This document shows, piece after piece, positions 1 through 38,568 of a stretch of 38,568 bases of DNA. Below the pieces are notes generated by a model. It saw only the letters and a list, made by a program, of their open reading frames with translations. It searched no databases and was not told the origin of the DNA. The stretch is from an uncultured Planctomycetaceae bacterium (lineage in GTDB: Bacteria > Planctomycetota > Planctomycetia > Pirellulales > Pirellulaceae). The first letter of the stretch is position 1, and each line of letters opens with the position of its first letter. The stretch lies in contig CAIPEB010000630.1 of NCBI GenBank assembly GCA_903863885.1, forward strand, positions 1 through 38,568, written 5' to 3'. The translations under genes and the position numbers were made by a program.

Positions 1-26
1 GGACTCCAGACTCCGGACTCCAGACT
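1..26. repeat. Heptanucleotide tandem repeat, cut by the window start
   Basis: The first bases read as 7-base units ggactcc, agactcc, ggactcc, agactgc. On the minus strand the unit is CYGGAGT with Y alternating between T and C. The array may continue to the left of the window. A related 7-base pattern recurs at 34125-34145 and 38463-38568. Confidence 0.75.
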
Positions 27-193
27 GCTCACACTCCTCAGACGCTTGCTCGATTACTCAAGATAAATCATGATTGTGGAGCGAACTGGCGACTGTCATT
101 GATTGCGCCAGGTCCTTGCGGCTTTTCAGACAGGGTATATGAGCCACGGAGTTGGCGTGAAGGCGATTCGCCACGCGGGATGAAAATGCGATG

Positions 194-247
194 CTGGATG
201 CCGGTAGTCGGTATTCGGACCGACGTTTGACTTCATCCGGACTCCAG
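194..247. repeat. Nested imperfect inverted repeat made of heptamer-like units
   Basis: Outer arms CTGGATGCCGG (194-204) and CCGGACTCCAG (237-247) match at 9 of 11 positions. Inside them GTCGGT (207-212) pairs perfectly with ACCGAC (219-224) across a 6-base loop. The left part also reads as 7-base units ctggatg, ccggtag, tcggtat, tcggacc, so it looks like a degenerate copy of the heptamer repeat seen elsewhere. It could fold in the leader RNA of the next gene. No function can be assigned. Confidence 0.5.
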
Positions 248-291
248 GCTGCGGCCCCCAGGCTTTTCGTACGAGTTGCTCGAAGAATTGC

Positions 292-307
292 CGTGCAGTT
301 CTGCACG
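292..307. promoter_or_regulatory. 16-base perfect palindrome upstream of gene at 348
   Basis: CGTGCAG (292-298), a TT spacer, and CTGCACG (301-307) form a perfect inverted repeat. It ends about 27 bases before the SD sequence of the next gene. It could be an operator for a dimeric regulator or an mRNA hairpin. The position is the only support for a regulatory role. Confidence 0.3.
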
Positions 308-347
308 ATGGTCTATTTCGACCGCCCGCCAACAAGAGGATGGTTTC

Positions 348-731
348 ATGGCGAAGAAGAAAGCAAAGAAAGTTGTCGCAGTGAAGAAAGCCGCGGTTGC
401 AGCAAGTGAGAGTGCTGTGGTCGAGGAGTCGAATGCGGACCGGGTTAACAAGAGCAAGCGGGTACGCGATTACGTGTCCGCGAATCCCGGCGCGATGCCT
501 CGCGAAGTTGCCGAAGCGCTCAAGGCCGAAGGCGTGATTCTCTCCACGCAGTTTGTGAGCCAGATCAAGTATCAGATGAAACTCGCGGGCAACTTGAGCG
601 GCGACAAGTCGAAGAGAGGTTCGACGGATTTGACCGCTGAGGAGCTGGTGCTCGTGAAGACACTCGCCGTGCAACTCGGCGGCGAGAACAAGCTTGAGCA
701 GGCCCTTGAGTTGCTGAAGAAGCTCAGATGA
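348..731 (+). CDS. Small lysine-rich protein, putative nucleic-acid-binding
   Basis: Predicted 127-residue protein starting at ATG 348, with an AGAGGA SD sequence about 8 bases upstream. An in-frame ATG at 276 has no such support. Residues 1-20 are a basic Lys/Ala/Val tail beginning MAKKKAKK, like histone-type or DNA-compacting tails. Residues about 35-80 contain RDYVSANPGAMPREVAEALK followed by a second predicted helix and a hydrophobic strand; this pattern suggests a small helix-turn-helix or winged-helix fold. I recall similar short proteins (basic tail plus RDYL..NP.A.P..V..AL motif) being common in planctomycetes, with no assigned function. The C-terminus (about 95-127) is predicted to be helical and leucine-rich. 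It stands alone; the next gene is on the other strand. Nucleoid or transcription-factor function is inference. Confidence 0.75.
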   Translation: MAKKKAKKVVAVKKAAVAASESAVVEESNADRVNKSKRVRDYVSANPGAMPREVAEALKAEGVILSTQFVSQIKYQMKLAGNLSGDKSKRGSTDLTAEELVLVKTLAVQLGGENKLEQALELLKKLR

Positions 732-1052
732 TGCGCGAGCAGATATCTGCGCATAAAAAAAGACGCAGGTGATGGGTTATCCCGTATCGTGCGGCCGCAT
801 GCGACGCCGCTCAGCCCTAAAGGGAAGTCAGTCATAACCCACATGGCTCGGGAAGCCAAACTTCCCAGGCCATGCTTCCTGCGTCCACCCTGATTGTATC
901 CATGTGTCGCGCGAATGCAAATAATCTTTTTTGAGTTTTGCAGAATCTGTTTGCGGCTGGGCAGGAGGGGCCTCGAACGCAGTGGATGGAGTGTTTGCAG
1001 GAGCTCTCTCCGCTCATGCACACTGCGATTCTCCGCGGCCGGCCCGGCCTCG
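732..1052. other. Intergenic region between convergent genes
   Basis: 321 bases between the 3' ends of the small basic protein gene and the Nudix gene. I see no coding support. The palindrome GCAGATATCTGC lies just after the first stop codon and is followed by an A-run rather than a T-run on the plus strand, so it is not a classical terminator for that gene. TGGGTTAT near 773 and ATAACCCA near 834 form a widely spaced 8-base inverted pair. A strong hairpin at 842-874 is listed separately. Confidence 0.6.
842..874. terminator. Strong hairpin between convergent genes, possible bidirectional terminator
   Basis: Stem arms 842-855 and 861-874 pair as CATGGC/GCCATG and GGGAAG/CTTCCC, separated by one T-G wobble and one C-A mismatch, around the 5-base loop CCAAA. 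It lies between two convergent genes, where a terminator is expected. No T-tract follows on either strand, so it could equally be a REP-like repeat unit. Confidence 0.4.
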
Positions 1053-1610
1053 TCATGCTGCAATATGAAGCCGCAGCAACAGCACTGCGGTGGGCGAATG
1101 AGTGATGCGGCCTTCGAGGACGGCGCTCACCGCTTCGTGCAGCGGCATGCGAACGACGCGAATCAGTTCAGTGCCCTCAGGCTGTTGCGGTCCGAACCTG
1201 AGCCCTTCGGCGACAAACAGGGCGGTCGGTGATACGACGTTTGCGGTGAAGGGGTCCACGGATCCGAAGCTCGTCCAGCGATCCGCCTCAATCCCGGTTT
1301 CTTCTCGCAGTTCTCTCTGGGCGGCGACGAGCAGATCTTCGTCCGGTTCGCATCCGCCGCTCGCGGCTTCGAGAGTCGTGCGGCCGACGCCGTAGTGGAA
1401 TTCTTCGGTGAGATACACGTGTTTCGCTTCGTCGACTGCAATGACGCAGACGCCCCGTTTGAGCTGAAGGACCGAGTACGTTCCCGGTTTTCCGTCGGGG
1501 CGGATCACATCGTCCTTGGTGAGTGTAACCCACGGGTCACGGTAGATCTCATGCCGGCGGAGGATTCGCCACGGTCCGTGGTTGCGCGGGGTGTCTTGCG
1601 ATCCGTTCAT
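1053..1610 (-). CDS. Nudix hydrolase, ADP-ribose pyrophosphatase-like
   Basis: 185 residues from ATG at 1610, with GGAG seven bases upstream; a GTG four codons earlier lies in that SD and is less likely. The complete Nudix box is visible at residues about 85-107: a G, five residues, E, seven residues, then RELREETGI. This motif binds the divalent metal and carries the catalytic glutamates. The N-terminal strands (WRILRRHEIYRDPWVTLTKD and the following YSVLQLKRGV) and the size match the ADP-ribose/nucleoside-diphosphate-sugar pyrophosphatase branch, which cleaves ADP-ribose to AMP and ribose 5-phosphate. The exact substrate cannot be read from sequence. It is cytoplasmic (no signal peptide) and a single gene, convergent with the upstream basic-protein gene and divergent from the radical SAM gene. 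Confidence 0.9.
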   Translation of the reverse strand: MNGSQDTPRNHGPWRILRRHEIYRDPWVTLTKDDVIRPDGKPGTYSVLQLKRGVCVIAVDEAKHVYLTEEFHYGVGRTTLEAASGGCEPDEDLLVAAQRELREETGIEADRWTSFGSVDPFTANVVSPTALFVAEGLRFGPQQPEGTELIRVVRMPLHEAVSAVLEGRITHSPTAVLLLRLHIAA

Positions 1611-1768
1611 AGGTTTCTCCACCGGGAAACGTGTCCGCTTGTGTTGGGCTAAAATGGTTTGATCGATAAGATTACAGGGAAACGCCTGCCTTCGAGGTTT
1701 GGGCGTCCTGCTGCCCCCGCCAGTTCGGGCGAGCTGCTTACCCCCTGTCGATCACGGAGATTCCGCCC

Positions 1769-2878
1769 ATGCATCCTTCTCTTTACTCGGCGAGCGATTT
1801 CGGGCACAGCCCGTTGATGTTTTACTACGAAATCACCCAGGCGTGTGACCTCGTCTGTCTGCATTGCCGCGCTTCGGCTCAGAAGGACCCGCACCATGAC
1901 CAGTTGTCGCACGAGCAGTCGAAGGCGTTGATTTCACAGGTCGCGCAGTTTCCGAAGCCGCCGCACCTGGTGCTGACGGGCGGTGATCCGCTCAAGCGGC
2001 CGGACCTGTTCGAGTTGATTCGGCATGCGGCCTCGGTCGGACTGCAGGTTGCGTTGACGCCATCGGCCACTCCGCTGGCGACGTTCGAGGCGTTCAAGGC
2101 CGCAAAAGAGGCGGGCGTCGGCGGCCTCGGGATCAGCCTGGATGGCGCGGATGCCGAGACTCACGACGCGTTCCGCGGCTGGACCGGTTCGTTCGAGAGG
2201 ACGCGGGAGATGCTCGCGAATGCTCGTCGCCTGGAACTTCCGGTGCAGGTCAATACTTCGATCACTCGCAGGAATTTCCATCAGATCGATGCCCTGGCGG
2301 AGCTGCTGTCGGACCAGGGGATCAATATGTGGTCGGTCTTCTTCCTGATTCCGGTCGGCCGCGGCATTGAGCAGGAGCGGATCACGGCTGAGGAATACGA
2401 AGTTGCGTTTGAGCGGTTGTGGAATCACGCCCGCACAAAGCCCTTTTCGGTCAAGACGACGGAGGCCCCGCATTACCGGCGTTTCGTTCTGGAACGCGAG
2501 GGGAATCCGCTGGCCGGGCCTTCGGGCGGGACGCCCCACGGCCGGCCCGGCCGCAGTCGTGCCCCGCTGGGGATCGGGGACGGCAAGGGCATCATGTTCG
2601 TGAGCCAGAACGGCGAGATCTTTCCCGCCGGTTTTCTGCCCGTGAAATGCGGGCAATTCCCGGAGAATTCGGTCGTCGACGTGTATCAGAACAGCGAAGT
2701 CTTCAAGGCGCTGCGTGACCCGGACCATTTCCGCGGCCGCTGCGGTATCTGCGAATATCGCTACGTCTGCGGCGGCAGCCGGAGTCGCGCTTTTGCAGTG
2801 ACCGGGGACTACCTCGAAACCGAACCGGACTGCGTGTACGTGCCCGGACAGGTGCCGACCATCCACGTCCCCTCGTGA
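1769..2878 (+). CDS. Radical SAM/SPASM-domain protein, NirJ/AhbD-like
   Basis: 369 residues with a GGAG-type SD before ATG 1769. The radical SAM motif CDLVCLHC places the [4Fe-4S] ligands at Cys26, Cys30 and Cys33. TGGDP (about residue 70) and GISLDGAD are the usual SAM-binding elements. The C-terminal third carries FPAGFLPVKCG and CGICEYRYVCGGSRSRA plus a final Cys, the spacing of a SPASM/twitch auxiliary cluster. Such proteins modify peptides or act in heme/heme d1 synthesis (NirJ, AhbD). The organisation, including GRSRAPLGIGDGKGIMF, recalls the family I remember as TIGR04053, whose reaction is not settled. No precursor peptide or heme gene lies beside it, so I do not assign a pathway. It is transcribed alone; thrS follows after 334 bases with its own probable promoter. 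Confidence 0.85.
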   Translation: MHPSLYSASDFGHSPLMFYYEITQACDLVCLHCRASAQKDPHHDQLSHEQSKALISQVAQFPKPPHLVLTGGDPLKRPDLFELIRHAASVGLQVALTPSATPLATFEAFKAAKEAGVGGLGISLDGADAETHDAFRGWTGSFERTREMLANARRLELPVQVNTSITRRNFHQIDALAELLSDQGINMWSVFFLIPVGRGIEQERITAEEYEVAFERLWNHARTKPFSVKTTEAPHYRRFVLEREGNPLAGPSGGTPHGRPGRSRAPLGIGDGKGIMFVSQNGEIFPAGFLPVKCGQFPENSVVDVYQNSEVFKALRDPDHFRGRCGICEYRYVCGGSRSRAFAVTGDYLETEPDCVYVPGQVPTIHVPS

Positions 2879-3212
2879 AGGCCGGGGAACGCTCGTGGCC
2901 AACCAGCGAGTCGGATAGGTTGGGGGCCTGCCGGTTTGCCCGCCAGGTTTGCGCGCGAACCCTGTCTTTGCCGCAAGTGTCTGTTCTCGTATACTTTAGC
3001 TCCCGATCGTCGGCGGCGACGGCGGGCTGGGGCCGAAGTGACGTCGGCGCGAGGTCAAGGTAAGGCCAGGGTGACGCTCGGTCCAGGCAGTTTAGCGCGA
3101 CTGGGCAGGCCCGGGTGCGGATGGATCTGGACCCGTGCGGCGTCTGTGCGAAGTGCGGTGCCCGGGTGAAGTGCGGTCCGGGTTGGGACAATCGAGATCA
3201 GGTGGAAGATAC
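2879..3212 (+). other. Intergenic region and probable thrS leader
   Basis: 334 bases without a convincing gene. A sigma-70-like promoter is visible at 2968-2995. If it is used, thrS has a leader of about 210 bases, very rich in G and C and able to form several short stems. I could not recognise a T-box (no specifier stem or TGGN antiterminator pattern) or any other known riboswitch. A long structured leader could mediate autocontrol of thrS, but this is inference. Confidence 0.45.
2968..2995 (+). promoter_or_regulatory. Sigma-70-like promoter for thrS-infC
   Basis: TTGCCG (2968-2973), a 16-base spacer, and TATACT (2990-2995) match the -35/-10 consensus at 4 of 6 and 5 of 6 positions. It is the best candidate between the radical SAM gene and thrS and would start transcription near 3002. 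Confidence 0.45.
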
Positions 3213-5213
3213 ATGCTCCAAGTACGTCTGCCCGATGGATCGGTCAAAGAATTTCCGTCATCGGTGACGCCGAAGCAGGTTGCGGCCGGCATCGGGGCCG
3301 GACTTGCGAAAGCGGCGTTGGCCGCCGAGATCGACGGTCAGATTATCGGAATCGATGCGGCATTGCCGTCGGAGGGCGAGGTTGCCCTGCGGATCCTGAC
3401 GAAGAAAGACCCTGAATCGCTGGCGATCATGCGGCATTCCTGCGCTCACGTGATGGCGCGAGCCGTGATGCGTCTGTTTCCCGGTGTGAAGCTGGCTTTC
3501 GGGCCGACAGAGCCGGGCGGGTTTTATTACGACTTTGACCTGGAGCACGGCCTGTCCGAGTCCGACTTTCCCGCGATCGAGGCCGAGATGGCCAAGATCA
3601 TCAAGCAGGACGAGGCATTCGAGAGGATCGAGCAGTCGCGCGACAAGGCCGTGCAGGTCTGCCGGGATCTCGGGCAGGACTACAAAGTCGAGCACATAGA
3701 GGGCGGACTCGGAGACCACAACCAGCTGTCGTTTTACCGGCAGGGCGAGTTCCTGGATCTGTGCCGGGGGCCACACGTTCCCGGCGCGGGAGCGATCGGC
3801 GCTTTCAAGCTGCTGTCCGTGGCCGGCGCGTATTGGAAGGGGGACGAGTCCAACAAGCAGCTTCAGCGGCTGCGCGGGACGGCATTCTTTTCCAAGCAGG
3901 ACCTCGAGCAGCATCTGCAGCGGCTGGAGGAAGCCAAGCGCCGGGATCATCGGGTGCTGGGCAAACAGTTGGAGCTGTTCACCATCAGTCCCGTGGTCGG
4001 CGCGGGGTTGGTGTTGTGGCAGCCGAAGGGCGCGATCATCCGCGGGCTGATGGAGACGTTCGTCAAAGAGGAACTGCGGCGTCGCGGCTACCAGGCGGTT
4101 TACACGCCGAATATCGGGCGGGTGGAGCTGTACCAGATTTCGGGCCACTACCCGTATTACAAGGAGAGCATGTTTTCCCCGATCCAGATGGAGGAGGGGG
4201 AGCTTTACATGCTCAAGCCGATGAACTGCCCGCACCACATCATGATCTACAAAGCCAGGCCGAGGAGTTATCGCGAGCTGCCGCTGCGGCTGGCCGAATT
4301 CGGTACGGTGTATCGGTACGAAAAGTCGGGAGAGGTGTCGGGGATGACCCGCGTACGCGGGTTTACCCAGGACGATGCGCATATTTTCTGCACGGACGAT
4401 CAGGTGCCCGGCGAGTTCGCTGCCTGCATCGAAATGACCAAGCACGTGCTGCAGTGCGTGGGGCTCGATCGATACCGGGTTCGGCTGGGGTTCCGCGACC
4501 CGGCGAGCGACAAATACGTCGGGGCCCCTGAGAAGTGGGACCGCGCGCAGAACTCGCTGGTCGAAGTCTGCGATCGTCTCGGCATGCAATACAAAGTGGA
4601 ACTCGGCGAGGCCGCGTTCTATGGGCCGAAGGCCGACTTTGTCGTGACCGACTGCCTCGGCCGCGAGTGGCAATTGGGTACCGTCCAGCTCGACTACATT
4701 CTGCCAAGCGCCGATCGCTTTGCGCTGGAGTACATCGGCGCCGACAATCGAACGCATCAGCCGGTCATGATCCACCGCGCGCCGCTGGGTTCGCTCGAGC
4801 GGTTCATTGGCGTCTTGATCGAGCACTTTGCCGGTGCGTTTCCGCTGTGGCTCGCTCCAGAGCAGGTGCGCGTGATGGTGGTCAGCGAGAAGCACGAGCA
4901 GTATGCCCGGGACATTGAGCGGCGGCTGGCGGAGGCCGGTTTCCGGGTGCAGGGGGACTATCGTTCCGAGAAGATCGGTGCGAAGATCCGCGACGCTCAA
5001 CTTGAGCTCGTTCCTTACATGTTCGTCGTCGGGCAGCGGGAAGCCGAGGTTGGCGGAGTTGCCGTGCGGGATCGCCTCGAGGGCGACCTGGGGTCGATGT
5101 CCGTCGATGCGGCCATCCAGAAGCTCCAGCAGGAAGTCGCCAGCAAGGCCGTGCGAAAGACCTTCTCGGCCGACGCCGCAGTTGAAGAACGCAGCACGGC
5201 CAACGAATATTGA
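3213..5213 (+). CDS. thrS: Threonyl-tRNA synthetase
   Basis: 666 residues, full family length. It charges tRNA-Thr with threonine in the cytoplasm. I chose ATG 3213 ([10 protein letters not shown]) because AGGTGG lies about 7 bases upstream and residue 1 begins a normal TGS domain; the frame is open 26 codons further up but with no family similarity. Domains in order are: TGS (1-62); the editing domain with HSCAH (His75, His79) and CRGPH (Cys184, His188), which hydrolyses Ser-tRNA-Thr; the class II catalytic core with motif 2 [20 protein letters not shown] (369-388) and Cys339 (MNCPHH), His390 and a later [11 protein letters not shown] as zinc and motif 3 regions; and an anticodon-binding domain (about 545-640). 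All key residues are present. infC follows on the same strand about 210 bases later. Confidence 0.98.
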
Positions 5214-5422
5214 TGGTCCGATCCGGGTCGGCTGGCGTAGAGAGCTCGCCGGATCTTGAGAAAATCCAGAAAAGTCTGTGGAAAAGTTTGAAAGGCGGCC
5301 GTAAGCTGGCCGATATTTCAAAATTAGGGAAATTGTGCTGATTGTGTCGGCCGCGACATTCTATTCGTTGCCCGTGCCAACGAGTTGCGGCCACAAGACT
5401 TTAGTGTGAAAGGGTAGCAGCG

Positions 5423-5923
5423 ATCGACCGGATTCAAGCCAGGGTGAACGAACAGATCAGGATTTCTCCCGTTCGCGTCATCAGTTCTGATGGCCGGCAG
5501 CTAGGTGTGATTCCCACGGATGACGCGATTTCGCGAGCGCGTGCCGAGGAACTTGATCTGGTAGAGGTGGCGCCAAACGAAAAGCCTCCGGTTTGCCGAA
5601 TCATGGATTACGGCAAATACAAGTACGACAAAAAGAAGAAGTCCCACCAGCACGCGCATCACACCCGCACAAAGGAAATCCGCCTGCGTCCGAAGACGGG
5701 CGACCATGACATCGGTTTCAAGGTCCGTCAGGCGATGAGCTTCCTGCAGCATAAGGACAAGGTGCAGGTCTCCGTGATTTTCCGCGGCCGAGAGATGGCT
5801 CACATCGAAGAAGGCCGTCGCGTCATGGAGGGGGTGATCGAGGAACTGAATGAATTCGGCAAGGTCGAAAGCCCGCCGCAACAGCACGGCAAACGCATGA
5901 TCTGCACGATCGCACCCAAGTGA
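5423..5923 (+). CDS. infC: Translation initiation factor IF-3 with probable non-AUG start
   Basis: IF-3 binds the 30S subunit, checks start-codon fidelity and blocks premature 50S joining. Both domains are present: the N-domain ([14 protein letters not shown]... [20 protein letters not shown]) and the C-domain from [20 protein letters not shown] to the end. The frame has no ATG. GTG 5444 would start inside the conserved RVNEQIR block and has no usable SD. AAAGGG (5409-5414) lies 8 bases before ATC 5423, giving 166 residues; ATT 5432 is the other in-frame option. E. coli infC uses AUU for autoregulation, so a rare start here is plausible. The frame is closed upstream by TAG at 5402. In many bacteria rpmI and rplT follow infC; here they are absent and the next gene is convergent. 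Identity is certain, the start inferred. Confidence 0.9.
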
Positions 5924-6052
5924 CGCCGCAGCGTCCTCGGGTCGTGATATTCAGCTTCAGCAGCCAACGGCGTTGTTCCGGATTGCGGGGCCGCGTTCTT
6001 GTTGCCCGGTTCGCAGCGCGGCAGGGCTGCCAGCCAAACCGGAGCTGCCGCA

Positions 6053-6069
6053 CGGGGTGAATGACCCCG
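6053..6069. terminator. Short hairpin between convergent infC and kinase genes
   Basis: CGGGGT (6053-6058) and ACCCCG (6064-6069) form a perfect 6-base stem around a 5-base loop in the 269-base gap between convergent genes. There is no T-tract. Position is the main reason to suspect termination. The rest of the gap shows nothing recognisable. Confidence 0.25.
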
Positions 6070-6192
6070 CTCCCGTTGGTCGCCGGAGTCTGCGCGAAAA
6101 ACAGACGTTCTGACGGTTGGTGCCACGTTTCCCGGTTCGCAGAAATCCAGTTCCGGGCGGCAGCGTTTTGTCTTGAGCGGCAGTCGGGCGAA

Positions 6193-7842
6193 TTACCGGG
6201 CCCAGTCGATTTCACGATCGCCGCGGATTCGCTGCCGGTAGTACTTCAGGCCGGGGATGAAGAAGCATGCGCCGCACACGGCGCCGAAGATCAGGTGCGC
6301 GACGCTGGGAAACAGTGCCATGACGGGCGTGGTGAGGAACAGCACCACGGCCTGGAAGTAGAACGAACCTGAGAGGATGCCGGCCTTCACCATGAAGATC
6401 ATCCCGGCGATCAGCGCGAGGACCGGCGAGAGCGTGAGCACCGGCAGGTCCAGCAGGATCTCGACGAAGAACAGCAGTCCGATGGCGATCATGCTTCCGG
6501 CCCATACGTGCGCGATCTGACGTTCGACGAACGTCACGGGGCCGACCCGCCGCCGCAGCCACCAGAAGACGGCAGCCCATGTGCCCAGCCCGAGCGTCCA
6601 GAGCACGATGTAGTACCATCGCTCCTCGAATTGCCAGTAGCGCAGCGCGTTGGTCAATGCGCACATCACGAGCAGCACGAGGCTGTGCCACATCCAGAGC
6701 AGGCCCCAGTTCTCGAGGACCGTGGCATGGTGCGTTTCGCGGATGAGCAGCGCGAGGACCTGCGTGAAGCGTCCGCTCCGGGCGGAAATCGGTTCATCCT
6801 TGAGGTAGGCCGCCAGATCTCGGGCCAGCGCATCGGCGGTCGGGTAACGGAGGTCGGGCGGCTTCTGCAGACATCGCAGGGCAATCAACTCGAGATCGCG
6901 GTCCGCGCGGGGATTGATGACTCGCGGCGGCACCACGTCCTGTTCGAGCAGCATGAGCACCGTATCCACGGGAGAAGCCGCTTGAAACGGCGGGCGGCCG
7001 GTGAGCGTGTGGTACAGGATCGAGCCGAGGCTGTAGACGTCGCTGGCCGGACTGACTTCGCCCCGCATTCCGGCCGCCTGTTCCGGTGCCATGTAGGCCG
7101 GCGTTCCAAGAACGGCGCCGCTGCGAGTCACGCTCACCGCGTCCGTGACCTGCTTGGCCAGGCCGAAGTCCGAGACGTGGGGCCTGCCCTCTTCGTCCAG
7201 CAGGATGTTGGAGGGTTTCAGATCGCGATGCAGCAATCCGCGGCGATGAGCCGAATCGACTGCTTCGCTGACTTCGGCCAGTATGCGAGCCGCCTCGCGG
7301 GGCGGCAGCGGGCCATCGGCCAGCCGCTGGGCAAGCGTGCGGCCGTGGACGTACTTCATGCTGAAATAGGGATGCCCGTCGATTTCGCCCACTTCATACA
7401 CGGGCACCAGTCCCGGATGGTCGAGTCCCCCGGCAGCTTCGGCCTCGGCACGAAATCGATCCCGTTCCGCGGCCGACGCGAGCCGCCCGCGCAGGATCAT
7501 CTTCACGGCCACCTCGCGGTTCAGGCTCAATTGCCTTGCCAGAAACACGATGCCCATGCCGCCGCGGCCGATCTCCTTGAGCAGTTCGTAGTCGCCGAAC
7601 CGATGAGGCAACTCGAAAGCGAGACTTCCCGCTTCATCCCGAGCAGGCTGCTGGGCCTGATTGCCGACGGTCTCCGCAAGCATGGCGGTTCCCCACAATG
7701 CCCTCAATTCATCGGCTAATTCGGGGTGTTGCCGGCAGACGGTCTGGATATCGACCGTCCGTCCCGCCATCGCTTCGTCGGCCAGCCGGGCGAGGAGGTC
7801 CGCCAGCATCTGTTCGTGAGCCGCAGGGTCGTCCGCCTTCAT
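6193..7842 (-). CDS. Membrane Ser/Thr protein kinase (Hanks type)
   Basis: 549 residues, ATG at 7842 with AGGAG upstream. The start overlaps the stop of the upstream sigma factor gene as ATGA, so translation is probably coupled. Residues 1-60 resemble the helical leader typical of planctomycete kinases. The kinase domain runs from about 81 to 345: glycine loop IGRGGMG (91-97), VAVK with Lys114, the catalytic loop HRDLKPSN (205-212, Asp207), DFG (225-227), then GTPAYMAPEQ. All catalytic residues are intact. The C-terminal 180 residues hold about five or six hydrophobic helices, giving a polytopic membrane anchor rather than the single-span sensor arrangement of PknB. The gene pair suggests that the kinase signals through, or is controlled with, the ECF sigma factor. 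The input signal is unknown. Confidence 0.95.
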   Translation of the reverse strand: MKADDPAAHEQMLADLLARLADEAMAGRTVDIQTVCRQHPELADELRALWGTAMLAETVGNQAQQPARDEAGSLAFELPHRFGDYELLKEIGRGGMGIVFLARQLSLNREVAVKMILRGRLASAAERDRFRAEAEAAGGLDHPGLVPVYEVGEIDGHPYFSMKYVHGRTLAQRLADGPLPPREAARILAEVSEAVDSAHRRGLLHRDLKPSNILLDEEGRPHVSDFGLAKQVTDAVSVTRSGAVLGTPAYMAPEQAAGMRGEVSPASDVYSLGSILYHTLTGRPPFQAASPVDTVLMLLEQDVVPPRVINPRADRDLELIALRCLQKPPDLRYPTADALARDLAAYLKDEPISARSGRFTQVLALLIRETHHATVLENWGLLWMWHSLVLLVMCALTNALRYWQFEERWYYIVLWTLGLGTWAAVFWWLRRRVGPVTFVERQIAHVWAGSMIAIGLLFFVEILLDLPVLTLSPVLALIAGMIFMVKAGILSGSFYFQAVVLFLTTPVMALFPSVAHLIFGAVCGACFFIPGLKYYRQRIRGDREIDWAR

Positions 7843-8498
7843 GGCTTCTCCTCGGCGGGGGGCTGCGGGGGCAACTCGTCAAGCAGCATCGATCGCAGCC
7901 GGCGAATCGCCCGCAGATATCGCATGCTGGCCGCCGGCTCCGTCAGTCCGAGGGATTGTGCGATCTCCTGGTTGGACAGGTGTTCGTAATGGCGCATCAG
8001 GACGATCTCCGCGTCCTGATCGTTCAGCTGCGAGATGCCCCGCTCGATGCGGACCGCAAGCTCCTTCTGAGTGGCGGCGGCTTCGGGAGTGAGTTGGTGG
8101 TCCCACAACTGGCCGGCCAGTTCCCGCGTTGAATGATCGCAATCCGCGGGCAGAACGAGCGGCTGTTCGCGATCAACGCTTCTGCGGGCCGATTGCCGAT
8201 GGCGGCGATGCGCATCAATGATCCGGTCGCGGGCAATGTGGCGCAGCCAGAGATGGAAGGGGAGCAGAGGGTTGGCCAGGTACCGCTGGATGCGCCGGTT
8301 CGCCTCGACGAACACGTCCTGCACCACATCGCTCACATCCAGCCGCCGCTGGATCCGCTGGTCCAGGCGGATCTGCACCAGACGGTGGACGGCCGCGCGA
8401 TGACGCTCCATCAGCCGGTTGATGGCGCCATCGTCCCCGTTTCGCGCTTCGCGAAGGAGTTCCTCGGTCCTGTCGGGATCTGGCCAGTTCGAGGCCAT
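7839..8498 (-). CDS. ECF-type sigma factor, planctomycete subfamily
   Basis: 219 residues, ATG 8498 with AGAGGAAA upstream. Region 2 is visible as a helix around LMERHRAAVHRLVQIRLD and DVSDVVQDVFVEANRRIQRY, followed by FHLWLRHIARDRIIDAHRRH. Region 4 is near the C-terminus (LNDQDAEIVLMRHYEHLSNQ followed by EIAQSLGLTEPAASMRYLRA), a helix-turn-helix that recognises -35 elements. The long linker between regions 2 and 4 and the RLDQRIQRRLDVSDVVQDV sequence fit the subfamily I recall as TIGR02984 (Sig-70_plancto1). No anti-sigma gene follows; instead the kinase gene overlaps the stop codon, suggesting control by phosphorylation. Target genes are unknown. Confidence 0.92.
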   Translation of the reverse strand: MASNWPDPDRTEELLREARNGDDGAINRLMERHRAAVHRLVQIRLDQRIQRRLDVSDVVQDVFVEANRRIQRYLANPLLPFHLWLRHIARDRIIDAHRRHRQSARRSVDREQPLVLPADCDHSTRELAGQLWDHQLTPEAAATQKELAVRIERGISQLNDQDAEIVLMRHYEHLSNQEIAQSLGLTEPAASMRYLRAIRRLRSMLLDELPPQPPAEEKP

Positions 8499-8920
8499 CG
8501 AGCTTTCCTCTCGCCAACTCGCGCTGGCTCTTCGGACGGATCAGGCAATCCGTCCTGCTTGGGTATCGCGCCCCTCGCACGCCCGATACCCGATCCGACC
8601 CACTGGATCGAGCACTTCTTCAACGCGCCGCAAAATGACGGGCTGGACCCTCAATCGCATTATCCTCAGGGCGTCGGTAAAACAGCAAGGTGTCGCGGTT
8701 TGCCTCGACCGGAGAGCTGCGAAAGTAGGCAGCGGGGCGGGACGGGAAAAGAGTGAAAAAAGGAACGATTTTCTGTTTCAAGTACTGAACGCGGAAGCCG
8801 CTGCAACTGCTACACTTAAGGCTCGCAGCCGTTACCCCACGCGGACACTTCTGTTAAAAAAGACAGCGGTGCAAATCTGCCGGGTTCTCGGCCTCGTCTA
8901 GATTCGTGAAGAGGCGTTGC
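8499..8920. other. Divergent intergenic region between two sigma-factor genes
   Basis: About 420 bases between two divergently transcribed ECF sigma genes. It must hold promoters for both. A minus-strand sigma-70-like candidate is at 8659-8688. On the plus strand only TACACT (8811-8816) resembles a -10 element and it lacks a good -35. I see no coding potential and no obvious shared operator. Confidence 0.5.
8659..8688 (-). promoter_or_regulatory. Possible sigma-70 promoter for sigma factor-kinase operon
   Basis: Read on the minus strand, TTGCTG (8688-8683), an 18-base spacer and GATAAT (8664-8659) resemble -35 and -10 elements. The leader to the ATG at 8498 would be about 155 bases. Confidence 0.3.
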
Positions 8921-9463
8921 GTGGCCAGAGTAGCGCGAAACTTCAGTTCCGCCAATTCGACTGCGGACACTGCTGCGCTGGAGGAAGTCTTCGAGCAGTA
9001 TCAGGCTGAATTGCTGGGAACACTCTACTATCTGGTCGGCAATACGGAGGATGCCCGCGACGCCCTGCAGGAAACCTTCATCAAATGCTGGCGGCACCAG
9101 GATCAGTTGGTGGAAGTTCAGAACATCAAGGCCTGGGTCTTTCGTATCGCGCTGAACACGGGCCGCGATTTGCGGCAGACCGCGTGGCGCAGAAAACGTC
9201 AGTCGTTGCCGGACGACGAGTCGATGATTGAAAGCAGGCAGAACGGGCCATCGAGTCAGGCGGCCCGGAACGAACAGATCCAGCGGGTGCAGACGGCTTT
9301 GCGGGATCTGGCTGAAGAGGAGCAGGAGGTCTTTCTTCTGCGGCAGAACGGGGACATGACCTACGAGGAAATATCCGATTCGCTGGGCGTGCCGACCGGC
9401 ACCGTCAAGACCCGCATGCGGCGCGCCCTGATGAAATTGCGTGAGGCCCTGGCCGAAACCTAG
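8921..9463 (+). CDS. ECF (RpoE-like) sigma factor
   Basis: 180 residues from GTG 8921, preferred because AAGAGG ends 6 bases upstream; an in-frame GTG at 8906 has no SD. Region 2 covers EEVFEQYQAELLGTLYYLVG, EDARDALQETFIKCWRH and IKAWVFRIALNTGRDL. Region 4 covers LRDLAEEEQEVFLLRQNGDM followed by TYEEISDSLGVPTGTVKTRM, ending in MKLREAL. Both regions are complete, as expected of a functional ECF factor that directs RNA polymerase to a small stress or envelope regulon. The next gene, 24 bases downstream, encodes a membrane protein whose cytoplasmic N-terminus could be the cognate anti-sigma. It is distinct from, and divergent to, the other ECF factor at 7839-8498. Confidence 0.93.
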   Translation: MARVARNFSSANSTADTAALEEVFEQYQAELLGTLYYLVGNTEDARDALQETFIKCWRHQDQLVEVQNIKAWVFRIALNTGRDLRQTAWRRKRQSLPDDESMIESRQNGPSSQAARNEQIQRVQTALRDLAEEEQEVFLLRQNGDMTYEEISDSLGVPTGTVKTRMRRALMKLREALAET

Positions 9464-9487
9464 GCAAGGCGGTTGGCCAGGAAACCC

Positions 9488-12400
9488 ATGGACCATCAAG
9501 AAGACCGCGAACAATTACTGTGGGAATTCGTTTATGGCCTGCTCCCGGAGCGGGACGCGGCGGAACTGCGCAAACTGATTACGTCGGATCCCGAAGTGGC
9601 CCGAGAGTACGTGCGTGTCAAGCAGCGATCCGAACTGGTCGCCGACGCAGCGCGAGTCGAGGTTCCGCCCATCGAATTGCAGAAGCCCACGCGGCGGAGC
9701 GTCGTGTTGTCCCGCACTTTGCGGTCACTCGGCACCAGCCAGTTCCGTTCGATCGCAGCCAAGGCGGGCAATGTTCTGATCGCCGCCGCTGCTGCCGTGC
9801 TGCTTTGCATGATCGGGTATGGCTACGTTCAGCCCCGGACAAGGTCGGTTGCTCAACCGGTGGCCGTCGATCTGGTTCGCGCGGAAGTCTGCGGGCCGCG
9901 GGCGATCAATCCGGAAACCTCGAATCTGTTCTCCGTGCAGACGAATTCCGTTTCCGGCCAGCCGCTGTCGACTCGTGTGACTTGGAGTTTCCACGATGCG
10001 CGCGGCAATGCTCAGCTTCAGCAGGAACTGGTGACCGACACGCTGGGACGGGGGCAGATCGAGTTGCCTCGGTCGCTCGCTCGATCCGCGGTGGAGTTGA
10101 AGGTCCGGGCGGGCGACTCAGGAGAATCCGCCTTCGCGGCCAATCTGACTCAGGCCGAACCGCGGCAGATGACTTACATCGCGCTGGATAAACGCGAGTA
10201 CCGGCCCGGCGAAACGATTCAGTATCGCTCCGTCACGCTCTCGCAATTGGGGCTGGTTTCCGATCACGAATCGACCGTTGAGTTCCGAGTGAAAGCTGCG
10301 GGACAGGACACGTCGCTGGCCGGACCGCAGCAGGTGCAGACTCGTCGGGGAGTCAGCGCGGGTTCACTTCCGCTTCCGGCCAAGACGGCACCCGGCAAAT
10401 ACCGACTTGTGGCAAGCAGTCCTGCGGCCGAGTTCGATGGTGCGGTCGCGAATTTCGTCGTGCGGGATCCGCGGGATTTGGACGTGAAACTGCAGCTCGC
10501 ACGGAATCGTCAAGCGAACGGGGATGAAGTCGTCGGCCAGATTCAGGTCTTTCGCGCAAGCGGCGAACCGGCTTCGGGGGCCAAGCTGAAAGCCGACGCA
10601 ACCGTTGATGACCGGTCCGCGGTCGCAGTCTCCGAACCCGCGCTGGCCGATAGCGAGGGAATGGGGGAAGTACGTCTTCAATTGCGGCCCGAGCACTCGA
10701 ACCGGCCGGGCATCGTCAATCTGCAGGTCACAGATCGCGATGGCGAAGCGACACTCGCGCAGCAGATTCCTGCCGACGGTCCGGAAGTCGATATCAAGTT
10801 CTATCCGGAAGGCGGCGAACTCGCGGCCGGGTTTGCGAACCGCGTCTATTTCACTTCCCGCACCCGTGCCGGCGAACCCGTCGAACTGACGGGCAGCGTT
10901 GTCGACAGCAATCGCAAGGAAGTCGCAGCGGCCCGGACGACAAGTGACGGGCGAGGCGTCTTCACGATAACTCCGGAAATGGGAGCGGACTATCGCCTCG
11001 AGTTGCCGAGTTCGGCACAGATCGAAGTTGCCCCGATTCCTTTGCCATCGCCCTCCCGCGCTCGCGCGAACCTGAATGTTGAGCAGGCCGTGTTGCCTGC
11101 CGGTTCGCCCGTGACGGCGGAGTTGCGAGCGGACCAACCCGAACCGAGGCTGCTTGTGGTTGCTTACTGCCGCGGCGTGCTCGTGGGCCAGCAGTGGATC
11201 GGCGAGGCCGGCTATGGCCGGCAGGAGGGAGGATACGCGTGTCGATTGCAGGTGCCTCTGTCTGCGGAGGCCAGCGGTGCGATTCGACTCGTGGCTTTCG
11301 ATTATCAGGACCAGCCTCCCGTGGCTCTTTCGGAGCGGCTTGTCTTCCGTCGTCCGGCGCGTCGAGTGAATCTGAAAGTCGAACCGGTTGCGGCCGCCGG
11401 CCGGCATCGGCTGCGATTCGAATCAACCGACCAACAGATGCGTCCCCTTGAGGCGGTGCTCGGAGTTCAAGTCACTCGAATCGCATCGGGCCGCGTTGGC
11501 TCGAACGAACTCGCGATGGCGCCCTATTACTATCTGGCGATGGAACTCGATCGCCCTCAGGAAATAGGCGACGGGCTTCGGTATCTTGACGAAACGCCGG
11601 AAGCCGCGGAGGAATTGGAGTTGCTCCTGGGCACTCAGTCCGCGCATCGTGTTCGCCTGGCCAGAGTCTCGATGTTCGCTCAATCCAGCCCGATCCGCCT
11701 GCCGACCTCCGCCGGGCAGGAAGTCTCCAGAGGCCGATCTCCGGAATCTCGCGCCGATCAGGAGTCTCTTGTCCCGGCCGCCGAAGATCTTCTCGCGAGT
11801 GTGGCGGTCAGCCCGCCTGAATTGGCCTCGCCTGTTCTGTTCAGCAACGCCGCCGAACTGGAGAGTGCCGCCCGGGTCGCGGAGCAGCCCGCGTGGGAGT
11901 TGGATCTGGCATTCCTGGGCAGGTTACTGGTTTGGGGTGGAGCTGCGCTCGCCGTCTTGGCAATCGTCTTCGCTGTGCTGAGATATCCGCAACGCTCGCT
12001 TTATCTGGCCCCGATCTATGCCACGTCCCTCGGCGCGTTGGTCGTCGGCGCGATGTGGATTTCGGAGCGTCCGGCAGGCGAAAGGCAGCTCGCGTTGGCG
12101 CCCCAATCGCCGGCGATCGAGGGGCTTCGCGAACACGCATTGGCGGAGAGGGAGGCGTCCGGCACGGAAGGGCTCGCTGCCGGCCGGCTCGTCAAGCAGA
12201 ACGCCCCGGAGACAAGCGTCGAAAGGAACGAAAGCAAGGATGTATTGCAGGACTTCGCTGCAGCCGCGCCGCCGGCGCCGTCCGCTCCGCGCGAGGAAGT
12301 GGCGGAGCGCAGGAAGCCGGACGCTGCGATGGGGCTGACACGCCAGCCATCCCCGCCTTCGCCTGCGAAGTCCGATGAGATCGGCTCGGCATTTGGAATG

Positions 12401-13108
12401 CCGGAAATGGCGCCGGGCATGGCGCCCGGCATGGCAGGTAACGCGATGGGAGCCGGTGCCGCCGGCGGGTACGGTGGTGCGATGGGAGCCGGTGCCGCCG
12501 GCGGGTACGGTGGTGCGCCGGGCGCTTTGGGTGGCGGTGTTGCCATGAAAGCGGCACCTCCGGAGGAGAGTGCGCCTCCCGCTCCGGCAGCACCCGCTCC
12601 GGCAGCACCCGCTCCGGCAGCACCCGCTCCACCGGCATCCGCGGGAACGGTTGACAAATTTGCCGACAATGCCAAGGGTAAAGCAGAAATGTCGTTTCCG
12701 GCTGCGGAAGCACCTGCGCCGAGTCCCGCAGCAGGTGTCGCACCAGAGCCGAGTCCTGCTCCGGCGGCGGCACCGGCTCTTGCCGACCAGCTGCAAATGT
12801 CGAAGGCTGCGACGCCGTCGGCGCCACGGCGAGACCCGGCGCCGATGGGAAGAATGAGCCGAGCGGCGGGGGGCGAGCAGAGTCGCGATAACAAAATGCT
12901 CGAACAACTTCAGAGGCGATTCATGTTCGCGCCCGAAGTGACTCTGGCATGGCTGCCGCGATTGGAGCTGAACGAGAACGGAAAAACGACCGTCGATTTG
13001 CCCAAGGCAGGAGCGGCTCGAGTTCGCGTGCGGGCCGATGCGCACTCCGATGGTCATCTCGGTTCGGTCGACATGACGCTCGACCTGCCGGACCCGACGT
13101 CGCGTTGA
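9488..13108 (+). CDS. Membrane protein with anti-sigma-like N-terminus and alpha-2-macroglobulin-like ectodomain
   Basis: 1206 residues from ATG 9488 (AGGAAA five bases upstream; a TTG at 9473 is unlikely). Residues 1-92 (LLWEFVYGLLPERDAAELRK and following) are helical and cytoplasmic, like planctomycete anti-sigma factors, but without an HxxxCxxC zinc motif. TM1 is about 95-112. The exported part (113-811) has an MG2-like domain near 228-330 (YIALDKREYRPGETIQYRSV) and further beta-rich repeats including FYPEGGELAAGFANRVYF. TM2 and TM3 (about 812-830 and 838-858) flank a basic loop, RYPQR. The tail has Ala/Pro/Gly repeats, then MFAPEVTLAWLPRLELNENG and following beta strands, resembling the A2M region. 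No CGEQ thioester motif is visible. It follows an ECF sigma gene by 24 bases, so it may be its anti-sigma and envelope sensor. The fusion of roles is inference. Confidence 0.85.
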   Translation: MDHQEDREQLLWEFVYGLLPERDAAELRKLITSDPEVAREYVRVKQRSELVADAARVEVPPIELQKPTRRSVVLSRTLRSLGTSQFRSIAAKAGNVLIAAAAAVLLCMIGYGYVQPRTRSVAQPVAVDLVRAEVCGPRAINPETSNLFSVQTNSVSGQPLSTRVTWSFHDARGNAQLQQELVTDTLGRGQIELPRSLARSAVELKVRAGDSGESAFAANLTQAEPRQMTYIALDKREYRPGETIQYRSVTLSQLGLVSDHESTVEFRVKAAGQDTSLAGPQQVQTRRGVSAGSLPLPAKTAPGKYRLVASSPAAEFDGAVANFVVRDPRDLDVKLQLARNRQANGDEVVGQIQVFRASGEPASGAKLKADATVDDRSAVAVSEPALADSEGMGEVRLQLRPEHSNRPGIVNLQVTDRDGEATLAQQIPADGPEVDIKFYPEGGELAAGFANRVYFTSRTRAGEPVELTGSVVDSNRKEVAAARTTSDGRGVFTITPEMGADYRLELPSSAQIEVAPIPLPSPSRARANLNVEQAVLPAGSPVTAELRADQPEPRLLVVAYCRGVLVGQQWIGEAGYGRQEGGYACRLQVPLSAEASGAIRLVAFDYQDQPPVALSERLVFRRPARRVNLKVEPVAAAGRHRLRFESTDQQMRPLEAVLGVQVTRIASGRVGSNELAMAPYYYLAMELDRPQEIGDGLRYLDETPEAAEELELLLGTQSAHRVRLARVSMFAQSSPIRLPTSAGQEVSRGRSPESRADQESLVPAAEDLLASVAVSPPELASPVLFSNAAELESAARVAEQPAWELDLAFLGRLLVWGGAALAVLAIVFAVLRYPQRSLYLAPIYATSLGALVVGAMWISERPAGERQLALAPQSPAIEGLREHALAEREASGTEGLAAGRLVKQNAPETSVERNESKDVLQDFAAAAPPAPSAPREEVAERRKPDAAMGLTRQPSPPSPAKSDEIGSAFGMPEMAPGMAPGMAGNAMGAGAAGGYGGAMGAGAAGGYGGAPGALGGGVAMKAAPPEESAPPAPAAPAPAAPAPAAPAPPASAGTVDKFADNAKGKAEMSFPAAEAPAPSPAAGVAPEPSPAPAAAPALADQLQMSKAATPSAPRRDPAPMGRMSRAAGGEQSRDNKMLEQLQRRFMFAPEVTLAWLPRLELNENGKTTVDLPKAGAARVRVRADAHSDGHLGSVDMTLDLPDPTSR
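12443..12514 (+). repeat. 36-base tandem duplication in macroglobulin-like gene
   Basis: Two identical, adjacent 36-base units (12443-12478 and 12479-12514) encode MGAGAAGGYGGA twice. They stay in frame, so copy number can change without disrupting the protein. Confidence 0.9.
12581..12625 (+). repeat. 15-base tandem repeat (three copies) in macroglobulin-like gene
   Basis: Three perfect copies of gctccggcagcaccc start at 12581, 12596 and 12611, encoding APAAP repeats in a Pro/Ala-rich linker. They are in frame and lie in the tail between the last membrane helix and the terminal A2M-like strands. Confidence 0.9.
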
Positions 13109-13130
13109 TGATCGTCGCGAGCCGACTCGC

Positions 13131-14297
13131 TCACAGCAGTTCCGCCAATGCCGAAACCAGCGCGTCGATTTCTTTCGTGTCGTTATACAAGTGGCACGAA
13201 ACGCGTATCGATCGCTGCCCCTTCCAATCCACGATCGGAACCTCGATCTGATACTGCCGCCAGAGCTCGTCTTGAAGTTGTGCCGCGTTTCCCGGAGGCA
13301 GCGGGACGCTGGCCATCGACACGTACCAGTCCATCGAATCGGGAATCCACGGGGTTTGTCGAGTGAGCTCGACGAGTCGCTGCCGCGCATAGCGGGCCAG
13401 AGAATGGGTCTTCTGTCGAAATGTCTCGAGCCCGACCGACTCGATGAATTCGATCGCGGGCTTGATGGCGAGGAAGGCCGACGGATCGCGGGTGCCGATC
13501 CACGCAAAGTCGTCATCCCACGTTCGGATTTCGGTCGGCGGCAGTCGCCCCCAACTCAGCACGGGAGGCTGCACCTGCGCCTGCTGACGCGGCGACACGT
13601 AAAGGAACCCGCTGCCGAAAGGCGCGCAGAGCCACTTGTGGCAGCTTGCCGTGTAGAAGTCGCAATCCAGGGCGTCGAGGTCCACGGGCAACTGCACCAG
13701 CGCGTGCGGTCCGTCCACGCAGACGGCGATTCCGCGTCTGCGCGCCATCGCGCAGATTTCGGCGACGGGCAGCGTCCATGCGGTTGGCGAGGTGATGTGG
13801 CTGACGACGATCATTCGCGTTCTGTCCGTGATGCGGGACGCGATCGCGTCGATGATCTGCCCGGGCGACTCGGCGGGCAGCGGTAACTCGGCAATCACCG
13901 GCTCCTCGGCTCCGGCCTTTGCGCAGGCCCGCTTCCAGATTCGCAGTACGGCTCCGTATTCGTGATCGGTCAGCAGGACTTCGTCGCGAGGCTGCAACGG
14001 GAAACTGGCCGCGACCACATTCATCGCATAGGTGGCATTGTCCACCATCGCCAGGTTTTCCGGGCGGGTGCCGAGGAATCGCGCCAGGACGCCTCGGCTT
14101 TCGAACCAGGCCGGTTCAAGCCGGCGGCAGAAAAAATCCATGGGCTGCGCATCGAGCTCGCTGCGCCATCGCCGTTGTTCCGCTTGAACCGGATGCGGCG
14201 GGGGGCCGAAAGAACCGTGGTTCAAATAGACCGTGTCCGGGCGCAGATGCCACTGCGATCGCCACGGGTTGGCATCTTCGGTCGAGATTACCGTCAA
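13131..14297 (-). CDS. PLP-dependent class V aminotransferase (isopenicillin N epimerase-like)
   Basis: 388 residues starting at TTG 14297. The start is well defined: AAAGGAG ends 6 bases upstream, and the nearby ATG (14302) is out of frame. The N-terminal YLNHGSFGPPPHPVQAEQRR is the substrate-entry motif of the class V family. HALVQLPVDLDALDCDFYTA followed by SCHKWLCAPFG places the pyridoxal-phosphate lysine at Lys221. Length and these motifs match the isopenicillin N epimerase/cysteine desulfurase-like branch, which includes many enzymes of unknown substrate; the SUF/ISC desulfurase Cys loop is not evident. The protein is cytoplasmic. It is convergent with the macroglobulin-like gene (22-base gap) and divergent from the 1447-residue fusion, sharing a 114-base promoter region. 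Confidence 0.9.
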   Translation of the reverse strand: MTVISTEDANPWRSQWHLRPDTVYLNHGSFGPPPHPVQAEQRRWRSELDAQPMDFFCRRLEPAWFESRGVLARFLGTRPENLAMVDNATYAMNVVAASFPLQPRDEVLLTDHEYGAVLRIWKRACAKAGAEEPVIAELPLPAESPGQIIDAIASRITDRTRMIVVSHITSPTAWTLPVAEICAMARRRGIAVCVDGPHALVQLPVDLDALDCDFYTASCHKWLCAPFGSGFLYVSPRQQAQVQPPVLSWGRLPPTEIRTWDDDFAWIGTRDPSAFLAIKPAIEFIESVGLETFRQKTHSLARYARQRLVELTRQTPWIPDSMDWYVSMASVPLPPGNAAQLQDELWRQYQIEVPIVDWKGQRSIRVSCHLYNDTKEIDALVSALAELL

Positions 14298-14328
14298 GGC
14301 ATGCTCCTTTCCGCGTCGTTGTCACCGC

Positions 14329-14334
14329 TATAAT
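14329..14334 (+). promoter_or_regulatory. Perfect TATAAT -10 element in divergent promoter region
   Basis: TATAAT lies 78 bases before the start of the fusion protein gene. The -35 side is weak (TTTCCG with a short spacer). The surrounding GCTATAATAGC is almost self-complementary, so it also reads TATTAT on the minus strand towards the aminotransferase gene. Confidence 0.4.
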
Positions 14335-14411
14335 AGCCGCTTTCCCGCCAGAGATCGCCCGCCCGTTTTTCAACCGCACCGAGGTTCACAGCCACAGAGC
14401 GAGGTGAAGTC

Positions 14412-17400
14412 ATGCGTGCCCTGTTTGCACTGCTGATGATGTTTGCGAGTCAGGCGTCGGGAGCCGATGCGCCCATCAATCCGATTCCGCGAGCCGTACT
14501 CGTTCTCGATACAAAGCGATGGGACTTCGACAAGAGCGAAGAGGGCTGGGCGGCTCAGAATCAGTGTGTGGTGCGCCACGAAGGCGGATCGCTGAGCGTG
14601 AAATCGCAGGGCGAAGATCCGTTTCTTCACATTCCGGTCGATATGCCCGGCGGGCAGATTCTGATTCGCATGAAGGCGCGAGGCACGACAGCCGGCGCGG
14701 GGATCATCTTCTGGACCACCGACAAGTCGCCGCGGGGCGAGGACAAGACTTCGCACTTTCCGCTGACGAGCGACGGCCAATGGCACGAGTACGAAACGCG
14801 ATTCACAGCGGACGGTCGAATCATCGATGTGCGGCTCGATCCCGGCAGCAGCCCGGGCGATTTCGAAATCGATTGGATGGAACTTATTCACGAAGAGCCG
14901 CATCCGCTGACGATCGATCGATGCGAGCAGCTGGCGGATCGCGTCCGGTTTCTTGTGACAAATCACCGCGAAACGCCCCTGTCGTTCGCCGCGAATGGGG
15001 CCGGGCATGATGCGGCGGGATCGCAGACCGTCTCCGTCGATGTGCCGTTGGCGAACAAGCGGCCGCTGGAACAGGCTTCTCTCGAGATCACATCGGATGG
15101 CCTGCCGCCGGTGCGCCGCACGGTCTTCGTGCACAATGCGTCGATTCAGGCCGAATGGCTCGTGCAGCAGGGAAACGGCTTTCAATTGCGGATCGCGCGA
15201 GATGGTTCGATGGCCCGCATCGAGCGAGGGGATGAACTGCTCGCCATCGTCGCGCCTCTGGTTCATCGCGACGACAAGGTGCCGTCGCTGAAGTTGACCA
15301 AGGAGGGTGCAGTCGCCGAATTCGAGGGAGACGGAGTGCGGCTCACCGTGCAGGCGGCAAACGACGCGATCCAGTTTTCAGCCGAGGGAAGGGACGAGTG
15401 GGTCGGCCCTTCGGTGCGAGTGATGGGGGGACTCGAGCAGGGGCTGCTTGCCGGACTCGAGTATCTCGGCAAAGGCGAACACAGTTCCACGGCCATCGAC
15501 GTCGAGACCGAAGAGCATCTTCGGTTTGCTCCCGATCCGCTGAAAGTGACGATGCCGCTGATGGCGTATGTTACCGACAAATCGTCCATTGCGATGACCT
15601 GGGCGGACATGGCTTTGCAGCCCCTCTATGCGACGCCGAACTACTTCGACAATACCGACGATCACTTCATGTCGCTGCGGGGAAGAAAGATCGACGCCAC
15701 GATCCGCGTTGCAAAGGGACCGCTCGAGGATGCGATCGTGTGGGCCGTCAAGCAGAAGGGGCTGCCGCCGGTGCCGGCGCCGCCGCGCACGGTCGAGGAA
15801 CAGAACAAGCTCTGCCTGCAGGCTTTGTCGGGGCCGCTCAAGACGGACGAAGGCTGGGGACATTGTGCCGAGGAGAGTTGGCCGCGCCATTTCTTTTCTG
15901 CGATGCCGTCGACGATCTTCCGCTTGACCGGCGAGATTCCCGCCGTGCCGAAACTCGTGCGGGGCGGATCGCATGTCGATAACGACGCGGCTTTCTTTCT
16001 GACCGGCCGCGCAGAGCAGTGGCGAAAAGAGAAAGCCCGCGAGATCCAGGGATTGATTGCGGCACAGTTGCCCGATGGTTCGTATCGATACGCTGGCCGG
16101 TTCCGCAGAGGACATTTCGAGGATACGGCGAGCGGCATCTGCTCGCACCCGGCGTCGATCCTGCTCGAGTACGCGTGGCTGACGGGCGATGAGAAGGCCC
16201 GTGATGCGGGGCTGAAGACGCTTGAATTCATGAAGCGATTTCGCACTCCGCGCGGGGCTCAGACCTGGGAAGTGCCTTTGCACACGCCGGACCAACTCGC
16301 ATCGGCTTCGCTTGTGTCGGCTTATGTGCGGGGCTTTCAGTTGACCGGCAACCAGGACTACCTGCAGTGCGCACGCAAATGGGCGATTTCCGGCGTTCCG
16401 TTCACGTACCTGTGGGGACGCTATCCCATCATGCTGTACGGGACGCCGCCGGTTTACGGTTCGACGCATTGGCGCGGTACGTGCTGGATGGGCCGGCCGG
16501 TGCAATGGGTTGGCGGAGTCTATGCGTACGCGCTCACGAAGCTCGCGCCGTACGACAAGACGCTGGATTGGAATCAACTGGCTCGAGGCATCCTCGTCAC
16601 GGCCGAGCAGATGCAGTATCCGGACGGTCCTTATGCGGGATTGCTGCCCGATGCTTTCGACATCGCTCAGCAGGAACGGGTGCCCACGCATATTAATCCG
16701 TGTGCGTTGGTCAGTCTGCGATTGGTTCTCGATGGAAAGCTGGATTCGCTCGCTGTTGCCAACGACGCCAGGCATCGGGTTGTCTCGCCGTTTCCCGTCG
16801 CAATCAAGCAGGGAAAGGCCATTGTCTCGGGACGCAAAGGCATCAAGTACCAGTTGCTCGTCGACGGACAGCGAATCATCGACGTCGATTCGCAAGGAGA
16901 TGACACCGTCCAAATCGATCCGTTTGTGGAAGCCCTCGACCGTCCGATTCTCAAGGAAGGGGAAGCTCGCACGCAGACCGACATGTTCGTCCAGGCCCGG
17001 ATTCCCGAGTTGAAGATGTCGGCCGATGCCGAGTCGTGGCAGCGTGACGCTGAACAACTAAGGCAGCGGGTGTTGGACGACGTTATCTTTCGCGGCGTTC
17101 CCGACGAGTGGCGACGCGCGAAACCGCAAGTGGTCTGGGACGAGACAATTGCTACTGCTCACGGTTACAAGCTGCGGAAATTCCGCTTCGAGGCGCTGCC
17201 CGGTTTGTGGATTCCCGCAGTGCTTTACGAGCCGGATCGGATCGAAGGCAAAGTGCCGGTGGTTTTGAACGTGAACGGCCATGCCATTACCGGCAAGCAG
17301 ACACCTTACAAGCAGATCCGCTGTATCAATATCGCGAAGCGCGGAATGCTGGCCTTGAATCTCGAGTGGGTCGGCATGGGACAGTTGCAGGGGGGCGTCT

Positions 17401-18755
17401 ACTCGCACAATCACCTGGCGATGCTGGATCTTTGCGGGCGCAGCGGCGTAAGCGTCTTCTATCTCGCGATGGCCCGTGGTCTGGACGTGCTGCTCGACCA
17501 TCCGAGCGCGGACTTGAATCGTGTCGCGGTAACGGGACTGTCGGGCGGCGGTTGGCAGACAATCATCCTCAGTTCGCTCGATACGCGCGTAAAACTGGCA
17601 GTGCCCGTGGCAGGGCACAGTTCGCTCAAGCAGCGCATACCCAACCGCAGCAGCATCGGCGATCTCGAACAGAATCCGGTCGATCTCGTTTCGATCGCGG
17701 ACTACGCACACCTGACCGCGATGATGGCTCCTCGCCCGACCCTGCTGATCTACAACGCCAAGGACGACTGCTGCTTTGTTGCGGATACCGTGAAGGCCAG
17801 CACGTATGATCCGGTTGTGCCTTTCTTTGAACAGGCAAAGGCTGCGGGTTCGCTGGAATACTACGTCAATCAGGACCCGGGCACTCACAACTACGAGCGG
17901 GACAACCGTCAGCAGTTCTATCGCTTTATCCACAAGCACTTTCTGGCCGGCCAGAACTCGAGCGACGACGAGATGCCGTCCGAGGCGGAAGTGCAGACGG
18001 CCGAAGCTCTGCACGTGCCTCTGCCCGACGGCAACGCGAACTTCCTGTCGCTCGCTGCGAAAGCCGCTGAAACACTTCCCAGGTCGGAGCCGAACGCATC
18101 GCCCGCGTCGCGCCGCGAACGGCTTCGGTCGGTGCTGCGCTGCGGTGAGCTTGCGGCCAAGATCGAGGCGTGTGGTCCGGAGGAATCCGTTGCCGGAAAG
18201 ACGATCACTCGATTGCGCATCGCGATGGGCATGGAGTGGGCTATTCCGGCCGTTGTCATCGGCACGGAATCTTCCTCCCGCGATACGCTGCTTGTTGCCG
18301 ATGGGGGCTTTGCATCCGCGTTTGCCAGGATCGAGGAACTCGTCGCATCCGGCAGTCGCGTGATTGCGATCGATCCGGTGTTGTTCGGTCAGGCCAGACC
18401 GGATGCATCGCTTGCGCAGGACGCCATGATTCTCGGAACGGTCGGCCAGCGTCCGCTGGGAATCCAGGTCGCGCAGATCCTCGCCTCGATCGAAGCGTAT
18501 CGCACGTTGAAGAGCATGCAACGCGTCGATGTCGTGACGGTTGGCCCGCGCAGCGGGCTTGTCGCGCTGTGTTCCGCGGCACTGCGACCGGAGGCGTTCG
18601 GTCGAGTCATGACGGAAGGAATGCCCGACACCCTCAAGGCGTTTCTGCAGCCCGGAGCGAGTTATGACCAGACGCCCGAAGCCTACTGCTTCGGATTGCT
18701 GGAGTGGTTTGACCGCAAAGACCTCGAGCAACTTGCCGCGGCGATGCATCCGTAG
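14412..18755 (+). CDS. Large secreted fusion: sugar-binding-like, alpha/alpha-toroid and carbohydrate-esterase-like modules
   Basis: 1447 residues, ATG 14412 with GAGGTG upstream. A signal peptide is visible (about 1-19, MRALFALLMMFASQASG). Residues about 25-165 (WDFDKSEEGWAAQNQ... FEIDWMELIHEEP) resemble a jelly-roll carbohydrate-binding module. Residues about 480-780 are helical with WGHCAEESWPRHFFSAMPST and STHWRGTCWMGRPVQWVGGV, suggesting an (alpha/alpha)6 toroid of the kind found in glycosidases and lyases; the family is not clear to me. Residues about 860-1175 are an alpha/beta hydrolase of the acetyl-xylan-esterase/dienelactone-hydrolase type: GLSGGG with Ser1044, Asp1118 or Asp1119 (NAKDD) and His1159 (DPGTHNY) form the likely triad. 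Residues 1200-1447 resemble a second hydrolase-like lobe without a nucleophile motif. It could both cleave and deacylate a glycan. The stop codon lies inside a repeat element. Confidence 0.85.
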   Translation: MRALFALLMMFASQASGADAPINPIPRAVLVLDTKRWDFDKSEEGWAAQNQCVVRHEGGSLSVKSQGEDPFLHIPVDMPGGQILIRMKARGTTAGAGIIFWTTDKSPRGEDKTSHFPLTSDGQWHEYETRFTADGRIIDVRLDPGSSPGDFEIDWMELIHEEPHPLTIDRCEQLADRVRFLVTNHRETPLSFAANGAGHDAAGSQTVSVDVPLANKRPLEQASLEITSDGLPPVRRTVFVHNASIQAEWLVQQGNGFQLRIARDGSMARIERGDELLAIVAPLVHRDDKVPSLKLTKEGAVAEFEGDGVRLTVQAANDAIQFSAEGRDEWVGPSVRVMGGLEQGLLAGLEYLGKGEHSSTAIDVETEEHLRFAPDPLKVTMPLMAYVTDKSSIAMTWADMALQPLYATPNYFDNTDDHFMSLRGRKIDATIRVAKGPLEDAIVWAVKQKGLPPVPAPPRTVEEQNKLCLQALSGPLKTDEGWGHCAEESWPRHFFSAMPSTIFRLTGEIPAVPKLVRGGSHVDNDAAFFLTGRAEQWRKEKAREIQGLIAAQLPDGSYRYAGRFRRGHFEDTASGICSHPASILLEYAWLTGDEKARDAGLKTLEFMKRFRTPRGAQTWEVPLHTPDQLASASLVSAYVRGFQLTGNQDYLQCARKWAISGVPFTYLWGRYPIMLYGTPPVYGSTHWRGTCWMGRPVQWVGGVYAYALTKLAPYDKTLDWNQLARGILVTAEQMQYPDGPYAGLLPDAFDIAQQERVPTHINPCALVSLRLVLDGKLDSLAVANDARHRVVSPFPVAIKQGKAIVSGRKGIKYQLLVDGQRIIDVDSQGDDTVQIDPFVEALDRPILKEGEARTQTDMFVQARIPELKMSADAESWQRDAEQLRQRVLDDVIFRGVPDEWRRAKPQVVWDETIATAHGYKLRKFRFEALPGLWIPAVLYEPDRIEGKVPVVLNVNGHAITGKQTPYKQIRCINIAKRGMLALNLEWVGMGQLQGGVYSHNHLAMLDLCGRSGVSVFYLAMARGLDVLLDHPSADLNRVAVTGLSGGGWQTIILSSLDTRVKLAVPVAGHSSLKQRIPNRSSIGDLEQNPVDLVSIADYAHLTAMMAPRPTLLIYNAKDDCCFVADTVKASTYDPVVPFFEQAKAAGSLEYYVNQDPGTHNYERDNRQQFYRFIHKHFLAGQNSSDDEMPSEAEVQTAEALHVPLPDGNANFLSLAAKAAETLPRSEPNASPASRRERLRSVLRCGELAAKIEACGPEESVAGKTITRLRIAMGMEWAIPAVVIGTESSSRDTLLVADGGFASAFARIEELVASGSRVIAIDPVLFGQARPDASLAQDAMILGTVGQRPLGIQVAQILASIEAYRTLKSMQRVDVVTVGPRSGLVALCSAALRPEAFGRVMTEGMPDTLKAFLQPGASYDQTPEAYCFGLLEWFDRKDLEQLAAAMHP

Positions 18756-18926
18756 GGGGTGTCAAGCTCGCCGGAACACACCTTCCATTGCGCAGGACAT
18801 CTTCGGCGAGCGCGGGCACACCAGAATGGCTCTCCCCTTGTGCACGCCGCATTCTGGTGTGCCCTCGCTCGCGGTTACGCCTTCTCGTGAATCAAGCCTT
18901 TGTGCCGCGAGCTTGACACACCCTAC
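18752..18926. mobile_element. 175-base palindromic MITE-like element overlapping a stop codon
   Basis: Terminal inverted repeats of 20 bases, 18752-18771 and 18907-18926, match at 19 of 20 positions (GTAGGGGGTGTCAAGCTCGC against GTAGGGTGTGTCAAGCTCGC). A second, internal inverted repeat of 23 bases (18806-18828 and 18850-18872) matches at 22 of 23, around a 21-base loop. No transposase is encoded, so this is a non-autonomous or palindromic intergenic element. The left repeat contains the TAG stop (18753-18755) of the preceding gene. I could not see a clear target-site duplication. Confidence 0.75.
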
Positions 18927-18945
18927 AAGTGCTGGCCAGAGAATG

Positions 18946-19020
18946 AACCACGGAGGTCACGGAGAGGATGAGTCCTGCGTAGTACTCCGTGTTCCACCCA
19001 TGTTCATCCGTGGCCTCTTC
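18946..19020. repeat. TCCGTG 10-base-period repeat, copy A (with inverted partner)
   Basis: Plus-strand units TCCGTG at 18986 and 19007 are followed by a pyrimidine run (CCTCTT), ending 17 bases from the stop codon of the DUF1559 gene on the minus strand. An inverted CACGGA, 3 bases, CACGGA partner starts near 18948. Confidence 0.65.
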
Positions 19021-19037
19021 CCCGCCAAGACTCCGCG

Positions 19038-20573
19038 TCAAAAATCCGCCGGCAGAACTTGACCGTCGTCGATCATCAAGAGTTTCTGCCAGACGTCAGG
19101 CGCCGTCTTTGACGGAATGAACCGCACGGATCCGTCGCCGAACAGTGTGACAAATCCTTCGGCGGATTGGCCCGCCAGTCCGGCAACGGGGTTCTCTTTC
19201 TGGAAAGGGATGCCTTCCGGTTTGGTCCAGGGAACCGCATGCTGGTCATCTACCTCGAGCACGAGGATTGTGTTCGAGGTGCCGTCGGTGATCTGCTTGA
19301 TTTCAACGCCGTTCTTGGGCGGGAAAGCCGTATGCTCGCCGGTCATTTCGCGGTAGACGGTCTGGCCCTGCCCCTTTCGGGAGCCTGGAGACTTGAATAC
19401 GGCCGGCATTTCGGCAATCAGCGTTCGGTTATGTTCGCTGTCCCACGGTTCGTTCAGATGAAACTTCTCGTACAGCTCTTTCTGATCCAGATACGGCAGG
19501 ATCTGGACCCGCCAGCTCAACAACGGCTTTCCGTTTGCATCAAACGTCGCGCCGGACGGAAACTTTTTCTGTGCATCGTGGAAGATGTGCATTGCCAGGC
19601 CGATCTGCTTCATGTTGTTCATGGACTGGCTGCGGCTGGCACTCTGACGCGCTGCCTCGACCGCCGGGCGGACAGCCGCAACCGCTGCGCCAAGTGTTGC
19701 GTCGGCGGATTCCACATTCAGTACGAGTTGGCTTCCCCTGACTTGCGGCAACAGGGCAGCGAGCAACTTCGCCAGATCGGGATTGCCCTGGCCGCCGGCC
19801 AGTTTCAGGACGATCGGCTGTAATTCCGCCAGTTTCGCACACAACGCGGCTGCGGCGGCCGCATCTTTTGACTGTATCGTGATGTTCAACGACGTCTTGG
19901 GTGGCAGGTCGATGCCGACAGCCAGCCAGATCATTCCCTGCGTGACGATCGTGCTCGGACCGCCGCCGATCTGCGCGGGCAATTCCGGCTGCATTTGTTC
20001 GATGACACGCCGATCGTCGTCGCTCAGCGTCGCTACGACTTGAAGTGCCTTGTCCCCGATTGCGCGAAACGCCTCGGCCAGTTCGGGATGGTCCGCGGGC
20101 GCCAGTTGTTTCAGCCTCGTGATCACGCGCGGTGATGCGACGACGATCGATCCGCGGATCGATTCCGGCTTTCTGTTGGGGGCCCACGAGAGGGCTTCTT
20201 CGAGTGCCTTGATATCGATGCCCGCGGCATCCGGAATCACGATTGCCGGACCTTCCTGCGGCAAATCGCTCAATGAGACAAGCACATAGAGGTCTTTGAC
20301 GCCGGCCTTTTGCAGCGACTGATGTACACGCTGGGCGGTGGCCCGCACCGGTTCGGCTTCGGCCGCCGCGTCGGGCAACAGCTTCGCGAGCTTTTCGGAA
20401 ACAGCGGCGACGTCGATGCGAGTCAGGTCGATGCGTGCCAGGGTGACCCTGCCGCCCTCGAGAAACGGCGAGATGGCTTTAGCGTCATCGACAGCCTTGT
20501 CGGCGCCTCTCAGCGGCGCGCATGCGGCGATCGTTATCAAGAGGGGAATTGCGTTTCGAAACAAACGTCTCAT
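19038..20573 (-). CDS. Secreted protein with C-terminal DUF1559 domain
   Basis: 511 residues from ATG 20573 (GGAG about 9 bases upstream); the frame is open 37 codons earlier without support. A signal peptide is visible (about 1-22, MRRLFRNAIPLLITIAACAP). Residues 25-320 form a long alpha/beta region with a repeated VTLARIDLTRIDV-like layout that I do not recognise. The last 190 residues are DUF1559: MNNMKQIGLAMHIFHDAQKK, PSGATFDANGKPLLSWRVQI, ITDGTSNTILVLEVDD and the final GDGSVRFIP. Typical planctomycete DUF1559 proteins begin with a type IV prepilin-like leader; this one has an ordinary signal peptide and a large unrelated N-terminus, so it is probably not pilin-like. It is 16 bases downstream of the 467-residue gene and probably co-transcribed with it. 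Function unknown. Confidence 0.88.
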   Translation of the reverse strand: MRRLFRNAIPLLITIAACAPLRGADKAVDDAKAISPFLEGGRVTLARIDLTRIDVAAVSEKLAKLLPDAAAEAEPVRATAQRVHQSLQKAGVKDLYVLVSLSDLPQEGPAIVIPDAAGIDIKALEEALSWAPNRKPESIRGSIVVASPRVITRLKQLAPADHPELAEAFRAIGDKALQVVATLSDDDRRVIEQMQPELPAQIGGGPSTIVTQGMIWLAVGIDLPPKTSLNITIQSKDAAAAAALCAKLAELQPIVLKLAGGQGNPDLAKLLAALLPQVRGSQLVLNVESADATLGAAVAAVRPAVEAARQSASRSQSMNNMKQIGLAMHIFHDAQKKFPSGATFDANGKPLLSWRVQILPYLDQKELYEKFHLNEPWDSEHNRTLIAEMPAVFKSPGSRKGQGQTVYREMTGEHTAFPPKNGVEIKQITDGTSNTILVLEVDDQHAVPWTKPEGIPFQKENPVAGLAGQSAEGFVTLFGDGSVRFIPSKTAPDVWQKLLMIDDGQVLPADF

Positions 20574-20589
20574 ATTCGGAATCTCCGTT

Positions 20590-21993
20590 TCAAGGACGAG
20601 CCATTTTGATCTCATAGTTGGACCGTCTGCCGGAGAGTTCGGAGCCCTGCAGGTGCGCCGTGTCTCCCTCGACTCGATATTCAAACGGCTTGTTCGTCGC
20701 CGGATCCAGGGGCACGGTAACGGCGGTTACGTCTGACAACTGCTTGGGCAACTGGCCTTCATGCCCGGCGGCGTGAATTCGCAGTGCTTCGATCACTCGC
20801 AGTTCGGCGATTTGCTGGTCCATTCGAGTAATCCTCGCTCGCACAGCGCCGATTGCCGGAAGCAGCATACTGGCCACCGGCAGCACTTCACGTCCTTCGG
20901 TCGCGGCGGCCCGAAGTTTCGCTTCGGCCGTCGAAAGGCCGGCGGCTCCTTCCGAATCAGGGATGTAAAACCACTTGCAAAGGTCGTCGCGCAGTTCCTC
21001 GAACGTGCGCATCGTGTCGATCAGCACCACCTGGGCCACCGGCATGGCATCGACTTTGTCCTGCGGCATCCCTTGCCCGATCAACCTAGCTTTGGCCCCC
21101 GGGAAACCGCGAAGGCACAGCGCGGTGACGGCTTCGGGGGCGGTGGCCGCGCCGGGCTGATTCGGGGCAGCCAGGGAGAAAATCTTCTGCCAGAATCGCA
21201 CGAGGATCTGCCGCCACTCATCAGGGCTGTGCTGGGCTTTCTCGACGTCGCGCAGTTCGGGGAAGGTGAACACAAGTGCGTTCATCTCCGCCTCGAGCGC
21301 GCGGCGCATATCCACCCACGGGCGCTGCAGCATGGTCAGTGCCCAATAAAGATTCGGGGCGTCAGGCTGCTGAATGAACTGCGTCACCTGCTCGCACATG
21401 ACTGCACTGACCGCGATACCCACAAGCCCGTTGATGATCGTCTCGCCCGCAGCCGCGTGCTGGCCGATTGCAAACCCGGACTGAAGCGACTTGATTGCGT
21501 CGTCAAACTGCCCGCGAGCGATCTGGATCCGGGCCTGTGTTGCCAGCAGGCGGGCGAACTCCCGGGTCTGCTGCAGGTCGGGCAGCAGGATCTCGTAGAA
21601 GGGCTCCTCGCGCAGCGGCAGTTGCCAGTCGCAGTATTCGCACCGCGCCGCCCGCTCCAGGTGGTATCGAACGGTCCTCGGAAGCTGGACGACGTCTCCC
21701 TTGCGAAGTTCGTCGAGCGGAGCCGACCGCAACTTCTCGAACTTCTCGAGCAGCTCTTTGTTGCTGAAAAACGGAATCTGTTCGGCCGTCACTTTGCCGT
21801 AATAGACGGCCGCGTTCTCCTTGATGCGATCCGCGAAGGGGGGCAAAAGCTGATATTTCAGCGCCGGCTTTGCCTCTGCGGCCGGATGAAGGGTCAACCG
21901 CACGACTTGGTCGTCGTCCTGCGCCGCGGCGCAGATGGACGGCACGAGGGCGAGCAGCAGGAAGCACGCCGTTCGAAGGTGAAACGCGATCAT
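20590..21993 (-). CDS. Secreted protein of unknown function, paired with DUF1559 gene
   Basis: 467 residues from ATG 21993, with CGGAG 8 bases upstream. A signal peptide is visible (MIAFHLRTACFLLLALVPSI, cleavage near AAAQ). I do not recognise a catalytic family. The mature part is mostly helical and contains ARCEYCDWQLPLREEPFYEI; CEYC could form a disulfide or bind metal. ARIQIARGQFDDAIKSLQSG is TPR-like. The C-terminus has strands ending ...KPFEYRVEGDTAHLQGSELS. The gene is followed by the DUF1559 gene 16 bases later, and the sulfatase gene lies upstream on the same strand. It may belong to a cell-envelope function shared with the DUF1559 protein; this is only inferred from position. Confidence 0.75.
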   Translation of the reverse strand: MIAFHLRTACFLLLALVPSICAAAQDDDQVVRLTLHPAAEAKPALKYQLLPPFADRIKENAAVYYGKVTAEQIPFFSNKELLEKFEKLRSAPLDELRKGDVVQLPRTVRYHLERAARCEYCDWQLPLREEPFYEILLPDLQQTREFARLLATQARIQIARGQFDDAIKSLQSGFAIGQHAAAGETIINGLVGIAVSAVMCEQVTQFIQQPDAPNLYWALTMLQRPWVDMRRALEAEMNALVFTFPELRDVEKAQHSPDEWRQILVRFWQKIFSLAAPNQPGAATAPEAVTALCLRGFPGAKARLIGQGMPQDKVDAMPVAQVVLIDTMRTFEELRDDLCKWFYIPDSEGAAGLSTAEAKLRAAATEGREVLPVASMLLPAIGAVRARITRMDQQIAELRVIEALRIHAAGHEGQLPKQLSDVTAVTVPLDPATNKPFEYRVEGDTAHLQGSELSGRRSNYEIKMARP

Positions 21994-22136
21994 GAATTTG
22001 CTCCGGAAACTCCAGAACGAAACAGCCCCGTACAAGTCAATCCGCAGAGGCACAGGTTAACCAACGACGATCACCGCCGGCGCGCACGCAGCGACCGAAA
22101 AAAATCCGAATTCGTGCGGAAACCTGCGCGCGGTTC

Positions 22137-22177
22137 TTCATCCATGTTTATCCGGTGTCCATCCGTGGTCTCCTCTT
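22137..22177 (+). repeat. TCCGTG 10-base-period repeat, copy B
   Basis: Units TCCATGTTTA, TCCGGTGTCCA and TCCGTGGTCT are followed by CCTCTT. The copy ends 11 bases from the stop codon of the minus-strand sulfatase gene. Confidence 0.6.
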
Positions 22178-22188
22178 CCCCCCCTTGG

Positions 22189-23958
22189 CTACTGTTTGGG
22201 CGGGGCCTTGCCGCCCATCGTGATGAACTCCTCGCGGCTCAGTTCACCATTCTTGTCGGTGTCGAAGGCGGTCCATCGCTGGGCGGCCTGTTCGGGGTCG
22301 GGTTGATTGACCATGAACTCCTCGCGAGTCAGCTTGCCGTCCTGATTCGCGTCCCGTTTCGCGAACATCGCGGCGCGGTCCTGCGGCGGCTGTTTGCGGG
22401 CGGCCTGTTTGCCGGCAGGGTTCGGTCGGGCCGAGGCAGCAGGCACCGGTGCCGTTTGGGCGGGGAGCAGCTTCGTCAGGGCTTCGACCGTTTCACGCTG
22501 CTCGGCGCGGTTCGCGAGATTGACGGTTTCGTTTCCGTCTTTGATTTCGTCGTACAGTTCCGCTGCGACCGTCTCACCTGTCTTGCGATCTCGCCACAGT
22601 GTCAAGCGATACTGTTCGTTCCGCACGCTGTATCCCATCAGAGTCCGGTTGCCGGCCTGTGCTCCGGCCCGCGGGAATTGACTGATTGCGGGCTTCCGGG
22701 TCGGCAGCGAGGGATTCTCCAGTTGCGGCTTGAGGCTCAATCCGTCGAGGCCGGCGGGAATCGGCAGTCCGCACACGTCGGCGAGCGTCGGATAGACGTC
22801 CAGGAACTCGACTGGCGCCGCGCATCGTCCCTTCATGCCGGGCACGCTGATCAGCAGCGGGACTCGCGTGGCGATCTCGAAGTTTGTGTGCTTGTGCCAC
22901 AGGCCGTGTTCGCCCAGCTGCCAGCCATGGTCGCCCCACAGAACAATGACCGTATTGTCCGAAAGGCCTTCGCGGTCCAGTGCGTCAAGCAGTTTGCCGA
23001 CCTGCGCGTCGAAGTAGCTGACGCACGCGTAGTAACCGTGGCGCAGTTGTTTTGCGAAATCCTCCGGGATCGGGTTGCCCTTGGGAACGTTGGCGTAAGA
23101 GTGCAGTTCTCCGTTGTCGTGTCCGGCATAGATCGGGGCACCGTCGGGAAGCCGGTCTGTCGGTGACCCCGGGATCTTGTCGGTATCATAGAGGTCCCAG
23201 TATTTCTTCGGTGCGACGAAGGGAAGGTGCGGTTTCAGGAAACCGACTGCGAAAAAGAAGGGCTCTTTTCGCTGCTTCAGTTGGGAAAGGCGTCTGACAG
23301 CTTCCGCGGCCGTGTAACCATCGGGCAACTCTTCGTCGGATTTCGGGCTGGCTTCAAACGCGTTTCCCCGAGGACGCTGGCCCGCCTTTGCGCCGGACAA
23401 TGGCTTGTCGTTGTCCTTTGGCATGGCTGCCGCCGAGTATTCCCGAACGCCGGGCCCAACGTTCTTGACGATGCGCTTGGTCCAGTCCACCGGATCGGTA
23501 TCGATCGTCTGGCCACTCGGATACCAATGCGGCTCGCTCCAGGAGCGGCCGTCCTCGAATCCGTGATGATAGATCTTGCTCAGCGCCGAGCAGTAATAGC
23601 CGTTCGCCTTGAAGTGCTGAGGAAGCGTAATCGCGTCGGGCAGCGCGACGCGGAAGTGCGTCTCCAGGTCCCAGACCCGCGTGGCGTCCGGCCGGCGACC
23701 GGTCATCAGCGAACTGCGGGTGGGACTGCACACCGCCTGCTGGCAGTACGCATGTTCGAACACGACGCCGCGGGCCGCGAGCCGGTCTATGTTCGGCGTC
23801 TTGACCACGGTGTTACCGTAACAACCCAATTCCGGACGCAGATCGTCCACTGCAATGAAGAGGACGTTCAACGGCCGGGCCGGCGTCTCGGCGGCGGTTT
23901 GCCGAAGCGAAACTAACATCGTTGCTGCGGCGAAGATGAACGAACAATGCTTTACCAT
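22189..23958 (-). CDS. Sulfatase, iduronate-2-sulfatase-like, with C-terminal EF-hands
   Basis: 589 residues from ATG 23958 (GAGG about 9 bases upstream; a TTG five codons earlier is part of the SD region). A signal peptide covers about residues 1-23. The catalytic motif [14 protein letters not shown] puts the formylglycine precursor at Cys77, and Asp38-Asp39 ([10 protein letters not shown]) bind calcium. [25 protein letters not shown] and [20 protein letters not shown] are as in iduronate-2-sulfatases. It should remove sulfate esters from a polysaccharide in the periplasm or outside. Unusually, the last 60 residues hold two EF-hand-like loops, [12 protein letters not shown] and [12 protein letters not shown]. 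The preceding gene (GH36-like) ends only 11 bases upstream, so the two are co-transcribed, pointing to a sulfated galactose-containing substrate by inference. No sulfatase-activating enzyme lies in the window. Confidence 0.95.
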   Translation of the reverse strand: [589 protein letters not shown]

Positions 23959-23969
23959 TTGATTGTTCC

Positions 23970-26504
23970 TCAATTTGAAGGCTGTTTTTCGTACTGAATC
24001 AGCACCGAGCCCGGCTGAGTGTCGATGTGTATTGTGCGATGAGCCAGCTCACGACCGCTCATGACCTGAGGCTTGGCGTGATTGTACGTCTCGCCGGTCA
24101 TGCTGACCGCGTATTGTGCATCGGGCAGTATATTCTCCAGGGCAATGTCATGATCCGCATCAGGGCTTCCGGGGCGGCGAAACACGAAGGCGCATCCGCG
24201 GCCGAGATCGGGCCGGTCGAGTTGGTAAGCGTACCAGTCTTCCTGGCGCGTCGTCAGCGGCATCAGCGGATAGATGTCGCCGAGGAACAGCGGCCGCAGC
24301 GACTTCAACTCGGCAATCGCATCGCGGGCCATATCCGCTGAAAACGTCGGGCCTGCCGTATCGGTATAGATGACGATTCCGAGACTCATCGCGCTGCGGA
24401 AGCTGTAGGGGCGCAGGTCCCACACGGGCCCGGTGTGCAGCGGGTAATAAAGCGACAGGCCGGTGACCATGACCTGATCGGCTCGCCCCATCATCGGCCA
24501 ATGCGGTACGTCCTTCAGGCCTTCGCCGACATCGTTGAAATCGCTTCGCCATAGGCAATATGCCAAAGGAGCCGTTTCGATATCGATCCGTCGGCCGCCG
24601 CCCGAGCAGTTGTCGATCAGCATGCCCCGGTTGCGCCGTTTCAGTTCCGACCAGAAATCGTAGAAGCCCTCGATGTGCTTCATTTCGGCGATGCCGATGC
24701 GATCGTCGCTTTCCTCGGGGGGCATGCCCGTGCCGAAGTCCTCGCGATAAACGTCAAAATCCCATTCGCGCCGCCGATCGGAAAGCCATGCGATGAGCGA
24801 TTCGCGCGCTGCCGGATCGCCGAGATTCCACACACCGGACTTTTCCTTGCCCCCGCCGTGGATGAACTGCGGGTAATCGCGCGCCCATTGAGTGCCCGCG
24901 TTGATGTGCAGCGGCGCGAACCAGAGGATGAACTTGAGTCCGCGCTGGTGGGCCGCGTCGGCCAGCGGCTTCAGGCCGCCTGGAAAATCGGCGGGACGCG
25001 GATACCAGTTGCCGATATTTCCGTCGTACCAGGGTTGCGGAAACCAGTACGCATCCATCCAGTAAGCCTCGGCGCCCCATTGGGCAGCCCGGGAAATCAG
25101 CGACAACTCGCCGGCTTGATTCAGAAGATCCAGCGGCTTCTTTTCCCGCGCCGAACGAAGCCACAGACCGGCCACCGAGTTCGTGGCAGCCGGAGGAATC
25201 GCCGGGCCCGCTTCGTCACGGGGAACGTAATGAGCGAGCATCAATCGGCGGAACGCGTTGTTGCCGTCGATAAGCCTGCCCTTGTAACGCAGGAGCACCA
25301 TGCGGGGAGTGCGTATCCGCTCGCCGGGTTTCAGCACGAAATGAGTCGTCTGCATTCCCGCCGCCACTCGAACCGCTCCGGACTGCTCGTGCGAGAAACT
25401 CGCCTTCCACCGCCCGGTCCACCCGACCGCGACGACCCACCCCGCATCCTCGCGCGACAGGTTGAAGAAGGGCAGGCAGGCAGTGTCCGAAGATGTTGCC
25501 GCGAATTCGCGTGGCGCACCCGCTGCAAGCGGTTCGTCATGAGGCAGAAACGAATGCTCCGTGCACCCGTCGCCGTTCGACCATCGCAGCGTCGGGTTCG
25601 CATTTGCGGAAACCGCCGGCAGCAACTCGGCATCGATCGGCAGCAAGTCCTCGATGACCGGCGTGTCCGCCTTGCCCGTATTGCTCAAGCGGCAGACCCA
25701 ATCCACGGCCGCCGCGTCGCGAAACTGCGTGCATTCAACCTCGAGTTGCAGACCCGTCTTCGGGTCGAGCCACGTAACAGTGCGCCGCTCGCCTTCGGGG
25801 ACGGACTTCGCGTCTTCGGTTCGTTGCCAGTCGGGTAGAAACCGGTCGGACGATTGCCCGCCGTAGATAAACGAAACGGCGACGTTGGACCGGTTGGTAT
25901 GTTTCGCAATGAAACGCAGCGTGTCGACGAACTGCTTCGTGCCGTCAGGGTATGTTATTGCGGCATCCGCCCATACACATTGATCGTGGCTGCGTCCGTT
26001 GCCGCCGTCATCGGTTTCGAGAGAAAATTCCCGCGCATTCTCGATGGGAACCCGGATCGACAGCGGGCCGTCTTTCAGTTTGCGCACCGAACTTGAAAAC
26101 ACCCGCTTTCCGCCGATGCTCACGTGAAAACGCGCGGAGGGTGTGTCGGGCGAGCCTTTCGTGCTGTCGTTATTGTCGATTCCGATCTGCGCGGTGAACT
26201 GTGCGGCGGGCCGCGGAAGCGCCACTTGCAGAACGGCCGGAGCGTCCATGTAGATGCCGTGCTCGAACCGGGTATCGGCCATCGTGATAGGCGTGTCCCA
26301 CACCGTTCGATTGACCAGCACCTTGTGGCTCTGATGCAGCACGCACAGGCCCTCGCTCGGGGCCGCCTCCGGCGACACCACGCGAGGTTTACCGAATGCT
26401 TCGGTGGTCCATCTTGCGACTTCCGGATCAACCGGCTGCGCCATTGCAAGTACGGAAGGAAGCATCAGGCATGACAAGAAAGTGGCGAGTATCCGTCGGC
26501 GCAT
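23970..26504 (-). CDS. GH36-like glycoside hydrolase with N-terminal NPCBM-like domain
   Basis: 844 residues from ATG 26504 with a G-rich SD. A signal peptide is visible (MRRRILATFLSCLMLPSVLA). Residues about 40-185 (MADTRFEHGIYMDAPAVLQV, IGIDNND, SVRKLKDG) resemble a novel-putative carbohydrate-binding module (NPCBM). The catalytic TIM barrel (about 455-790) has YWMDAYWFPQPWYDGNIGNW, GLKFILWFAPLHI, then DVYREDFG with Asp589 as the likely nucleophile and DNCSGGGRRIDIE with Asp641 as the likely acid/base. The CSGGGRRID motif is typical of GH36/GH27 alpha-galactosidases. It should release terminal alpha-linked sugars, most likely alpha-galactose, outside the cytoplasm. It sits between a gamma-glutamyltransferase gene and the sulfatase gene (11-base gap), suggesting joint action. 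Galactose specificity is inferred. Confidence 0.9.
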   Translation of the reverse strand: MRRRILATFLSCLMLPSVLAMAQPVDPEVARWTTEAFGKPRVVSPEAAPSEGLCVLHQSHKVLVNRTVWDTPITMADTRFEHGIYMDAPAVLQVALPRPAAQFTAQIGIDNNDSTKGSPDTPSARFHVSIGGKRVFSSSVRKLKDGPLSIRVPIENAREFSLETDDGGNGRSHDQCVWADAAITYPDGTKQFVDTLRFIAKHTNRSNVAVSFIYGGQSSDRFLPDWQRTEDAKSVPEGERRTVTWLDPKTGLQLEVECTQFRDAAAVDWVCRLSNTGKADTPVIEDLLPIDAELLPAVSANANPTLRWSNGDGCTEHSFLPHDEPLAAGAPREFAATSSDTACLPFFNLSREDAGWVVAVGWTGRWKASFSHEQSGAVRVAAGMQTTHFVLKPGERIRTPRMVLLRYKGRLIDGNNAFRRLMLAHYVPRDEAGPAIPPAATNSVAGLWLRSAREKKPLDLLNQAGELSLISRAAQWGAEAYWMDAYWFPQPWYDGNIGNWYPRPADFPGGLKPLADAAHQRGLKFILWFAPLHINAGTQWARDYPQFIHGGGKEKSGVWNLGDPAARESLIAWLSDRRREWDFDVYREDFGTGMPPEESDDRIGIAEMKHIEGFYDFWSELKRRNRGMLIDNCSGGGRRIDIETAPLAYCLWRSDFNDVGEGLKDVPHWPMMGRADQVMVTGLSLYYPLHTGPVWDLRPYSFRSAMSLGIVIYTDTAGPTFSADMARDAIAELKSLRPLFLGDIYPLMPLTTRQEDWYAYQLDRPDLGRGCAFVFRRPGSPDADHDIALENILPDAQYAVSMTGETYNHAKPQVMSGRELAHRTIHIDTQPGSVLIQYEKQPSN

Positions 26505-26540
26505 CGTCTCCCCCCGGGTAGTTTCGCGAGATTAGTTCTC

Positions 26541-26568
26541 GTCCGTGTCCTTCCGTGGCTTCTTGTTC
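26541..26568 (+). repeat. TCCGTG 10-base-period repeat, copy C
   Basis: TCCGTGTCCT and TCCGTGGCTT units are followed by TCTT. The copy ends 24 bases from the stop codon of the minus-strand gamma-glutamyltransferase gene. An inverted TCACGGAG lies just after it. Confidence 0.6.
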
Positions 26569-26592
26569 TTCGCTTCGTCACGGAGTGTCTTC

Positions 26593-28383
26593 TTACCAGC
26601 AAATCGCGTAGGCATCGACTCGCGGATCAGCGCCTGCGTGAAGCACTCCGGTATTGGAGTCGATCAGGATGGCTGCCGAAGATCCGAGCGACCAGCCGTC
26701 CGCGGATTTCAACCGGTGGCCTTTGCCTCGCAGCGCGTCGCGCACATCCGCGGCAATTCGGTCCTCGACGCTGGCTTCGCCGCGATACATGATGTGCGGG
26801 AAATACGACTGCGGAAAACTCCGCGTGGACCAGCGAGGGGCTTCGATCGCCTGTTGCACATTCATCCCGAAATCCAGGATGTTCACGAGAGTCTGCAGCG
26901 TGCGAAGGCACTGGTCGTCTCCGCCCGGACTGCCGAGCACGATGTGCGGTCTTCCGTCCTTCAGGACCAGCGTAGATTGCAGGGTGCTCCGCGGTCGCTT
27001 GCCGGGCGCGAGTGCATTCGGATGGCCCGGCACGAGTGAAAAATAGTCGCCCCGGCAGTTGAATACGAAGCCGAGTTCGCCCATCGCAACGCATGTGCCG
27101 TAGCCGGTGTGCAGGCTGGGGGTGAATGAAACGACATTGCGGTTCTGGTCGACGATACACAGGTAGCTCGTGTCTCCTCCGTCTCCCTTTTCATCGGCGT
27201 AGCGCACATCGCTTGGATGTGTATACGACTCGATGCCGCCGGGACGCAGGTCGAGGGAAGCGTGATCGGGGTCGATCATGCGGCGACGTTGGGCTGCGTA
27301 TTCCTTGGAGAGCAGGGTCTGCCACGGAATCTTGACGAACGCCTCGTCCCCGAGATACTCGCGATCGGCCATCGCGAGCTTGATGGCTTCAATGCCGGCA
27401 TGAACGTACTCGGGGCTATTGTGCTTCAGCGACTTGAGGTCGTACGTTTCGAGGATATTCAGCGCGAGCAGTTCGGCCGGGCCCTGCGTTGCGGAACGGT
27501 TCTTCAGTACTTCGTAGCCGCGGTAGTTCACGGATACCGGCTCTTCGACGATCGCGTGATATTTCGCGAAATCATCGAAACGAAACAGACCGCCCTGTTG
27601 CTCGGAAAACGCGGCCATCTCGCGGGCAATGTCGCCGCAATAGAAGAGGTCTCGCGCGGCTTTCAATCCGGCGTGACGTCCGTTCGGCGAAGCGGCCTTT
27701 TCCGCCGCGACCAACCGCTGCAGCGTGTTGGCCAGTTGCGGGACCTGATAGAGATCGCCGGCCTGCCACTTTCGATCCAGCGAAAACGTCTTGACCGTCG
27801 TCGGATACTTCAGCAGTTTTGCGCTCTTGAGAGACGCGGCCAGGCGTTCGTTCATGACAAACCCGTCTCTCGCCATTTCGATGGCGGGCCGCAGCGTATC
27901 CTCGAAAGTCATCGTTCCCCACCGGTCCAGCAGTTCGTACCAGGCATCGACCACGCCCGGCACGGTTGCGGAAAGCAGTCCTTCGCTGACCGGGATCTTG
28001 CCCTGCTGATGCTGCTGATACCACTCGATGGTTGCGAGTGCCGGAGCCGTGCCGCCCGCGTTCAAAGAACTTGCCCGCCCGGAGCGTGCGTCGAAAACAA
28101 GGAGCATCGCGTCGCTGCCGACACCGTTGTTGGGAGCATCGACCAGCGCGAGCACGGCTTGAGCGGCTACCGCCGCATCAAACGCGTTGCCGCCCTTACG
28201 GAGAATCTGCTCGGCAACCTGCGTGCATTCCGGACGCATGCTCGAAATCGCGTACGAACGGCCCCGCATGACCGGACGACTCAGGCGTTCGGCCGCCGTA
28301 ATGCTGCGGTTGATGAAGCCACCGGCCAGAATGACCGCAAGAGAGGCAACGGATAAGAACGACTTTATGAAGACGGTTCGCAT
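26593..28383 (-). CDS. ggt: Gamma-glutamyltransferase
   Basis: 596 residues from ATG 28383; upstream in-frame codons lack similarity. The SD is weak. An N-terminal hydrophobic stretch (MRTVFIKSFLSVASLAVILA) should be a signal peptide or anchor. The family is clear: GRSYAISSMRPECTQVAEQI with GGNAFDAAVAA, and GSPGGDDQCLRTLQTLVNIL are conserved. The autocatalytic cleavage site is at GDTSYLCIVD, with Thr405 as the new N-terminal nucleophile, giving large and small subunits. The enzyme transfers or hydrolyses gamma-glutamyl groups of glutathione and related peptides. It stands between two secreted glycosidases; the link to glycan breakdown is not obvious, and the operon may simply be loosely organised. 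Confidence 0.95.
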   Translation of the reverse strand: MRTVFIKSFLSVASLAVILAGGFINRSITAAERLSRPVMRGRSYAISSMRPECTQVAEQILRKGGNAFDAAVAAQAVLALVDAPNNGVGSDAMLLVFDARSGRASSLNAGGTAPALATIEWYQQHQQGKIPVSEGLLSATVPGVVDAWYELLDRWGTMTFEDTLRPAIEMARDGFVMNERLAASLKSAKLLKYPTTVKTFSLDRKWQAGDLYQVPQLANTLQRLVAAEKAASPNGRHAGLKAARDLFYCGDIAREMAAFSEQQGGLFRFDDFAKYHAIVEEPVSVNYRGYEVLKNRSATQGPAELLALNILETYDLKSLKHNSPEYVHAGIEAIKLAMADREYLGDEAFVKIPWQTLLSKEYAAQRRRMIDPDHASLDLRPGGIESYTHPSDVRYADEKGDGGDTSYLCIVDQNRNVVSFTPSLHTGYGTCVAMGELGFVFNCRGDYFSLVPGHPNALAPGKRPRSTLQSTLVLKDGRPHIVLGSPGGDDQCLRTLQTLVNILDFGMNVQQAIEAPRWSTRSFPQSYFPHIMYRGEASVEDRIAADVRDALRGKGHRLKSADGWSLGSSAAILIDSNTGVLHAGADPRVDAYAICW

Positions 28384-28470
28384 GAGTAGGTTTGCCCCGA
28401 AAAATCCAAGGTCCCGCTTAAACGCCAACAGCCATCGTAGGTGAGGCCCGACCTGGAGGCCACTATCGAA

Positions 28471-28500
28471 TTCATCCGTGTTAATCCGTGGCCTCTTTAC
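28471..28500 (+). repeat. TCCGTG 10-base-period repeat, copy D
   Basis: TCCGTGTTAA and TCCGTGGCCT units followed by CTTTAC end 5 bases from the stop codon of the minus-strand TIM-barrel glycosidase gene. Confidence 0.6.
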
Positions 28501-28505
28501 CGTGT

Positions 28506-31247
28506 TCACTCGCTCGGCCGGATCACCACGAAGGTCACGCCGTTGCCGGCGACGCGTGCCGTCCACTGCAGCGATCGGTCCGGGGACGCGGGAAGCGTCT
28601 CGGTGCGGGTAGGGCGACAATCGACCAGCTTCTGCAACTCCGCGACGTCGGACTGTGGGATGTTCTCCGCAAACGGTCCCGCTTCGAAGGCCCGTTCGAG
28701 CAATTTGCGGGCTCCTTCACGCACGGACTCGTGAGGCGATTTTTCAGCCAGATCGTAGATTGCGGCAAACGTTTCCATGGAAGTGCTCGGGGCCAGGTCG
28801 CCCAGTTCCCGCAGTGCCTGGCACTGTGCGGCCGCATCATCGCCCTTGAGGATCTTCAACGCGTCATCGAACTTCCTGGATGCATCCTGGTTGGGCAAGG
28901 TCAGCCGATCCCGCAAATCGCGTGCGAAGCGGAAATAGGAATTGTGGTCTTTGTCGAAAGGGTATTCTTCGACGCGTGCCGGAGTGCCGAACGGCAGCCT
29001 CGCGATCCGCACCGTGACGTCGAAGCTGATATCGGATCGGGACTGCGTGTCCTCGGCGCCGTGGGAAACCAGCGCCAGGCGCACTACGCCCGCTTCGTCC
29101 TTCGATGCGAATACGCGGACCTCGCGCCCGTTTGTGCTTTGCGGCGGCAGCACCCAGTATCGATCGCCGAAGTCCGAGAGCATCGCCAGGGCATTGAATA
29201 CCGGCGTTTTCACCGTGATCTTCTTGTCGGCTCGACGGTCGCCATCCGTGTCGCAATTCAGGATTCGGGTAACCGAATTCAGACCGGTGAGGTTCTGCAC
29301 GGGCGGCCACACGGTTATCAGCGTTTCGCCGCGGGCGTAATCCGCATCGCGCGCGGCCTGCTGCAACTGGCGGCCGACCACGTCGAGGCACCAGGAAGGG
29401 AAGTAGCCGTTTCCCAGATACATATCCGCAGCGGCTTCATCGGGCGGTGGACTCCAGTCGGGGCAGGATTCGTGCGAATTCACCCAGAGGTCGCGATAGT
29501 AGTCCCTGTCGATCTGCAGCGCCATCTCTTTGGCGCGGATCAGTTTCGCCGCCATCATCTCGGAGCGGTTGTAGGCGTGGATCGAGATGAAGTCACAGGG
29601 ACTGCCCTTGCCCGAGTGATCCCGGCAAAGCGACTCGACCCGCTTCGATCTCTTTCCGTCCAGTTGTCGATCGGCGAAGGCCGCATTCTGGGGCAGGGCA
29701 CCTGCGGCGGAAGCTGTCGGCGAGCAATGTGCGAGAAACTCCGTGAGCTTCAGATTCGCCCCGAAAATGCCCCCCAACTCAAGACCTCCGATGAAGACCT
29801 TTTCCGAATCCAGTCCTCGATCTTCAAACGCGCGGAGGATGCCGTCGGTCGTATAGTCGTAGAATTTCTGCAGTTCCTCCCAGCTGGTGCGCCAGAACAG
29901 CGGTCCCAGGTCCGGTTCGTTGAATACGCTCCAGGCAAACTGCAGCGAGTTCTTGCCGTACCGGTCGATGATGTGGCAGGTGACGGTCCGCACGAACTCG
30001 TGCCACTGCACATAGTCTTTCGCCGTGGTCCAGCTGCGCCCGTCGATGGACAAGTCGCCGGGCGCGTCGGCAAAATTCACCAGCAGCCGCCGGCCGTAGC
30101 GGCCATGCACGAGATCCCACTCCTTATCGAGCCGGGCCCAGTAATAGCAAGGCGTTCCGGAAGGCTGAAACTTGCGGAGGTAGCATCCGCCCGGCGGAAA
30201 GAGGCCCGGCGCATCGCGGTTTTCGCGGCGGGGAAGGTCTCCTTCATAAGCCAGTTTCCATTGCTCGGGAGCGACGGCCAGCGTCGCAACCAGCACGGTG
30301 TGAGCCGAATCGTCGACGGCCTGGACCTTGGAGCGGGCATCGCGCTCGCCGTCGGCGATGAGCACTTCGTCGCCTGCGCGGTAGTCATCCGCGAGCGGCC
30401 GATTCGACGCGATGCCGTATTGCTCGTGGCCAAAGAAGTCCTCGACGTGCAGCAGGGTTCCTGCCGGCGTGTTCTCGATCGATGCGATCCGCCGGGTTTC
30501 GCGCTCGCGCACCAGATTCGGCAGTCGTGTGAGCAGCGACGGTTTGCGGTCCTCGGTTCCGGTCATCCAGAAATCCCGCTGGTACGTCCAGGCCCGGGGG
30601 TGCAGTTTCTGAGACTCGCGCATCAGCTCGTACGTTGGATTCACCGAGTCCGCGGATGTGCAGAATGTCACGTTGCAGAGGCCCGTGAAGAACGCGCCGT
30701 GCCACTGGACGGGCCTGGTGTCGAGATCAAGGGCGAAGTTCAGCCGATGAACTTCCGGGGGAGGCTCGGTCGTGAATTTCCAGGTGCCGGCGGAAGGCGG
30801 CAGCAGCAGTCCTTTTTGCGAACGAGCTTCGACGCGTACGGCGTACTCGGTGCCGGGCTTCAATGCGGTTCCCGGTTCGAGGTAGATGGCCAGTGCCTCG
30901 GTCTGCTGAAAGATCGCCCTGCGGGATCGAATCCACCCTGATGCCGGCGAGATGAACTTCCTGGCGGGCTTGAGCAGGGATAAGGGGGCGCCGCCCGCGG
31001 CCTGCACTTCAACCGCGACGGATTCGGGGTCGACCCGATCGTCCTTGGACTCAGCCGGGGCGGTCAACTCGAAATAAATGCTGGTGTTCAACGGCACATT
31101 CCGAGCGCCGTCAGCAGGCCGCGGAATTCCGTTCGGATCGGGGGCGTGTGCCGCCAGCGACAACGACTGGCCGAGAAGCCTGGAAGCCGAAGTCGCTGTG
31201 AGCAGACAAAGCAACGTGACCAGGGCAACGGCTGCTTGCTTCCTCAT
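28506..31247 (-). CDS. Secreted clan-A TIM-barrel glycoside hydrolase (GH39-like)
   Basis: 913 residues from ATG 31247, with GGAG upstream; the frame is open 82 codons earlier but that part is not protein-like. A signal peptide is visible (MRKQAAVALVTLLCLLTATS). Residues about 40-150 form an Ig-like domain of the type found beside glycosidases (GIPRPADGARNVPLNTSIYF). The barrel (about 270-650) contains FAWSVFNEPDLGPLFWRTSW, with Glu444 of NEP as the likely acid/base of clan GH-A, and the later DFISIHAYNRS strand; GH39-type enzymes share this layout, but the family is not certain. The C-terminal 110 residues form a helical, HEAT-like bundle (QALRELGDLAP, KSPHESVREGARKLLERAFE) that I cannot name. 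The barrel should act on a beta-linked polysaccharide. It is the first gene of the minus-strand block. Confidence 0.85.
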   Translation of the reverse strand: MRKQAAVALVTLLCLLTATSASRLLGQSLSLAAHAPDPNGIPRPADGARNVPLNTSIYFELTAPAESKDDRVDPESVAVEVQAAGGAPLSLLKPARKFISPASGWIRSRRAIFQQTEALAIYLEPGTALKPGTEYAVRVEARSQKGLLLPPSAGTWKFTTEPPPEVHRLNFALDLDTRPVQWHGAFFTGLCNVTFCTSADSVNPTYELMRESQKLHPRAWTYQRDFWMTGTEDRKPSLLTRLPNLVRERETRRIASIENTPAGTLLHVEDFFGHEQYGIASNRPLADDYRAGDEVLIADGERDARSKVQAVDDSAHTVLVATLAVAPEQWKLAYEGDLPRRENRDAPGLFPPGGCYLRKFQPSGTPCYYWARLDKEWDLVHGRYGRRLLVNFADAPGDLSIDGRSWTTAKDYVQWHEFVRTVTCHIIDRYGKNSLQFAWSVFNEPDLGPLFWRTSWEELQKFYDYTTDGILRAFEDRGLDSEKVFIGGLELGGIFGANLKLTEFLAHCSPTASAAGALPQNAAFADRQLDGKRSKRVESLCRDHSGKGSPCDFISIHAYNRSEMMAAKLIRAKEMALQIDRDYYRDLWVNSHESCPDWSPPPDEAAADMYLGNGYFPSWCLDVVGRQLQQAARDADYARGETLITVWPPVQNLTGLNSVTRILNCDTDGDRRADKKITVKTPVFNALAMLSDFGDRYWVLPPQSTNGREVRVFASKDEAGVVRLALVSHGAEDTQSRSDISFDVTVRIARLPFGTPARVEEYPFDKDHNSYFRFARDLRDRLTLPNQDASRKFDDALKILKGDDAAAQCQALRELGDLAPSTSMETFAAIYDLAEKSPHESVREGARKLLERAFEAGPFAENIPQSDVAELQKLVDCRPTRTETLPASPDRSLQWTARVAGNGVTFVVIRPSE

Positions 31248-31519
31248 TCCCGCTTCTCCGGTTGATGGAACCCGAAACGCGACGGTTCCGGTATGCAACG
31301 CGTCACCGGCGAGAACGGAGGGCGTCTCGCGAGTGGACCTGTCTGCCGGGGCCGCTTCGGCGGCGCCTGGATTATATGCCGAGCCTGAGGTCGGGATACG
31401 GTGCGAATCGGGCAGGGCGGATTGCGCCGGAGGGTATGACGCTTGCAACACGCGGCCAATACCGGCAGAATTGAGCAGTTTCAATATGCACAACTGATTT
31501 CGACCAAAAAGGACCGCTC

Positions 31520-32986
31520 ATGAGCACGACTGCCAACGCGCCGGCCACCAGGGACACCGAAGCTTCGTATGCGGAACGCTTCGCCCGGTATACGACCGCG
31601 ATGCGCAACGAGATGCCGGATCGCGTGCCGATCCGGCCGTTCGTCGCGGAGTTCACGGGCGTGTATGCCGGCTACGATTGCCAGCAACTCGCTCACGACT
31701 ACCCGCAGGCGTTTGAAGCAGCGTGCAAGTGCGCGGCGGACTTCGAATGGGACGCCGTTGTGGCGAACATGGTCTACGTCTGGACCGGCCTGGCCCAGTC
31801 CATGGGGCTGAAATACTACGCGATACCCGGACTGGAGATTCCTCCTACGACCGGCTTTCAGTACCGCGAGCCGTCGGAGACCGATGCGTTCATGAAACCC
31901 ACGGAATACGATCAGCTGATCGAGGATCCGACGGGTTTTCTCTACAACGTCTGGCTGCCGCGCGTATCCACTCAACTTGTGCCGATCGGCGCACCCTGCA
32001 CCTACAAGCACAACCTGGCGCTGATCAAAACCGCCATGGGAATGCTGCAGTACTTCTATGCGTTCGGACCGCAAGTGAACCGGCTGCGCACGGAGTGCGG
32101 CACGGTCTCGGCCATCGCGGGAATCCTCAAGGCGCCGCTGGACATTCTGGCCGACAAGCTGCGGGGGTATCTCGGCCTGGTGGATGACCTGTTCGAACGT
32201 CGAGACAAGGTGGTGGCCGCGTGCGAGGCCCTGGCTCCGCATCTGGCTCAAGTGGCTTTGACGACTGCTGATCCCACGGGCAACGTCCCGGTCGGTCTGT
32301 GGATGCACCGCGGCGGCGTGCCTTTCGTATCGCACGAGATCTTCAAGAACATCTACTGGGCGACGCTGAAGCCGATCGTGCAGGAATTGTGGGCGGCCGG
32401 CAAGCAGACGCTGTTCTATGCCGAAGGAAACTGGGACTATCACCTGGACGCGTTCGCGGAACTGCCCGACCAGAGCATCGTCTATCACGTCGATCAGGGC
32501 GATATTTTCAAAGTCCACAAAGCGCTGGGCCACAAGTTCTGTCTCAGCGGAGGCGTTCCGAACACGATGCTCGCGCTGGCCAAACCGTCGGAAGTGCGAC
32601 AGCGGTGCAAGGAGATCATCGAGGGGGTTGCGCGGGACGGCGGTTACATCATGGATGCGAGCGCCATTGTTCAGAACGATGCGACGGTCGAGAACATGCG
32701 GGCGCTGACCGATGCCACTCTCGAATTCGGCGGCTATTCGCGCGGGCACAGCAATGCAGCAATGACTCCGGGCGGTCCCCGTCCCAAGCCCGAGGATGCC
32801 CGGCCGGGTGCGTATCTGTGGAGTCCCAAGGAGGGCAGGCCGCAACCGGGCGAATGCTATCCGTGGGCCAAGAAGCGGGAAGAGATTTCTCGCATCGAAG
32901 GCGACGAACAACTGTTCAAGAAGGTCTGGGATGGCATGGAGGGCCTGAGCAGCACGTTCATCTGGCAGTTGCTGCTCTCCTTCTAG
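31520..32986 (+). CDS. URO-D family protein (uroporphyrinogen decarboxylase-like)
   Basis: 488 residues from ATG 31520, with AAAAAGGA about 8 bases upstream. It lies divergent to the glycosidase gene across 272 bases. Family features are RYTTAMRNEMPDRVPIRPFV near the N-terminus, the AADFEWDAVVANM helix, and a C-terminal VARDGGYIMDASAIVQNDAT that lines the active site in URO-D and MtaA-type proteins. It is longer (488) than HemE (about 350), and heme-synthesis neighbours are missing, so I do not call it HemE. MtaA/CmuA-like members transfer methyl groups to corrinoids or coenzyme M, but no corrinoid protein gene is near. Some planctomycete paralogues are of unknown substrate. It is cytoplasmic. 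The reaction is unresolved. Confidence 0.85.
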   Translation: MSTTANAPATRDTEASYAERFARYTTAMRNEMPDRVPIRPFVAEFTGVYAGYDCQQLAHDYPQAFEAACKCAADFEWDAVVANMVYVWTGLAQSMGLKYYAIPGLEIPPTTGFQYREPSETDAFMKPTEYDQLIEDPTGFLYNVWLPRVSTQLVPIGAPCTYKHNLALIKTAMGMLQYFYAFGPQVNRLRTECGTVSAIAGILKAPLDILADKLRGYLGLVDDLFERRDKVVAACEALAPHLAQVALTTADPTGNVPVGLWMHRGGVPFVSHEIFKNIYWATLKPIVQELWAAGKQTLFYAEGNWDYHLDAFAELPDQSIVYHVDQGDIFKVHKALGHKFCLSGGVPNTMLALAKPSEVRQRCKEIIEGVARDGGYIMDASAIVQNDATVENMRALTDATLEFGGYSRGHSNAAMTPGGPRPKPEDARPGAYLWSPKEGRPQPGECYPWAKKREEISRIEGDEQLFKKVWDGMEGLSSTFIWQLLLSF

Positions 32987-33160
32987 ATGACCTTGCGTGA
33001 TCCTGGGAACGCTCGCCGGTTCACCGGCCGGTCCACTTTATGATAGGTCTCACGAGTGGTGCATTCGTGAGGACGCACCGCAACGCGGGTATGTCAACTC
33101 CTGCCTGTCTGCTATGCGATTCAGGGCAGGGCCTTCATTCGTAGAGCGATCAATCGCGGC

Positions 33161-34159
33161 ATGTGTGCAGCACAGTGCGGGTGGGTCTTTGACCGGCGTT
33201 TTCTGCAGCACGATACGGGTGACGACCATCCCGAGTCGCCGGAACGGTTGAATGTGATACTGCGGGCGCTCGACAAGGCAGGCCTGTTGGCACGGATGAG
33301 TCCAATCGCTTTCCGGCAGGCCAGCGCCGAGGAACTGGCGCGCGTTCACGACCCGGCCTACGTCGACCTGGTTCGCATGATGTGCGATGCGGGCTTCAAT
33401 TTCGTCGGTTCGCGCGAGACTCGCGTCAGTTCGCAGAGCTACGATATCGCAGCGTTGGCGTCGGGAGGCGTGATCGCTGCATGCGATGCCGTGATGAGGG
33501 CTCAAGTCCGGCGAGCGTTCTGTGCCGTCCGGCCTCCGGGGCATCACGCCGAGTTCGATCAGGCGATGGGATTCTGCCTGTTCAATCACGTCGCCCAGGG
33601 GGCCGAGCATCTGGTTCGACGGCACGGGCTGACTCGCGTCGCGATTCTGGACTTCGATGTGCATCATGGCAACGGGACGCAGCACCTGTTCGATCATCGA
33701 TCCGATGTCTTGTACGTCAGCCTGCACGAACGACCCGGTTCGATCGGATTTCCCTTGACGGGCGAAGCGGATGATGCGGGTATCGGGGCAGGCCTCGGTT
33801 TCACGCTGAACGTTCCGCTCGATCGGGGATCGGGGCCGAAGGAGTATCTGGATGCGTTGAAGCGTCTGGCACTTCCCAGGCTGGACGCGTTTCGTCCGCA
33901 GTTCCTGCTTGTCAGCGCAGGTTTCGACGCACTGATGTGGGACAATTTTTCGAACCTGAACCTCGAGCCCGAGACGTACGGCCGCATCACGGAGTTGCTC
34001 GTCGACGTCGCGGAGACGCACGCTGAAGGTCGGATGGTGAGCGTCCTCGAAGGCGGCTACTATTTGCCGCAACTCGGGCTGTCGGTCGTCGCTCATGTAT
34101 CGGCGATGCTCGGCGAAGGCGGGTCGTCGGGAGTCCGGAGTCTGGAAAGCCGAGAGTGA
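33161..34159 (+). CDS. Histone-deacetylase-family (AcuC/class II-like) deacetylase
   Basis: 332 residues, ATG 33161; the SD is weak. The arginase/deacetylase fold is clear: HDTGDDHPESPERLN near the start, RPPGHHAEFDQAMGFCLFNH with the active-site His pair, ILDFDVHHGNGTQHLF with the zinc-binding Asp and His, and SAGFDAL with the second zinc Asp. These remove acetyl groups from lysines, polyamines or other amides; the bacterial substrate is usually unknown. No signal peptide. It follows the URO-D-like gene by 174 bases and may be separately transcribed. The last ten codons (SGVRSLESRE) are written by the heptamer repeat at 34125-34145, so this C-terminus probably is not ancestral. Confidence 0.92.
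   Translation: MCAAQCGWVFDRRFLQHDTGDDHPESPERLNVILRALDKAGLLARMSPIAFRQASAEELARVHDPAYVDLVRMMCDAGFNFVGSRETRVSSQSYDIAALASGGVIAACDAVMRAQVRRAFCAVRPPGHHAEFDQAMGFCLFNHVAQGAEHLVRRHGLTRVAILDFDVHHGNGTQHLFDHRSDVLYVSLHERPGSIGFPLTGEADDAGIGAGLGFTLNVPLDRGSGPKEYLDALKRLALPRLDAFRPQFLLVSAGFDALMWDNFSNLNLEPETYGRITELLVDVAETHAEGRMVSVLEGGYYLPQLGLSVVAHVSAMLGEGGSSGVRSLESRE
34125..34145 (+). repeat. Heptamer repeat inside the 3' end of the deacetylase gene
   Basis: Three adjacent units gtcggga, gtccgga, gtctgga, followed by a weaker aagccga, occur within the coding sequence near the stop at 34159. Units share the YYGGAGT register seen at the window start. Confidence 0.6.
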
Positions 34160-34163
34160 ATTG

Positions 34164-34201
34164 GTCCGTGTTTATCCGTACCCGTCCGTGGTTTCCCTCC
34201 T
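34164..34201 (+). repeat. TCCGTG 10-base-period repeat, copy E
   Basis: Units TCCGTGTTTA, TCCGTACCCG and TCCGTGGTTT are followed by CCCTCC. The block starts about five bases after the stop of the plus-strand deacetylase gene. Confidence 0.65.
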
Positions 34202-34316
34202 CTGCCTTCGTGATACGCAGTCGCTCGGTTGTCCAGGAATGCGGGAAGGTATCTAATGATCCGGGGTCGGCGAGAACGTAACGAGGAAGCCCTTGTTTCA
34301 GAGAGGAATCTCCAAC

Positions 34317-35270
34317 ATGACCAACTTGTCTGGCGTCACGCGTCGTGGGTTTCTGGCTGCCGGCGCCGCCGCGGCCGTGCCGCTGGCTGCCCGGTGCGGC
34401 AGGGCGGTTGCTGAGGAAAGCCGTCCCTCGGGAGTCGTGGTTCCGCCGGAAGGAAAGCGGCTCCTGCTGGCGTGCAAGCTGGGCATGATTCCAAAGGACG
34501 CGGACGGCAAGGCTCTTTCTCTGGTCGACCGGTTGTGCCTGGCCGCAAAGGCCGGTTTCGACGGAGTCGATTTGGATCAGGCGGGTGAATACACGCCGGC
34601 GCAGGCTCGTGAAGCGGTCGCTCAATCGGGCGTGTTCGTACACAATGCGATCAATCACGATCATTGGAGCCAGCGACTGACGAGCCCCAAGGAAGAGGAG
34701 CGTCAGCGGGGGCGGTCGAACATCGAGCACTGTCTCCGCGTGTCGCACGCGGCCGGCGGGAGCGGCGTATTGATTGTCGTTGGACGCGGGGACGATGGTC
34801 CCGCCGAAGAGATCGAGCAGCGATGCAGCCAGGAGATTCGCAAGCTGATTCCGCTTGCTGCCTCTCTGGGCCAGATGATCCTCGTGGAGAACGTCTGGAA
34901 CAAGATGTTCTATCAACACGACGCGCCGCCCGAACAGACCGCCGAGGCCTTCGTGAAGTTTGTGGACAGCTTCAACAGTCCGTGGGTCGGGATGTACTAC
35001 GACATCGGCAACCACTGGAAATACGGCCAGCCGGGCGATTGGATTCGCGCATTCGGCCGCCGTTGCGTCAAACTGGATGTGAAGGGATTCAGCCGCGCGG
35101 AATCCAAGTTCACCGAGATCACCGAGGGCGACTTGCCGTGGGATCAGGTGCGCAAGGCGCTGGACGACATCGGCTATGCGGGATGGGCTACCGCGGAGGT
35201 GAAGGGTGGCGGTCTCGATCGGCTGACCGAAGTCCGGCAGCAAATGCAAAAGGTGTTCGGACTGGCTTAA
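34317..35270 (+). CDS. Tat-exported sugar phosphate isomerase/epimerase-like TIM barrel
   Basis: 317 residues from ATG 34317, with GAGAGGA about 9 bases upstream; an upstream in-frame ATG at 34293 is unlikely. The N-terminus TRRGFLAAGAAAAVPLAARC is a twin-arginine signal, so the folded, probably metal-bound protein is exported. The rest is an AP-endonuclease-2/xylose-isomerase-like barrel: GFDGVDLDQAGEYTPAQARE, ILVENVWNKMFYQHD, VGMYYDIGNHWKYGQPGDWI and VKLDVKGFSRAES, with Glu, Asp, His and Glu residues in the typical metal-binding places. It ends GYAGWATAEVKGGGLDRLTE. Such planctomycete paralogues are numerous and mostly of unknown substrate. It lies 80 bases before the lipase-like gene on the same strand and could share its transcript. 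Confidence 0.88.
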   Translation: MTNLSGVTRRGFLAAGAAAAVPLAARCGRAVAEESRPSGVVVPPEGKRLLLACKLGMIPKDADGKALSLVDRLCLAAKAGFDGVDLDQAGEYTPAQAREAVAQSGVFVHNAINHDHWSQRLTSPKEEERQRGRSNIEHCLRVSHAAGGSGVLIVVGRGDDGPAEEIEQRCSQEIRKLIPLAASLGQMILVENVWNKMFYQHDAPPEQTAEAFVKFVDSFNSPWVGMYYDIGNHWKYGQPGDWIRAFGRRCVKLDVKGFSRAESKFTEITEGDLPWDQVRKALDDIGYAGWATAEVKGGGLDRLTEVRQQMQKVFGLA

Positions 35271-35350
35271 GCTGCCTGCCTGAACAACTTCCTCGCAAAG
35301 TGCTTCGGTTCTCGGGCTTTGTTCGTGGCGGGCACAAAGGGGGGACGCAT

Positions 35351-36643
35351 ATGATCAGGCTGTTTGCAGTCACGGCGGCGATTTTTCTCGGCGCAACGGG
35401 ATGGACCTCGGCGGCGGATTCGGATGATCCGCTTGCCGTCCATCGCGACGACCGGACCGGAGCAGTCACGATCACGATCGCGGCCCGTGACGGAATCGTC
35501 CATGAAAATGATATCCGGCGCGGGCTTGCCGAAGCCTGCCGGCTTGACCCGAATGCCTTGACGGGCGAATCCACCGATCACGTGCTTGACCTGAACAATC
35601 GAAGCACGCGCTGGCGGATCGCGGCTCTCAGTGCCGCAGTGCCCGATGTCAAACTCCGCGTGGCGCGTCCTGCCGATTCGGCCCCGTGGACGCTCGTGAT
35701 CCGGTTGGAATCGGGAGAGGCCGAGCAGAAGGTGCGGTTGGCGAAACAACTTCTGCGGGAGCAGTTTGCCGGAGACCTGAGCGGCTATGGATTGAAATAC
35801 GACGAGCACGAGTCTGAGGCATCGCGATCGCGCCCGCTCGCAGTGCTCGTGCACGGTTACAACAGCCAACCGAAAAGTCTGGAGTCCCTGCGCCAATCGC
35901 TTTCCGATCGAGGCATTTCCTGTGCGCTGTTTGCTTATCCGAACGATGCGCCGATCCAGGAATCGGGGCCGCTGCTGGCCGGTGAGTTGCGCAAGCTGGC
36001 TCGTCAGGATCGAACACGTCGCGTCGATATCGTGGCGCACTCGATGGGCGGGCTGGTGGCTCGCCTGGCGATAGAAGACCCCGGTCTGGATCCGGGAAAC
36101 GTGCGCCGCCTGATCATGGTCGGCACTCCCAATCATGGCACGCAGTGGGCCGAATTCCCCGGAGGTCTGGACGGCTGTGAGCATCTGCTCTGGGACCCGC
36201 ATGCAACGCTGCGCGAGATCGTCCAATCGTCGTTTGCCGACGGACTCAACGAGGCCCGGTCCGACTTGAAGCCCGATTCGGCTTTCTTGAAGCGACTCAA
36301 TGCGCGGGATCGCAATCCTCGGGTGAAGTATTCGCTGATCCTCGGCACCGGCGCTCAATTCGATGCTTCCCGGTTCGCCGATTTCCAGAAACACGTGCGC
36401 GAGGCGGTGGCGTCGCACCGGCTGCTCAAAGTGCTCGAGCCGCGAATCAACTCGATCGTTGACGACTTCGAGGAAGTGCAGGCCGGCAAGGGAGACGGAG
36501 TGGTCGCAGTGGACCGGGGCCGGCTTGCGGGCGTGCAGGACGTCGTCCTGTTGCCCATGACTCACAGCGCGCTCACGTCGCAATCGGGAGTGCCCGCCGA
36601 CTTGCTGGACGCAATCGTCATGCGTCTTGCTGAGGCCAATTGA
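35351..36643 (+). CDS. Secreted alpha/beta hydrolase (lipase/PGAP1-like)
   Basis: 430 residues from ATG 35351, with AAGGGGGG upstream. The frame extends far upstream only as a shadow of the previous gene. A signal peptide is visible (MIRLFAVTAAIFLGATGWTS). About 140 residues follow without a recognised motif. The hydrolase core starts at LAVLVHGYNSQPKSLESLRQ (oxyanion region) and has VAHSMGGLVARLAIEDPG, with Ser231 as nucleophile in an A-H-S-M-G version of the GxSxG elbow. MVGTPNHGTQW follows, a motif typical of triacylglycerol-lipase/PGAP1-like enzymes. A late VLLPMTHSALTSQ may supply the catalytic His. The substrate is probably an ester. Its last 26 bases overlap the convergent csrA gene. 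Confidence 0.85.
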   Translation: MIRLFAVTAAIFLGATGWTSAADSDDPLAVHRDDRTGAVTITIAARDGIVHENDIRRGLAEACRLDPNALTGESTDHVLDLNNRSTRWRIAALSAAVPDVKLRVARPADSAPWTLVIRLESGEAEQKVRLAKQLLREQFAGDLSGYGLKYDEHESEASRSRPLAVLVHGYNSQPKSLESLRQSLSDRGISCALFAYPNDAPIQESGPLLAGELRKLARQDRTRRVDIVAHSMGGLVARLAIEDPGLDPGNVRRLIMVGTPNHGTQWAEFPGGLDGCEHLLWDPHATLREIVQSSFADGLNEARSDLKPDSAFLKRLNARDRNPRVKYSLILGTGAQFDASRFADFQKHVREAVASHRLLKVLEPRINSIVDDFEEVQAGKGDGVVAVDRGRLAGVQDVVLLPMTHSALTSQSGVPADLLDAIVMRLAEAN

Positions 36644-36893
36644 AATCGCGGCGATCGTCCACGCCGCGGGAATTCGGTTCGGTCTGACGCGGGCCGGCCG
36701 GCATAACGTACGCATCTTCCGAAAAAGAACCTCCCGTGACAGCCAGCGGTTCCAGTTCGTCGCGCACGATGCCGACGTGTCCCGGCGCTTCAATGCCCAC
36801 TCGGACGCGTCCACCCTCGACCCGCAGGATTGTCAGGCGGATCTCGCCATCGATGCGCAGGGATTCTCCCGGCCTGCGGCTGATGACCAACAT
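36618..36893 (-). CDS. csrA: Carbon storage regulator CsrA
   Basis: 91 residues from ATG 36893, with AAGGGA about 6 bases upstream. CsrA is a small dimeric RNA-binding protein that represses or stabilises mRNAs by binding GGA in their leaders. The family sequence is complete: MLVISRRPGESLRIDGEIRL at the start and VRVGIEAPGHVGIVRDEL towards the C-terminus, where the conserved Arg of the RNA-binding strand lies. The remaining 40 residues form a longer tail than in E. coli CsrA (61 residues), which ends SEDAYVMPAGPRQTEPNSRG with a charged stretch. The 3' end overlaps the convergent hydrolase gene by 26 bases, so antisense pairing between the two mRNAs is possible. No small antagonist RNA or FliW gene is visible nearby. 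Confidence 0.93.
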   Translation of the reverse strand: MLVISRRPGESLRIDGEIRLTILRVEGGRVRVGIEAPGHVGIVRDELEPLAVTGGSFSEDAYVMPAGPRQTEPNSRGVDDRRDFNWPQQDA

Positions 36894-37042
36894 GGTGTTC
36901 CCTTTCAATCTCGAATGGTGAAACTGCGGGCCTCTAATGGGTAGAGCGTCAAATGCGCCGCTCACCCATCAATTCGGGCCCGAGTTTTTCGAGAATTCTC
37001 CCGGATCGAAAGAGAATCTGCTTTCAACATGCTTCAGAATTC

Positions 37043-37138
37043 ACTCTCCCCTTGGGGAGAGTCGGACCGGCAGGGCCGGAGAGGGGGAATCGACCGTCCC
37101 CGGACGCGATCGCGTCTGACACTCCCGCATTGCGGGAG
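37043..37138. repeat. Cluster of three palindromes between BNR gene and csrA
   Basis: ACTCTCCCC/GGGGAGAGT (37043-37062, 2-base loop), the perfect 14-base palindrome GACGCGATCGCGTC (37103-37116), and CTCCCGCA/TGCGGGAG (37122-37138, 1-base centre) follow in 96 bases. The first and third look like common intergenic palindromic repeats. They lie after the minus-strand BNR stop (37166) and before csrA, where they could stop or stabilise transcripts. The remainder of the 272-base gap is featureless. Confidence 0.6.
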
Positions 37139-37165
37139 GGTGAAGTGGGATTCTCAAACGCGTTC

Positions 37166-38380
37166 TCAATCGCTCACGGTCAGCCGGATCCGGTTGAGCA
37201 CAATCGACTGGTCGGTCTTGCCGTAGGCATCGTCGTTGCCCACGTGCCCCACGGCCAGAATGGCGCCGTCCGCAAGCTGGACCGCGTGCGGATAGTAGCC
37301 CGTGCCGGCGCAGTCGAGACGCGTCCAATTGCGCCCGCCGTCATCAGTCCAGGACAGGGCCGTCGGGGCGATATGGAGGATGATGCCTTCGCGCGTCCGC
37401 AGAAGCTCGGGATGGCCGTCGTGGACGAATGGCGTCATGGTGACCTGCCCGGGCTGCCACGTTTCGCCGGCCTTTGTCAGTATCGACTGGCGTCGATCCT
37501 GTTTCACGTATTTTCCCGTAGCGTCGTAGGTAATCGCGCGGAAGACCGCGAGCAGATCGCCGTTGTCCAATTCGGCCGTGTCCCACTCTTCGCAGGAAAA
37601 GTCGGAATTCGGGGTGACGAACAGCGGCTCAGACCACGATCTGCCCGCTGCGTCGCGGCTGATCCAGAGGCAGTGCCTGGTCTTGGGGAGCAGGTCCATC
37701 CATTGCCAGGTGCCCGGATCGAACGCGGCTGCGCCTCCCGTGATCATCAATCGTCCGTCGCGGAGCCGACGTATGCGGGTGGGAAAAGTCTGCAGTCGTT
37801 CGTCCGACGAGAGATACTCGGGCGGCCCCCAGGTTTTGGCCGCATCGGCGGACCTTTGCACGAAGCCGGTCGGCCGCACGTCGCAGTACGTGAGCGATTG
37901 CCCCCAACCCATTCGCAATACGGTCCCGTCGGCCAGTACCGCGGCGCTGCCCTGCACGTAGCCATTCAGCGCCGAACTGAACGGATCGGAACTGTACGGC
38001 TGCCAGGTCTTTCCCTGGTCCGTTGAACGCAGCAGGACGTTCTCCTGAATCAGGCCCGTCATGTCGTACGCGGGGATGTCCTGCTGCGCCGTGGGCATCC
38101 GCTTCAGGATCTCCGCCGGCGCACGCTGGCGCCAGCCTGCAACAGGACCTGTGATCTGGGTGAAGGTCGCGATCAGCGAATTGTCGGGCATTAACCAGAC
38201 GCCCGCCCACGAAGTGTACCCGGGCGTCTGGGGTGAATGATAAATCGTCTGTCGGCTCTGCTCCTGCACGACAACATGCCTGGTGCCTTCGGCATTCAGC
38301 AATGACGCGGTCAGCACGGCCATCGCCAGCGCCGAGTTTGAAAGCGCCGAGTTCGAAACAAAAATGCATGGAGCAGACAT
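37166..38380 (-). CDS. Secreted BNR-repeat protein (sialidase-like)
   Basis: 404 residues from ATG 38380, with GGAG about 9 bases upstream; a further 22 codons upstream are open but unsupported. A signal peptide is likely (about 1-31, containing SNSALSNSALAMAVLTASLL). Four BNR/Asp-box-like repeats are visible: RSTDQGKTWQPYS, RSADAAKTWGPPE, ISRDAAGRSWSEPLF and WTDDGGRNWTRL, which mark a six-bladed beta-propeller as in sialidases (GH33-like). Catalytic Arg, Tyr and Glu residues of true sialidases could not be located with confidence, so hydrolase activity is uncertain and it may only bind or act on another glycan. It adds to the exported carbohydrate theme of the region. It is separated from csrA by a palindrome-rich 272 bases. 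Confidence 0.82.
   Translation of the reverse strand: MSAPCIFVSNSALSNSALAMAVLTASLLNAEGTRHVVVQEQSRQTIYHSPQTPGYTSWAGVWLMPDNSLIATFTQITGPVAGWRQRAPAEILKRMPTAQQDIPAYDMTGLIQENVLLRSTDQGKTWQPYSSDPFSSALNGYVQGSAAVLADGTVLRMGWGQSLTYCDVRPTGFVQRSADAAKTWGPPEYLSSDERLQTFPTRIRRLRDGRLMITGGAAAFDPGTWQWMDLLPKTRHCLWISRDAAGRSWSEPLFVTPNSDFSCEEWDTAELDNGDLLAVFRAITYDATGKYVKQDRRQSILTKAGETWQPGQVTMTPFVHDGHPELLRTREGIILHIAPTALSWTDDGGRNWTRLDCAGTGYYPHAVQLADGAILAVGHVGNDDAYGKTDQSIVLNRIRLTVSD
38328..38357 (-). repeat. 15-base tandem duplication in the BNR protein signal peptide
   Basis: Two adjacent 15-base copies (38328-38342 and 38343-38357, one mismatch) encode SNSAL twice in the signal peptide. It is in frame and is a recent-looking slippage duplication. 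Confidence 0.8.
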
Positions 38381-38462
38381 CAGGTGTTCTCCGCGGGAGG
38401 ACGGATCGCCGGCCACTATTGAATCAACGTCTTCGGCGCCGGTCAATCAATCCGCAGGTGCG

Positions 38463-38568
38463 GTGCCGGGTGCCGGGTGCCGGATGCCGGATGCCAGATG
38501 CCAGATGCCAGATGCCAGATGCCAGATGCCAGATGCCAGATGCCAGATGCCAGATGCCAGATGCCAGA
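38463..38568. repeat. Heptanucleotide tandem array running off the window end
   Basis: About 15 consecutive 7-base units. The left end reads gtgccgg (three copies), then atgccgg twice, then atgccag repeated to the edge. On the minus strand the unit is CTGGCAT or CCGGCAY. It lies upstream of the BNR gene start. The gradient from varied to identical units suggests expansion towards the right. Confidence 0.9.

What the first reader, a model, noticed from the sequence alone, without database searches (positions are those of the whole stretch)
8921..13108. ECF sigma factor paired with a membrane anti-sigma-like/alpha-2-macroglobulin-like fusion
The sigma gene is followed 24 bases later by a 1206-residue protein. 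It has a cytoplasmic helical N-terminus without the usual zinc motif, a membrane helix and a roughly 700-residue exported part with an MG2-like domain. A two-helix hairpin and a terminal A2M-like strand region follow. Macroglobulins normally trap proteases, and no thioester motif is visible. A receptor that reports protease or envelope damage directly to a sigma factor would be an unusual one-protein sensor. The sigma link is from position only.
Basis: partly seen in the sequence, partly recalled or inferred. Interest (0 to 1): 0.85.

Follow-up and report, generated by a model that had tools for sequence, protein, structure and literature searches.

The report
Macroglobulin sensor wired to sigma factor
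In Planctomycetes bacteria, a relative of the immune protein alpha-2-macroglobulin, which normally traps proteases, appears to have been turned into a membrane switch that holds a gene-activating sigma factor and may release it when the cell envelope is attacked.

Summary
An ECF sigma gene is followed 24 bases later by a 1206-aa protein: a degenerate zinc-type anti-sigma domain, a membrane helix, an MG1-MG6 macroglobulin ring, a membrane hairpin where macroglobulins carry their bait region, and the strands closing MG6. The thioester half is missing here; a full TED is kept in 21 of 45 complete family members. The pair is a conserved planctomycete family: 66 of 66 scored proteins with the anti-sigma domain lie by an ECF sigma gene, against 5 of 41 without it. 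Sigma divergence tracks the cytoplasmic domain, not the exported part. A promoter motif, AAATC-N17-CGTC, recurs at sigma genes and, in 8 of 8 genomes of one genus, before a separate thioester macroglobulin gene; I did not find that second link in other genera or in the window genome. Best reading: a macroglobulin-derived transmembrane anti-sigma factor that frees sigma when its bait slot is cut or bound. Anti-sigma identity and fold are well supported; the trigger is inferred; docking was inconclusive. No description found in the papers searchable.

The parts
8873..8900 (+). Putative ECF promoter AAATC-N17-CGTCTA of the sigma operon
   Evidence: Exact match; same bipartite motif in 31 of 57 upstream regions of sigma homologues, the window included
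8921..9463 (+). ECF sigma factor (regions 2 and 4); alternative upstream GTG at 8906
   Evidence: Pfam Sigma70_r2 and Sigma70_r4_2; start inferred from promoter position and homologue N-termini
9488..13108 (+). Transmembrane macroglobulin-type anti-sigma protein, 1206 aa
9488..9673 (+). Cytoplasmic anti-sigma domain, aa 1-62, degenerate ZAS type without zinc ligands
   Evidence: helices modelled, pLDDT 89-95 over aa 7-56; homologue L088 hits zf-HC2 above cut-off, window E 0.091 to the same model, below cut-off; distance covariation with sigma
9773..9829 (+). TM1, aa 96-114
   Evidence: hydropathy, helix in model
9875..11482 (+). MG1 to MG6 beta-sandwich ring, aa 130-665 (without the closing strands of MG6); domain numbers by correspondence with A2M
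   Evidence: AlphaFold blocks of 10 mostly at pLDDT 70-96, lowest 59; Z 18-20 to CD109, human A2M, C5 and E. coli A2M; Pfam MG2 at 10175-10438
11654..11821 (+). Disordered linker before the hairpin (bait slot), aa 723-778
   Evidence: pLDDT under 50
11924..12055 (+). TM2-TM3 hairpin with short positive loop, aa 813-856, in the bait-region slot
   Evidence: modelled helices aa 788-830 and 837-859; family loop charge K+R 147 against D+E 8 in 65 proteins
12059..12931 (+). Long disordered Gly/Pro/Ala-rich linker after the hairpin, aa 858-1148
   Evidence: pLDDT about 30-40
12935..13087 (+). Closing strands of MG6 (start of the Pfam A2M segment), aa 1150-1200
   Evidence: pLDDT 80-95 over aa 1153-1202; own A2M profile matches 1152-1200; aligned up to residue 745 of CD109, 788 of A2M, 820 of C5 (that this is the end of MG6 is recalled)
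7839..8498 (-). Divergent second ECF sigma factor of a conserved neighbour module
   Evidence: 56-68% identical relatives at the same divergent place in other loci
6193..7842 (-). Membrane Ser/Thr kinase gene overlapping the end of the second sigma gene
   Evidence: relatives next to the second sigma, mostly 50-69% identical; kinase motifs and membrane helices read from the translation by eye

Best explanation
It is an ECF sigma / transmembrane anti-sigma pair in which the sensor is a macroglobulin. The N-terminal helical domain (aa 1-62) holds the sigma factor in the cytoplasm (supported by homology and covariation, not shown physically). TM1 carries the exported MG1-MG6 ring. The polypeptide then returns to the membrane as a hairpin placed where macroglobulins carry the protease bait, and goes out again through a long disordered linker to strands that close MG6 (supported by models and sequence). 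I infer that proteases reaching the periplasm, or a bound ligand, act on these exposed linkers. Cutting or binding there would disturb the ring and expose TM1 to intramembrane proteolysis, freeing sigma. Sigma then transcribes its own operon and, at least in one genus, a thioester macroglobulin that could trap the protease. In the window version the trap half has been lost, so the protein would be a pure sensor.
For: Sigma adjacency of 66 of 66 scored proteins with the domain, against 5 of 41 without. zf-HC2/ZAS homology. Over 41 pairs, sigma-domain distance correlation 0.64, partial 0.56 given the MG part; sigma-MG partial 0.09; 0 of 500 label permutations reached the partial value. Ring fold, with the alignment spanning the hairpin. 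Hairpin between Pfam A2M_BRD and A2M in full-length relatives; literature places the bait region inside the corresponding MG domain (PMC4498604, passages). All 21 TED-less proteins under 1350 aa with a recognised A2M segment stop 51-74 aa after its start. Promoter motif at sigma genes (31 of 57) and at a thioester macroglobulin gene in 8 of 8 genomes of one genus.
Against: Docking of sigma and domain was not resolved (pTM 0.52). No protease, cleavage site or site-2 protease was tested. Two sigma-linked relatives (L252, L259) lack the hairpin, and one (L160) has a sigma fragment but no domain. Eight proteins keep ring and hairpin without sigma or domain. The window genome's own thioester macroglobulin has no clear motif upstream, and none of the motif loci examined in the window genome or in 11 genomes of other genera leads into that macroglobulin (in only 60 of 242 matches had loci). 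Bait cleavage alone would not remove the ring from TM1.
Confidence: 0.6

Rival explanations
1. The exported ring is a ligand receptor, not a protease sensor: it binds a host, prey or envelope molecule and changes shape, as RsiV does with lysozyme (recalled), and the hairpin only anchors it. (This overlaps the ligand branch of the best explanation, so the odds given here are not exclusive.)
For: The window form lacks the trap half; 24 of 45 complete members with a recognised A2M segment lack a full TED; the ring is kept in them.
Against: The hairpin sits in the bait slot between long disordered linkers; the same promoter motif precedes a thioester macroglobulin in 8 of 8 genomes of one genus.
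Confidence: 0.3
2. The protein is mainly a membrane-tethered protease trap, and the sigma factor merely adjusts its own supply; signalling is secondary.
For: Full-length relatives keep TED and the GCxEQ thioester (21 and 20 of 45).
Against: The window protein and many relatives have lost the whole trap half while keeping anti-sigma domain and sigma gene.
Confidence: 0.1
3. The neighbouring membrane Ser/Thr kinase, not proteolysis, releases sigma, with the macroglobulin ring as scaffold.
For: The divergent kinase-sigma module lies beside 14 of 29 TED-less and 0 of 20 TED-bearing members examined.
Against: 15 TED-less members lack it; the association is not corrected for shared ancestry; the kinase has its own sigma gene.
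Confidence: 0.1

Closest known systems
Class I (ASDI) transmembrane anti-sigma factors such as RseA, RskA, RsiW (PMC7406223, passages seen)
   Same: Cytoplasmic N-terminal helical domain, adjacent ECF sigma gene, TM anchor; zinc and non-zinc forms mixed in one family
   Different: The sensor is a macroglobulin ring of about 540 residues with a second membrane hairpin; no such sensor met in the papers searched
Bacterial type I alpha-2-macroglobulins ECAM and SaA2M (PMC4498604, passages seen)
   Same: MG ring with the bait region within one MG domain; inner-membrane anchoring; thioester in full-length relatives
   Different: Anti-sigma domain at the N-terminus, TM hairpin in the bait slot, and in the window no MG7-CUB-TED-MG8
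Type II bacterial macroglobulin MagD (PMC5764988, passages seen)
   Same: No CXEQ thioester
   Different: MagD keeps a bait region, traps protease and belongs to a six-gene operon; here the entire thioester half is gone and the partner is a sigma gene
Human CD109, A2M and complement C3/C5
   Same: Among the best structural matches over MG1-MG6; PDB sequence matches of sigma-linked relative L057 are led by CD109 and A2ML1
   Different: No sigma link; no membrane hairpin in the bait slot (recalled)
RsiV, a lysozyme-receptor anti-sigma factor (recalled; only a reference title seen in PMC7406223)
   Same: Anti-sigma factor whose exported part senses a protein
   Different: Unrelated sensor fold (recalled)

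Membership tests
Class I anti-sigma factors (ASDI) | Helical N-terminal cytoplasmic anti-sigma domain | tested here: met
   Three modelled helices; homologue L088 hits zf-HC2 above cut-off, the window itself only weakly and below cut-off
Class I anti-sigma factors (ASDI) | Gene next to an ECF sigma gene | tested here: met
   66 of 66 scored proteins with the domain, 64 of them within 250 nt and two at about 700-775 nt; 28 of 30 named loci, the other two at contig edges
Class I anti-sigma factors (ASDI) | Binds sigma regions 2 and 4 | tested here: inconclusive
   AlphaFold fusion pTM 0.52, no defined arrangement; covariation of distances supports it indirectly
Class I anti-sigma factors (ASDI) | Hx3Cx2C zinc motif (zinc subset only) | tested here: not met
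   Absent in the window; present by eye in L057, L088, L243, L258, L259; about 44% of the class lack it (PMC7406223)
Alpha-2-macroglobulin family | MG domain ring | tested here: met
Alpha-2-macroglobulin family | Bait region cleaved by proteases | tested here: inconclusive
   The slot is present and its linkers are disordered, but it holds a TM hairpin; cleavage not testable
Alpha-2-macroglobulin family | Thioester domain with CXEQ, plus MG7, CUB and C-terminal MG domain | tested here: not met
   Absent in the window; full TED in 21 of 45 complete members with a recognised A2M segment
Regulated intramembrane proteolysis (RseA type) | Sequential site-1 and site-2 cleavage | not testable with these tools
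   none

The most novel reading that the evidence does not exclude
Planctomycetes turned a macroglobulin protease trap into a one-protein protease alarm: the bait is pinned in the membrane, its cleavage frees a sigma factor, and sigma switches on a second, separate thioester macroglobulin. Several lineages then shed the trap half and kept only the alarm.
Probability: 0.4. Interest if true: 0.9.

Novelty: new variant of a known kind. Interest (0 to 1): 0.78.

Why it matters
It would be a bacterial counterpart of complement-like immunity in which a macroglobulin reports to transcription. It offers a defined promoter, sigma, sensor and, in one genus, a putative effector gene, so the question of what bacterial macroglobulins are for, and what they sense, becomes directly testable. 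The graded series from full thioester trap to ring-only sensor also shows how a sensor could evolve from an inhibitor.

Tried and rejected
Docking of sigma and N-terminal domain by an AlphaFold fusion read through the TAG: not resolved. A first alignment with separate sigma and N-terminal rows misaligned and was replaced by fused rows. VIA-align on the fusion listed sigma matches (rows mainly span 17-187; 50 entries shown of 699 chains aligned); no shown row covers the N-terminal helices, which excludes nothing.

Regulon in the window genome: 40 matches of RAATC-N17-CGTCTW, of which the 30 with loci were examined. No second target could be called. The ORF test was too crude: it placed even the sigma promoter inside an antisense ORF. 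The reversed-pattern control gave 1 match and is not matched for codon composition. A related pattern in four genomes of other genera gave 20 matches, all with loci: the sigma promoter was recovered in three of the four and no match led into the macroglobulin found in g61. In genera g36 and g18 the pattern gave 124 and 118 matches; three g18 loci were looked at and all 60 loci were compared with the g61 and window macroglobulin N-termini, no hit; the other 182 matches had no locus and were not examined. A call with a wrong spacer found nothing; the intended pattern was run on four of its six genomes, the other two having been searched. Other macroglobulin genes (18 examined) gave only variant matches, taken as chance.

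The idea that the hairpin is universal in sigma-linked macroglobulins was dropped: L252 and L259 lack it. The idea that sigma-linked proteins form one clade was not supported by the quick tree, which has 32 open forks of 95.

Papers: PMC12839542 and PMC12485934 (passages) mention macroglobulin only for other proteins. Searches returned no paper on a macroglobulin anti-sigma factor, judged from listings and, for those two papers, passages; others returned none at all. One search listed 20 of 122 papers, seen as a listing only; one search was for macroglobulin mechanism. The 2021 ECF classification paper and the 2012 and 2020 planctomycete papers are not held, so prior mention there is not excluded.

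Full report
WHAT IS THERE. The window is a whole contig (38,568 bases) of an 11 Mb, 789-contig genome. Relatives retrieved by the N-terminal pattern are titled Blastopirellula, Rhodopirellula, Pirellulaceae, Pirellulales and other planctomycetes, so I take it to be a Pirellulales planctomycete (inference). The ECF sigma gene ends at 9463. The next gene starts at 9488 in the same frame and encodes 1206 aa. Sigma regions 2 and 4 score well above Pfam cut-offs, and MG2 in the big protein is just above its cut-off. The reported membrane features are present.

THE N-TERMINUS IS AN ANTI-SIGMA DOMAIN. By itself the window domain only touches the zf-HC2 model (E 0.091, 13.3 bits, cut-off 22.2). Its homologue L088, a Gemmataceae MAG whose sigma is 48% identical to the window's, matches the model over its whole length at 34.7 bits with the HxxxCxxC motif. 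Further members with the motif by eye are L057, L243, L258 and L259. The window keeps the surrounding pattern but not the ligands (read by eye). Published class I anti-sigma factors mix zinc and non-zinc members (PMC7406223, passages). In 41 pairs (those with recognised MG2, BRD and N-terminal motif), sigma distances correlate with this domain (0.64) more than with the exported part (0.39). The partial correlation is 0.56 with the exported part held constant and 0.09 the other way; 0 of 500 label permutations reached the observed value. Permutation does not keep relatedness, and the exported distances may be nearer saturation; both favour this result.

LINKAGE. Of 116 distinct macroglobulin-type proteins collected, 7 were left out for short upstream sequence without a sigma hit (three of them carry the domain: L049, L056, L073) and 2 for lack of a recognised A2M segment or hairpin (L087, which has domain and sigma but is cut by a contig end, and L201). 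Two with slightly short upstream sequence were kept because a sigma gene was seen. Of the remaining 107, all 66 with a recognised domain have an ECF sigma gene upstream on the same strand, and 5 of the 41 without it do. Of those five, one shows a domain by eye (L254), one has zinc ligands (L259), one has the domain in a separate reading frame (L050), one is unclear (L252), and one is an exception at a contig edge (L160). Loci were gathered by macroglobulin or N-terminal sequence, not by sigma, but closely related species are included and not independent. All 66 have one (4) or two (62) hydrophobic segments in the bait slot. Eight relatives (691-905 aa, one cut by a contig end), all from family f17 of the same order, keep ring and hairpin but have neither sigma gene nor domain: the two are missing together. 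Twenty-eight proteins have neither domain, sigma nor hairpin. Across 294 genomes of the phylum 59 had a match at 1e-20; of 18 loci read, nine have sigma and hairpin, two sigma without hairpin, six none of these, and one (L256) shows a domain by eye at a contig edge.

THE EXPORTED PART IS HALF A MACROGLOBULIN. AlphaFold on aa 93-1206 (25 sequences, mean pLDDT 66.7, pTM 0.63) gives confident strands at aa 130-665 and again at 1150-1200, with disorder at 723-778 and 858-1148 and helices at 788-830 and 837-859. Structural alignment reaches Z 19.0 with CD109 (583 residues, rmsd 6.5, model 37-1110 on chain 25-745), 18.6 with human A2M (579 residues, rmsd 8.1, chain 28-788) and 19.9 with E. coli A2M (401 residues, rmsd 10.2). 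The aligned end corresponds to the end of MG6 (boundary recalled). Full-length relatives show Pfam A2M_BRD, then A2M, TED and bMG10, with the hairpin between the first two, and PMC4498604 (passages) places the bait region inside the corresponding MG domain. So the hairpin occupies the bait slot. Its short loop is positive in the family (K+R 147, D+E 8 in 65 proteins), which fits a cytoplasmic loop.

LOSS OF THE TRAP HALF. Of 54 complete members with domain and sigma, the window included, 9 have no recognised A2M segment. Among the other 45, 21 keep a full TED (20 proteins with GCxEQ) and 24 do not. All 21 TED-less members under 1350 aa end 51-74 aa after the start of the A2M segment, the window 54: just enough to close MG6. 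In a quick tree TED-less members fall in several places, suggesting repeated loss, but many forks are open and the window branch is long.

PROMOTER AND REGULON. A bipartite word search upstream of 57 sigma genes found AAATC-N17-CGTC in 20, against at most 4 for any word in three mononucleotide shuffles. A wider pattern fits 31 of 57, with a spacer of 17 (16 in two). In the window it lies at 8873-8900. In genus g61 (8 genomes) the pattern gave 75 matches. I examined the 60 with loci and fetched further stretches. The sigma promoter carries it in 8 of 8. The only other intergenic target that I saw recur lies 94-106 nt before the start of a macroglobulin ORF of 2,048-2,084 aa with GCTEQ, in 8 of 8. 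There GAAATCG and TCGTCTA are invariant while the spacer differs. Species of one genus are not independent. Against a general rule: the window genome's own macroglobulin of this class (L209) lacks a clear motif, and no motif locus examined in the window genome or in 11 genomes of other genera leads into such a gene, although many matches there had no locus.

NEIGHBOUR MODULE. Divergent from the sigma gene lie a second ECF sigma and a membrane Ser/Thr kinase (window 7839-8498 and 6193-7842). Most relatives at the same place are 50-69% identical. Among complete members with enough upstream sequence, the second sigma is beside 14 of 29 TED-less (the window counted by hand) and 0 of 20 TED-bearing ones (Fisher p 0.0002, not corrected for ancestry).

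MECHANISM AND STATUS. Shown by computation: a conserved pair, an anti-sigma-type domain, the ring fold, the hairpin position, the truncation point and the promoter motif. Inferred: sequestration of sigma, cleavage or binding at the linkers as trigger, intramembrane proteolysis, and the protective role of the second macroglobulin. The AlphaFold fusion of sigma with the domain did not settle docking (pTM 0.52). RIP of RseA is the model I lean on (PMC8103513, passages).

NOVELTY. None of my paper searches (also 18 and 65) returned a macroglobulin anti-sigma factor in what I saw; key papers on ECF classification and planctomycete genomes were not held. I class it as a new variant of transmembrane anti-sigma factors with a macroglobulin sensor.

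Noticed in passing
window 6193-8498 (-): A membrane Ser/Thr kinase and a second ECF sigma gene, divergent from the finding, conserved at the same place in many relatives and, among those examined, only beside TED-less members (14 of 29 against 0 of 20).
   Followed up: partly
L311-L314, L405-L408: A separate thioester macroglobulin (ORFs of 2,048-2,084 aa) preceded in genus g61 by the sigma promoter motif; A2M-matching ORFs of about 1,950-2,265 aa are listed for 46 of the 60 family genomes (my count).
   Followed up: partly
L152-L154, L156-L159, L161: Short ring-plus-hairpin proteins that lack both anti-sigma domain and sigma gene; their partner, if any, is unknown.
   Followed up: partly
L057 and relatives L051, L055, L056, L212: A second macroglobulin clade of about 1,600 aa with full thioester, sigma-linked where upstream sequence is held; L057's best PDB sequence matches are human CD109 and A2ML1 rather than E. 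coli A2M.
   Followed up: partly
L252, L259: Sigma-adjacent macroglobulins without the bait-slot hairpin in other planctomycete families.
   Followed up: no
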